Shown here piece by piece: positions 1-64,000 of a stretch of 64,000 nucleotides of DNA. Origin of the DNA: Trogon surrucura. Its lineage: Eukaryota > Chordata > Aves > Trogoniformes > Trogonidae. The stretch spans positions 2,790,001 to 2,854,000 of the forward strand of contig CM036636.1 of NCBI GenBank assembly GCA_020746105.1. Direction: 5' to 3'. The position numbers and the translations under genes are program-made. The notes below the pieces were generated by a model. The model searched no databases. It was not told the origin of the DNA and was given only the letters and a program-made list of their open reading frames with translations. How positions within the stretch are numbered: the first letter of the stretch is position 1; each line of letters starts with the position of its first letter.

Positions 1-195
1 GAGCCCCGCGGGCCCCGCGCCAGGCTCAGCTCGGCGGCCAGTGCCCGGCTCATGCGGGTGGTGGTGACCCTCACGCCCTGGGCAGCCTGTGCCGCCCGGC
101 TCAGCGATCGGTTCAGCTCCTCCAGCTCCTCCAGGTCCAGGCTGAGGCAGCGCCGGGGGGGCAGCAGTGGGGGGCCGGGGGGGATGCTCCGCCTG
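1..195 (-). CDS. AKNA: AKNA last exon, truncated at window edge
   Basis: The frame set by exon 20 gives RSIPPGPPLLPPRRCLSLDL, then EELEELNRSLSRAAQAAQGV, RVTTTRMSRALAAELSLARG, PRG. It aligns with the human C-terminus (SIQLDLGDLEELNKALSRAV, LRGSCLF), so only a few codons and the stop lie outside. The acceptor is placed at 195 or 192 (tandem CAGCAG), about 37 bases after a good branch point CCTGACC at about 230-236. Confidence 0.85.
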
Positions 196-3100
196 CTGGT
201 GCCCCGCGGCGGGATGGAGGGGGACCCCGGTCAGGGCTGGGGCTGAGGTAGGTACTGCAGGGGACCAGTAGCTGGGAAGAAGGGGACATGGGCTCGGTCA
301 GGGCTTCCCTGGACTCTGTGCCTCCACTCTGACTTCTTCTTCACCCCTTGCCCTCACCTCATCCACCCCCAGCACCTCAGATCCCCCCTCCACCCACCCA
401 AAGGTGCTCGGGGGGGTTCTCAGCCGGCTGCTGCCCAGGTTCTGTGGGCGAACCAGGGGGTCCCTGGGGTGGCTCAGGCCCCCTGAGTTCACCCTCCAAC
501 CCCCAGGAGATGCTGACCAACCCCCCCGGACCCCACCCGCCACCGCCGAGCATCCTTACAGCACGGAGGGCACATAAGGCACGAGGGGGATGGGCGCCAG
601 GCAGCTGATGGCCGTGGGGGCACCGGGCCCGGTGGCCAAGTACCAAAGTCCAGGTTCTGGCTTCTCGGCTCGAGGACCAAGGTGGGAGCCTGGGGGGGGC
701 TGTGCCACCAGGGACAGGCTCTGCTGCAGGGAGGAAGGTGGTTAGATGTTCCCGGGGTGTTAGATGTCCCCGGAAGGGGTGCAGCAAGCATCACCCCAGG
801 GTGAGCCCCCACTGCTGGGTGGGAACATCTGCAGGGAGTGGATGGCAGCACTGCTGGCCATCCCTTCTGTCCCCAAGCAGTGTGCTGGGGCTCCAAGGGT
901 TGTTCCCTGTCCCCCGCCTCGGTGCCCACGCAGGTCACCCACCGTGTGTGGCTCTGTCCCTGTCGCCGGGCGCAGGGGCACCCATAGGTGCCCGGCAAGC
1001 GGGGCAGCGCGTCCGCCTTGGGGTGCTGTGCCGGGGTTGTCTCGCCGCATCGTCTGCCCAGAAGCTTGCTGCAGGTAATGAATTAAAAGCCATCAGCAGC
1101 AACTCGTTAGGGAAGGCCAGAAGGGGCCAGGGGCTGCTCCTGGTGCCACTCACCCGATGGCGCTGTGCACCCGTGGCACCGGGGGCACCCCGGGGTGCCT
1201 GGCTTCTCTCGGGGTGCCGTGGCGGTGCGCGGTGTCCCTGCTCGGTACCGTGTCCCTGTCAAAACCTGGCGTGAGTGCAGCCGGCGACCCCAACGTGGGG
1301 GTGGCACCGACTGGCACTAGCACCCACCTGTGTACTGTCCCTGGAACGTCACCATGCCCGGGGGGCTCCCAGGGCTCTTCTGTGGGGAGGGGGTGGCCCG
1401 GGGCCCTGCAGGCGAGGGGTCCGACTCGGAGGAGAGGGAAGGGGGGTGGGATCCCGGGTGAGCTGCAGAATCGGCCTGGGGCTGAGCGCTGCTGGGCTCC
1501 ACGAGGTCAGCAGGACCCGCCTGGTCCCCGCAGTCCCACCGGCACCCTGCTCCATTTGGGGAAGATGAGGGGAGGAGCGTGTCCCCGCTGTCCCCAACTC
1601 CACCCCAACCCCCCGACACCCACTCACCGAGGTCCAGCTCCGGTCTGTCCCGCGGCAGCGATGCTGACCTTCCCCTCCTCGTTGGGGCCACACCAGGGGC
1701 TGCCCTGCCCCGCAGCGGGGGTCTCGGCTCCCTGCAGAGGGGACAGAGCTGCTGTCATCACCCAGACGCCCTCCAGGCACCCCCCAAGCCCAACCTCTCC
1801 TTGGTCACAGCCAAAGCAGGACACGCTGGGGCTCGAGGTGCCCTGTACCCACAGGACATGGTGCTGCCCCAACCAAGGGTGGCTGCTGCCACCCCCACCC
1901 CTCCCCAGGTCCGTCCTGTCACCTACCCTGAGGGAGCCGTGTCCTTGGGGGATGATGCTGTGCCAGCCACCGGCTGCCTCCTGCCCGGGGGGGCACGTAG
2001 GGGGGCTTTTCCCTGGGGGTAGCTGCGGGAGCGGCGCAGGCTCTCCTCCAGCCTCCGACGCAGCCGCCACACCTCGTCCTGCAGCGCCCGGATGGCCCGG
2101 CTGCCGAGGGACAGATGCCACGGTGAGGGACACCGGCAGCCAGCAAGGCTCCCAGCGGTGCTGTGGCTGCCATGGAGGGGGGACAACCACCTCATCCTCC
2201 CTGGACCCTGTGCCCGCCCCCTTCCCCACCAGCCAGGATCCAGTTGCTCATGGTGTGATGCTCCCCAAAACCAAGCCTGGGGCTTTGTCTGGGCTGGGGT
2301 CCGACTTGAGCCAGCCCACACGTGTCATGAGTTTCCAGGGCTCAGCCTCAGCTAGGTCCTGGCTCCCCAAGAGGGGAAAACTTGCTGCTGCCCAGCAGAA
2401 GATGCTGGTACATTTGGGACTTTGCTTGGGGTGGTCCCTCAATCACCCGTGGGGGAAGTTTTGCCCGGTTTAGGGGGTACAGAGACACTCACTCGCGCTC
2501 CAGACGGGAGCCCAGCAGGTCGCAGTGAGCTGCGTCGAGGGATGGCAGGTCAGGGGACATCGGGGAGGGGGATGTTGTTTCGGGGGATGGTGGGGGGCTG
2601 GCTGGGCCCCTGGCCGTGGCGGGGGGGGTGGCTGCCAGTGCTGGGGCAACTCCTGCCTTCTGCCTCCGAGTCCGTGTGAGCTGGGGAGGAGCAGAGGGGG
2701 CAGAGTGAGCCAAAGATTGGCAGTGTGGGACGTGGGGGGGATGTGTGTGTCCCAGGATAGACCCAGGAGAGCAGAGTCAGCAGGGGGAGACACCCCCACG
2801 CCACCACCTGGGGCAGCTGCAGAGCCAGGACCTCCCCCCAAATCTCCCTCCTTGGGGACCCGTCCCCTCCCCGAAACGCTGCTGCCTACTCACCATCGGG
2901 TTCCGCCTCGCTGCCTGCGCTCTCGGCCCAGCGAGGGGGGGAGCTGCTCTGTGACAGGGTGCTGGGGGGCAGGCGGGGCCCCGCTGCATCCCCCTGCCCA
3001 CCCGCGGGGTAGATGCCCACCGGCGCTGTCCTGGAGGGAAGCTGGGTCACCTCTCTCTTCCGCAGAGGACGGAGGGTCGCAGGAATGGGGACGGAGGGTC

Positions 3101-6100
3101 CCAGGGAGCTGGGGGTCCTGGGGAAGGGATGGAACATGTGGGCAGCCCACACAGCTCATGCATGGCCATGGACCACCCTGCACATCTCCACTCCCCGCCC
3201 CCAGCACCCTGACCCGGCTGCCCACACCCTCATCACCTCACCCCCCATCCCTGCTCCCCTTCAATGCCCCAAATCCCCCTGGACAGAGCCCATGTCCCAC
3301 ATCCCCACCCCGGGGCAAGGACAGGGACCCTGAGCCGTACCTGGTGCCGGGGGGCTGGTGCTCAGGGGTGTGCGTAGGGGGTGACACCCTGCTGGCCTCG
3401 GAGCCCACGAAGCCGCTGTCTGTCTCTGGGGACACGATCCGCTGCCCCTGCAGATGCATTGGGGAGAGCAGGAGTGGTGCTGACCATCCCTAGGACCCCT
3501 CCCAGCAGGGTCTGGGGGGTGGTGGCCAGTGGGGACCTGCAGTCCCAGGGGACTCACCTTGCGGGGTCGGTGCTGGGCGATGGTGCTGCTGTGGTGGGAC
3601 AGGGGTGCCCGCGGTGGCTCAGGGAGCTCCAGGGAGGACTCAGCTGTGGCTGGTGGCTCCTCTGCAGTGGCAGGAGACAGGCAGCCCCGTGCCTCCTGTG
3701 GCCATAGAGGGTCCCCAGGGGGCAACGCCATGGCTCTCCTCTTTGTGGGGTGCCTGCAGGGAAGGAAGGAGCATGATCAATGGGGCAGAGCAACCCCGAA
3801 TATAGGGAAATGCTCTGGTGCAGCCAGCTCCACCATGCAGGCTGTTAACTCTGAAGCCTATCGATGCCAACCTGAGACATGACATCAAACCTCCCACTCC
3901 CCCTGTCTGGATTACTTATCTTCCCACAACACTTACAATGGGGAGGTCGCAAGGTTGGTCCCTTCTTCTTGTGACCGCGTCCTGCAGGGGACCTCGCTGG
4001 CACCTCCATCCCCTTCTCCTGGTCCATCCACCTCCTCTTGGGACCTGCTCTCTGCCAGGCTCAGCTGCTCCAGGCTCAGTGACTCTGGCAAGGACTTGAA
4101 GTGCTTGTACCTGGAGGGGACCCCGCAGACAGCAAGTCAGTGTTTCTGGGGAGCCGCTTCCTGTCCGTATCCTCCCTACCCCGGCTGTGAAGGGCACTCA
4201 CTGCTCCAGCAAGTCGCTGAAATCCTCCTCCACTTGGAGCTGCTTGTGCCAGAGGGGCCGGGGCAACCCCTCCGTCACTGCTTCACTGTCTCTCGTGGTT
4301 CCCCGGGGACCCTCCATCAGCACAGGGCTCTGCAGGGCACAGCAAAAGGGGGTCACAAAAGCATGACCCCACCCCAGCACCTTTGCACCCCCTCTCCACA
4401 GCCCGCTGCAGCCTCCCCCAGCTCACCTCGGGGCGTGGGGACCGAGTGGCCGGCGGCGAGGAGGGGGCTGGTGGGGAGCAGGGCTGGGCTGTGGGCTGTG
4501 GAGGGGGCTGTCGCCTGGCCCCGGGCTCCAACTGCTCCTTCAGTTCATCCAGGCGCAGCCCCAGGTGGAAAATCTCCCCTTCCACCGCGCTGCAAGACAG
4601 GGACCCTCAGTGCCGGGGAGACACCGGACCCCGCAGCGCGTGGACTGGCAGTACCAGGGTCCGGGGCTTGATGGTGAGGAGGGCCCAGCACTTACCGGTC
4701 GGGATCAAACTCCCCCGAGCTCCCCGGGTGCTGCTGCCGGGCTTGCAGGTACGCCCGCTCCAGAGCATCCTGCGCATCCTTCAGCTTCTTCAACCTCTGC
4801 GGCACAACCACAGCAAGGTCCAGTCCTGCTCCCTGCCATCCCCCCGCCCAGCCCCGGCGCAGGGGGCCAGGAAGGGGATCACTTACCTGGAACTGCTCCT
4901 GGGCCACGGGGCTCCCCGCTTGGAGCCAGCCTTCGAAGGACTCCACCTGGATGGGGGAGAAAGGGCTGAGCCTCCCCACTGCAGCCCCTCCCTGCAGCCC
5001 CCACCCCACATTCCCCCCCACCCCCAGGGCTTGCCTGTGCCTGCAGCTTGTGGGTCTGTCCCCGCAGGGTCTGCATCAGCTGGGTCCCCGAGCAGCAGCA
5101 CGGCCCCGGGCACGTGGCGCAGACCCCCTCGGGTGGAGGGGGGCAAGGAGGCTGGGGTGATCCCCCCCGGTTTGATGATCCCGGTGCTGGAGCTGCTAGA
5201 AAACAGGAGGACGAGGCAATGATTGGACCCTCGTCCTGCAGCACTGGGCTCCTCCAAGCGCGGTGCTGAATGACCCCCAAATGCAAGCAGGAGGGTGATG
5301 AGATGGCTGGGAGAGCACGGCTGGACCCACCTCCACCCGGCGTGGCCGAGCTGAGCGCTGCCGTCGCAGCCCGCGGGATGTCGAGGGTCATCACACGGCA
5401 GCCAGTGCCCCCCATGGTGCCCACGGCCAGGCTGCGGCTTGGCTGCGGTAGGTCGGCGTAGAGGCTCACCTGCGGGCAGAGAGAGGGGATTCGGGCACCC
5501 ACCCCGCACCCTGACCCGGCCCTGTCCCCATGGGAGCAGCGGGCAGGTGGGGGCACCAGCCTTGCCTCAGTTTCCCCACCTGCGCAGCGGTGCAGGGTGG
5601 GAAGGGTGACACAGGGACACTTTTGTCCCCCATCCTGCCACCTCAGCGACATGCCCCACGGCCACCCCCTACATTTGGGGGCTAATTCTGCCCAGCCTCC
5701 TCCCCCCAGCACAGAGGGGAGCCCGCCGGGCTTAGGAGGGGCACAGCAGCTCCCGGTTTTCTTGTCAGCTCTGTGGTGGCCGCAACCCTCCCTCCCTGGG
5801 TTTGCTCAGCCACAGCTCCCCAGGGAAGAGGAAGAGGAAGGAAGACACCCCGAATAACCCTGGGGAGGGGGACCCCCCACCCCGGAGCCATCCTGGCCCT
5901 GGTCCCCACCCTGGCACCCAGGCGCAGCTGGTCGATGGTGTTCTCGGCCTCAGCGTACTTGGTCAGCAGCTTGTGGTAGTCGTCCTGCAGGGAGGGGACA
6001 CACCATGGGGTGACAGCACCCGGGGGTGACGGCACCCGGGGTGGGGATGCCCAGGGCAGGGGATGTGGCACGGAGGGAGGTGTCCCTGTGTGGGAATGAT

Positions 6101-9100
6101 GGGGATGGGGTGGGGGTGTCCCATGGGTGGGGGACAGTCTGGGGTACAGAAACCACCCCCCCCAAGCACCCAGCCTATCTGGTGCAGAGGTGACCCCCGT
6201 TTTCTCTGTGTGTGGGAGAGCTTCCCTTTCCTCCCAGGGGGCAGGAGGACATCCCAGGGGACAAGAATCCTGGGGGGGGGACACGAGCACTCCTACCCCC
6301 ACCCTTGAGAGCTGCCCACAACCCTGCCTGCTCCCTCCCTCCTCACCAGCCGCCCGCCAGGACCAGAAAGAGGTGACCAGCACCAAACCTCCCCCGCGGT
6401 GACACCTCCACTTCCCTTGCACCCGCTGGTCCCCCCCCCCCACCCTTCCCAGTAAGGCCTCTCGGGTTGAACTGGGCATTACCTGGAGCTGCTGCACCAG
6501 CTGGGTGGCTTGCCTGGGGGACCTGAACTCCTGCGGCAGTGCCGTGGCAGTGGGGGGCTGCGGGGGGACCCCCTCCCCGCTGCTCAGCAGCACCTCCCGC
6601 ACGATCTCGGCCGGGGACTTGAAGCCGATGGGGCCGCGGGGGACCCCAGGGCGGACGGGCAGGGCTCGGCCCCGCGGCGGTCGGTAGCTCTGGTTGAACT
6701 TGACCCTCGCCTCCACCTTGGAGAGGTCGGGCAGGGGGTGGTTGAGCTGCCCGCGGCCGTACCGGGTGCCTGTCCCCGAGGGGTCTCTGGCCTCCTTGCT
6801 CCCCGTGCGCCGCTGCTGGGGGCTCAGGGATGGTGACTGCCGGCCAGGCTTGGGGGGCAGCACGGTGGGTGATGCTTTCTTGGGCACCTGGGACCTGTTG
6901 TGCAGCTGGGGTGCGGGGAGGGGTTCCCCACTGGGTGCTGAGCCAGTGGTCCCAGCTGGCTGGGGCTTGGGCCTGGGCTCCACGCTGGCAGCGTCACGGA
7001 GTTTGTTGGTGGAGAGGTGCAGAGGGATGCTCCGGCTCGGGGTCCAGCCTTGACCATGCCCCTCGCTAGCATCCCTGGCTGTGCCCCAGCCCCGGTGCCG
7101 GCGGGATGGGGTGACAGGGCCAGGGCTGGCATCTGAGGTGTCACCACCATCCGTGCTGCAGCCGCGGGGCTGGCAGAGATCCCGGCCATCCCGCAGTGTC
7201 TCAGGGCTGCTGCTGGACCCTGAGCCCCACCGGCCCTCAGAGGAGAGCTCGGGGTAGGGATCCCCGTCACTCTCCACCCCCCAGGGCCCCTCGTCTGCCC
7301 CGGAGCTGCCCTGCTCCTCCTCCTCCTCCAGGTCCTGCCGCGGGTGCCAGTGACCCTCCTCCGCTGGGGACCCCTCCTCTAGGTCCTCGCCATTGCCTGC
7401 AAAACACCAGCGCCGTGGCACTGCTGCCAACCAGCCCGTGCCCCCCGGCCCCCCCGCAGCCCCCTTCGGCCCCAGCAGCCTCTGAGACACCTGGGACCCC
7501 CCACGAGGATCTTTGGGCAGCAGGAGGGGACGACTCACCCCATGGTGGGTTCCCGGCAAACTCCCCCAGGCCAATGACCCCATCTTCGTCCATCCGCCTC
7601 TCAAAGTCGTCGTCTTCCTCCTCCTCCTCCTCTCCCGCCCAGCGCGTCAGCTCTGTTTGTGTCCAGCGCAGCCATGGTGCCGGGCTGGCCATGGCCCGCG
7701 GGGACGGCGTCCCCGTCACTTGCGCCGCTTCATGGCCCGGCGGCGGTGGCGGCGGGCTGGGGACCTCCTCGCCATGAATGTAGGTCACATCATCGGCGCC
7801 GCGTCCTGGGGGGGGCTGAGGGAGAGGGAGGGATGCTCAGTGGGACACAGTGGGCTCTGTTTGAGGTGTCCACCCCCCGCTGCCAGTGCTTCTCCCGTCT
7901 CCTAGACCCTGGGGACAAAGGCAACCCCCATGATAGGGAGGGGGTGTCACCCTCAGGCCACCCCCCATCACCTTCCTGCATCCCACCAGGAAGCCAGACC
8001 TGCCACATCTCCCACAGCTATGATGGTGCCCAGAGGTCCCTGCGGGGAAGGGGAGCCCCCCCGAGCCCCCCCCAAGGGCTTTTTCCCCTCCAGAGTCACC
8101 CCAAAAAGCTTTCTCCCGCCCAGGACAGGCACCGGGGCACACCCAGCCTGATGTCAGCATCCTCTGGATGTAAGCCCAGCATGGCAGCCACAACTTAGGG
8201 ACGGTCATCGGTGCCATCATGGCACAGGACAGGAGCACCCCAAGGAACCTCCAGCTCTGGGGGGGGGGCTGACAGAGAGAGAAATCACAGCAGGGGCCCA
8301 GGACGCTCGCTCCACCAAAAAACTCAAAGCAGGAGCTCGCCCTTGCCCTGCTCCTCGGTGCGCCAGGGCTCCCAGAGAGATGCTGGATGCCGAAAATCCA
8401 ACCTCAGGGCAGGCAGCAAGAAAGCTCGCAAAGATTTTTTTCTCCCCGACACGCCCTTGGTTAGATTCAAGGCCCCCACAACCCGTTTTTGGCCACGGGG
8501 TGCTGGAGGCTGGTCCCCATCAGCCACCCTAACCCAATTCCAAAGCAAGGGGGTACACTCACCCTGTACCAGCATCCCTAGGACATCAATGTCCCCGCCA
8601 TGGGGGTGTCCCCACAGCAGCACCCCTCCGAGCACCTCAAAACCTCCCCTGCGCGCCCGGGCGGGTTTTTGCAGAAGTAGGAAACGATGCTCGGGTGCTT
8701 CCTGCAAGTTTGCAGGCAGCCGCAACGGTTTTCAACCCCGTCAGGCCCTGCGCGGCGGAGGTTGGGGGGGAGGCAAACCCTCCTTCTCACGTCGCTTTTC
8801 GTCAAAGCCTTTATTTTATTTTTTAAATTCTTTATTATTTAAACCCTGGGACCATCAGCAGCTGCAGCCTTCAAAAGACATCAGGATGGGGAGCTTCCAG
8901 GAGGGCGAACACCCCCAAAATTAAGCCATACAGCCCCAAAATTCAGCTATATAGTCGCTAAATTCAGTCATACAGCCCCAAAATTCAGCCAGGTGGACCC
9001 CTCCTTGGAAATCCGGGATATGGGCTTTGCCCATATCCCGGATTTCCAAGGAGGGGTCCACCTGACCCACACCCCGAGATGTTGCTGGAGTTCCCAGGGA

Positions 9101-10278
9101 CACCGTGGCCGTAACCAGGCACCCTGACGCGTCCTGGCGTGTCTGCAGGCAGGGAATTAATCCAGCTCGTTACTGTGTAATTAGTGGCACGCGGAGGAGA
9201 GCTTGAGCAAGCTCCCGGCTGCTAACGAAACCGCAGCGCAGTCTCTGGGGTGGCTGCGTTTAGCTGGAGGGTGCCGCGGTGATTTCAGGGTGCTGCCGGC
9301 TCGGGGTTGGGGGTGATGAGCAGCAAACCTACATACTCCAGTTGAAGTCCTTCAATGTGTTCCGAAGTCTCAGATCTGCCAATTTCCTGACTTAAATCCT
9401 GCTGTTAGTGGGGTTTTGGGGGTTATTTTCTGGCATCGATGTCCTTGGGCATCGTTTTTGCACTGGAGGCAGCTCCTGCCTGCATCCTTGGGGCTTTCAG
9501 AGCGAGGAACAAACCCGGAGCAAACCTTGAACATCCCTTAGGGTCTTGCAAATCTCCTAGGGAGTTTGCAGGAGGTTTTGTTTTCCCTGCATTCTGCCTG
9601 GGCAACTCCACTTTCAGCATCTGGAGATGCTCCAGCGCTTCTCCTGCCTCTGGGGTGCTGTCACCAGGGACCATGAGGTTGCCCATGGGATGCTTCAGGT
9701 TCTGCAGCTGCTCAACACAGCTAAAGAGCGATTTTGGCTTTAGCCCTTCTCCAAGGTGGGATGTTTCCAGCCCCACAGCCTTGCCCAGATCCTGGCCCAC
9801 AGAAGAGACACACCAAATCCCCCCTGACCCACCTCGAGCCCCGCAGCATCCCTGAGAGATGAGAAGCCCCCAACACCAGCCCTGGGGGCTCCTACCAGGG
9901 GCCGAAAGGAGCCAGTGGTTCCTTGTGTCGCAGGGCAAACAGGGTTACAACGTTCCCCACCCAGTTTTGGCAGGCTAGTGCCCACATCGTGTCTGACCCA
10001 GACACCATCAGCCGTCACCCCGACTCCGAGCAGGGGCCCCCCGGGCCGCGCTGCCCACAGCAGCCACAGTCTGCAGGATCTCCTTGCAAATCCAGCCACA
10101 TTTATCGCTTTCCCAGACAGTCTCTTTGCTGACGGTTATGGTGGTAGGAGAGAAAATTGGATTTTTATTCCCCCCTGCTTTGAGTTGCTCGCTATTATGG
10201 TAGCACAGAAAAGCTTGAAAAATGATGTGGCTATGTACTCAGGAACAACAAAAGAAATGCAAACAATTCCAAGTATAT

Positions 10279-10311
<33 letters not shown>

Positions 10312-12415
10312 GAGCCCTGTGGGCTGAGACTGCCCAACTCACGTCATGCATGAAACGAGTAGCACAGCCACGACCAACGTGAAGCAGCCCCTATCACCGC
10401 TCCCGGGTTGATCTGTGCTGACAGTGGAAGAGATGTCACATCCCCAGCCCCAGGGCTCACTCGGTGACATGGAGGTGGTGGCGACAGGGAGGGGAAGGGG
10501 GATGGGACAGGGTGGCTGCGACTCTGCCTTCGCTGCCTTGTCAACCCCTTGGCAGAGCAGGAGGGCTGGGGGAGGCTCTAAATCCCCCTCCCACCTCCAT
10601 GCTGCAAATGAATATAGTCATCCCTTGCCTGGGAGGGGGGTTAAAGCCCCCTCTGCGGGCCGCAGGGGGGGCTTTAACCCCCCTCCCAGGCAAAGAATGT
10701 CTGTTTTATTTCCCTAAACCACCAAACTCAACTCCAGAGGTCCCAGCCACCCACATCACCTCAGGACATCTACACCCCAGCACCCCAAGAGGACAAGCAG
10801 AAGGTGCCAGGACCTCCGTTTTTTGGGGTTTTCAACTAAAAGCAGCTTTGCATTTTCAACTAAAAGCAGCTCTGCAACCCAGGGCTTTGAGGTGGGGGGT
10901 ACACTTGGGGGAAGGTTGGAGGAGGCCAGAACCGCCTCAGGCTGCAACTTGGCAAGGGGGCTGCACTCCAGGAGGGAGGAATTCGTGGTTTACAAACCCT
11001 TTTTTAAATTATTTAAGCCTACAAAGTCCTGTTTTATGAGCATGAAAGAGGGCAGAGAAGCGGAAACGTCGCTTTTTTAGTTTGCGCTATTTCCCATTAA
11101 AAGAAGGGAGAAACCATCATAGCGAGGAAGAGCCTGGCAAACCCTCCTCATCCTCTGAAAGTACACACGCCTTTCAATGTACTGTCACTCTAAAATCCAC
11201 GTGTCCCTCTCAGTTCCTTCTGCCTGGAGGGGCCCTGTAACCACCAGACTCCCCCCTAGACCGACATACCCCCACCAAGAAGTACTGAAACCCTGTGGAA
11301 ACAGCACCTTCTCCAGCCTCTGCACTGAATTGAAGCCCCACGGCGGGTCAGTGACCCTCTCCCACAGTCATTTTCCTTCCTGGGACACGAACTCCCCTGT
11401 CCTCGGCACAGGGCTCCATCCTCCCCGGGGACAGCATTGTCCCCAAGGCTTGTACACCCTGGGGTTGAACCCCAGCATACCTGCAGGAGCTGCCGACGGC
11501 CGTAATGCCCGCGAAGAGCAGCTTTAATCCCCGTCTGGAGAGAGTTGGAGAGACCTTCTTAGCACAGGGCAGGGGGAGGGCAGCCGGTCCCAAGCAACCG
11601 GCAGTGTATCGTGGCTGGATTTGGGTAACCAAGTGCATCCCCTGCTATTGGGGAGTCCTTAAAACATCCCTGCTCGCATCGTTTCGGGTGATTTTTGTTA
11701 AAGGGTGCTGCAAAGCGAGGGAAAGCCACGACGCCCATCTGGCACCCACAACCTGACATTAAGGCACCGAATGCATTCACGGCTGCCCTTTAAATAAAAC
11801 AAGGAACCGAAGCCGCGGGCAGCCCTTGCGACTTCCTCGGAGGAGGCAGTGGCTCGGCCTCGAGTCCCGCAAACCCCCGGGCTTGGCTTCGCGCCGCCCT
11901 TCGGCCTGATGAAACCCTCCCGAAATCTTCCGGCCGCAGATTCGGCCCCGGGCGGGGTTGGAAGCGCCGGAATAAGAAAAGTTACGACAAGTTTCCTCAG
12001 AGCCAGGCGCGGGCAGGACACGGGGGGTGGCGAGAAGCGGAGCGTCCCGCATCTCTCCGCGCGTCCGCGGAGATGCGCGGAGAGATGCGGGACGTATCGC
12101 TTTTCACCCCGCGCCGCTCCTCCCAGGGACCCCAGCCGGCTCCAGCCGCGCTCAGCGGAGCTGGGGGGAAGCTGGATGCGGCCCCCGCGATGAGGCCAGC
12201 CCCGCGGGCCCCCAGCTGTGCCTCCAGCTGTGCCCCCGGGGGCGTTCTCCTTCCCCCCAGCTGCACAAGGCGGCTCGCAGGGAGCAGCCGCGATGGTCCC
12301 ACGCCCCGAACCATCCCCGCTCGCCGCCTCCCGGGGCACAGCTGGGGACACGCACATCTGGCTGGGGGGCACCCCCTGCCCCGCGCATGCAACAGCTGCC
12401 CCGCGGCTGCTCACC
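1..12415 (-). CDS. AKNA: AKNA gene (3' end truncated by window edge)
   Basis: AKNA, first described as an AT-hook transcription factor acting on CD40/CD40L and later shown to be a centrosomal subdistal-appendage protein that recruits gamma-tubulin complexes and drives delamination of neural progenitors (family knowledge). CDS is the complement join of 7692-7539, 7396-6483, 5984-5910, 5469-5337, 5195-5035, 4946-4887, 4796-4696, 4589-4427, 4329-4202, 4110-3937, 3753-3558, 3447-3341, 3030-2894, 2680-2493, 2100-1927, 1731-1628, 1462-1328, 1068-943, 723-560, 195-1. Predicted length is about 1,200 aa against about 1,439 in human. Phases agree throughout except for one extra base in the exons at 2493-2680 and 560-723. 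Exon 1 (ending 12415) appears non-coding. The gene lies immediately downstream of WHRN on the same strand, as in human 9q32. Confidence 0.93.
560..723 (-). CDS. AKNA: AKNA exon 20 (one-base frame conflict)
   Basis: The 3' part encodes EPGLWYLATGPGAPTAISCL, then APIPLVPYVPSVL, matching human PPGLWYLATAPPAPAPPAFA and PIMPYPPA. Donor GTGCT|GTAAGG. The best acceptor (CCTCCCTGCAG|CAGAGC, start 723) enters in the wrong phase by one base. A run of eight G (plus strand 692-699) lies between; seven would give the continuation HGAEP, like human SGAEK. A downstream acceptor after the C-run (start 689) would also be in frame with no change. Confidence 0.75.
943..1068 (-). CDS. AKNA: AKNA exon 19 (single CxxC)
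   Basis: Two bases, 41 codons, one base: SFWADDAARQPRHSTPRRTR, then CPACRAPMGAPAPGDRDRAT and H. CPAC matches the second CPxC of human AKNA (CPLCGQ); the first human pair is not seen. Acceptor ACCTGCAG|CAAGCT and donor ACACG|GTGGGT, exit phase 1. Confidence 0.82.
1328..1462 (-). CDS. AKNA: AKNA exon 18
   Basis: Two bases, 44 codons, one base: HPGSHPPSLSSESDPSPAGP, then a proline/serine stretch ending PPGMVTFQGQYT. SLSSESD and VTFQGQYTG correspond to human SLSSESE and VTFRGQYTG. Acceptor ATTCTGCAG|CTCACC and donor CACAG|GTGGGT, exit phase 1. Confidence 0.92.
1628..1731 (-). CDS. AKNA: AKNA exon 17
   Basis: One base, 34 codons, one base: EPRPPLRGRAAPGVAPTRRG then RSASLPRDRPELDL. RGRSASLPRD aligns with human RARSSSVPREVLRL. 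Acceptor CCTCTGCAG|GGAGCC and donor ACCTCG|GTGAGT, exit phase 1. Confidence 0.88.
1927..2100 (-). CDS. AKNA: AKNA exon 16
   Basis: One base, 57 codons, two bases. RAIRALQDEVWRLRRRLEES matches human QAICELQEEVSRLRLRLEDS, a coiled-coil helix. A basic stretch LRRSRSYPQGKAPLRAPPGR follows, where human AKNA has its AT-hook RGRP; here only PGRRQP is seen. Acceptor CTCGGCAG|CCGGGC and donor TCAGG|GTAGGT. Confidence 0.92.
2493..2680 (-). CDS. AKNA: AKNA exon 15 (one-base frame conflict)
   Basis: Strong acceptor CTCCTCCCCAG|CTCACA and donor GCGCGA|GTGAGT. The 3' part is in the frame SPDLPSLDAAHCDLLGSRLE, running into exon 16 as ERDRAIRALQ, like human GRDQAICELQ. Entry from exon 14 is phase 1, so as written the exon is one base too long. 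Read from the start it reaches a stop. The exon contains a run of eight G on the plus strand (2621-2628); seven would restore the frame. Either a homopolymer error, a real frameshift, or a weaker acceptor (starts 2652 or 2601) explains this. Confidence 0.72.
2894..3030 (-). CDS. AKNA: AKNA exon 14
   Basis: One base then 45 codons plus one base: TAPVGIYPAGGQGDAAGPRL, PPSTLSQSSSPPRWAESAGS, EAEPD. Acceptor CTTCCCTCCAG|GACAGC was chosen because it is the only one with the correct phase. Donor CCGATG|GTGAGT, exit phase 1. It is poorly conserved relative to mammals apart from its serine/proline character. Confidence 0.78.
3341..3447 (-). CDS. AKNA: AKNA exon 13 (conserved SPETDSGFVGSE motif)
   Basis: 35 codons plus two bases. 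GQRIVSPETDSGFVGSEASR is nearly identical to human ASPETDSGFVGSETSR, followed by VSPPTHTPEHQPPGT. The strong conservation of this short block suggests a phosphorylation or docking motif (inference). Acceptor CATCTGCAG|GGGCAG and donor CACCAG|GTACGG, exit phase 2. Confidence 0.94.
3558..3753 (-). CDS. AKNA: AKNA exon 12
   Basis: One base then 65 codons: HPTKRRAMALPPGDPLWPQE, a serine/glutamate/proline-rich middle (PATAEEPPATAESSLELPEP) typical of the PEST-like part of AKNA, ending LSHHSSTIAQHRPRK. Acceptor TCCCTGCAG|GCACCC and donor CGCAAG|GTGAGT, exit phase 0. Confidence 0.87.
3937..4110 (-). CDS. AKNA: AKNA exon 11
   Basis: One base then 57 codons: YKHFKSLPESLSLEQLSLAE matches human YLSVKSLPEAMRMEEEEEG, followed by an acidic, serine-rich stretch (SRSQEEVDGPGEGDGG). 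The long glutamate run of human AKNA is much shorter here. Acceptor CCTCCAG|GTACAA and donor CCATT|GTAAGT, exit phase 2. Confidence 0.9.
4202..4329 (-). CDS. AKNA: AKNA exon 10
   Basis: 42 codons plus two bases: SPVLMEGPRGTTRDSEAVTE, then PRPLWHKQLQVEEDFSDLLE. It corresponds to human RHKELQMEQVYHGLMERY, whose continuation is in exon 11. Acceptor CCCTGCAG|AGCCCT and donor GAGCA|GTGAGT, exit phase 2. Confidence 0.88.
4427..4589 (-). CDS. AKNA: AKNA exon 9
   Basis: One base completes an arginine codon, then 54 codons: AVEGEIFHLGLRLDELKEQL, matching human ELEAEIYRLGSCLEELKEHI, followed by a proline-rich tail ending PATRSPRPE. Acceptor GTCTTGCAG|CGCGGT and donor CCCGAG|GTGAGC, exit phase 0. Confidence 0.92.
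4696..4796 (-). CDS. AKNA: AKNA exon 8 (coiled coil)
   Basis: 33 codons plus two bases: RLKKLKDAQDALERAYLQAR, then QQHPGSSGEFDPD. It matches human RLKAAHAALEEEYLKACREQHP and GRFDPRRELE. Heptad-like leucines suggest a coiled coil. Acceptor TGCCGCAG|AGGTTG and donor GACCG|GTAAGT, exit phase 2. Confidence 0.93.
4887..4946 (-). CDS. AKNA: AKNA exon 7 (20 codons)
   Basis: VESFEGWLQAGSPVAQEQFQ, phase 0 at both ends, aligning with human VESFERLIQAGRLMPQDQVK. Acceptor CCCATCCAG|GTGGAG and donor TTCCAG|GTAAGT. It forms the start of the conserved helical AKNA core. Confidence 0.92.
5035..5195 (-). CDS. AKNA: AKNA exon 6 (followed by a GC donor)
   Basis: Two bases complete the split codon, then 53 codons: a serine-, proline- and cysteine-rich stretch (EGVCATCPGPCCCSGTQLMQ) ending TLRGQTHKLQAQ, which leads into exon 7 VESFEGWL as human LASQASQFLAK leads into VESFERL. 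Acceptor TTTTCTAG|CAGCTC. The only donor giving the right frame is CACAG|GCAAGC, a GC-AG intron. A cysteine cluster (CATCPGPCCC) is visible; its meaning is unknown. Confidence 0.82.
5337..5469 (-). CDS. AKNA: AKNA exon 5
   Basis: 44 codons plus one base: VSLYADLPQPSRSLAVGTMG, then GTGCRVMTLDIPRAATAALS, then SATP. It aligns with human VNLFSDPPQPNHSIHTGMVP. Acceptor TGCCCGCAG|GTGAGC and donor CGCCGG|GTGGAG, exit phase 1. Confidence 0.9.
5910..5984 (-). CDS. AKNA: AKNA exon 4 (coiled-coil segment)
   Basis: 25 codons, phase 0: DDYHKLLTKYAEAENTIDQL then RLGAR. This is nearly identical to human EDYHRLLTKYAEAENTIDQL and is the most diagnostic AKNA segment in the window. It is predicted to be a helical coiled coil. 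Acceptor CCCTGCAG|GACGAC and donor CCAGG|GTGGGG. Confidence 0.95.
6483..7396 (-). CDS. AKNA: AKNA large exon 3
   Basis: 304 codons plus a split glycine (residues about 52-356). The N-terminal half is acidic and low complexity (DLEEEEEQ). The conserved C-terminal part includes RYGRGQLNHPLPDLSKVEAR, the basic SYRPPRGRALPVRPG, and FKSPAEIVREVLLSSGEG, all close to human AKNA, ending QATQLVQQLQ. PRGR at about residues 292-295 is the nearest thing to an AT-hook core, but RGRP is absent. Acceptor TTTTGCAG|GCAATG (phase 1) and donor CTCCAG|GTAATG (phase 0). Confidence 0.94.
7539..7805 (-). CDS. AKNA: AKNA exon 2 (start codon)
   Basis: CDS starts at ATG 7692-7690. MASPAPWLRWTQTELTRW resembles the human N-terminus MASSETEIRWAE. 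An acidic run (EEEEEEDDD) and a D/E-rich stretch follow, ending FAGNPPW with donor TGGG|GTGAGT, phase 1. Bases 7693-7805 are inferred 5' UTR after the acceptor CCCCCCCCAG|GAC. The frame is open upstream into exon 1, but no in-frame ATG precedes 7692, so this start is preferred. A two-codon uORF (ATG ATG TGA) lies at 7785-7793. Confidence 0.85.
8910..8990. repeat. 21-bp tandem repeat, about four units
   Basis: Degenerate head-to-tail copies of a 21-bp unit with the core CAGCCCCAAAATTCAG and CATA spacers (units near 8911, 8931, 8952 and 8973). The last unit runs directly into the left arm of the inverted repeat at 8990. Confidence 0.8.
8990..9064. repeat. perfect 36-bp inverted repeat, 3-nt loop
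   Basis: Arms 8990-9025 and 9029-9064 are exact reverse complements separated by TTT. The symmetry stops abruptly at both ends (C against A at 8989/9065). It lies in AKNA intron 1 and can form a 36-bp perfect hairpin. Confidence 0.97.
10274..10312. repeat. (TA)n(CA)n microsatellite
   Basis: Alternating TA dinucleotides followed by a short CA run. The short ORFs over it on both strands are artefacts of the repeat. Confidence 0.9.
10625..10693. repeat. 69-bp near-perfect palindrome
   Basis: 34-bp arms centred at 10659, with one mismatch (10652 against 10666) and essentially no loop (centre TGCGGGCCGCA). The outer arm reads TTGCCTGGGAGGGGGGTTAA. It lies in AKNA intron 1. Confidence 0.97.
10829..10876. 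repeat. 24-bp direct tandem duplication
   Basis: Two adjacent copies of a 24-bp unit (core CAACTAAAAGCAGC) differing at one base. Recent local duplication in AKNA intron 1. Confidence 0.92.
12035..12102. repeat. inverted repeat in CpG island, 20-bp perfect core arms
   Basis: Arms 12043-12062 and 12075-12094 are exact reverse complements (GTCCCGCATCTCTCCGCGC within the arm), with a 12-nt centre. After four mismatched pairs, five more pair (12035-12039 with 12098-12102). It lies in AKNA intron 1 near the promoter. Confidence 0.95.
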
Positions 12416-12620
12416 TGCAGCAAGGGCACGGCCGGCCCCTCCTCGTCCGGCGCTGGGCGGCTCCGCACGGCGGGCCCGGGCCCGGACACAATCCCAGCCC
12501 CGGCTCCGGCCCAGCCCACCCCGGCCCCAGCCGCCGCCACCGCCTCCTCCCGGCCCGGCCCCGCCGGACAATAGCGCGGCCCGCCAGCGGCGGAGGGCGG
12601 GGCCCGCGCCCTCATTTGCA
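12415..12620 (-). other. AKNA: AKNA non-coding exon 1 (inferred)
   Basis: A strong donor TTGCTGCAG|GTGAGC ends at 12415 within the CpG island upstream of exon 2. The frame continuous with exon 2 contains no ATG in this stretch, so the exon is taken as 5' UTR. The 5' boundary is arbitrary because no transcription start can be read. The resulting intron 1 would be about 4.6 kb. Confidence 0.5.
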
Positions 12621-12900
12621 TATCCGCCGCTCGCCGCCAATCAGCGCGCACCGCCCCGTGGGGAACGGGGAGGTCGTTAGCCTAAACCCCGCCCTCTCCC
12701 GCTACCCTTATCTGCATAGCCCGCGGCGGGCGGCCAATGAGGCGCAGCGGGACTCTCACTCATTATCATAATTTGTGCAGCGCGGGCACCCTCCGGCGGG
12801 GCGGGGCCGGGCCGGGCGGAACCTCCGCGGCGGGGGGGGCCGGGGCCGGAGCATCCCCGGTTTTGCCCAGCCGGGATAACCGTCGTCACCGCACTGCCAC
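12416..12900 (-). promoter_or_regulatory. AKNA: AKNA CpG-island promoter
   Basis: CpG-dense region between the WHRN 3' end and the inferred AKNA exon 1. It holds an octamer element (ATTTGCAT, 12614-12621; ATGCAAAT in the gene's direction), two CCAAT boxes on the plus strand (12637-12641 and 12734-12738) and a GATA motif (12708-12713). Octamer use fits a lymphoid-expressed gene such as AKNA (family knowledge; site function inferred). Confidence 0.65.
12614..12621 (-). promoter_or_regulatory. perfect octamer motif ATGCAAAT
   Basis: An exact POU/OCT octamer in the direction of AKNA transcription, 16 bp from a CCAAT box in the CpG island. Octamers near start sites are typical of B-cell promoters. 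AKNA is lymphoid-enriched in mammals, so the context is plausible; binding is not shown. Confidence 0.5.
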
Positions 12901-12964
12901 CTGCCCTGCCCGGGTGCCCCGTAGCCGTCCCTGCCCCGAAGAAACTCCCACCAACTCAGCCTTT

Positions 12965-13526
12965 TTCTAACCTGATAGATTTATTGAAAAATTAAAAGCA
13001 CAAGCTCTCTCTATATAAATACGACGACGTTGCCAGCGATTTACAAGGCCTCCGGTTGCTCTCTCTTGCATCCCCACCCGTGGCCTGTTCTGCCCGCCTG
13101 GCCACGGGGCTGAACACCCAAAAGGGCAGGGACCACTCAAAAACCCCTCCAGCCTGAGCCACGGGCCCACCTTGCTCTGCATGTGGCACTCAAATGACAG
13201 TGGGGACACCCAGTCCTCTGCCGTCCTCCTGCCCCGCTCCCCAGCCTGGCCAAGGGGGAGAGTGTTGCTGCAGGGCAGCACCCTCGCCCCGGAGAGGACA
13301 CAGATGGAGACTTTAAGGGATGTTGCACTGATTTCTGCCCGTTCTCAGCGTGCCCTACCCAGGCAGTGACAGTCTGTGATGGGCGAGAGGATGGCTGGGG
13401 AGAAGCTGGGGGTGCCTGCAGGTGCCGGGCAGGGGTGGGATGCTGCTTTCACACCTTGGCGCTGCCCTTCATCCCACTTCGGGCGCTCCCCGACCCAAAC
13501 CACAGTCCCCAAACCCACACGGGTTC
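12965..13526 (-). other. WHRN: WHRN 3' UTR
   Basis: Sequence between the WHRN stop codon and the inferred cleavage site. No other coding exon is seen. The 3' end is set by an AATAAA on the minus strand at 12980-12985 followed by a G/T-rich stretch at about 12945-12957. The exact cleavage position is inferred. Confidence 0.65.
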
Positions 13527-16500
13527 CTAAAGGGCGACGTTGAATTCTGTGACCAAGAAATCAATGTAGTCCTTTTCCTTCAGCTTAAAGGCTTCAGCGA
13601 TGATACGGGCGGCTTCCCGATGCTCTTTTCCCCGTAGTCCCGTGCCGTTCACCTCCAAAATGACGTGGCCCACCTTCAGCTTCCCGCAGTTGTGCGCCGA
13701 GCCCCCACGCTGCAGGAGAGAGGTGGTCAAGCTCATGCTCCCACTGCCCCCCCTCACTAAAGCCAAGGATGAAATACAGGCCCTTTTGGGAAAATGTGAA
13801 ATGTTCCATTTCCATCATGTTCACCCTGACCCGGCGAATGCGAGGTCAGGGTGAACATGATGGAAATTAAAACACTTCACATTTCAGAAAGAGGGGATGA
13901 ATTTGGCTTTCCTCCTGCTTGATCCTGGAGCACAGCACCAGCTGGGATGGCCAAGAATAACCAAGGCGCAGTCAGCTTGGCTTTTCTTTTGCTGTAAATA
14001 ACTTGAATTTTGCCCCAAGTAAACAGAGGAAGCAGTGCAGGGAGACAGCTCCCGACGGCTATCACTCACCATTCCCATCCCAAACGCTTTATCTGAACAG
14101 GAAAAGGGAGTTTCCAGACATCTGGAGACACCAGCCAAGCTTTTGGGACTGCCCAGACCCCCCCCCGAAACATCTGCAGCAAATCCCTAGCTCCCAGGAC
14201 GTGCTTTACAGTATGGGATCACCCACAGGACACGACTGCAATCCTCAGCAACTCCCCCCTGCCCCGCAGAATGGTGCCTCTGATGCCTGGGGAGACACAG
14301 GGCTACAGGAGGAGGAAAGCATCCCTCCAAAATCTCCTCTGGCAGGCCAGTCAGCCACTCCGCTCCGGTAGCAGCTGAAGGGCTTTCCTAAGTCTGTCCA
14401 GGGAGGAGTGTGATGGGACATGCATCTAGTTCTTTCTGTTCTCAGCCTGCCCTACCTGGATGGTGACGATGCGGGGCAGCGGCTGCCGCGTGTTTGCTCC
14501 GCCCTCGATGGCGATCCCCAAGGTCGGCGCGCTCTTGGACACTCGGATCAGACACGATGTGGGCTCCAGGAGCCCGGGCTGCGGGGAGGGATGGCAGTGC
14601 TGCCGAGCGAAGCCAGGCACCGTCTGCCTGCCATCCTTCCTCCACCAGGGCCCCGCGACAGGCAGGTTCACCCCCGGCAGGGTCCCACAGGAAAGAGAGA
14701 GACGTGCTGCCTGCAGGAGCTCTGTGATCCCCAATATCCAAGATCCCAAGTGTGGGCAGGTCTGGAAGGGCCTGGGGAGCTGTGGAGCAGCTCTCCACCT
14801 GCCTGCCTATGTCCCTCAATCTTGCCCCCATCAGAAACCTTCCAACTTACTTCTGGTCCCACCTTCCCTTCTGGGTAACAGGTGACTTCACTCATGGGTC
14901 ACTATGCCCTACGGGTGTCCCCACAGAGCCAGGAACTCTGCCAGGCCCTAAGCAGCTGCTTGCTGGCCCTGGATTTACCCAGGATGGAGTGCACCAGCCC
15001 CTCTCAGCCATTACTGGCTCCATTCCCCACGGCTCAGCCCACAGGCGAGCTGACTCAGCCCATCAAGCAAAAGGACAAATAACCCCTCAAGGTACAGAAG
15101 ACGGGTTGCTACAGCCAGCCAGACAGGCAGCGAGGAGCAGAACTGCCCCTCGGCAGCCCTGGGTGCCCACCTCCCACGAACAGCAGCACCCCGAGGCCCC
15201 TGGGCACCCAGCCTCACCGGCTTGGAGGCCCCTTCTGCCACCCCCTCGCTCCTCGTGGCCTCCTTGAGGCTTCGGCTTTTCCCAGGGACCGGCTGCCGGC
15301 TCTTGTCCTTGCCGCTCATCTCGACCTCCCCGATGTCCACCCCGCTGTCCTCGCTGAGGGTCTGCCCGCTGTCCGACAGCTGGGAGAGCGTGGAGGCTGG
15401 GGAGAGACCAGGGCTGTTAGAGGTCGGGCAGCACGGCTCTGCGGCCAGCCGAGCACCCGCGGGGCCACGTACCGGAGGGAGGACATCTTGCCTGCTCCCA
15501 GGGCTGGGCAGCTTCCCTGGGATTTAGACCTGAACTTCAGAGCAGGGTTCCCAAGTGGAGCCCTCCTGAAGAGTGGAGCTGTGCAGAAGGAGCATCAAGG
15601 AAGAAGTGGGCTCAAATCCAGGTCCAGGATCCAACCCAGATCCCAAACCAGGATGGAGAGAGGGTGATGAACTCAGGGATGCTGCTAGAGCCAGCCCATG
15701 CTCAGCACCACGATCCGGAAGGAGATGAGGACAGACCTGAGCAAAGAGAAGCAGCCGGGCAGGAGCTCTCTCCCTTTTGGGGATGAAGAATCTGGGTGCA
15801 GATCAAGATTCTGCCTCTGGAGATTCACTCCGCAGGTGTGATGGCACCTGCAGGGAGGGCTGCGGGTCCGGGAGATCGGCTCTAGGACTTAAAGGAATTG
15901 TGGGGGGTCACACTGCTGACACCCCTCGGGCCCGAGGCACCGCTCCAGCCCCGCACCCATCCCCTGAAATGAATGAACTAATTGCAGTGGGAGGACGGAG
16001 CCGCGGGAGGGCGGTAACGCCTCTCGCATCGGGTCCCACGGAGCGCGGACGGGAACCGAGCGGGGCTCCCGGGCACCGGGGGATGTTGTGGGGGCTTCCA
16101 GCCCCAAAGCCCCTCAGCCGCAAGCAGAGCCCACCCTCCCGGGCACCCTCAGGGCTCCAGGACAACCCTTCCCAACAGCCGTCGGACCAGAGCCGTTTGC
16201 CGAGGGACCTGTGGAGCCCAGCACGCTCCTCCCTCACTTCCACTTCTTTTTCCTCAGTCAGGATCAATCTGACCCCCAAACACAGTGTAGGAACCATTAG
16301 AATTTTTTTTTTCCCTAAAATCCGGAGCTAATGAGAAAAACCCCAAACTGTTGGCGTTTTGTTTTTTTTTTTTTCCTTCTAAAACTCCACTGGAAGCAGA
16401 TTTTAACACCGAGCACAGCAAAGCCCACGCAAGCGAGAAGTTGCCATCAGCTGCCCAGCAGAGCTCAGTCTTTAAGCAAAAGGCAGCGTGTCCCGCGCTG

Positions 16501-19500
16501 GGAACCTGGGGTGGTTTTGAATGTGAGGAGAGCTGGCTGCCCTGCCCCTCACAGGTTTTCCAGTATTGCCAAAACCCAGGGCTGAGAGCTTTGTCTCAGA
16601 GATTAACTCCACCACTGCGATCACGCTGTGGAGGGCTTTATGCGTTTCTTGGATTTTCACTTTTTTTTTGGCTGTAATGCTGTCAGGCTGTTTTCCGCAA
16701 CTGAAAATTCATCCTGGGGGGAGGAACAAAAGCAATCCAACACAGAGCTACCAAACAGCAGCGCATTGCTGCACTGATCTGGGCCCTGTGGCTTTTATCC
16801 CATCCTACTGACCTACTCTGAACCAAAATGGCAATGTTTTTCCCTGTGACTCCTCACCGGAACCACTGGGAAGGGGGCAGGAAGCTCGTAACCAAGTTTT
16901 GCAGCCTGATGCAGGTCTCACTCTTCCAACCCGTCCCCCTAGTTCCTGCCCGTGAGGTCCATCTCTTCTCCCATTTCTCTCTGGAGGAACACTCCAGAGA
17001 GGGTTTTTTCACTCTGTGGCTGATGATATGACACCCACCTCTGGCCTGCGGCAAGGGTCTCACTTCATTGACGTCGGGCTCGCTGTTGGGTTGGTGCACC
17101 TCCACCATGATGAAATGCTGGTTGGCCACGCTCTGCGGGCTGCCCTTGTCTGGTGGAGGGGGTGCTGGGTGGGGTGGGGGAGGAGGAGGGGACGGGGAAG
17201 GGGGGTTCTGAAGCCCACCGGCTGCAGAGCCATCTGGGGGTGGGCTCTTCAACCTCGTTGGGGACCGGACCCTGGGGAAGGGCCCGATGGGGTGTTGGCT
17301 GACCAAGGAGAGCTGAGCATCCATTTGCCTCCTGGAGCTGTGCAGGGCCGGGGAAATGGTAGCATAGATAGCGCTTGGGGCAGACTCTTCGGTGGATGTG
17401 GTAGCAGTGGAGGTCACGCTGACTGTGTCCTTCTCAGGGTGGCTGGGAGGGGGTGTGGGGTTTCGAGGTGCCACAAAGAAGAGGCCTGACTGAGAGGACT
17501 CGGAGGAAGGGCGCTTGGGCTTGTCTTTCCCCTGGTTCCTGTGCTGGGCAGCAGAGGGGTCCAGCATCTGAGGGGCTGAAGGAGGAGGTGGAGGCTTGAA
17601 GTTGGGTGGTTCATCTGGGAAGGAGGAGAGATCATCCTGCCAGACCAAGAACAGAAGCCTTTAGGACACCATGCTCAGCCGTGAGACCTTTCCCAGCTCA
17701 CAGTCACCTCTATCTGCCTTCTCACTGTGACCACGGCAAAATGAACTGATTTTCATGGAAATGCCTTTCCGAGCTTAACGGCAAAGAGAATACGACTCAC
17801 AAATGAGGACAATTAGAGGACAAACTACTCGACTTTTGCTCTGGTTCACTACTCTTATTCAGACAGCCAGAATATTTCTTCCTAACCAGTCCGATTAACT
17901 CACTTCACTGACTGCAGTGACATCCATGTGATGTAGCAAAGACTACAGAAGCTGAGACAGAACTCGATTTGCCTCCAGCTCCCACCCAAGGCGCAGCGTC
18001 TTACCAGGGAGATGTCCGGCAGGGTGTTGATGCCACTTTGGTGGCTGTCTCCACCTCCCTCCAATTCTGACGTGTTCTGATAGGACAAGGAAGGAAGATA
18101 AAACCAGGTCACAGCAGCAAGGAGCAACCACCACAGCGCCAGCACAACAGGGAACATGCAGAGCGATGCAGGGCATCACCCAAACCCCCGGCGCAGGGCT
18201 GGTCTTTCACCCACAAGTTCTGGTTTCCTGGGAGGTTCCCTAAAGACTTGCACATACAAGCAAAGTGACTTGCTTGGGAAAAGCACCCTCCCAAGCCAAG
18301 CAGCATGCTCAAAGTCTGCTGTGAGCCTGACCCACCAGGGGAATTTCTTCTGTAGTGGAGGAGCATGCTGCTCTTAAATCTCAGCTCCTAGTATTTAATT
18401 TGGAAGATGGGGAGGAACCAGCTCTGAGGGCTGCAGGCTGGGAGAAGGCCAAGAGAAAAGTTTTAAATTTCCCTCTCTTGCAAGCCAGAGCAGTTGGTCT
18501 CAGGTGTTAATAGGAGTCACTGCCATCACCTTCCCTTTATGAGTCAAAATGTCACCAGGAAATGTCACAACATCCCCCTGAACACATCACAGCTCCAGAA
18601 GTCAAGAAGGGCTTTGGGAACCTGTCGGTCTGCCTGCAGTCTGCACAGGGGCAGCTGTCAGTCAGGATGGGTCCAAGGAGAGGATGTAGATACAGTGATG
18701 CAGAGCAAAGAGGCACCCTGGCTAATTAACAGCAGCGACGGCAGCACTGGGGACGGGCAGGCTGGTGAGCAGCTCTGCTCTGGATGAGGCTGAACCCAGC
18801 TGCTCCTGAGCCGAGCCCAGAGCCACGGCTCTGTCTCTGGCTTTGCCCCAGGTACTCTCCCAGTGGATGCTCTCCCAGGGTGCACAGCACCAGCTCTGCC
18901 CAGTTCCCCTGAAGAACAAACCCAGACCCAGCAGCCTCCTCTCACAGGAACTCCTGATCTGGAAAGCACTGCTGATGCTCAGGAAGGGTGTGCTTCGTGT
19001 CCCTCATGTTCACAGAGATGTTTGTGTGTTTCTGCTGGGGTGGGCAGTGTACAGCTTGTGTTTAACTGTGTGTTATTTATTGCAGGGCAAACAACTGATT
19101 AGTTGAAATGCTGGTGCATCTGCATTTCCCCCATCTGCTGGAGGCTGCTGCTGTGTCTGTAAGATGTTAGCATCCCAAAATAGACACGGGAGACAATTAA
19201 GAGCATTAAAGAAGCAGTGAAAACATTGATGGAAAGTGCTTTTATCTCTGTGGCTTCAGAAGGAACCCTGGAGAATGAGAACGAAAAGAAACGGCTTGCT
19301 CAGAGAGGGACAGGGAAAGTATTAGCTTTCCACTCCTTCCTCTGTTGAGGGTTGATTTCATCATTAATCCAGTGCAAAGGCAGGTGGCTTTCAAATGAGG
19401 AACAACCCATACACCTTCCTGGGTTACTGACCATGTGGACAAACCAGAGCAGAAGACAGATTTGGCTGAAACAGAAAGATCAGGCTTCAGCCAGACCTGA

Positions 19501-22500
19501 CATGCCACAGGACCGTGAAAATCCAAGCGCTGGCATGAATGATGGGGTGATACCATATGTCTGAGGCAGGCAGGGCTATTTCAGAAGTGACCTGCCTTCG
19601 TATTAAAATGTTCACGAGCTTCTGGGCCGCGCACACACTAGTGACAGATCTTCAGATTTGACTGAAGTGCCAATGAGTTTAAAAAAAGCTCAAGTGCCAT
19701 CATGTCCCTGCCTGACACCAAGAATGCTCAGCTGGGGGAAACTGCACCAAACTGCACCAGCGCGCTCGTTGCAGATCTTCCTCCTTTTGCCGTCATTTCC
19801 TCTAATGAGAAAGTTGTTCTGCAGAAAGCTGCCCAAATATCACCCTCCCCCTGCACCAGCCCACCTCCAGATGCTGCTCAGAGCCTTTAATCCAGCCAAA
19901 TGGCTGTGTGCACAAGGAATGGAGCCAAGGCAGAGATGGTGGCATTTCAGCACCAGCCTGGCCGTATTTGGGAGGATCTCAAAACTCTTCCCTCACCAGC
20001 CTTGCCTCTGCCAGCCTCAACCTGCCTCCAAGAGTTCACTAAGTTCTTGGCAAATGCACAAGGACTGGACACCTGCGACGTGACACTCATAGAGAAGAAT
20101 CTGCTTGATGCCCCCCCCCACCCATCACAGAGCTATGCCTGTCACTACGACATCAGGCCCATCCCAGAGCGCTTCACAACGCTGTGTCCCAGTCACAGCC
20201 TCATAGCTGGGACCAGTCTGCACCGGGATTTGGATCCTCCTGGCAAAGGGAGGGTGGGAAGAGCTGGCGAGCCAGCTCCAACCCCCTGACCTGGCTCTGC
20301 TCTCCCTGAACCACAGCCGGTGACACTGACACCCCTTGTCTTCTTCAGGGCACGTTTTTAATGTTGACGTGTGCAAGCAGGAGATTTTCTTTTCCCCAAG
20401 CTTTAGTACTTTGGGGGCAAAAGCAATTAAACAGAAATTGCTCTGGGCTATAAAATGTAATGGCTTTTAAGCTGAGCACATTTGCTTTCAGGAATTGGCT
20501 ATTTTAAGACTGTGCCTTCCTGGATTTCCCTTGAAAGACCCATCAAAGCCACGTGCCGCTGTTCTGAAAAATGAGTATTTATTGAGAAGGCTGCTCCCTC
20601 CTACTGACTCTCTGCTCCTTTACCTCATTTATTTTCTAGTTACTTATAGAAACTGGAGGCCAGGGAAGGCCCTTCCAGCCCCTTGGTGGGGTGCACCTGG
20701 AAAACTTTTGTCCTTCTTATCTTGCACAGAGTCCACGGCAGGAGCAATGGAGCTGGTGAGCATCTTTCAGACAAGCAGTCAATTTCCATTCTCAGATTAA
20801 GTGGTAGAGAAACTGCCACCTCCCTGGGGAATACAACCCAACCTTTAATTAACCTCCCAGCTCCAAATGACTCCCTTATTTTCCAGTTACTGCTAACGAG
20901 AGCTTTGCAGAGCTGCTCAGCCTGACTCCCACAGGGCTTAGATTTTGAACAACTGTGCCAGTCTGAGAACAAACTCAGCTTTCCTCTTCTGTCCCTCTCC
21001 TTCCCTCTCCCACCCCAGAATGAGGGCCACAGGTGAGAAAGATGTCCTCCATCTCTCTACTCTCATTCTGCTCTCCCTCTGGGACACAAAGATTATCTGC
21101 CAGCTGTCAAAGAGGATGTGAGGCTTGAGATTCACTTTCCAGAGAGAGGAACAGCTCAGTGCCATCCTCTGCTTACTTATACTTCTTGTGAAACAGAGAT
21201 CAAAGACTCACAGGTGGTAGCAACTCAATAGGGTTGTCCCACTGGGCCCAATCCTGCAGCTTCAGGGAGCTGGGAACAAGTCAGCACTTGTGGAATCAGG
21301 CCCTGGGAGAAGGTACCTTTGGATGGCAGTGCCCTTGCTAGGAGCCAGTAGAGAAGAAAAAAATCAACAAGGGATTTCAATTCCTTAATCCTAGTAACGA
21401 GCGCTGGAGCAGGAGGAAATGCCAGACTGCCTGGCTTGTAAGCAATTAGAAAGTCATACCACTCCGATCAGACAAGTTGCATCTGATTATTGCAGTCTAC
21501 AATTAACCTTTGCTTCACAGGACTCATCTTGAGATTCAAGACTTAAAAGAGGTGATGCTGACAGTGAGGCAGACACACACCACCTGTGGGTGGCACCACC
21601 AAACACGGCTTCGTCTCATCTCATAACAGAAGCAGTTTTTGCACGGCAGGTCCTGATCACACTGGTTATTTTTGGTGTAAGTTCACCCACTGACCCATGG
21701 GGAGCTGATGGGACGATGGGCCTGGTCTAGCGTTACTGCCTTTGGTCATGAAGCCAAAGAAATCCGTGTCTCATGGTTCAGAGTGCCTGTGACAGATTCA
21801 GTCTGGGAATACTACAGCTATCCTCTCCTAGAGAAGTGCTGATCCCTGAGGGATGTAGCTTTTGGGCCAGGTTCACAGCTGCCAGAGGTCCTCTCCCCCA
21901 AAGCAGTACTGGCAGCTCTCAGCTCCACCACTCGCTGTGTACGCTCAACCTGCTGACCCCTGCGATTTCCTCCCAGACAAGGAGGAGGAGATGCACTCCA
22001 CACCTTGGAGCTGCGCTGCAGGGCACGAGCCTGCAGCTCTTCTCAGCTTCCTCCCAACCAAGGGCTCTGCTACGAGACAGAGGGATTTCTGAGGCTCTCC
22101 CTACATCCATGCCTAGCCTCTCTAAAGTCTGTGTGAGGATTTCTGCAAGGCTGAACACACACAGTCTGACTACACCGACTGCCTCTTGCACCAGAGCACC
22201 CATTTTTGCAGACCCAAGGCTTGTAAGGAAAAATTTTCTCCCATCCCAGAGGATGCCTGATGGGATGTGACCAGCCTACTGGTATTTAGCCAGGGTGCCC
22301 CATACAGCGACAGAGCACAGCAGCAGGTAGAGCAGGCAAAAAGGCAGGAAGGGCAGCCTGGGGTCCATTAGGCATTAATGCTTCTGGTCCTTCTAAAGTG
22401 CAGCCCTGAGCTGTCGGTGGCACAGAGGGGTTTAGTTCAAGCAGGACAGAGGTAGCAGCTGGGTTTGGTTCAAGGCTGAGTCTTGGCTGCCCTGCAGCAG

Positions 22501-25500
22501 CAAGGCCTGCAGCCGTGTGAGGGAAAGACTCTGGAACGGCTCAGCAGAGCCACAGGAAGAAAAGGCAGAGATGGGTGAAACGAGGCGGCTGTTCACGTGG
22601 CCGAGTCGCATGCGGCCCCTGGACAGCCTGCATCCCGCCCCCTGCCCGACACACGCTCGCAGCCTGTCTGCTATGGCAACCACAGCACTCGAGCTCCCGT
22701 CTCGCTGACAGCCCCTACCTCCATCAGGTCTATTAGCCACAAGAGCCGCTCCTGGGGACGTGCGAGGGGAAAAGCAGATTGAAATAAGCATAAAAGCGAA
22801 AACATAATGTCAGGGAGGATGCAGAACAAACAAGCAAGACAAGCAAATCCCAGCACAATGCAGCCCTCCTCCCGCAGAACCCACCCTGCAGAACCCACAG
22901 CCAGCTGCTCCCAGAGCTGAACGTGAAGGCTGAAACGAGCCCCTCCGGCAAGCAGGGCTGGGGAGGGCAAGAGCAGCAGGGGCTTAGGGCAGAGGAAATA
23001 GTTTGGGGAGCTCTGCCCCTCCTCTGTCTCTATCCTGCTAGCTGAGATAACCACCATGAGCCAGTGCTCTTTGCTCGGCACTTGTTTTAGCGAGCGGTGG
23101 TGACAACCATCTCAAGTGTGAGTGGTCCCACCACCTGAGGCAGAGCTCAGAGAGGTGCACGTTCTCACACGCATGGAAAGAGGTGTCACACCGCCAGGGA
23201 GGACCCGCACTGCGACACAGGGACACATGTTCTTGAAGGAAGCCCTTACAACACCTGTGCCCATTCTCTTCTCTGCGCCCAAACTGCACACCGGCCTTCC
23301 CCTTGACCTCTGGGCTCCTGTGCCAGGTGGGGCTGAGCCATTGCTTGCACATCAGGCCAGGCAGCCACACCTGGCATGTGGTGTCACAGAGCAGGAGAGA
23401 GACCATGGCAGGCCCAAAGTAGGTGCTACAGCCCAAGGCACAGGGATTGCATGAGAATCGGGTGTCATGCTCAGCACACAAGTCCTGGCAGACCTGCGTT
23501 AGCCCTCTGACACTTGGGGAAGATTTTCCCAGGCAGCCTTTGGAGAGCAGCACAAGACTCACTTTGTTTATCCTGATCCAGAAAGGATCTTGCTGTAATC
23601 CATCCTGAACAGAGCAGATGGCTTTCCTATGGGTATTTGTGAAGTCAATGGGACAAAAACACAGCTCTGATGCTTTAAAACTCTCTGAGGCCTCTTGGGA
23701 GGCTGGACCAAACCAAGTTGGCAGGCACAGCCCCAGGGAACCCCTGCCTGTCCCCCATGAGGGCTGGACCCTCCACACCACAATCCCACTCGCCTTGGCT
23801 GTGGGCTGGTTTTCTTGCTCTCAAACTAGCAGAAAGCCCATTGTCATCCATTCTCTTCACAAAGGTTTTAATTTCCAAGGTTGCTAATGCATTTAGCATG
23901 AAAGGCATTTCATGGCTAGGAAATTAATTTCGGGGCTGTGTGCCTGCACACTCTGAGGTGATTACGATAACTTAATTAGACGGTGCGTGCAATGAAGGCC
24001 TGGCAGAGAGACGTGGGAGTGCTGCTGCTTAACGCTGGTGAGTGGGCAGGGGCTGGGACAGGACGCAGTTGGCCTGAGCACTGTGGCCCCTGCTGGGACG
24101 GGGAGTAGGCAGACAGCGTCTTGAAGGAGGCGATTTAAAAGCAACAGCCCAAGCTGGTGATTAGCGGCTGGCGTGGCAGCGACATGTCACTGAGATTTCT
24201 GTGTGGATGGAGTTCACATTGAACAGTGGGAGGCCTGGAAGGGAGGCAGATTTCCTCCCTCGCTGGGGACAAAGGGACATTTAGCACCAGGCGCAGCCCC
24301 CATGCAGTGGACGGTGGTGTCTCAGTCTCAGTGGCACAGAGGTACCAAGCACATGTCTCAGCATCACCTTATGACACCTACAAATGGCACTGCTGCACCC
24401 AGCCCACAACGAAAAGAGAAAGCTTTGAGGGAAACCATGGGGGAAGGAGACTGAACAGGGTTTCCTGTGACGTGAAATGCCTTTATATCACCCCCAGGAA
24501 GCAGGCATTGAAAGAAAAAGGAACAGCGAGGAACTCACTCGGGCTGAGCTGACAGTTGTGGCAGTGAAGTGGCTGCTGGAGGAAGAGACGGTGTCACTGT
24601 AGGACATCATGGAGTAGGAGTCGGTGCCAATGCCGGGCCCCGAGGGCTGCCGAGCCTTCATGGACTCGATCTCTCTCTTCAGCACCAAGTTGTCGAAGCG
24701 GTCGAGGTCTTGTGGGCAGATCACACCCCGCACCTCTGAAAGCAGTGAGAACTGGGCCAGGCAAACAGACAACCAAAGAGAGGTTGGAACATGACCATAT
24801 TCCTGGGTAGGTGAAGACCCATCCTCCCACGCTGTTCTACAGTGGTAATGAGATGCACTAGCAGGGGGCACACGAGGAGGTTTGGGACTAAACTTCACCA
24901 GAAGCTCCTCTGCCACTGAATGCCAGCCTGTATCCTCCACAATGTCCTACCTCTGGATTTTGCTTTCATACCCTCACCCTTGACCCTGAGCAGATAACCT
25001 CAGAGGCACTGAGCCACACTGTTGACAGCGGCCCTGCTCAGTCCCCCAGGTACCAGAAACTGTCTCTGTCCTCGATGTGGGCCTCACCTTAGCATGTGTG
25101 TTGAGTAGCTCAAAGAGTGCCATCACCAGAGCATCCACGGAGATGTTGCCTTCCTTATACTCATCAAGGTAGTAGCCCATGGTTGCCCGTTCCTGTTCAT
25201 TCAGCAGGTGCCGTGCCTGTTCCTCCAGCATGACTCGCGTCTGGTTTACGATGCTGCTCAGTGTCACCTGGGAGCCGGCCAGGCCCCGGTAGAACAGAGG
25301 CTGCAGAAGACAGGAGATAGGCTTTGGCCTGGGCTGCCAAGGAATCAGTTGCCCATCGGCCCAGGCTGCCTATGTTTCAGACTGCCACTGTCACCCAGCT
25401 AGCTACCTGTGGTGAAACTGGAAAGCGGGGCTGGAAGGCGGATACCGAGAATGACTGGAGGCGGGTACCCCCGAGGATTCATCGGTACAGCTGCTCACTT

Positions 25501-28500
25501 AGCGCCACTGCTTGTCTGGGTAACTCCAGAGCCATGAGTTTATGCAACACCAGTTGAATAAACAAAACAGCTTCCCAGTTTTGTTCTGCAAGTGTGGATG
25601 CTGTCCCTTGGCCAGCTATTATAGCAGGATGCACTCCTTCATGGTAGAACTGAAGGAATTGGGGCCACGAGAGGCAAGTTTTGCATTTTGTGTAAAAGGC
25701 ACATTTGCCCCCACCGCAAGCTCGAAGCAGACCCTGCTGAACAAAGGGCCGCTGGAAACCAAAGGAGTCCCAGGAAGAGACATGTCTGGCTGCAGATGAA
25801 AGGCTTTTTTCCTCGAGAAGGATTATTTCTAAGAGGAGGTCCTTGCTGTTCCTGTCCCAGGCAGTGTTGGCACAGTCAGCATAGGGATGAACCCAGACAA
25901 AGCCCTGACTATCCTGGAGGCAGAGAGGAGCTGAGGCTGGGGGGCATGTTTTGCCAGCAAACAGCATAAAGCCATTATCAGTGAGAGCCACCTGTGAAAC
26001 CTCGCTGCTTCATTTCTGTTTAAAAGAAGCACGCTTTGCAAAAAGGTGTTCGGAGAAGACAAGCTGGCACTGAGCTGCTGGTACTGAGCAAGCCTGGCTG
26101 GTGTGCTGGAGAGGGCTGGCTTAGCTCTGCTTTGGGGTGGGAATGGTCCCAGGAGCTGTCAGGGTGCAGAGACAGCGACCATGTGGAAGGTAACACCGTC
26201 ATCTCTGAAGGGAGGGGGGCCCCATGGTCCTTGCCTGTGTGTGACCATTGCCTCGTGCCCATTAATGTGATCGTTGCCAGGCTAGGAGGTACCAGATGTG
26301 CTGCAGAACTGACCCACTGGTGGCACAGGAGACAGGGCACCCATTATGTCACACACAAACACAGCTGGCAACAGGAGGTGGGAAGGAGAAAGGCTAGAGA
26401 CAGTTAAAACCCACTGATCCTCATCAAAGTCGCATCCCTTTTATAATCAGGGGCACAAAGCTCGCTCTCCCATAGAAAATAAGAGACGATAACGGTGATT
26501 TTTTTGACAAGGCATCAGGAAAGCCCAATATCTCTTACCCTGGCTGTCGCCTCTGCAGCATGGTCACCCACTGCCCTGCGAGGAGGGAGAAGATCAGTCA
26601 GCACCGAGTACCATGTGGCTGTCACTCACCAACCGACACCTGGCACGAGATCTGTTCCTTACTCTCCTCTCTGTGGCTGTAAACTAAAACCTTCTGGCCT
26701 GGGAGAACAGGGAAAGGGCAGCACTGTGTTGTCCAGACCCACTCTGCCTTACAGGCCAGAGACACTGTCTTCCAAGCACCAGATATAGGGGCTACATGCC
26801 TGAGCACCAGGGGTGCTCCCATGGACACCTGTCACATGCTGGGGCTCCACACCCACCCGGGGTGACCCCACAGCAGCTCTGAGCTGACAGAGCTACACAG
26901 CAAGCTCGCGCAGGGTGGACACCAAGCACGTACCCTGCTGAGCTGACGAGGGTCTCTCCGATCTGGGAGCTTGCTATCCACCTGGTCTCGTCCACGGTGG
27001 TCCGGGCGTGGGGCAGCCTCCCGATGTCCTTCACCGTCATGATGAGGTGGCGGGAAGACTTGAGCAGCTTCACAGCCTCGTCGTGGGGGATGCTGAGGAA
27101 GCTCCTGCCGTTCACCTCCAGGATCTGGTCTCCGACCTGAGAAGTCAGGATGGGGTGAGACTGGGAGACCCTGGGGGCGTTCCTGCTAGGAATATGCCTT
27201 TTCTCCCACCAGGGAGGAGCTGCTCAGCCTAACCCACTGCCAAACTATGGATACAGCAATTGGAGGGACCAAGAAAAATGAGGGAAAGGGACCAAGTGTT
27301 CGTGGCTCGAGACCAGGCACTCAAGCTTACAGACAGTGAAGGACCAGGCTGTGAAGCCTGGAAGAGCCTGTGTAGGATCCAAAGCCAGACCAATCTGTCC
27401 ATTTTCCTCCATTAACTACATCTGCAGACCAGCCTAGTTACAACAGCCCCCAAAGAATACCAAGACCTCCAGCCCTGGTTCCTCCTGCTGATGTGGCAGG
27501 CCAAGAACCATTTGTGGAAGCCCCAAACCTCAGATCTCTGTGTGCAGCACCGAGGGTTCAAGTCGGGTGTCTCACCACAGTCTCCAACACTCTTTAGTAG
27601 GATCTGAGACAGCTGGATTTCATCTCTCCTCCTATTTCCTCCACAGCTGCTCCCAAGAGGTTTTATTTTGTGGCCAGAATCTTTGCTGTCATCAGGACCT
27701 TCCCTGGCAGCCTGGCCATGTTGAAGACACAGCACTCATCTGGCATTTTCCCCTTCATCCCAGGTCCTCTTTGCTTCCAGGGCATTTACTGCCTCGTTAC
27801 CACATCACAATTCACCCTGTTTTTGATATGACAACTCTTTGAAATTGCTCTTTATATCTTTGCTTAACTATAGGATTCTGTTCAGCTCTGTCAAAACACA
27901 CTCTTATTTTCTTTATGCTGCAATGCAAGCAGAATGAGACATTCCTTTAAATAACTCACCTCCATCTTAGAGGAGAAAAGAGGGACTAGGGAGAATTTCT
28001 AAGTCTAAGATACTCCTCATACATGGAGAGTCAACGTCATCTTCTCAGTTCGGTCCCGGGTAAAGGAAGCCTCAGAGAACTGGCATTAATTCTCCAGACT
28101 CTTACTCCACTGAGGAGCCATGATTAACCACTGCCAAGTCTATGCGGTGGGCTGTGACTCTGCTGTCACATAAGCTTCTCCCAGTGCTATCCAGAACTTT
28201 GCTGGGGTGAAAGTGGACACAGGGAATACCACCAGAAAAGCTCAGCTCAGCATGAGAGATCCATTGGCCGTCCCATCAAGGAAGGGAAGCCAGTTGCTGG
28301 CCTGAGGAGGCAGCAACTGACCCAGAAACCAGAATACAGCTCCTGCACTGGGACATCGTCTCTGTTTTCTGCCATAGCTGTGCTGAAGCTCACAAGAGCA
28401 TGGGGCCAGGGCTTGCATCAGCTGCAATCCAGGCACAGCGTTGCCAGCCAAGATGGAAGGTGGCTGGGTGCTGTGGCAGCAGGACTGACACCCCTACGGA

Positions 28501-31500
28501 CAACTTGCACACTTTTGCACACACTCCCACTGGAATTCTGTGAGCCTGTGCTGCTATGCCTGTGGTATCCAGATGGTCGATCCAACAACCATCAAGGCTT
28601 CCAGGCTAACAGGATTCCTGTCAAGGCACCCACTGCTCTCACTTTATCTTCCTGAGACAGCATTTTCCTTCCACTAGTGCATCAGTGAAAGGTTGACAGA
28701 AACCGACGCACAGTGGTCACGCTGTGGCGTCACATGCAGAGCTGATAAAACCTGACCATGGCTTCTCCAGGCATCCCCATGAGGACCATCCTTGGCAGAG
28801 AGAGCACAAGAACGGGGAAGAAAAGACTAAGAGAGAAATCCTGCTGCTTGGGCCAGAAGAGACCCCTGGATCACAGGCCTGGCTGTCTCAAGGTCCGTGG
28901 CGTGACAGGCACCGTTCACATCATCCAAGGTGATCGCTACGAGAAATCAAGTAGAGAGAAGGAGAGGAGCGAGCTGGCACAGAGTCCCTGAGTGGGAAAA
29001 GTGAGCATGACTTAGCAGGGCTCTGTCAGAGGTGACAGGGGCAGGTACAGGTGTTTAACAACCAGGCAGTCCTTGGCCACTGGCTGAGATACAACTGATG
29101 CCTCTTGAATGACCAGAGAGCACATCAGCAAAAGACTGTATAACCAATAGCTTATGGGCCACCTGGTTCAGGGTGCAGCTCTAAGGCAAACCTGCAACAA
29201 AAGCACACAATGGGAAATTGTGGTAGGAAACACATCAAGAATAGCTCTAAAACTAGTGTAATGGCAATATCCAAGTGAATGCATAATCTTGGGGTGAGAG
29301 CATTCCCTGGTTATATCTCTGCGTGCCCAGCAAGGAGATGCAGAGAGAAACGTTCTAGAGAAGGGAAACAGAAATGATTAGTGGCAGATGAAGGTGTCTG
29401 TGAAAGGACAGATCGAAAAGATTAGGCTTGTTAAATTTAGAGAAGAGATAATGTGTGAGGAGCTTGATGGAGCTATACAAAATAATGCTGCCAATAATGA
29501 GAAGCCAGAGAAGGGCTCTCGTTTATCCTTCCTTCTCATGAAAGGACAGAGGATGCTCAGTGAGGCTGGAAGGACACTCTGAGTGGCATCAGTAGGAGAA
29601 AAGGACATGGAGCAAGAGCACCACACAATCATAGAACTGTTTAGGTTGGATCATAGAGTCCAGCTGAAGCAGAGCTCAGTTCTGCGTTCAGCTCTGTCCA
29701 GTGACCTCACCTCATTTTTCTGGGGACAGGTCCTTCCTCTGTGACACACAGAGAGGCTGGTGGGTAGCAAGAGCTGTGGCAGCACAGGAGAGCCCAGTCC
29801 CTACCAACACCACTGCCAAGAGCCCCTGCGTTTGTCCTCACATGGGTCAGCCGATGTCCTGTGCTTGCTGTCTTCATGACTGCTGTTAACAGGGAAGCAG
29901 CACAGCTAGTAACGCAAAAGAGATGATAATAAAGAAGGGAGCCAATACCTTCAAGCTGGGCTGATGCAAGCCTGCAGCTCGAAGGGAAGAGGGAGTGTGC
30001 AACAGATGCGTTGCAACAGTCACTGCAAGGCCCTGGGGTTGGCACAGGCCAGGTCCTGCTGCATCTTCTTCTTTGGCTCCAGCAAGATGCTCAAAACAGT
30101 GGGTCCTGCAAACAGAGCTGCCTGCTGCTGCCTGGCCTTCCCCATCTGATTTTCCCTGTGGAAAGACAAGATACAGCACTGGGCCTGTGTTCGACTTGGC
30201 AGGTGACCAGGGGACGGTGGCCGTTCACAGCAGCTGGCCGGAGAGAAGAGAGCACAGAGCAGAGCCATGCCAGGGTGGGATACTCACACCCTCCCCAGTA
30301 GACTGCAGAGCACAGATCAGTCGCCAAAATCATATGCCAGGGATGTAAAACTTCCCTGGTTTGAAAGAAAGACAGTCTGGAGCCAACCCCACCTCTGTGA
30401 ACCATCTGCAGAAAGAGCCAGAGGCTCTACCTGAGCTGAGCCACAGAAGAGACCAAGAAACGGGAAGGGAGGGAGCTCAAGGGAAGACAAAATGACACAA
30501 ATGACCACATTCCAAACCATCAGACTCCACAAATGTCTCAGGTTCCCTTTGAGCTCTGTCAGCTTGGAACCAACAATCGGAAAATTGCTGACCACCAACC
30601 AAACAGGGAGGGGAAATTACACAAACGTCTGAACTGCCAAGAGAAACACACATTCAGGTGTAACAAGTATCATCTCTCAGGTGTTTCTAATTCATTGGGC
30701 AATCTGCTGGAGTGGATTTCGCTGCTAAAATAAGGAGCACTGAGCTCACTGCAGCACCAAAACAACGAAAATCCAAATTCGATTAGATAGTTTTATGGTA
30801 ATTATGAATCTTTAGTAGTTTTCCATATGAGGGATTAAGCTTGCATCATTTTTTTTGTTCAAGACAAGTTATACAGATTTAACAACCTTTCTTTAGTTTC
30901 TCCTTTCCAGAGTGGATCAAAACAAACCTGGCAAGCTCTCACCATATCAGGGACACCAGAGGGGCCCTGGACAAGCTACTTCATCTGTCTGTGTCTGTCC
31001 TTCATTGCTACCTCAACATTTATTCCAAATCCTTCATGTTAGTATAGTGCCCAGCACAAGACCACCTCTATCTGGTGCTGCCAGAATACTAACATGGGTG
31101 AGAACAGCCAGCTACAAAATGAGCACCTCGTGCAGGGGGTGCAAAACAAAAGACCTTGCAAAAATAATTGCTGGTGAAGGACAGATAAGGGAATCATTGG
31201 ATGGTCCAAATGCCTGCAAACCAGCCTATCTTGATGACAGACTCCTATTAGAGCTGGAAAAGATTTTTTGCTAATTAATATAGATAATAATAATTCTTTT
31301 CCCCAAAGTCAAGGACAACCGGGAAGGTAACAAAAGACTGCAGAGATGCAAAAGAACCATCTATTAAAATAAACGTTGACCCTGGCAAATTATTTGCTGT
31401 GTGCACAGCTCCAAACCACCATGGAATAAAGGAAGTAATAATAAGACACACAAAAATTGTAACAAAGCACAGAAAGAATATTGCCCTGGGTATTTCAGGA

Positions 31501-34500
31501 ACAAGTTTTCAGTTGTGCTCAGCTAATGGTGGGTGGACACAATAGGACCTGCTGAGCGCTTGACCACTTGTGAAAATGGAATTATTCCCATTTCCTAGGG
31601 AAATATCTATCGTGAAACACAAGGGCTGAACATGCAAAACATGACAGACCACAGACAAGAAAAATCACATGTCGATGACAGGCTTGGTTCCTTCTCTTTC
31701 TAGAGACAGAGAGAATAACATGGAATAGGGAGGCGCAGTCAAGAGAAACTTAATGGGCTTAAGACATGGGTTCTGAGCACCTAAAGTCTCTTAAAAATAA
31801 TCAAAATTGGCTCTGGGAGAAATTCAGTCTCACGGACAGAAAAACAGGTGAGAGATTTTAAACATGAGTTAATGTTAAATGACACCAAATTGAGTTGGGA
31901 CTAACAGGGCTAATAGGATGCCAAAGGGTTTGGCACTAGCACCAGTCTTATTTAAAGCCATCAATGTGCTAGAAGAGAGGTTAAATTACACTTGCAGATA
32001 CCACTAAAGTAGAAGAAGTCTCTCTTTAGCACAAATAATTACCAAAGCAGACCTCAAGAAATTAAAAATACGGACAGGAAAAAGAAAGAATTGATTTGGA
32101 AATGACCAAATTAAGACTCGCAGGAAAATAAGGAGATATTCAGCTTCCCCAGAAGGGAAAAGGGGCAGCAGGGCAGATGATCCATGTCCAGTGATGCCAA
32201 CCCAGCCTGTTGTGGAAGGATGAGAAACAGATTTCGGAGCAAGGCAAGCAATCAGCGAGTGCCAAGTGCTGTCTCAAACCATGTTCTTTTCCCCAAACAC
32301 CTTGCAACACAAAGCAGATACAGACCAGGAATGAAAGCATACAAGGAGAGAAGATGGTCTCTTGGGGCAGGCAGTGCTGCGAGGAGGCTTCTGGTAGCCT
32401 CCCAGAAGAGGAAAAATTTAATCAACGTCTGTCCCCATCAAGGTGACACGATTGGACGGACCACTCCACACTGCCTCCAGCAGAAAGGTTACATCTCGCG
32501 TATCACAACCACGCACCTCCCTCATTGAATTTCTCACTCTACAGCTTATTCCCCAGACTCCAAGGCAGCCTCAGAGGCTCTTTTATCTTCTCTTTTTCAG
32601 TGTATTTATTCACGTGCAGATCTCAAAATACAAGCCAGTAAGATCCTTCACCTCTTTCTATTTAGTCTCTCTTTTGCATCCTCCTGCTCTTGTACATGCT
32701 CAGAGCCACAGGGATGATGGAGGGAGTGGAACATCTCCCTCATGAGGAAAGGCTGAAGGAGCTGGGGCTCTTCAGCTTGGAGAAGAGGAGGTTGAGGGGT
32801 GACCTCATTAATGTTTATAAATGTGTAAAGCGTGAGTGTCAGGAGACAGAGCCAGGCTCTTCTCGGGGATGCCCAGGGACAGGACAAGAGGAAACAGGTG
32901 CAAGCTGGGGCATAGGAGGTTCCGCGAAAACATCAGGGAAAACTTTTTCACTGTGAGGGTACCGGAGCCCTGGCACAGGCTGCCCAGCGAGGTTGTGGAG
33001 TCTCCTTCTCTGGAGACTTTCAGAACTCACCTGGACACATTCCTGTGTGACCTACTCTGGGTGATTCTGCCCTGGCAGGGAAATTGGACTAGATGATCTC
33101 CAGAGGTACCTTCCAACTCCAAGCACTCTGTGATATACATGGATCATGGGCAGCCTCTTTCTACCCCAGCCTTTGTGCTGGGAAGTCAATATTAAGTTGT
33201 TTGTTCAAAGAAAACTACCTGAAATCTGCTATTTCTGAAGTAAAGGTCAAGGGGAGAGGAAAAAAAATGCTTAAAAAAAATCCTGACAAAACACACCATC
33301 AGAAAAAATGAATGAGGAAGAAATTGGGATGAGCAGAGCCACAAATACCAGCAGAACAAGCTCAGCTCCTGTGCAGCGTCACTGCGAATGTCACAAAGGA
33401 GGCAGGAAGGACAGAAGCTGAAAGCAAACAAGACTGGCTCATGTTCCTCCTTTGCAGTCCTCTGCCAACTCACACTTTTTCAGCCTGAGAACTTACACCG
33501 AGGCAGCACACTTTACAAGAGGCCCAAAGAATGCATTGTCAGAAGTTTCATGAATGAATAAACATAAAGGAGGCCAAGGCCAAGAGTATGAATATTTAAT
33601 TATTGACTGACTGCATCAATTCAGCCTGTTTTCTGCCAGCACCTGCAGAGCTCTCTGCCTCGTGGCCACAGAGCGACGGTACCCAAACTGGCACTGGCAG
33701 GGCTACATCTCCTCTGGGATCCACTCCGCAGGACCACGGCCCTTGTTTCTTTAGCAGACAAAAGCCAGCTTAGCTTTTGGGCCTAGGAGAAACCTCCTGG
33801 GTTTTGACTGGCTTTCAATACCATGTTGTTCACCCTTTAACCAAAATGTAAGAGAAATGTAAAACATGTTATTAAAAATGCTCAAAAAATCCTGATTTGG
33901 TGCCATAGATGCAAGCAGGTTTTCCCTAAAATGAAAAATCTGCTATAGAATCATAGAACAGTTTTGGTTCAAGATCATCGAGTCCAACCTTTGTCCCAGC
34001 CCTATCAACACCACTAAACCATGTCCCTCAGTAAAACATCCACCCGTAGAATCAACTCAAACAATTCTGGTAATAAATTCAGTGAAAGCAGCAAAACCCA
34101 CACTGCCTGGAATGTCAGCAGGAACCTTCCTATCAACCCAGCAAGGTTGGGTTGATACCCAAATTGAACAAACCCACAAGTTTTCTATTTGAGAGAGCAA
34201 TGAATTATCTGGAAATCACATTTACCCATCAGTTCTTCCCTCCTCATGGTATCACATCCCTTCCACCAGCACCAGCAGCAATGCAGGGAGCTGTGGATGC
34301 AGTCTACACCCAACCATGTCTAACAGCAGAACATAAAAGGCCTTTCTCTATCTACAAATCTCCAAGCAGTTCTAAATTTAGGGCCTGCAGCATACACAAA
34401 TCATAGTGGGAAGTGTCTGCGTGTATCTGAAATTGCACAAAGCCTGACATTCGGAGAAGCACTGCCCTGCTGGCACGCACAAATCAGTTACTAGAAAACA

Positions 34501-37500
34501 GAACAGCAAGGAAAGAGAGAAAAAGAATCAATAAGCAGAGGTTCTGGCGTGCAAACATTTGCCATGGTGCAGGGACCCTGCCTGGCAGGGATGGAGGGGT
34601 GTAGAACGCGCTGTTCCATGTTCTTCGACTATGGCGTGCCTGTGATTATCTTCTTGCTTTCCTAGCAGGCATGAAATGAGAGGTGGGGGAATAAAGCCAC
34701 ATGTTATAGAATCATAGAATGTTAGGGATTGGAAGGGACCTCGAAAGATCATCAAGTCCAATCCCCCTGCCAGAGCAGGAATGCCTAGACTATGCTACAC
34801 AGGAACGTGTCCAGGCAGGTCTTGAATGCCTCCAGAGAAGGAGACTCCACAGCCTCTCCCTGTGTGTGCGTGTTTGCAGTGTGGCATTAGCTGTCAGCAG
34901 GCAGACTGAACCAAGGAAAGCAGCAATTTTCCCTGTGCGTTAGCGAAGAATTTGGAGCAGCATGGAAGCACTAAACATGAAACAAACAGAAAGAACCTTA
35001 GGAAAACAATGCAACTTCTTTTTCTTTTCCTGCCTTTAATCTTTCAGGCTTATGGTGGTTATGAGATGGAGTCTGACATGCTGGCACAGGGTCGGCAGGC
35101 GCTGGGGACAAACACGCTTGCTTCAGATGGCAGGTCCTCTGACTCAGCAATGTCACCCTTGTGACGCTTGGGGCAGCTCGAGCCAGTTCCTCTCTGTCCA
35201 CCTCTATTAGGCAGAAAAAAACACGTCCTGCGCCTCTTATCATCTCTGTCTTGAAACCCTCGTGCCCCAGAGCACTGTCCCTGCTGCCTCTCACCACGAC
35301 CTTGTGTTAATGAACACGCACACGCTGAGATCCCGGCTGCGCACGCTGGCCGGGTGTGCAGGCAGAGCGGCTGCGAGGTGACCAGTCCAGAGGAGAAACT
35401 TAGCTGTGGGAGAGAAGGTTGGTCTGCAGGGAGTTGTCAGCAGCAGCTTTCACTTCTTGCTGCCCTGAGAAACACACTCAGCCATCTCCCTAGGATGCTC
35501 CTACAGCTCCTCATCCCTAGAGCCCAAGTGAGCCTCTCCTGTGTGAGGGTCCCAAACTCCATTTCCCTGCTAAAGACCTGAGGGGGACATTAAAGGCTCC
35601 GATTGATCCAAACCTCCAAGGATGTCATTTTCATTTTGTCTCAAAATGAGTCAGCAGAGAGGAACAGGACCCTGCAGCAGACAACTAAGTTCAGAAGTGG
35701 CTGCATTATCCCTGCATATGTCTCCCTCTTCCTCCTTTGTCTATAAAGGGAGCCCTGGTGACCCCAGTGCTCAGCTAGATGGGCCCCAGGGTTTTATGCC
35801 AAAGCAACTTGAGGGAGAGGACAGCATCTGTCCCAGCCCAAATCCAAATCAGAGCCCTCTCCACCAGCCTTGATAGATTTAAATGACCACTGGAGCAAAG
35901 CTGAAGGCTTAGCCCTCAACTCTCCAGGGCTGAACAAGGGAGAAATGTATCACTTGACAATACAGAAAGGGGATCAGAGCAGATTACCCCTCGATCCTCA
36001 GCAGTCCAGCACCACTTCAAGGGCCTGAGAGAACATTAGGCAGTTCAACATCCATTGAGTCTTGATTGACGCAAGGATCAGGAAAAAAACCTCTGAGCTC
36101 ACAGGCTGGACTAGAGGAAGTAAAAAGGTCACAATGTGATTGCAGAGTTGGCTGATTTAGAGGGAACAAACACGCCAGAAAAGAAACCCTGAGGGATGAA
36201 GTAAAATGCTACAAGCTGAGGCGTTTGAATTCCAAACGTGCCCCATTAATGAGCAGCACAGAAAAACACCGTACATCCAACAGCTCCTTTTTCAACTTAT
36301 GTTACCAGTGAACACCCGAGAACATTTAAAACTTCAATGTCAAATTCCCCTTCCACGAACACCTGAAGTCCTGGGACTTTTCACCTTGTTCAAGTGGGAA
36401 GGTCGGAGGAGTTTGGAGGCAATGTGTGAGCGTGTGTACGTGATGGGATGAAAGAGATGTAGGATCTCGCATTACAAAAGGTCCGCAGCAAAACTGAAGC
36501 CAACTCTGGACCAGCGCAGCCTCAGAAGGGTCCAGGCAAACCACAGAGCATCCTTTAGAAACCTCTTTGACTATGGAGGGAGTCTGATGTAGCTGGAAGT
36601 CACACCAAGTTAGGCTGCTGATAGATCAGCTCTGCTCTCTCCCTGAGGGTGATCTGGCTGTTTCTGCTCTTTAAGACCTGATCCTTGTGAATGGCAGTGA
36701 TGCAGCAGGAAACTAGCACACACGTGCTCTCGCCACAGAAAGCCTGGCAGCTAAATCTTATCGCGGCAGCTAAACACATTCCCTGCAGACAGGCCAAGAG
36801 CATCTAGTGCAAAACTCTAGCTCCAAGTGTGATGGGTTTGGATGTGAGATGCAGAAAGAGGTCACAGAACCAGGATCTTTAATAGAAAACTCTTCCCTGT
36901 CAGCTTAAGGAAGTGAGAGTGACTTTCTTCACCTGACAGGTCCAGGCTACACTCTTAGATATCTACAGGAAAACATCCCCAGCCTACCTCAAGGGGAAGA
37001 AATCAGGTGTGGGGATGTGCTAAGGCAGAAGGCAAGTACAACCTACTCCAGCAGCTGTAAGGCTCCATCTTTCTCTGCATGACCACCTTGCTCCCTCTAG
37101 CCTTAGTATCCAAAATGTCCAAAGTCTGCTGTGAAAAGCCATCCCCAGAAACGCAACACTCACCTCTCCATCAAGAGCCCTGCTTGGCCAGGGGCAGAGG
37201 GGTAGGAACAGCAGCAGTTCTGCACCGACACAGCCTTGCAGCCACAGTGCCTGAAGCTCTGCCTCTCACTGCAGCCGACTCCAGGGTCCCTCTTACCTTT
37301 AAGCCAGTGCTCTCTGCTTCAGAGCCTTTATCTACGCCGGTGATGTAGATGCCCAGGGAATATTCTGCCCCTCCTCGGATCATGAGGCCAAGGGATTTCC
37401 CTTCATTCAGGACCAGATTCACCTGCAGAGGAACACAAACAGTCGCTTACATGGTGTCTGAGCACTGCACAAAAGCGATGTCAGCTCCACACTCCTGACA

Positions 37501-40500
37501 ACAGCCACGTCTCCCTTGCTGGCACCAGCTCTTGCACCAATTCCCCACTGAGGGGCAGAGCCCACCCTGGGACAGAGCCCCTTCTGCAGATGCCTCCAGA
37601 CGACCACTGCTCCATGACAGAGAGGGGACAATTAGCAATATCCCCTCCCTGCTGCAGCCAGCTCCTGTAGCAATGCAGAGGAGAGGGGAGAGCATGTTTG
37701 GCTGCTCCTGTGGCTCCCTAGGCTTGTCCATCTGCCCGTGCCTGGACAAACAGTTGGGGTTGGCTGTGGATCAAAAGATGCTTTAGAGGTACAGAATGGC
37801 CAGTGCACCCCCAGCCACAGGGAGACGGGGCAATTCTTCCAAGGGGGAAATTTTCCAATGAAGCACAGAGAACACGCAACATCCATGATTTGGGTTTGTT
37901 TTGTCTTTTCCTGTTTTTCAATAATTCAGAGGCTCGAGTGGAGCGAGAGGGCAGATCATGCTGCAAAGATGCAGAAATCTGGCTCTACCAAAGGAAAACT
38001 TGGAAGAATAAAGATAGAATGACATCCAGGCGACAAATCCAGAAGTAATGCACTGGCACAAAAGGAAATTAATGCCTTAAGTGGAGCAAGTAACATTATT
38101 CCAGGAGGAATCTGGGCACTCAGGACTCTTCTGCACAGGCATGTGCCTTATTATTGCTAATTAATAATGCCAGGACAGATTTTCCATCTGTCCTGCCCAG
38201 AACAGGCAGCATATACTGCAACAGATGTTTAGTGTTTTCTGCAAACCTCTGACAGGCTGAAGCACTGCACAGCACCTGGACAGCTGTTTTCTCCCCCCAA
38301 ATGCTGACCGCAGGGCTGATTCTGCAAGGTACACCAAAGCTATTAGCCAGCTTCCCATCTGCCTTCTTCCAGGCTCTCCTACTCGGAGGGCTTGATGACA
38401 TATGAAAGTTCGGGTGAGAATTCAGAGTGAATGAGCAAGCCTGTGTTTAGCTCCCTTGAGGACTCTCAATTTAAAATGGCCTTTGTTCACTCACTGCACG
38501 ACATTTTCCAAATGAATAGCTCCAGGGCTGGTTTCTTTTTTTTTTTGCTTTTGTCCCAACTTTTAAGTAAATTCTAGAAAAAAACAGACAGCAGGAATAA
38601 AAACAAATGAGAAAAGCCAAAATGTGTTTCACACTGATAGAAACAACCAGAAACAGACTGTTTGTGAATGGCTTTTATATTTAAAACTCTTCACTGCGGT
38701 CAAATAAAAAGCTTGCCGAGTTACCTGGGTGGAAAAATCATTTCCAGCTTCAAGTCACTAATTAACCTGCCTTTCTAGAGGACACAGCATCATGCAGGGA
38801 ATTCAGCCCAGCCTTAGAGAGGCTGGTATTGAAAATGCGTTTTCTATCTTGGTGGTGGTGCAGCAGAAAGACGGAAATCAACAGCAGGACCTAAATCTAC
38901 TTAAAGAAAACAGATTGCAAAATTTTGTGCTTTAAGTAATGGATGCCAAAACGGCTCCTACTTTCCTACACCAGTATCACAGCTGGCTGGCAACTGCATT
39001 AATGTCTCATCAGCTCCATGTGTTTTATGGATCTGTGAGCTAAAGCTGGGGTGGTCCCGCAGGCTCTCAGCATCGCTGTCCTCCACTCCCTGTGCTCCAG
39101 AAACGTGGAAAACTGGAGAGAGAACTCTAAGACATAAACTACCTCTACGCCAAGGGTCCTTGTCTAGGGCTGCACAAAACTGACATTCCCTGGGTTCGTC
39201 CCTCCCCTGCTTTCAAGAGCACAAAGTGCGGGAAACAACTCTAGGATTGAAGGATTATAAAGGAACCATAAAGACACCTTCGTGCTTCAGGTTGGAGAGG
39301 AGAGTGGGCATTGTCCCCACCCAACAGAGCGCGTGCCTGCCAAAATCAAGGGCAGTTTAACTTCCTTGTTACATGAAAACATTCCTCCGGACATAGAATG
39401 ATTACTTTACAGAACATTTTACTGGGTTTTACTAAAACCAGAAAAATATTAAACCTTTCCAAAATCTTTCTCTTTTCTTCCCATTCATCTAATGACATTC
39501 AGTGTTTCCCTTCTACTTTAAGTTCTTCACATCGTGGCCATACCTTTCAAAAATTCCCCCATGTCAGGAAAAATACGAGTAGCAGAAATGCTGCAAAGTG
39601 CACAAAATCACAGATCAGGGTCAAAAGAGACTGGTAATGGCAGCACTCCCTCTTTACCAGTCTCTGGACTTCAAACACCCATGCCAGCACTCCCCTGGAG
39701 TTAGCCACAGGAGGGGCAGCTCCGTGTCAAGACATTCCCATTTTCCTGACGGGCTGGTAAGCTGAGAAGCCGCTCTCCCCACTCCGATGTCAACAGATCG
39801 AGTAAGAGGTACTCCCTCTCCCTGTTAACCTGACGTGCTGCTGTGTGGGTTCATTTATTTATGCACGCACCAGGCAAACCTAGTCTTCAAAGCAGCAGAA
39901 GGCAACGAATACAGCCCCGAGGAATCAAGGTCTGACAGACCTTCATGCAAACCCAAGCTGCGTGAAAAAAACCTAAGCACTGCTTAAAAAATATGTTGCT
40001 GCTGGCAATCCCAGAAAGTGGGGTTGTTGAGGACTTAATTGCATTTCTTAATCAACTAATACCTACGCCTCTCTGAATACACCCTGCGGAAACAGCAACA
40101 GAAACCCAGGCTGCTGGGAGAAGCGTGGCAGCACCAGCAGGGGCCGGAGAAATAACCATTCTTGGAGCATTCGGCTTATTGACAAACTGTAGGTTTAGGG
40201 AACAGCTGAGAAATAAAGCAAGTGCTCGCAGGCAGGGACTCAGTGCCACCAGATTGGAGAGTGACGAGGGAGGCAAGCGGGAGGAGCGGAGAGAAAGAGT
40301 TCAGGAGCCAAAGGGAGAGATAAGCTGCTTGCCAGGATGAAGCAAAGGCTGAGTCACTCCATGTTAAGGGCTTAGGGATAAGAGGGGGGAACTATTTTGC
40401 ACACTATTTCCCAAAGGCCTCCTGCCTCCCAGAGGCTGTCTCCAATGACGCGCACTCCGCAGAGATGGTGTTAGACGAGGCTGGCACAGTCCGCACCCGA

Positions 40501-43500
40501 TGCCGGGTACTGGGGGTACCTCCCCCGTGCAATAACGTCACGTCGCAGGCATGGCCGTGGGGTGGGAAGGAGACTGCGGGAGGACAGCAAAGCACAAGCT
40601 GAGCTGTGCTGTCTAAGGGGGGAGCTAAATACACCCACTGTGACCAGGCTGTTGCTTCCAGTGGTTCCCACTGATGCAACTTGCTCCTGCCATGATGGGA
40701 ACTGACTCCCAACACGCTGTCTCCTGGACAGTGCTCGGGCTTTTCCACTCAGGTGAGCAGGTTTGTACATGTACGATTAACACTGCTGTGCAAGTCTTGT
40801 CCCAGAAAAGGGCATTTTGGTTATGTTTCCACTTTATGTTTCCTCCCTCCTCAGTTCTCCCTTTGTTTTGCTGCCAGGCTAGGCTGAAGCTCTGAGTGAG
40901 AGGCTGTAATGAACCTCGGGGGCTAATATCAGCAAGAGCTGGGATCACTCCAAGCTGCTAAATGCAGAGCTGTCCGAACACCATCCTAAAACAGAGGCAG
41001 CAAGCAAGGCTGTGCAGAAAGGCAGCTCTTCTGTGGGGGGAAACTGAGGACATCCAAGCAAGGTAACCCCTCTGTGCCTTGATGAGAAGGGACAAGTATC
41101 GTCAGGCTCACAGATGCCGCGCAGTCCCCACCTCCTCCCATTTGTCATACCAAGGTTGTGTCCAGCCCCAGGCTACTCCTGCACATACAACACAGAAGCA
41201 CTTGGAAGATCAAGGTCACAACTTTAACTTCAATTTCAATGCTGGAACATCTGCCGCCTCCTGTAGCGGGAAATGAAGGGAAAAAATGCCATCATCAGGA
41301 GGGAATTTGCTCTGAGTTGATCCTTGCATAAGATTTCCTTTCTCTGGGTTTATGAAATTACCTGTTGACAGATTCAATTTTATCATTAGAAAAAGCACTC
41401 CCAGACAAGAATTACTCCGCATCAGTACAATTCAGCACACAGTCACGTGAGTGGCTGAGAAGGTTTCGCCAATGCCAACAGCTATTTCCATGCCATTACT
41501 GGTGCCGTACAACAAAAAGGCCACTTGAGGAGCCTCACAGGGCTCATCCTCCTCCTGCTTACCAAGGAAACCCCATTGGCTTATGGTGAAACATCCTGCG
41601 AAACCTGCGAGTGCAGCTCACAGGAACACAGAGCCAGCTCCCAACCCATTAACTGAGACACTGGGACCAGCAGAGTCACAGCTGTCAGGGGTGCCAAAGC
41701 CACGAGAGCTGCCCCAGCATCAGCCTCCCTTCCAGGGGGAGGTTTGCTCGGCCACACTGGGGATTTTGCTGGCACAAATGCGCTGGCAGCCACCTCCAAG
41801 CCTCTGCCGGGCAGGGCTCGACTCACGCAGCACAGTGATCACCTTTTTTTTTTTTTTTCCTGCTTTAAGTGCCTGAAATAACCAAGAGATGGCTCTGCTG
41901 CCCGCCAGCATGGGGTGAGGCAAGCTGAGGTTTTGACCCAAGGGACATTTTGGGGCAAGTCAGCTGTGATAGTGCTACAGAGCAGGCAAGGCACGAGGAT
42001 ACCTTTAAGCCTCTGGCTCAGGCCAGTTACCACAGGGAACTAACTACATACCCCGAGTAGCCTGGATATGCTTCTAGCTGTAAACCAAGGCAAACCTCAG
42101 CAAGGTCAGAGCAAGCAAACAGTAGGAGACGTGGGGAGCTGTATCATTTCATACCGAAAATGTCATTACAATCTAATAGAAAGAAATCCTTCCTTATCTC
42201 TCTTGCATCTCTTATTCTTCATGCTCCATTGAGTCACCATTAGTGTCTCAAACATTCAAGCCAGGCAATGTTATCACAGATATATTTTTTCTTTTTTTCG
42301 TTTTTTTTTTTTGGTAATAATTACAGCTACTTTTGGATACAGAACTGCCTGAAGGCAAGGGGACATTTGCACTCTCTTCTTTACGTATATTTTCTTTCTT
42401 CTGTTGCACCAAAAGCTTAAAGGAATAAGCAGCTCCCCTGGCAATAAGCACATTAAAGAAATGATTCAGCTGATGAAACGGCATTTCTCAGAGAATTAGC
42501 AGTCTGACAGTTGCAGAGTATTTTGCACAGTTCATCTTCCCCCCAAGTCAGCAGCACCTATGAGTTTTTACTGGCTGATGGTTTCCAAAGTGCTTCTAAT
42601 GAAATAAGCTGTTGATCCCAGAAGCACATCAATGACAATTCACAGCACAAATGGGCCTTGCTGTGGTGAAAAATCCGGAGGACCGAAGCCTGGACAGATC
42701 ATAAAAATCAAACTGCTCTGAAGCACAGGGTGACCACTGGGAGCAGGTCCCATTTTTCCATCAGGCAGCCTACATCCTCTGTTGGGATGGTGCTGGGGGA
42801 CTGTGACCTGCTGCTGTGTCTGTCCTGGAGACACGTGGCTCCAACAACGTTTCACCAGAGCTTTGCACTAGTGCAAGCCCTTTGTTTCACTGGCTACTTC
42901 ACCTATGGAAAAGGTGGGCACAGGCCTCTGATGAACCATGGAATCCCCCGATTACGGCTGCAGGGAAGGCTGCTCTTACTGCAGGAAACTAGTAATAGCA
43001 AAACTTGGGGAAAACAATAATTTCTTCAACCTGCCACAGACAACAGAAGTGGAAAGTGTAAAGAAGTGCAATAAGAATTGCACAAGCACAGACACATCCA
43101 TGTCAGCACCTCCTTCATCTCTTTGTTCCCTTTAATTCTTGCAGCCCTTCTTGTGTCCCTTTCACAAGATAACGTTCATATTAGGTCAGATCTACACTGA
43201 GTAACTGGTCCAGATCTTAGCAGTAACCTCCTGCTCATCCACACAGAACAGTGTTGGACCCAAACTTGGTGCAAGCTAGATTTTGGCCCAGAACCGCCGA
43301 CTAGAACAGAATTGTGAAAGCAAAGCCAGTGGACAGCTGACAATCCACCAGGAACTACTCAAAGCCCAGTAATAGCTTCTTCTGCAGCTGACAGTGAAGA
43401 AATCCCATCGTGAACACAAAAATACAACGGAAACCCAAGCACAAGGAATATGCCAGCCCCAGATCAGCTACAGGAAAGGTACCCAAGCAGCTGAAAGCCC

Positions 43501-46500
43501 AACCACGCCGGCTGCACACCAGCCTATCTGCTCCACACCTCCATCCCACCGCCCGGGTGCCCACCCCGGGAAAGGACGCAGCCGTGCACCAGATCCCTCC
43601 TCTGCCAGACGATCGGTTACACTATCGCACACCCGCCAACAGCAGCGGTTTCCATTTCAAGGCTTTTGATAATGAATGCTTCTGCCTACAGATAAGCAAA
43701 CTTGCTAAACTATGCTACAAAAACCATGCTTTCAGGCATACAGAACAGATGCACTGGAGTGAAAGGTAGCCAGACACGGATATCTTTATTGCCTGATGAA
43801 TGTAGGATGCCTCAACCAACCTTGAATTTAACCTTGCAAAAGCTGGAAATATCACCTTAACTACAGTAGCACTGCAGGCTTCCTGAGCTGTAGCCATGCA
43901 TTAACAAACTCAGTGGTTTACATCACCCTGCTGTAGGGCTGAAGTCTGATCTCTGCTGTACTTTCCCAAACGGTGCCTGTTCAAAAGCTTTTGCATATGT
44001 ATTGCAGGACATTCAGATCGATTAGAAATAGGGCAGATGGGGAAAAAATTAACCAACTACTCCCCAGCCCTTCCCTCCCAATGTAAAACCATTCAGAGAT
44101 CAAATAGCCCTCGGGAGTACCTGTCAATTACAGTTGATTGAGCTGAATTAACCAGGGACATGTTGCATTTATTTGCATGGTATTTGTGAACAGAACAGCC
44201 CCCCTTTCAATAGTTTATATATATATATATTTACACATACAAATAAAAAAGAGAAAAAAATCCAGGCCAGCTGTTCCCATACTCTGGGACATGTTTTCAT
44301 CTCTCGATAGTGCACAGTAAGTCAGGACAAAGCAACTCAGCTAATTCATGCCCTGAAGCACGTGTTCAGACACCGGCAGTCACACCAAATAACCCCTCAA
44401 AATCCACCAGCCAGGTCAGGCTCTTCCCACTACAGCAGCCAGCCTTTGACCACGGTGGAGTTTTCTTTCACCATCAGCCAGCAAAGCAAGGCATCTCTAG
44501 ACACAGAAGTGTTTGGGTAGTTTAAAAGTTTCAGCATCCATTAAGTTTCTTTCGCAGGTCTCACAGATGGGAATTCAGGAGCGAAGGTGATCACAAAACG
44601 CATACCAAGCCCTGCACACTGACACCAGTGAGCAGAACACCAATAGGCACCAACACCAAGGTCAGCCACTTCCGTGAGCCAAGGTCCTGCAGCCCAGCTC
44701 AGCTAGAACAGTACCACAGCAGGTGACCTCGACCTGGGCCCCCCTCACACCTTGGGACTGAGCACGTCCAACAGCAGCCAAGCCCAGCATGGATACTCTT
44801 CAAAGTTTAGCGTGGCCTTCATTCAGCATGGCTTCCTCTGCTTCCAAAGCAGATTAAGCTATGCTAATTAAAGCTCTTCTAACCTGCAAAGTTCAGGTGG
44901 TTCATTTTACTGCGCACCCCTTGGGAGCCAGCCCTGAGGAGCTGAGGCCCAGAAGCAGCAAAGCAGAGCAGAGGGTGCTTTGGTCTGATGACCAGTGCAT
45001 GCAGCTGCCAAGCTGCCCAGAGGCAGCGAGGGCACCTGTAACCACATCTCCTGGGGACGGACAGGAAGGGGCTGTCTGGGGCCACGTGAGGCTCAGGCAC
45101 TGGGCAGGGCTGCGTACAGCCGCAGGCTTCTCAGTATTTCATGTCATTACACAGCATGGAGCAAAGGAACAACGTGCAGAGAAACATCCCCTATCTACAG
45201 CTTCAAAGACTGGATGCCTGCTCTATCAAGGTGACACTGAGGAGTAGGGGGTGGGGGACACCAGCGAGCCAGCAGCAGCTGCTTTTCTCTTCTCCTTAAA
45301 GTAAAAATAATAGGCCCTTCTCCCTTGTGACCCACATGAATATTTCATCAGCAAACTGCCTCATCCTGTACTAGATTTTTTTTTTCCCCTTCTCTGGCTG
45401 ACATGGGAGGCTCCAGCTTACAGATCCCTCCACAGCCTTTCCAGGCAGAGCTGAGGACATCTTGAGCTACAATCAGAGTGCTGGGGACAGCCAGAGCAAT
45501 CTCAAGGGAAAAGGATAGAAATATACCAAGGTTCCAAGCAACTGTGTGCCCCTGAGGAGCAAGTGTCCTGCTCACTCATATGACACTTTTGTATTCCATG
45601 AACACCACTGAAGCAACACTATGTCCCGCTTGGTACAGGATGAACAAGTTCCCTATCCATCACCACCTAGCAAGCGAGCAGAGTCTGCCCCTCCAGCCTA
45701 TGCCTCACCACAAGGACATCTGAGCAGTGTCCCTCTGCACCTGCAAGTCTCTAGGTCTGTCTGGGCATGGGAAGCACGAGGGACAAGAAACAGTAAATAC
45801 TTGAGATTAGATACTGCAGTTTGAGCACATCCTTTGCTGGCTTCACTTGGAATAAGGCCTATTTCAAAGGGGAGCAAGCTCACAGTAAGAGAAGAGGACT
45901 GGGAGTCAGATGTGCTGATCTGCTTTCCTTTCTGTCAAAGGACCAAGACCCAGGCCCTGCCGGAGTGGCCAGCACTGGCCAGACACCACCAGCTCCCCCA
46001 GGCACCATTCCTTTTCCACAGACACTGCTCAGGCCCTTTCTGGTTCAACCTGCCCCTCCCCAAACAGAAAATGAAAATAATCTTATTTTATAGCATTTTT
46101 GGAAGAGAAAAACTGGTGCTTTTTAAAAAAAATTCGACAAAACTGCCAAGAGACCCAAGAAAGCCTCATGAAAACACATGAGGAAAGATCTGAAAAGCAG
46201 GAAGAAGGGCAGTAATGCACTCTAAGATCTAGCTCTCCAAACCCACAAGCCCTCCTGAGCATAACATCTATGTCAGCCTCTCGATGACCCTACTGGCAGT
46301 GAGACTCCAGCCAAAACAACAACCTGCTCAGGAAAGCTTTAAAAGCAACTTCAGTTTTGATTGTTGCTCCCAGCTCAACTCTCACTGCCAGACAAGTCTG
46401 CACATGGACAACGCCTCGTCTCCAGCTCAGGCTCTACTTGTGTCAAATGGGGCCAGAGCCAATTCCATCTGTCCTACGGGACTCCTTGAGGGAGATGGAG

Positions 46501-49500
46501 GGAAAGCTACAGACCAAGGGAGAAAATTAAGATCCAGTGTATCCTCAGAAGAGACAGGCTATCCCAGTGGAGGCTAGAATCACGTGATGAAGAGCATGAG
46601 GGGAACGAGGAAGGTTGGCAGCTCCATGGTAACAGGCAACTGCAGACAGGCCCCCAGGGCTGTGCCTGATCCCCCTTGCTCACCTTCTTCTCATCCCCCT
46701 CTTGCAGGAGCTGGAGGTGGCTCCTCTTCTCGCTGTCCTTGCGGAGGGAGCTGTTCTGGTGGTGTGGCAGGCCCATCGGTGGGGACACGCTCCGGCCCTG
46801 CGGGTCCACCCAGGTGTAGATGTGGTTGGTGACATAACCCCCTGGGATGCGTCCCACTGAATGCACAGACAGGTTCAGCTTCTTGCAGCCTTTCAGTACC
46901 TGAAAGACACGGGGAAGAGGGAGTTAATGCCTACGAAGGGGGGAGGACAATCCGTCTTAGGACCCTAAGGTGACACAGCTTTGCTCTTCCTTGAGGTTGA
47001 AAGATCTCAAGCTACTCTGCAACCACTAAGTGAATCACTGAGCTACCTAAAAAGCTAGTGAAAAAGTTGAGATTTTTCTATTCTCCCCTGAACTGCAACT
47101 GTTAAGACAAAGCTGCTGCTGCTGCTGACAGAGCAAATACACCCTCCTCATCAGCCAGAAAAAGAGCAGAGTGAAGCAGAGTATGGGAGGCAAGGTGGGT
47201 AGTGTCATGCCAGGAGGAACCCCGGTATGGGCTAAACCTGAACAGTTTCTGCAGCTTTGGAGAGGAGTCGGAGCAGGTCAGGGATCAATGCTGAAGGAGA
47301 ACAGCACCTCTGGTCCCCACAGCTCAACCCCAAACTCTGCCACTGGAAAAGCTCCTGATGCCTTCCTTGACAACGCTCCCAGAAATTCAGCTTCTGTTGC
47401 CATTTCATTACCAGCTGCCTCACCCAGCAGAAGCAGTCAATTAATGAGTACAATAATTACTACATATATACATATATTTAAAACAGCATGCACAGAGATG
47501 ACTTTGGGACCCGGATAAGGTGATTTGCAATTGCTCCTCTGCTCCTCCAGCTTCCCCTGTGAGAAGCTGACATAGGCTTTAGAGTGAACTTCAATAAACG
47601 TATAGAAGTTCTCCCTGGGGACAGCTGTGAGTGCTGATTCCTTCTGAGGCCTCTGGAACATTAACACTCTGGATCTCCTCTCAGAAAGGTGTTTTGAGGT
47701 GTTGAGGTTTTTTTTTTCCCTCATATATACATCGTTCTGATGAGCTGCTCCTGCAAGGTCTCTCCTCCCCACTGAGCAGAGAAGTTGCCGAGCAAAGCTC
47801 ATGACCAGGAAAAATTAATACCAGCAGCATTTTGGTGAAGAGTAATATCGTCAGTAATACTGGACTGGCTGGATCCCAGCTCTGACCTGGCAACACTCCT
47901 GTTCTTCCCTGCCAGAGCTAGAGAGAACCCAGCTCGCCAATTCCAAGTTCAGCATCTCCATCACATATAGCAATTTGGCTGCAAATTTGTCACACGCTCC
48001 CAAGGTCATCACGTGCCTGGAGAGCTTAAACAAGAACTGCAAAACCAACAGCCCCACCAGAACAACCGCAGAGTGCTTCAACACCCTGGGCTGCTCCCCA
48101 ACCCCTGCCCCTTTCCTTTCGCTTCCTCAGGCCCTCAAACACACCACCTGCCACCACCTCTTCTCTCCCTGCGGGCACACAAAGCCCAGCCTGACTGGTG
48201 GACTGGCAGAGGTGCTTGCCACACTCCAGTCTTGCTGGCATCAGCCCAAGCCTCACTGAGACGATGGAGCTCTTTCTGAGGCTGCTGTCCACCCTGGGGC
48301 ACTGCTTTCAGATGGGCACCATGGTATAAGGGCCCATGTGCACTTCAGGGCACAATTCAGCTTCCTGACTCAAAGGCCCTTTGGAAGCTGCCAGGCGTCA
48401 GGTTCAGGATGATCTGAACTCCAGGGCAACGAGCTCGGGCTGGCAGGGAGGCTTCTCACCTACCCTAGAGCTACCAGTGCAAAGTGACCCCCATGAGACT
48501 GGGTACGGTCCCCCATAGAAAGATTCTCCATTCATTCAAACTAGAGCCATCTCTATGGAAGCTTCTTTTAAGGCTGTGTAATGTCACTTACTTACCTAGG
48601 TACTGAGGCAACAAACATAGACAGACCCATGAGCAACATCTCATCTCTGAATGATGCTGCAACTCCTCATCAAGCACAGGCAAATGATGAGGATAATCAG
48701 TGATTTGTTCAACTGTTCAGGGTTATAGTCCTCCCTCTGCCACAGAAATGCCACGTGATCCTATCTGATGCTTGCACTCCCACCCCTTTTCCCCTCTAAG
48801 GAGCAGGCTCTCTGTTTGCACTGATCCTGGGCATTCTTTACCTGTCTACATTCATACAATGGCTCAAGGCCAGCTGCTGAATATCCCTGTAATTTAAGGA
48901 TGGAGCAAAGACAAAACTCAGAGCTGAGGCCACATTAGGAGCATATACAGGGTCCTCTGTGAGCTGCTCTCTCTCCTTTGTCCCCACATTCACTGCCACC
49001 CTGCTCCCATGCAGGCCTCTTCAGGTCTGGCACAGGGATCCCCTTTTCCCACTTCCTTAGAGCATCCACCCCGGCAGGGACCGAAGAGAACCTTCTGGGG
49101 TTTCTACCACACGGAAGGGACACCTGTAACAGCAGAAGTGACCACGCACAGGCAAGGCTCCTGGTTCTGTGCCAGTCTTGGGGCAATGTCCACAGCCTGC
49201 CTTGAGGACAGGGCAGTGGTCGCTGCTGAAGGCTGGCGGCAGGCAGAGCTGGCTGCTCCCATCCTACCTCGGCTAAATGTCACCCCCAGAAGAGCAGGAA
49301 CAGCAGCAGAGCTGCTCTCTGGAGGCACAGTGAAGTTTCCGGGGATGAGAGGTCAGAGATTTACAAGGGACTTTTTATGTCCCCCTGCAGCTCCCTTGAC
49401 AAGGCCACCCAGAGATGTGATCTCAGTCAATGGGGAGATGTTTTATGCATGAAGGTGACAGCAGAGAGCCGGGAGGGGAGAAGAGCAGCCGCCCGGCTGG

Positions 49501-52500
49501 AGGCAGCAGCCTGGGTTCAAGAGGAGAGAGGAGAAGAGGGAGCAAACAGAAGCTGGCGGTGCCCATCAGGACGCTGCTGGTGACAATCTCTCCCGGCAGA
49601 AGGCAGAGCTAAGGTGGGCAGGCTGGTGATGCCGTGTAGTCCGTCATGGGCTTACTAAGGGCTCTCAAGTACTTGGTGAGTGAAGCAGTTTCCTGCCCAG
49701 CACAGTGGGTCTCCCCCAGCACAGCTCCATCGCTAACGCCTGAAGAGCTAGTGCAGGACTCTAATAGCACCATATCAGGGCCTTCTCTACACTTCTGAGC
49801 TCTTTAGGACACACCTCTGCTGGCCTTGTAGCCATCTCTACTGGCAGGTGACCTGCACCTTTTGGGTGGACACTGACACCCATGCAGCTCAGTGATGGTA
49901 AAGCCACCGACACCGACCTCAGCAGCCGGGGATTCCCGCTACCTGCCCTTGTGCTAGGTGCTAAACATGCTCAAAGGGATGGTGCTTGCCTCAGGAAATG
50001 CAAGTGAGAAAGAGCAAGCAGAAAGGGGAGAGGCAAGGCAGGAATTATCTCATCCAAGGTGACCCCGAAACACCTCAAGAAACTTGGTGGGAGCCACTCT
50101 CTCATGGTGTGGCATCACATCTACGCGGTGACGCTGTCCCTGCGTGTGGCTGAGCCTCCATGCCTCCCACCACAACCCCAACCTGATTTTTTTCCCTGGA
50201 AGTCTCCCACAGCCCTGATTCAACATGGCTCTCAGGCATGCACTTAAATGAGCGAGCATTCAAGCCTCTGCCTAGAACATGCTTAGGCACGGGTCTGAAA
50301 TTCAGCCACTGAAGCCCGTTTGTAAGCTGAATCCATCTGCAATTTATAAGAATAGATTTTTGACTCATGAGCTTGCATCAGTCTGAATGGATTCTTCATT
50401 TTTACCAACTTTAGGATAAGCCCAGGTTCGTATCAGCTGAGGGGATAAATTCTTCTTCAATCATGAGCCCAAATAGCCTGAGGAATCCTTGCTTTTAACC
50501 TCCCCTAGAAGCACATCAGCTCCAGCAAGCCAGAGCACAGCCCCTGTCCAAGTAAGAGGCCTATTATGGGAGCTGGAGGTCACAAGAGACACAGGTACCC
50601 TCAGCTGCTCCTCCCCTGGCCCACCCCATTTCATCCCTTCAGCTTTGCTAACAGACATTTCCATCAGGCTCTTGGCAGCTTTCAGAGTCGAGAGGAAACA
50701 AGGTTGATTTGATATCCCAAAGAAATTCACAACCAATTTTCTCATCCACTGAGCATGATTATCCAGCACCTTTGGAAAATTAGCAACGCAGGATAATGAC
50801 TTTCTCCTGCCAGCTGCTCTTCAGGTTATGCAGTGCTTTGGGAGAAGCCTCCCGCTGAAGGATGCTCTAGCCTCAACACCGGTTCCTATGAGGAATCCAA
50901 GCAACCACCACAGTGGAGCATTCACCACAGATTTCTTAATACCATCTTGGTCCTAGCAAGTTTATTCTCTCCTTTGCTTCATTTCAATCCAATTTCTATG
51001 GGCTGGTAAGAAGGGGCTAACAGACAATCTGGGGATCAGAGGTGCTAATCACTGACAGACCAGTGACCATGGAGGCAGCTTCTTCAGCGCATCCTTCCCT
51101 GCCATTGCACAGGCATTTTGGCCGAAAGGGACTGTATCTACAGCAAGGAGTAGGACACATTTTCCAGCCAACCTCTCTGAACATCAAGCCACCAGCAGGA
51201 ATAATTTTCCAGTCCTATCCCATTGGCTTCTTCCACACCATGCATCCACCCTGGCCTTCTGGAATGTGTTTATAGAGGGTCTCAACACTCATCTGAGCAC
51301 ACAGGTGGAAGTGTAGGGGCTTTATGACACGTTTCCACCACTCCTCCCTTGTAAACCTCCAGCAAACTGGCGCAAGTCCACTGACCTTGATTTTGCTGTC
51401 GGTCCCACTTACAAAGGAACAACAGCAAGCGAGAGGACCAGCACCCGCCCACACAAAGGATACATCTCCCATGAAGCAAGTCACCCCAACTCCCTGGGAC
51501 AAAAGGAAAAAAGCTTTTCAGGCCAGTTTTCATTCAACACCGAAAGCGTGGGACCCACGGAGAGAAAAGATAGGCTCTGGATGGGAATGGTATAAGGGAG
51601 AAATTCTTCCTCACAGGCACACAAGTTGTCTTGTGTTCCCTGACTGCAGAGATACCTCCACGAAAGCAGCAGCATAATTCATCCCACAAGCTCTTCGGGA
51701 AAGCACGTTACTTGACAGGTATGCAGAACCTAAACCATTTGCAGTAGACCATTAAATACAATAATTCCACCTCCTTTAATCCCCTCTGCAGAATCCGACA
51801 GCGTAGACTGCATCTCCCTTTCCCTTCTCAAGCCATTTCAGGGACTTGCTACGTGTTTTTCACCGCTGCTGTGTCTCACTCCAGACTCAGATAAAATTTG
51901 GCTTTGCCCCATCTACAATGTGCTTGAAGACCACAGAATGAAAGGTTTAACACTGACATCACAGTGTGCAAGCACACCCGCTAGAAGACAAGCTTAAGGA
52001 AATAATTTAGTTGAATCTAGGGATCAGTGCCAAAACATTTAGCAGGGAAACAGTCACCAATTGCCTAGAAATGCTATTAGAAGCAGCAAGTGCCAGAGAA
52101 AAGGGCAGACTGATTCCATAATGCCGCTGATCCCCTGACAACACTATTTAATTACCAAGTCTTTCGAGAGTGAAGTAGATTGCTTAAAACAGTAGAAAAA
52201 ATAAAGATAAATCTCACACATTTTTATTACCTTTTTTTTTTTTTTTTTACAAAAAAAGAGCTAAGTTATTACTTTTAAAAAACCAAAAGCAACACACAAA
52301 GCAGCATGTTCCTAAGATCCAGAGTGACAGCCGCCACCTTTCCTGGCACCCACCTGTGCCAGGCCGTTCTTGCCCAGCACGTCTCCTGTTACTGAAGGCT
52401 TTCCTTTCCCACCTTCAGAATTTTCTCTGTGTTCTTTCCATTCCTCGAGGGTGCTGAAAGGTTGAAGGCCATGTAAAAGTATCTTCTGGGCCTTCAAAAA

Positions 52501-55500
52501 TTCTCCCAGGAGGAAGAAAGATGTCATAAATCAATGGCAATTAATCACCAGTATTCTTCTGGCAGCCTGAATAAAATATGCGTCTCGTACGGATACAGCC
52601 CACTCGCTCACCGTCGCCGCTAATGAAATGAGCAATCTATTCCAATTCATTCTGTTAGCGGGTAGATCACAGTTTGATACAAGAAGCATTAACTATGAGC
52701 CATCCTCCCCCTTGCTACACACGCAAGCTGCTTTCTTCCAGCAGTAACAGCCTCATGGAGCTGTTTGGCTTGTGCTGCTCTAATATTGGGCATCCAAGCA
52801 CTTGTTCCACTTGCAAGCTGCAAAGGTCAGTGCAGAGGTTATCAGGCACTGAAGTACCACGCAGTTTTGCACCAAGTCCCCAAAAGAGTAAAGCACAGAC
52901 TCGGAGAAAAACAAACAAACAAACAAACCAAACCAAACTGCGAGAGGAAAGAATTGCAGAGATACCACAGGAGGGAGCTTTTACAGCATGCTCCAGCACC
53001 ATGGAGGCAACAATTCGCAGAAGTTTGTCTAACCACTATTCCCTGTGCTATTCTGGGGTGTTCCTGCTGCATCCAGGTAGTTTGAAGCTTGTGGGCTCAG
53101 ACAGACACAGGAAAACCCTCTCGGTGTCACTGGCAACGATGAGGCTGCCCATGCCTGCTACGGAGGGGAGGGGGCTGCAGGGGCAGGACTGCAAGATCTC
53201 TTACAGGGAGACTGATGAAGTCCTTGCAGCTAATCCTCTGCCAGCAGGAAGGACAGAGTAGAAGAGAGCAGACAGGGGCACCACCTGCCTGCCCACCGCC
53301 AGAAGCTTGCTCCAGGGATCCGCTGCAGGCAGGACAAGCATAAGGCTGTTAGAGCTGCAACCACACGCTTTGGTTAAGGCCAAGTTTGCGAGAGGACATT
53401 GTCCCCTGCTCCAGACTGCAGTCTGTAGCCATAAATAAGATGTTTTGGATCAAGTGCACCCCCTCTCCATCTTGCCTGACCAGGGAACTGCTTCTGTGCA
53501 AAGGAACCAGGAGACTGGTCTGCACCAATGCGTGCAAACAGCTCGTCCCTGTGCAGGGAGGACGCACGGCTGGGGTGGGCAGGAACAACGAAAACTGGTA
53601 CAAGAGAAAGATGACACGGAGGCAGGTGGAGAGAGGAACAGAAGGAGGGATGAAGGGAAGAGGAGGCACTCCAGATGGCGTGCTGGGTGAGAGGAACTGG
53701 AGAGGAAAGCAGTGGGTAACACAGCACAGGGGATGGAGGGTGTGAAACGGCCTCCCTGTCAGGAAGACAAATGGGAATTGCAGGAGGCAGAGTCCAACCT
53801 CTTCCCCTCTCCCAAGGCAAAGGTGACAGCAGTTTGGCTTTCAAGTAGTTGCACTTATGCAAATATATGCAAATTAATGCATAATTATGGTGATTGCACA
53901 CATTTAGCCCCAAGGCATCAGGAAACCCATGTCACTTTCACCTGGAAAGGTCAAGCAAAAATCTTAGCTCCAGGGCTTTCTCCCGAAACCCTCCAAGGAT
54001 TGACACCCCCTATCCCTGGTTCAGGACAACAGCTTCCTTACCTCCCACCCCCTCATCGCTCAGTGCATCCCTCAGGCAAGTCCAGGACAATTTTAACAAG
54101 AGCAGAAAATTCCACATAGCTTTATTTCAATGTTTAGGTGCTTTCTGGGGTGGGAGGGTCCTAGAGGGGAATCTATATCAAAGCACTCCCCTCCTGCTTC
54201 CTCTTATTTTCTCTTTCCACTCCACACCACACGCAGTGCTGAAAAATATAATGAGAAGCATCAACAAACCCATATTGCCTAGGCATGGTTAGAGGAAAAG
54301 CTACCTTAGAAAGAATCAATGGGGGGAAGGAGCAAGCCACTTGTCTAAGCACCAAGGGCCACTCAGTCAGTGCCCACACCAAGGAGAGGCCCTTCCAGTC
54401 TTCTCCAGCTGCACATCTCACCCAGAGAGGCTCAGGTGCAGTTTCCGAGTCCAGCAGCAAGAAGCTGGCAGGCACAGAGTTCCTCTGGGCTGCCCAGGTC
54501 CCTGCTTCAGCTGTATTTACTAAACACTTGGTGTTCTATGACAGGGAGAATTCACAGAGCATCCAGTCAAAAGAAACTAAGCCAAATCATTTTAGCAGAT
54601 GCATTGTCGGTTCAGGCAAGGGGATTTAGAGCCGAATAATTCTCTGAGCAGACGCGGCATTGAGGAAGGTGTCAAGAAAATCCATTGTCTTCCCTGAGGA
54701 CAGAGACACCGAGTAAAAGATATTTTAGTGTGCTATGCTGCATAGTAACGCTTTTGTTTTCTTCTAATATACACTGGAAGGAAAGATAGGCTTTTATCCT
54801 TGGCGTTATCTTCATTTCTCTACCGAGGCAAAACTGTTTATTTACAAGGAGCCACTAAACATTTATGCTCCAAGAACTCAAGGATGCCCTAACAATACTA
54901 ACCCTGATGAACAAGCCGATACCGATGCCAAGTACTATCATGCCTGCATTATGAGAAGACGAGAGATTAAGGACCTCATTCTAATCTTTCACATCAGTAT
55001 AATGTCATTTGATTTCATTAGGGCTGATTGTGATTTGCTGGTGTAATGAAGGGAAACAGATGACTAAGTAACTTGCCCACTGAGGGAAATCAGTGGCAGA
55101 GCAGCAAACTCCTAACTCCAGTGTAACAGCTAAACCCACATTCCCCACTGACTCTCCGTACGTGCAAGTTCACCCTGCTCCAAGGTACACGTGGTATTAA
55201 TTTGATCAGCTCAGATTAGCTCAGAGCAACAACAGAGAATCGCCTCAGCCTCGCCATCGGGCCCTCAGCGAGGTCCAGAGCTCGAGCCTGCTCCGCTGTG
55301 TCATCAGATGCGCCTGTGAAACCAGGAACATCAGTTGCCACATCTACACTGTCGCTGCCATGAACCCTTCCCTTTAAGAAGCATTAAAACAAATTTAAAA
55401 TGTAGATGCCTCCAAGTTCAAGACTGATCTTCTTTCCCCCCTGCTTCTTCCTAGAGGGAGATCCTGGTGACTTCACATTTTCTGCCCTTTTCCTCTGAGC

Positions 55501-58500
55501 TCAGCTGGCTACAGGAGTGAGGATGGAAACTGTTTACAGGACAGAAATGCAGAGCAGAAGCCTGAGGCATTGCACAGCACCTGTGTTTTGAGATGCAGGT
55601 GCTTTTTTTGTGTGCAGTTCTTGAGATTCTTTGGTTTCTAAGCAGATCGAGAGACCAAGGAATAGGGTACTGCTCTAATTATCTGGGTAGATGCTAGTCA
55701 CATCTTTCTTTTCCATGCTCCAGCTACCCAAGGTCCCTTGGGAAGGGGAGAGGTTTTGAGCCTCTGGATCAGTCAGTGACAGAGACACAGAGATAAGCAA
55801 GCAGGCATTTCAATGAACAAGCCTCGTATCTTCACAGAATCAGGGGATTGATGTATTGCTTTCATTCCTTGTTCATCTCAACCATGACTGCCTGTGATGG
55901 TCGAAACAAGTACTTGGAAGGGTTAAAAAACCAGACAGAGAAACCAAGCTGCATTCATTCTCACTAGCTGTTACAATCCCTGTACATACAGGGGTAATTA
56001 CTGACTACAGCAAATAAGCAGTCTCAGGTAATGATGATCAATTAATAGGGCATCACAAGAAACAACCAAGTTAAATTCGCTTTCTTGTGAGCTGCCTGGA
56101 AGGTAAAATTGCGCTAAATATGCTTCCAAGGCGCAGGGCTGCACGTCTGTCCTGTCATTTCTTAGCAGTCTTTTAGCAGTACCACAGGCACCCCGAGCAC
56201 AAGCAGCCGGAGCCCTTTCTACCTCATATGAAATATTACCATCTCTGAAGAGATCACCTTGTTCGCCATTGTGAACGCCCAAGTGAATAGAGCATACAAC
56301 CAATTTTAATCTCATAATTATTTTTAAATGCCCACTTGACACGATCGGAGCAGGAGACAGAAAGGCTCGTTTGAAAGGAGTGGCAACCCCTGCCCAAGCA
56401 GAGAGCTTGTGGCCCTGCCACCCACCTCCCAGGACAGCACCTGGAGAATGTGATGTGCTCTGGAGACCTTTGCCTCGTCAGCCAGAGACCTGCCTCCTCC
56501 TCACCAGCCTTCCCTCAGCCTCACCACATCTGCAGCAAAACCCACAGCTTCTCTCAAAGCCACTCTCAAGAACCCAAGGACAGTGGACTTGAACCATCCC
56601 AGTCTCTTCAGAATATATTTGATATGAGCCCACTGACTTTGTCAAAGTTACCACAGATTTACACCAAGCCAAAAGAAGCACACTCCCGAAGACCAATGCA
56701 GGCAAATTAGTCTTGTTTTGGTGATTTTCATCAAGCCCAGCAGTCAGCATGAACAGAGAAACACAGTAGGGCAAACGGTGGAATTGGTGCAGCTCTTTTG
56801 AGGCTGGTGTAGTTCACTAAGCCACATTAATTCCCCGCTCAGGAATGAGCCACTAGAGTCATGATACTTTATACTTTCTCTTGTCCCCTTCCTCCCTAAA
56901 TGATTTAAAGGACATGTAAACCTACTGCAAAGCAACAAAAGTAAGGGGTGGGGGAGAAGGGAAGTGAGAGTTTAAAGCAAATCTCAGAGCAGAGGAGAAA
57001 TACCACCTTGTGTAACACTTTGATGGTCAATTTTAAACACTCTGGGCAAAACACTGCAGCTTATCGATATGAAGTTTCCACACAACTGCTCCAGTATCAT
57101 TTGTGTACTATAGAGCAGGGCTGATGAAAGCCAAGCCAGCTCTAAAAATATGACAGACAGTACAGACTTCTTCACTTACATTGTAATTCAAATTGCAGTG
57201 ATCTTTTGCTAAACCGCACTCTTGAGTGCTGGAACGATAGAGCTGTAATTGTAATGGAGTAATTTAATTTTGATTTGGACGAAACAGCAAGCATGAAGTA
57301 GACAAGGCATAAAACTCTGTCACTCACATAAAGGTTAAAACGCCGGTCATTAAGTGAATTGATTTCAAGTGCTTAGGTAATCTTGTCACTTAAGTCAGAA
57401 TTCCACTTTTTATGTAATTTACAACGAAACATCTACAAACCCTATCACACTGGTCACAGGCTACCAGGCAGTCTGCAGCTAGGACAGCCTGCAGCTCGTT
57501 CCTTTTATCTTTGCCCAGTGTTGTGGCAGTTTTCATTTGGCATCATAATTCTGCTTTTGATACATCAAGGCAGAAGACAGAAATCACTTCTACCCCACAG
57601 TCAGCGCCTCTCTTCTCCCAGAGAGGAAACCTGGAAACAGCTAGGGTACTCCTGCACGGTGAGACTTGCACCCAGACAACCAAGCTATCACAAGTTATAA
57701 AATTAATGCAATAACTACTGTGCAAATGCTCTTACAAGACTGCACAAGTAAGTTAGGGCTACACATTTATCCACTGCTCTGTCTGAATAGCTGCCTCGCC
57801 GCCTGTGTTCACAGCTGGGCATTTCCAAGCACCCTGACAGACAGAAAGTTGATTTCTGGTTCAGTAAGCAAGTTTGTCATGCTCACCCCAGAGAGAGCAA
57901 TGTGCCTGGGAGCAGGTCGGGTCAGCAGTGGAAGAGCTTTCCTGATCTCTGCTATCATCTTACGCCCTGAAGAACAAGCTTTGACAACTTCTCTCACAAC
58001 AACACGTTCTGCATATTATGAATAACAACACTGTCCTGGGCAGACAGTTTCTTGCTGCAGGACAGTCAGGATGGAAGCGCAGCAAGGGAACGCGCTGCTT
58101 CCCGGGCAGATGGAGAGCCAGAGCAGCACTCCACACCGAAACGGGAGCTGTGCTTTAATCAGACAGCTTCCGACAGAGTTCACCACATCTACTCATTTAA
58201 AGCATGCAGACAGCGTGGGAGACCGAGCTACGGAGCTGTGGTTTTGTATCAGAACAGCCTTTCTCTGCTCACCTTTTTCCCCCCTCTGTATTTGATCCCA
58301 AGTACAGCGTATGCACAAATTCCAGGACCAAACCCAGCTTTGGTACAAGGCTGTTTATCCAACATTTCTCTCTCCACCGATCCACTACAGAACAGACCAC
58401 CAGATACCTGTGAGGACGTTAGGACACGTTGAAGTTTGCTCTGCTAAAAGAGACCAGACCACAGCCACAAGACTTGGTCTAGTTGCTAACACTTGCATCA

Positions 58501-61258
58501 AGGCTGAGCCCCAGATCCCAGGTTTCAAGGGGAAGCAGAAAACAGAGGGTCAACCCATCACCACCTCTTGTCCCTGCAGCTCTGACACCCAGCATCATGT
58601 CCAAAACATTAGGATGAGGTGTTTCTATCTTAATCCCCGGGAAATCTGCTGAAGACTGCCCTTTAGAATTACTGGCAGTGATCTGGTCCTCATCCCCCCC
58701 CTGCTAAATGCAGCATGCAAGGACAAATAACCATTTGCTTAATTTTAAACTCTCCAAATGAACTACTACAGCTGTACTGTAATTCACTCTGTGACTCTTC
58801 CCAAGGAAGGTGTTTCTACCACCACTATGTCGGTCATAAACCCTTCCCAGTTATAACACAAGTGCAGGAGCCCTAGAAGATGCCAGCACAACTGGGTGCA
58901 TGATGAAACCGTTGTTTAAAGAAGTTCAGCTCAGAAGCAGAAAATTTCTAAGCTTCTCATTCCTATCAGGATCACATTAACAAAATACAGCTCTTGTCAC
59001 AGAACACCCCCTCGGCAAACTGCATCCTACAGGAATTATTCCTGTGCAGGAAGCACTTAGTTTCACTCAATATTAATAGTGTCTAAAAGACATCACGTAC
59101 ATTGTATTAGAGAACAAACAGAAAGTGATGTGAATTACCCAGCAGAGTGGGTTGAATTAGAGATGAAGTCATTTAACAGACTAGCGCATTCCTGATATCT
59201 TGTTTCTACCCATCCCAAAGCTATAGCAAAAATAAGATTTTTGAGTCATCAGGGCACAAAATTGCAAACTAACTTCGAAAAGCTTACACCATTGTTGTCC
59301 TATCATTATAGGAACAACAAAAAACAGAATTCCAACATGTCATTTCTCTGGTCTCAGGTTTACCAGAGACTCATTTTCAGCCTGGAAATCATGCCCTTGC
59401 CTGGGGTGCAGATTTCAAGATAGGTCAGGGAGCATGCAGGTTGTCTGTGAAGACACTGTTCAAAGCTGTGCAAGATTAATGCACAAAGCAGGCTGTGAAC
59501 AAGGAATGTTTTAGCTTATTATGGAAGAATTAAAGCAGAAAACAGCTGCAAAACAGTGCTGTCAGCCCAGATCTCAGCTCTGCATGGGCTAGCTACAAGC
59601 TGCTGCTCTAAAAGTCGATCCTCCAGCTCAATAGGTTTGTGCCTGGCACAGGGACACGGTGTGCTGAGCCCACCCGCCACAAGATCATCTCTTTGAATGG
59701 TCTGTGTCACTCAGACATGGACTTTGCCTCAAAACACTGAGCCTGAGGTGAAAATCCCACAGTTTACAGAACTCCCCCATCCAGCCTTACGTGAAAGCTT
59801 TTATTGATAGCATCCCTGCTGTTATGTACTAAAACAGGTCTCTGGGGCGCGTGGAAGCATGTTGTGCTGCGGGAAGAGCCGGGGGCACTTCAGTTGTGTA
59901 ACTGTTCTTCTCTCTCAACACAGAAGGGATCTGGGATCTGCTCCTGCTTTGGGCACTATGCAGCCCTGGGAGTGGGGGGGGCACTCCTCACACAGGTGGA
60001 GAAACTGAGGCACGGAGGAGAAAACGCGGTCTAGCGTCTAGAAAACACGGCTCAAGCAGATTCCTAACTTCCACGAGCCTCTCTGACTCAAAGGAAGGCA
60101 CAAGCAGCATCGCTACGTTTCACAGACGTTGTATTTGGGGGAAAAAAGAAAAGAAAAAAAGTATCGCTTGGTGCCGAGAGGGCGAACCTTCCGTGTCCAG
60201 AGCTGCAGCGGATGCCAGGCTGACGCCGGCAGCAAGTTACTGCCCGTGCTGTCTGCAGGCATCGTTGTTTTTCACCGTAAACTTTCCAGCACGGCTTCCC
60301 GCACCGCCGGCGGGACGAGTCCGCTCTCTCCCGGCACACCGCAAGCCCGGAGCGGCTCCGCGAAAGGGCTGGAGGTTTCGACCGCCCAGGAGAGGGGAAC
60401 CCGGCAGCTCTCGTCCCACCGGCTGCAGCGGGACGGAGCGGCGGCCACCGCCTGAGGGGGCGAAGCTGGACGGGGCGCATCGGGGGAAGGAAGCGAGGGA
60501 GGGAGCGGAGGACACCCACGGCCACCTGGTCCGGAGTGGCAACGCAGGACGGGGCGCACGGTGGCCGAACCCCGGCGCGGGGACGAAGCGAAGCCCGGGA
60601 CGGAGCTGGACGGGACGGAGCGGGGGGGGCACCACAGCCGGAGCCCGCTTACCTTGACAGCCTCGGCGTGCGTCACCCTGTCTAGGGACTTGCCGTTGAC
60701 CCCCAGGATTTGGTCGCCGACGCGCAGCCCCTCCCGCTCAGCCAAGGAGCCCGGTTCCACCAGGGACACGTAGATGCCGACGCCGTGCTCGGCCCCGCCG
60801 CGGATGCTGAAGCCCAGACCCTCGTGGGCTTTGCTCCGCCGCAGCGTCACCTGCCGCAGCTCGCCGGGGACCACGGGCGGCGGGGCGGGGGCCGGCGGGG
60901 GCCGGCCGTGGGGCGCCGGGGTGAGGTAGGGCCCCTCGGCGGTGTACTGGTCGAAGAGGAGCTGGTCGGAGCGGGGCAGGACGAGGCGGAGCAGCGGCAG
61001 GAGCTGCCGGCGGCGGGGCCCGTCGAGGAGGGCGCGGAGGGAGCGCACCAGGTCGCAGACGTTGCGGCGGCCGTGGTAGGCGTTGAGGCAGAGGATGAAG
61101 CGCTCCCGCTCCGCCTCGCTCAGCAGCGCCGTGAGCGCCTGGTGCAGCCGCCGCACGTTGGCCGAGAGCGGCCGCGGCGCCGGCCCCGCCGCCGAGCCCA
61201 GCGAGCCCGACGACGAGGAGGAGGAGTGAACCGACACGCCGTCCAGCTCCGCGCTCAT
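12965..61258 (-). CDS. WHRN: whirlin gene (12 coding exons, 922 aa)
   Basis: Whole gene from start codon to inferred poly(A) site. CDS is the complement join of 61258-60653, 46899-46684, 37422-37297, 27136-26934, 26575-26539, 25300-25088, 24751-24539, 18076-18005, 17636-17039, 15396-15218, 14578-14456, 13709-13527. Every junction is GT-AG and every phase matches, with no internal stop. Whirlin is a PDZ scaffold that links USH2A, ADGRV1 and myosin XVa at stereocilia bases and tips and at the photoreceptor periciliary membrane; loss causes DFNB31 deafness and Usher type 2D (family knowledge). Domain order seen: HHD1 about 32-110, PDZ1 about 135-222 (GLGF at 147-150), PDZ2 about 272-356 (SLGLMIRGG), HHD2 about 418-498, proline-rich about 563-761, PDZ3 about 832-915 (TLGIAIEGG). 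Human whirlin is about 907 aa. Short C-terminal isoforms known in mammals start at internal promoters that I could not locate here. Confidence 0.96.
12980..12985 (-). terminator. WHRN poly(A) signal AATAAA
   Basis: The plus strand reads TTTATT, so the minus strand carries a canonical AATAAA about 545 bp past the WHRN stop. A G/T-rich element (GTTGGTGGGAGTTTCTT) lies 25-40 bases further on, as expected for cleavage and polyadenylation. Confidence 0.75.
13527..13709 (-). CDS. WHRN: WHRN terminal coding exon 12 (end of PDZ3, stop)
   Basis: Residues 863-922 and the TAG stop (complement of 13527-13529). [20 protein letters not shown], then [20 protein letters not shown], ending [14 protein letters not shown]. 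Mammalian whirlin ends in the very similar EFNVML. Acceptor TCTCCTGCAG|CGTGGG. Only about 550 bp of 3' UTR follow before a poly(A) signal. Confidence 0.95.
   Translation of the reverse strand, partial: RGGSAHNCGKLKVGHVILEVNGTGLRGKEHREAARIIAEAFKLKEKDYIDFLVTEFNVAL
13792..13884. repeat. 24-bp perfect inverted repeat with outer 9-bp arms
   Basis: Arms 13808-13831 and 13844-13867 are exact complements around a 12-nt loop. Beyond a short bulge, AAATGTGAA (13792-13800) pairs with TTCACATTT (13876-13884). It lies in WHRN intron 11, about 80 bp upstream, in the gene's direction, of the exon 12 acceptor. Confidence 0.95.
14456..14578 (-). CDS. WHRN: WHRN coding exon 11 (first half of PDZ3)
   Basis: Residues 822-862, 41 codons, phase 0. 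[20 protein letters not shown] leads into the PDZ3 ligand loop GIAIEGG and then [14 protein letters not shown]. Acceptor CTCCCCGCAG|CCCGGG and donor ATCCAG|GTAGGG. The conserved TLGIAIEGG identifies whirlin PDZ3. Confidence 0.95.
15218..15396 (-). CDS. WHRN: WHRN coding exon 10
   Basis: Residues 762-821. Two bases complete the split codon (alanine), then [20 protein letters not shown], which is nearly identical to mammalian whirlin, followed by [20 protein letters not shown] and a basic stretch ending EGASKP. Acceptor CTCTCCCCAG|CCTCCA and donor AAGCCG|GTGAGG, exit phase 0. Its serine- and lysine-rich content suggests a flexible linker before PDZ3. Confidence 0.94.
15397..17038 (-). other. 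WHRN intron 9
   Basis: 1.6 kb, partly GC-rich, with poly(A/T) runs at about 16303-16313 and 16361-16375. No repeat family or exon recognised. Confidence 0.5.
17039..17636 (-). CDS. WHRN: WHRN coding exon 9 (proline-rich region)
   Basis: Residues 563-761 plus one base. It starts [20 protein letters not shown]. It contains the conserved [12 protein letters not shown] motif, a proline stretch, and the conserved block [20 protein letters not shown] before PLPQAR. This is the low-complexity region between HHD2 and PDZ3, the part known to be alternatively used in whirlin isoforms (family knowledge). Acceptor TCTGGCAG|GATGAT and donor CAGAG|GTGGGT, exit phase 1. Confidence 0.94.
18005..18076 (-). 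CDS. WHRN: WHRN coding exon 8 (24 codons)
   Basis: Residues 539-562: [20 protein letters not shown] then DISL. It corresponds to the human segment NTLDLEETGEAVQGNINALPD. Acceptor CCTATCAG|AACACG and donor CCCTG|GTAAGA, phase 0 at both ends. This small exon is 6.5 kb from exon 7. Confidence 0.9.
18077..24538 (-). other. WHRN intron 7
   Basis: 6.5 kb between exons 7 and 8. No interspersed repeat or additional exon could be recognised on either strand. In mammals a short whirlin isoform starts from internal exons, but I could not identify an equivalent first exon here. Confidence 0.5.
24539..24751 (-). CDS. WHRN: WHRN coding exon 7 (end of HHD2, serine-rich)
   Basis: Residues 468-538, 71 codons. 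It starts [20 protein letters not shown], closes HHD2 with [16 protein letters not shown], then has a serine/threonine-rich tail ([27 protein letters not shown]). Acceptor TGGCCCAG|TTCTCA and donor CCCGA|GTGAGT, phase 0 at both ends. Confidence 0.95.
25088..25300 (-). CDS. WHRN: WHRN coding exon 6 (start of HHD2)
   Basis: Residues 397-467, 71 codons, phase 0 at both ends. Translation begins [16 protein letters not shown] and continues into the second harmonin-homology domain: [49 protein letters not shown]. Acceptor CTTCTGCAG|CCTCTG and donor TAAG|GTGAGG. HHD2 is part of the long isoform that anchors the stereocilia and Usher complexes (family knowledge). Confidence 0.95.
25301..26538 (-). 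other. WHRN intron 5
   Basis: 1.2 kb between micro-exon 5 and exon 6. I scanned it for a better match to the expected 37-nt exon and found none. No repeats recognised. Confidence 0.5.
26539..26575 (-). CDS. WHRN: WHRN micro-exon 5 (37 nt)
   Basis: Thirty-seven bases that join exon 4 (ending phase 2) to exon 6 (starting phase 0). Acceptor CCTCCTCGCAG|GGCAG and donor CCAGG|GTAAGAG are both good. With the split glycine codon it encodes [13 protein letters not shown] (residues 384-396), aligning with GFLGDLTTEGINK at the same place in mammalian whirlin. Length, phase and the GD and E positions agree, although most residues differ. It is too short to be visible as an ORF. Without it the downstream frame is lost. 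Confidence 0.82.
26934..27136 (-). CDS. WHRN: WHRN coding exon 4 (second half of PDZ2)
   Basis: Residues 317-383 plus two bases of the next codon. It opens [20 protein letters not shown] and continues through the PDZ2 C-terminal helix and strand ([14 protein letters not shown]) into the conserved linker [20 protein letters not shown]. Acceptor CTTCTCAG|GTCGGA and donor CAGG|GTACGT. The exit phase is 2, which requires a following exon of 3n+1 bases; the micro-exon at 26539-26575 supplies it. Confidence 0.95.
29385..29590 (+). mobile_element. old CR1-like LINE fragment
   Basis: The stretch around AAAAGATTAGGCTTGTTAAA, TTTAGAGAAGAGATAATG and GAGCTATACAAAATAATG resembles the 3' part of old CR1 elements (the segment read as a line of glutamate/lysine-rich sequence before the 3' UTR). 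It is diverged and truncated at both ends, so subfamily cannot be given. Confidence 0.55.
29627..29667 (-). mobile_element. short CR1 3'-end fragment
   Basis: AATCATAGAACTGTTTAGG followed by TTGGATCATAGAGTCCAG matches the antisense start typical of a CR1 3' end. Only about 40 bp remain. Confidence 0.55.
31900..32110 (+). mobile_element. ancient CR1-like reverse-transcriptase region relic
   Basis: GCACTAGCACCAGTCTTATT, AGCCATCAATGTGCTAGAAG and TTGCAGATACCACTAAAG follow the order of the CR1 ORF2 3' region (expected sense: ...LFN..INDLE......FADDTK). Frames are broken by indels, so this is a decayed copy. Recognition is by eye. Confidence 0.5.
32703..33134 (+). mobile_element. CR1 LINE 3' fragment
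   Basis: About 430 bp matching the avian CR1 3' end: GAGGAAAGGCTGAAGGAGCT, GGGCTCTTCAGCTTGGAGAA, GGCACAGGCTGCCCAGCGAG, and the terminal GACTAGATGATCTCCAGAGG with TTCCAACTCCAAGCACTCTG. It is truncated at the 5' end as usual for CR1. It is the youngest-looking element in the window. Confidence 0.95.
33943..34047 (-). mobile_element. CR1 3'-end fragment, antisense
   Basis: TATAGAATCATAGAACAG, then ATCATCGAGTCCAACCTTTG and CCCTATCAACACCACTAAAC are the reverse complement of a CR1 3' end. About 105 bp remain. Confidence 0.85.
34705..34861 (-). mobile_element. CR1 3'-end fragment, antisense
   Basis: ATAGAATCATAGAATGTTAG, GGATTGGAAGGGACCTCGAA, then GTCCAGGCAGGTCTTGAATG and AGACTCCACAGCCTCTCCCT. This is the reverse complement of a well-preserved CR1 3' end of about 155 bp. 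Confidence 0.93.
37297..37422 (-). CDS. WHRN: WHRN coding exon 3 (first half of PDZ2)
   Basis: Residues 275-316, 42 codons, phase 0 at both ends. The translation starts [18 protein letters not shown], the PDZ2 ligand loop (SLGLM), followed by [20 protein letters not shown]. Acceptor CTCTGCAG|GTGAAT and donor AAAG|GTAAGA. It is isolated between two introns of about 9-10 kb. Confidence 0.95.
37423..46683 (-). other. WHRN intron 2
   Basis: 9.3-kb intron with poly(T) tracts (about 38536-38546, 41845-41859, 42300-42313), a short TA run at 44214-44231, and otherwise unique sequence. No transposon or exon recognised. Confidence 0.5.
44214..44231. repeat. short (TA)n run
   Basis: Alternating TA in WHRN intron 2, about 18 bp. 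Confidence 0.8.
46684..46899 (-). CDS. WHRN: WHRN coding exon 2 (end of PDZ1, linker)
   Basis: Residues 203-274, 72 codons, phase 0 at both ends. It begins [20 protein letters not shown], completing PDZ1, then carries the conserved [18 protein letters not shown] segment and ends QEGDEKK at the first strand of PDZ2. Acceptor TCTTTCAG|GTACTG and donor AAG|GTGAGC. It is separated from exon 1 by a 13.8-kb intron. Confidence 0.96.
52232..52248. repeat. poly(T) tract, 17 bases
   Basis: Uninterrupted T run in WHRN intron 1. No target-site duplication or retroposon body could be recognised beside it. Confidence 0.85.
52907..52937. repeat. (AAAC)n microsatellite
   Basis: About seven AAAC/AACC units in WHRN intron 1. 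Confidence 0.88.
55035..55140 (-). mobile_element. MIR-like SINE relic
   Basis: GGGAAACAGATGACTAAGTA, ACTTGCCCACTGAGGG and TCAGTGGCAGAGCAGCAAAC follow the antisense MIR consensus order (GGAAACTGAGG...TAAGTAACTTGCCC...AAGTGGCAGAGC). MIR is an ancient amniote tRNA-derived SINE, rare in bird genomes. It is diverged; ends are approximate. Confidence 0.65.
60653..61258 (-). CDS. WHRN: WHRN coding exon 1 (HHD1 and most of PDZ1)
   Basis: Residues 1-202. The start ATG (complement of 61256-61258) has a G at -3. A serine-rich N-terminus is followed by the harmonin-homology domain 1 ([20 protein letters not shown] onward, through [18 protein letters not shown]). A proline-rich linker then leads to PDZ1 with the carboxylate-binding loop GLGF and the segment [20 protein letters not shown]. 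The exon ends after AAG with donor AAG|GTAAGC, phase 0, inside PDZ1. It lies wholly in a CpG island, and its antisense frames give long spurious ORFs. Confidence 0.96.
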
Positions 61259-61760
61259 CGCGCCGGGACGGGACGGCCCCGGTCGGGCCGAACCGAGTCA
61301 GCCTCGGCCCGGCCGGATCGAACCGGACCGGACCCCGCCGCCGTCCCGTCCGGCGCCGCACGCGCCACTTCAGCACCTGGCCGGCGCCTCGCGGCGGCTC
61401 CCCAGGAAGTGACGTGCCCGCCGTTGCCGGGAGACGGGTTATACAGAGCGGGCCCGGGCGGTGGGGAGCCGGCCCCGCCCCTCCGCGGAGCCCCGCCCCC
61501 GGGAACGCGCCTCGCCGCCGGGGGGCGGGGCCTGACGGGGCCGGGGGCGGGCTGAGGCCTGCGCGCAGCTCATCGCAGGGGTGAGCCGGCCCAGAGCGGC
61601 TGGACCGGCCACACGAGGCTGTCGCGCTGAGCCTCAGGCCTGGCCCCCCAGCCGTGCAACGGGCAAACGGCTCTTCCCAGCCCGCAGGAGGGCTCCTGCG
61701 CCCACCCGGGGCCCCGCCGACACCACCCCCCGCAGGAAGGCCACAGGAGGAACCGATTTA
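61259..61760 (-). promoter_or_regulatory. WHRN: WHRN CpG-island promoter and 5' UTR
   Basis: Very GC- and CpG-rich DNA directly upstream of the WHRN start codon, continuous with CpG-rich exon 1 (island about 60.2-61.75 kb). No TATA box is seen. A composite ETS plus CRE-like motif (AGGAAGTGACGT) lies at 61404-61415. The transcription start cannot be fixed from sequence alone. Such islands are often bidirectional, but no plus-strand gene is recognised. Confidence 0.7.
61404..61415 (+). promoter_or_regulatory. ETS plus CRE-like composite site
   Basis: AGGAAGTGACGT combines an ETS core (GGAA) with a CREB/ATF half-site (TGACGT), spaced as in many TATA-less CpG promoters. It lies 146 bp upstream of the WHRN start codon. 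Function is inferred from the motif only. Confidence 0.45.
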
Positions 61761-64000
61761 CACCGAAGAACAGCGCGACCCAGGCATACAGCGTTTGTCA
61801 CTGGACTCGTGTGGGTGCTTTTCCGTTGCCCAGCGCGCCAGAGGGAGGATTGTCGTGAAGTTATAGCACTGGTGGTCTCAGCCGGTAAATTACAGTACCA
61901 GTACTTCATCCATTCAACAGAGAACTTTGGCACAGGCTTCATTTTAATCACGAGTCAACGGGATTTCAGCGTGTGCATTCCTGACAGGGTGCTGAAGCCG
62001 TTTATGATGTGGGGCTTGGAGGCAAACCCCAGCTCACTGCAGTTAACCCCCCTTCGTTTAGCACGTACAGCTGCCCCAGCAAAGCCTTCCCTATCCTGGT
62101 GATCTAGATCCAGTGATTGAGAAGCTGGCAGGGCCACGAGCAGCCAGAATTGTGAACCTCAGCAAGGATCAGTGGCATTCAGGGGAGCCCGCTCTTGCCA
62201 CACGCTCAGCCACCCTCTTCTTGGCTTCCACACCCCCAGCTTGTGACTTCAGATCCAAAAGTGAAGCACCAGGATTACAAGTCAGTCCAGGAATCCAGGG
62301 ATTTCCAGTTGCTGGATGAATTATTTCTTACTACGTGAGGTTGAGGTTACTTTTACATTTCCATCTCAGTCATTTGAAATCTTCCTGTCTTCGCTGAAGT
62401 GCTTTCTATCTGCTGCAGTAAAGGGGATTAAACCTAATTTATCAGATGCAGCTTGATAGCAACAGAATTCATTTTGTTCATGGATATGATGGAAGAGCTT
62501 TAACAGCTGCATTACAAGTAGCTTTATGTATTAAAGCTTTGCTGAAGCTTTCGATGCCTTGTTTAAAACAAAACTAAACAAAGCAGATTGCTAATTGAAA
62601 TTCAGGTTCTAACTGGGTGATAAATAAGCAGATGGAATAGTCAACATTATTGGAAAAAAGGGACAATATAGGACAGAAAAGTGAGTAAAAACAAAAATAC
62701 GCCTACATCAGCCAAACAAAATAAGAGAAGGGCAAACAAGATATTGCACGTCTTTGAATTGCACTCACACATAATTTTAATGCTTAGTACCTCACTCAAA
62801 GACTCCTCTATTTAAAGTACTACTATTCCCATAAGCACTATCCTATGAGAAGACACCAAGTATGTTCACACAAGGAGATGCAAAGAGCTGCCCCTGTGCT
62901 GCGCTACCTCCAGGCTGGAGCAGCAAATCCAGCTCTCCCCTCTTCAGCAGAGCATGGCCGTGCCCAAACCACAGCCCCAATGGGCATTCAATGACCCGCA
63001 GTGGCATCTGGTCCCCCAAGACTTTGACCACCACTCTGGAAACTACCAGTCTCCCAAAGCTAAGACAAGTTCAATCCAATGCTACCCAACAGAAACATGC
63101 ACAACATCCACACAAGTAGCTGCGTTTGGAAATAATTCCGTTTTCTTGCAGCTGTTACAGCCCTGCCAGCAGAGACTGTTCATCCTTGGGATGCCCCATC
63201 CAGCTGCTACTTGCCATAGGACAACTCCAAGGCATCTTTTCGGAGCAAGGCTGGATGTGATTCCTGTTCTAGTTTCTGCTCACAGAACTCATACAAAGTT
63301 TTAACCCCCAGACGTTTTGCAGATTCAGATTGTTCACGCATTATGCAGGTTGGACCTTCATCGTGTATGGTCCAGCCAGGGACCCTCGCTACTTTTCCTT
63401 TGGAAAGGAAAGGGATTGAGATCTCACAGAACCTCAGCTTTGAAGTGAAGCTGATTAATTTCTAGGGGCTTTATCCTTTCCACTGCCTTAAGCACTTAAG
63501 CCATGCAGTTGAGAGTGAGCAGCACATGGCCTTGGGCCAGAGGAGGCTCATCCAGCTCTTGGGCACAGGAGCATTCCCACACCTGAGTAAAACATCTCAA
63601 AGCTTTCTCTGCACAAATAACACCACTGAACAAATGCTTCACTGCAGCTTGCCATACCTGTGTAGGGCTGCACAGCTCAAGGGGCCAGATTCTCACCACT
63701 GTAAATCAAAACAGTCCTTTCAGAAAGGGAACTCAGGATGGAAAGTCACTACCAGGTGCAAACAGCAGTACTCCGAAAACATCTAGGTAAGTGGTCCTTT
63801 GGAGTTGAGATTAGTGAATGCTGAGAGTCCACCTTCAGTCCTGGGGCAACTCCTGACTGAACTGGACCTTTTTTAGCCAGAGTGGCTGCACAGATGCTGG
63901 CAATGAAGTTCCAGCACCCTCACACACAGCTGAGAGCTGGAGGAGCAGCTGGATACTACGTAGGCTCAACTCTCAAACAGTATCTCAGATCCAACACCTA
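61760..64000. other. upstream flank of WHRN, no gene recognised
   Basis: About 2.2 kb beyond the CpG island. Frames are short and show no similarity I recognise. ATP6V1G1, the next gene in mammals, is not seen in this interval. No repeat family recognised. Confidence 0.5.

Follow-up and report, generated by a model that had tools for sequence, protein, structure and literature searches.

Four hairpins with near-perfect arms (H1–H4) lie within 4.9 kb of the window, i.e. the whole stretch of 64,000 nucleotides analysed here, and every one of them, as well as two further hairpins of the same genome, was most likely left behind by a fold-back template switch. This kind of mutation is already known; four such products so close together are unusual, and the interest of the finding lies in how they are clustered and layered.

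The arms of H1 occupy positions 8990–9025 and 9029–9064 and are paired at 36/36 positions around a 3-nt loop (TTT). The core of H2 is formed by arms 10625–10658 and 10660–10693 (33/34 paired, loop of 1 nt), that of H3 by 12043–12065 and 12072–12094 (22/23 paired, loop of 6 nt, with an alternative pairing of 20/20 around a 12-nt loop) and that of H4 by 13808–13831 and 13844–13867 (24/24 paired, loop of 12 nt); no strand is assigned to any of them. The four near-perfect inverted repeats in about 5 kb described in the earlier note were thus all found again by our scan. The bounds given there for H3 (12035–12102) enclose the core 12043–12094 but take in flanking bases at their ends, and those for H4 (13792–13884) enclose the core 13808–13867 but take in part of an imperfect second outer layer. 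The repeats had also been described as mutually unrelated, and indeed H1–H4 taken with 100-nt flanks as queries gave no match, at E values up to 0.01, to one another or to any further locus compared. H2–H4 are single-copy within the 344 kb compared, which comprise the window and 280 kb of further sequence from the same genome.

With an arm mismatch of at most 1 and loops up to 120 nt, no arm longer than 16 bp was found in the window outside H1–H4; the pair near 34131, given arms of 10 bp in the earlier note, has 12 bp with 1 mismatch. The two 16-bp runner-up arms, TA simple sequence at 10273–10304 and a pair at 12224–12345 (loop of 90), are both located within the hairpin region, and wider-spaced GC-rich pairs exist as well, e.g. 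12545–12565 / 12800–12820 (21 nt, 95%, 234 nt apart). The real 344 kb hold 6 arms of at least 20 bp (loops up to 30), while in five dinucleotide-preserving shuffles of the same sequence every arm stayed below 17 bp; the perfect arms of the six hairpins are far beyond chance. The further 280 kb contributed just two of them, H5, about 14.7 kb from the window cluster, and H6. The loops of the six measure 3, 1, 6, 12, 4 and 4 nt; loops of 60–120 nt (30–100 in the last stretches) would have been accepted by the scans. The spacing of source and copy is therefore 1–12 nt in 6/6 hairpins, inside the ~100 nt used as a criterion for a template switch.

The polarity of one event can be read from H6 (L024:2207–2298, 44/44 paired, loop of 4 nt), which lies in a repeat that we take to be the 3' end of a CR1-like element. 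Four other copies of this repeat were aligned with it, a fifth (L021) being left out. All four are colinear with the right arm of H6 and lack the left arm; the stretch lost by H6 is present at the place of the left arm in 3/4 copies and is shortened in the remaining one, L012. Because the other copies have no left arm, this arm is a derived inverted copy of the right one, i.e. the ancestral state had one arm and the derived state has two. H6 is the sole polarised hairpin, and its comparison with the repeat copies supports the operation of fold-back template switching in this genome. A point against this reading is a filler of ~15 nt in H6, which had no source longer than 8 nt within its 10 kb. 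Of the causes proposed in the earlier note, template switching or fold-back synthesis accounts best for the hairpins, given such a polarised case in the same genome.

According to the proposed mechanism, a 3' end would, during replication or break repair, fold onto its own strand or jump to the other strand and copy some tens of bases in reverse before resuming on its template; a perfect inverted copy then adjoins the original. In H3, H4 and perhaps H2, which would have started from older, decayed inverted repeats, a later switch beginning near the loop may have used one inner arm as the template for the other, so that the core would become perfect again and the outer part would be left decayed (quasi-palindrome correction). 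The enzymes, the timing and the polarity of H1–H4 are what we infer in this scheme.

Decayed outer layers with the same centre as the core were sought by two tests, a 40-nt global alignment and an anchored extension, the latter being the one mainly quoted. With its outer layer, H4 extends over 13772–13904 (13772–13807 / 13868–13904, 27/38 columns paired), H3 over 12012–12124 (12012–12042 / 12095–12124, 20/31 columns) and H2 over 10606–10711 (10606–10624 / 10694–10711, a weak 13/19 columns), again without assigned strand; H1, H5 and H6 have no same-centre outer layer in the anchored extension. In this test 18/1000 controls were as good as H2, 0/1000 as H3 and 1/1000 as H4. In the global alignment the fraction of genomic controls as good was 0.0017 for H4, 0.016 for H3 and 0.60 for H2, and that of shuffles was 0 of 3000 for H4, 0.12 (not significant) for H3 and 0.03 for H2. 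With regard to quasi-palindrome correction, the layer of H4 stands out in both tests, that of H3 in the anchored extension but not against the shuffles of the global alignment, and that of H2 only in the anchored extension, with none in the three remaining hairpins. The split of the match vectors of H2–H4 into a perfect inner and a decayed outer part gave permutation p values of 0.021, 0.027 and 0.005 (Fisher, 2.8e-4), values biased by the preselection of perfect cores. Nesting of H3 and H4, and weakly of H2, in older decayed inverted repeats with a shared centre is supported, and such layers would follow from a later re-copying of one arm off the other.

The idea that a shortage of decayed hairpins by itself proves homogenisation was rejected, as it gained no support when the decay of the six hairpins was simulated under neutrality with 6 x 60 copies per step. 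The simulated ratio of decayed but detectable to near-perfect hairpins was 0.63, i.e. 6 near-perfect hairpins predict ~4 decayed ones, and the observed ratio was 2 decayed to 6 near-perfect ones, both decayed ones being simple-sequence. The simulation does not require homogenisation.

H4 is situated just upstream of the 3' splice site of the last WHRN exon (near 13716, read by eye). This exon, which encodes a PDZ domain, is represented by an open frame on the minus strand (13527..13814) that matches whirlin chains with E 1.5e-32 and ends in a stop. The AKNA/WHRN setting proposed in the earlier note is supported on the WHRN side. On the AKNA side it is weakly backed by a partial AKNA domain (PF12443) in an open frame at 4283..4606 of the minus strand, with E 8.9e-5, below the curated family cut-off. 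This match came from 1/10 frames of one search batch, and AKNA was not found in 3 frames of that region in one batch, nor in 8 of another. A CpG-rich stretch at 11501..13000 (no strand assigned; GC 0.58–0.76, CpG o/e 0.80–0.96) is presumed to be the AKNA promoter and first exon, and H1–H3 would for this reason lie within AKNA intron 1. The host chromosome looks like a bird microchromosome.

Selection might alternatively have kept the arms perfect, if the hairpins work as stems of microRNA-like or other structured RNAs. The RNA folds of the hairpins are very stable on both strands (z from -8.0 to -13.7, the latter for the plus strand of H1), the stem of H4, in a WHRN intron, is long and closed by a 12-nt loop, and template switching is reported to have made microRNA loci (PMC8794818). 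Nevertheless, this origin is improbable. The window is without an Rfam match at the gathering score, and the hairpins have no common sequence. The 38 sub-threshold rows of a permissive Rfam search of 8900–14000 belong mostly to unrelated miRNA families; matches scattered over so many families, in several cases on both strands, are what any long hairpin would produce. The "selection for structure" suggested earlier found no support in these Rfam searches and was rejected. MITE-like transposons also have the form of short and near-complete inverted repeats in non-coding sequence, but a family of copies is the least credible origin. No sequence is shared among H1–H4 or with the other 280 kb, a genome search placed H1 at one locus (at least one, as these counts are lower bounds), and the candidate was discarded. 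Fold-back chimeras are a known sequencing artefact, and fold-back reads could have entered the consensus. This is very unlikely here, since the six products span 52–92 nt, unlike read-scale fold-backs, their sizes and loops vary, and diverged outer layers are not expected from an artefact. Point mutation, too, is very unlikely to produce long perfect hairpins, which are best read as template-switch scars.

A template-switch origin of each hairpin is compatible with chance clustering, in which single-event hairpins form at a common genome-wide rate and the best window was picked. Four of 5 uniform points would fall inside 4.9 kb of 264 kb with P 1.4e-4, and at the point-estimate background rate of 7 per Mb only 0.06 such clusters are expected genome-wide. 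However, the expectation varies from 1e-5 to 9 with the background rate, reaching ~9 at the upper 95% rate of 26 per Mb, the comparison of the window with the outside gives a P of only 0.013, and the choice of the window was post hoc. Chance clustering has somewhat less than an even probability. That the cluster might be exceptional, as the earlier note suggests, is partly supported by 4 hairpins here against 2 in 280 kb elsewhere, but one of these 2 lies close by and the uncertainty of the rate permits several such clusters genome-wide. A local hotspot of hairpin formation is plausible, not proven, and the density may reflect a mutation-prone promoter-proximal stretch rather than luck. More specifically, fold-back template switching could have a germline hotspot at the AKNA/WHRN boundary of this genome, a GC-rich microchromosome in which transcription close to the promoter, through R-loops or breaks, would drive it. 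Inverted repeats would arise there again and again, and renewed copying of their loop-proximal arms would give layered hairpins, perfect inside and decayed outside; this we put forward as a tentative and rather doubtful proposal. The GC skew of the minus strand is positive in 10/12 half-kb bins from 8001 to 14000, but it is as strong or stronger elsewhere in the window and the R-loop idea therefore stays speculation.

Template-switch hairpins are raw material for new RNA stems, and perfect pairing by itself is no evidence for a functional RNA. A natural cluster with layers of differing age would allow direct tests of two ideas, namely that template switching strikes certain germline loci locally and repeatedly, and that hairpins can stay perfect in the absence of selection because their loop-proximal arms are re-copied. 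The literature searched yielded no report on hairpins at the AKNA/WHRN locus, nor any on bird hairpins of this kind occurring in clusters. In a quail copy-number paper (PMC6438477) the word AKNA occurs once.

Several known systems resemble these hairpins. Short-range template switches of great apes (four-point model) likewise leave perfect local inverted repeats, in thousands of events enriched in introns, a subset of which appears to turn quasi-palindromes into palindromes (PMC7954356). The ape events have AT-richer surroundings and are polarised by relatives, whereas here the surroundings are GC-rich, four long hairpins share 5 kb and the ancestral state comes from H6 alone. Avian microinversion hotspots (CLTC, CLTCL1) resemble the cluster in that small inverted-sequence changes are concentrated at few bird loci; those are true inversions reported without stem-loop association, and ours are inverted duplications (PMC3123225). 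Quasi-palindrome mutations of yeast (PMC3820800) and E. coli (PMC7202029) extend the arm identity of an imperfect inverted repeat, as we infer for H2–H4, but come from frameshift-reversion assays, in contrast to the 23–34 bp cores found here in a natural genome, for which the mechanism is a proposed one. Short foldback inversions at yeast double-strand breaks are hairpin-primed inverted copies of tens of bases, as here, and their mre11/sae2 class has short loops (PMC11724301, PMC7467729). The foldbacks of PMC11724301 with a 41-nt loop and a majority of products under 14 bp are unlike our hairpins, whereas all six loops found here (1–12 nt) fall inside the under-15-nt short-loop class (PMC7467729).

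The inverted-repeat scan of the window found all four of the near-perfect inverted repeats claimed in an earlier note, and the cluster is a real feature. H1 (8990–9064) has 36 of 36 positions paired around a loop of 3 nt, and H2 (10625–10693) has 33 of 34 around a single base. The cores (near-perfect inner arms) of H3 and H4 lie at 12043–12094 (22/23 paired, loop of 6 nt) and 13808–13867 (24/24, loop of 12 nt); both hairpins are genuine, but the limits that the note had drawn for them take in flanking or outer-layer bases. Elsewhere in the 64 kb no arm exceeds 16 bp (at most one mismatch, loops up to 120 nt); this length is reached by a pair in TA simple sequence at 10273–10304 and by a pair at 12224–12345. 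A four-copy 21-nt tandem array (8909–8991) ends two bases inside the left arm of H1. A further local duplication, a two-copy 24-nt tandem repeat with 95% match (10829–10876), is situated 136 bp past H2.

H4 is located directly upstream of the last WHRN exon, which matches whirlin and contains the stop codon. H1–H3 lie between a CpG-rich stretch at 11.5–13.0 kb, presumably the AKNA promoter, and the AKNA coding sequence, which gave a partial PF12443 match below cut-off. A promoter-linked hotspot at H1–H4 is plausible.

The genome searched comprises 1.166 Gb in 164 contigs; the window's contig, C23 (12.06 Mb), is probably a bird microchromosome, judging by genome and contig sizes, CR1-like repeats and the earlier note. 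The comparison sample consisted of 28 stretches of 10 kb with coordinates fixed in advance. Of these, 20 flank the window to its left and right, and 8 come from more distant places (three on C23, two on C30 and single ones on C28, C26 and C1; the C1 stretch includes 426 N). Together with the window (344 kb) it contains six hairpins with arms of at least 20 bp and loops up to 30 nt: H1–H4, H5 (L012:4215–4286, 33/34 paired, loop of 4 nt, ~14.7 kb from H1) and H6 (L024:2207–2298, 44/44, loop of 4 nt). Arm lengths run up to 17 and, after a gap, are 20, 24, 34, 34, 36 and 44. When the 344 kb was shuffled five times with dinucleotides preserved, no arm reached 17 bp. A mismatch-tolerant scan added two candidates beyond the shuffled range (L012:9178–9275 and L010:3536–3617), both long imperfect inverted repeats of TA/CA simple sequence.

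Clustering of H1–H4 is suggestive and is strengthened by the nearby H5: under uniform placement, 4 of 5 random points fall within 4,878 bp of the contiguous 264 kb with P = 1.4e-4. The window, picked for its cluster, holds 4 of 6 hairpins in 64 of 344 kb (P = 0.013). However, the rate outside it (2 in 280 kb; 95% interval 0.9–26 per Mb) gives 0.06 such clusters expected genome-wide as a point estimate, with limits of 1e-5 and 9, and because the sample is too small we withhold the label "exceptional".

The hairpins might be structured RNA kept by selection (the earlier note had suggested selection for structure), but no Rfam family reached its gathering score and permissive matches spread mostly across unrelated miRNA families. 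Copies of one repeat family, already discounted in that note, would be expected to have relatives; H1–H5 have no sequence kin among the fetched loci, and H1 was single in the genome-wide search (at least one place, counts being lower bounds). The divergence of the outer layers, imperfect inverted repeats around the cores, makes an artefact unlikely. Such layers extend H4, H3 and, more weakly, H2 past the core with a shared centre; anchored extension found local control pairs scoring as high in 1/1000, 0/1000 and 18/1000 cases, respectively, and no extension for H1, H5 or H6. Under an earlier scoring, the fraction of genomic controls that did as well was 0.0017 for H4, 0.016 for H3 and 0.60 for H2; for shuffles it was 0.0000, 0.12 and 0.03. 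H3 being weaker against shuffles, its GC-rich composition may contribute part of its score.

In a split-scan permutation on match vectors, read from the loop outward, divergence was lower in the inner cores than in the outer arms (p = 0.021 for H2, 0.027 for H3, 0.005 for H4; Fisher 2.8e-4), a result to be read with caution since the hairpins had been selected for perfect cores. A single duplication with even decay would rarely yield this split. A second switch beginning at the loop would re-copy one arm, leaving a perfect core within a decayed outer layer. Among ape events, a subset is suggested to have turned quasi-palindromes into palindromes (PMC7954356), and in yeast with high transcription and missing RNase H2 such a conversion has been shown (PMC3820800). 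In a neutral-decay simulation the hairpin counts are explicable without homogenisation.

Direction can be read from H6, which sits within the 3' end of a repeat that we take to be CR1-like. Four CR1-like copies were aligned to it (L012, L024 upstream, L027 and window 34.7 kb; a fifth, L021, was left out), and all four are colinear with the right arm and lack the left. The left arm and ~15 nt of filler occupy the site of a short stretch that is present in three copies, shorter in the fourth and absent from H6. Since the copies have right-arm sequence only, the left arm must, by this alignment, have been copied in inverted orientation from its neighbour. For the filler, its 10 kb contains no source above 8 nt. 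The whole element (L024:2141–2310), in which a CR1-like 3' end carries part of itself inverted over 44 perfectly paired bp together with ~15 nt of unexplained filler, is a polarised template-switch event, and self-inverted CR1-like ends could act as a genome-wide counter. The right arm of H5 continues, by eye, into a ~23 nt tandem duplication of like sequence (L012:4215–4320), a hint that this arm may be the older one.

Fold-back template switching, proposed in the earlier note, has a polarised case in H6, and for H1–H4 scars of this process are the best reading. The loops of H1–H6 (3, 1, 6, 12, 4 and 4 nt) are all within 12 nt, which suits intra-strand fold-back priming. This mutation type is already known: yeast foldback inversions include a short-loop class below 15 nt (PMC7467729), and short templated inverted insertions occur at breaks, although the loop described there is of 41 nt, in contrast to the 12 nt or less of H1–H6 (PMC11724301).
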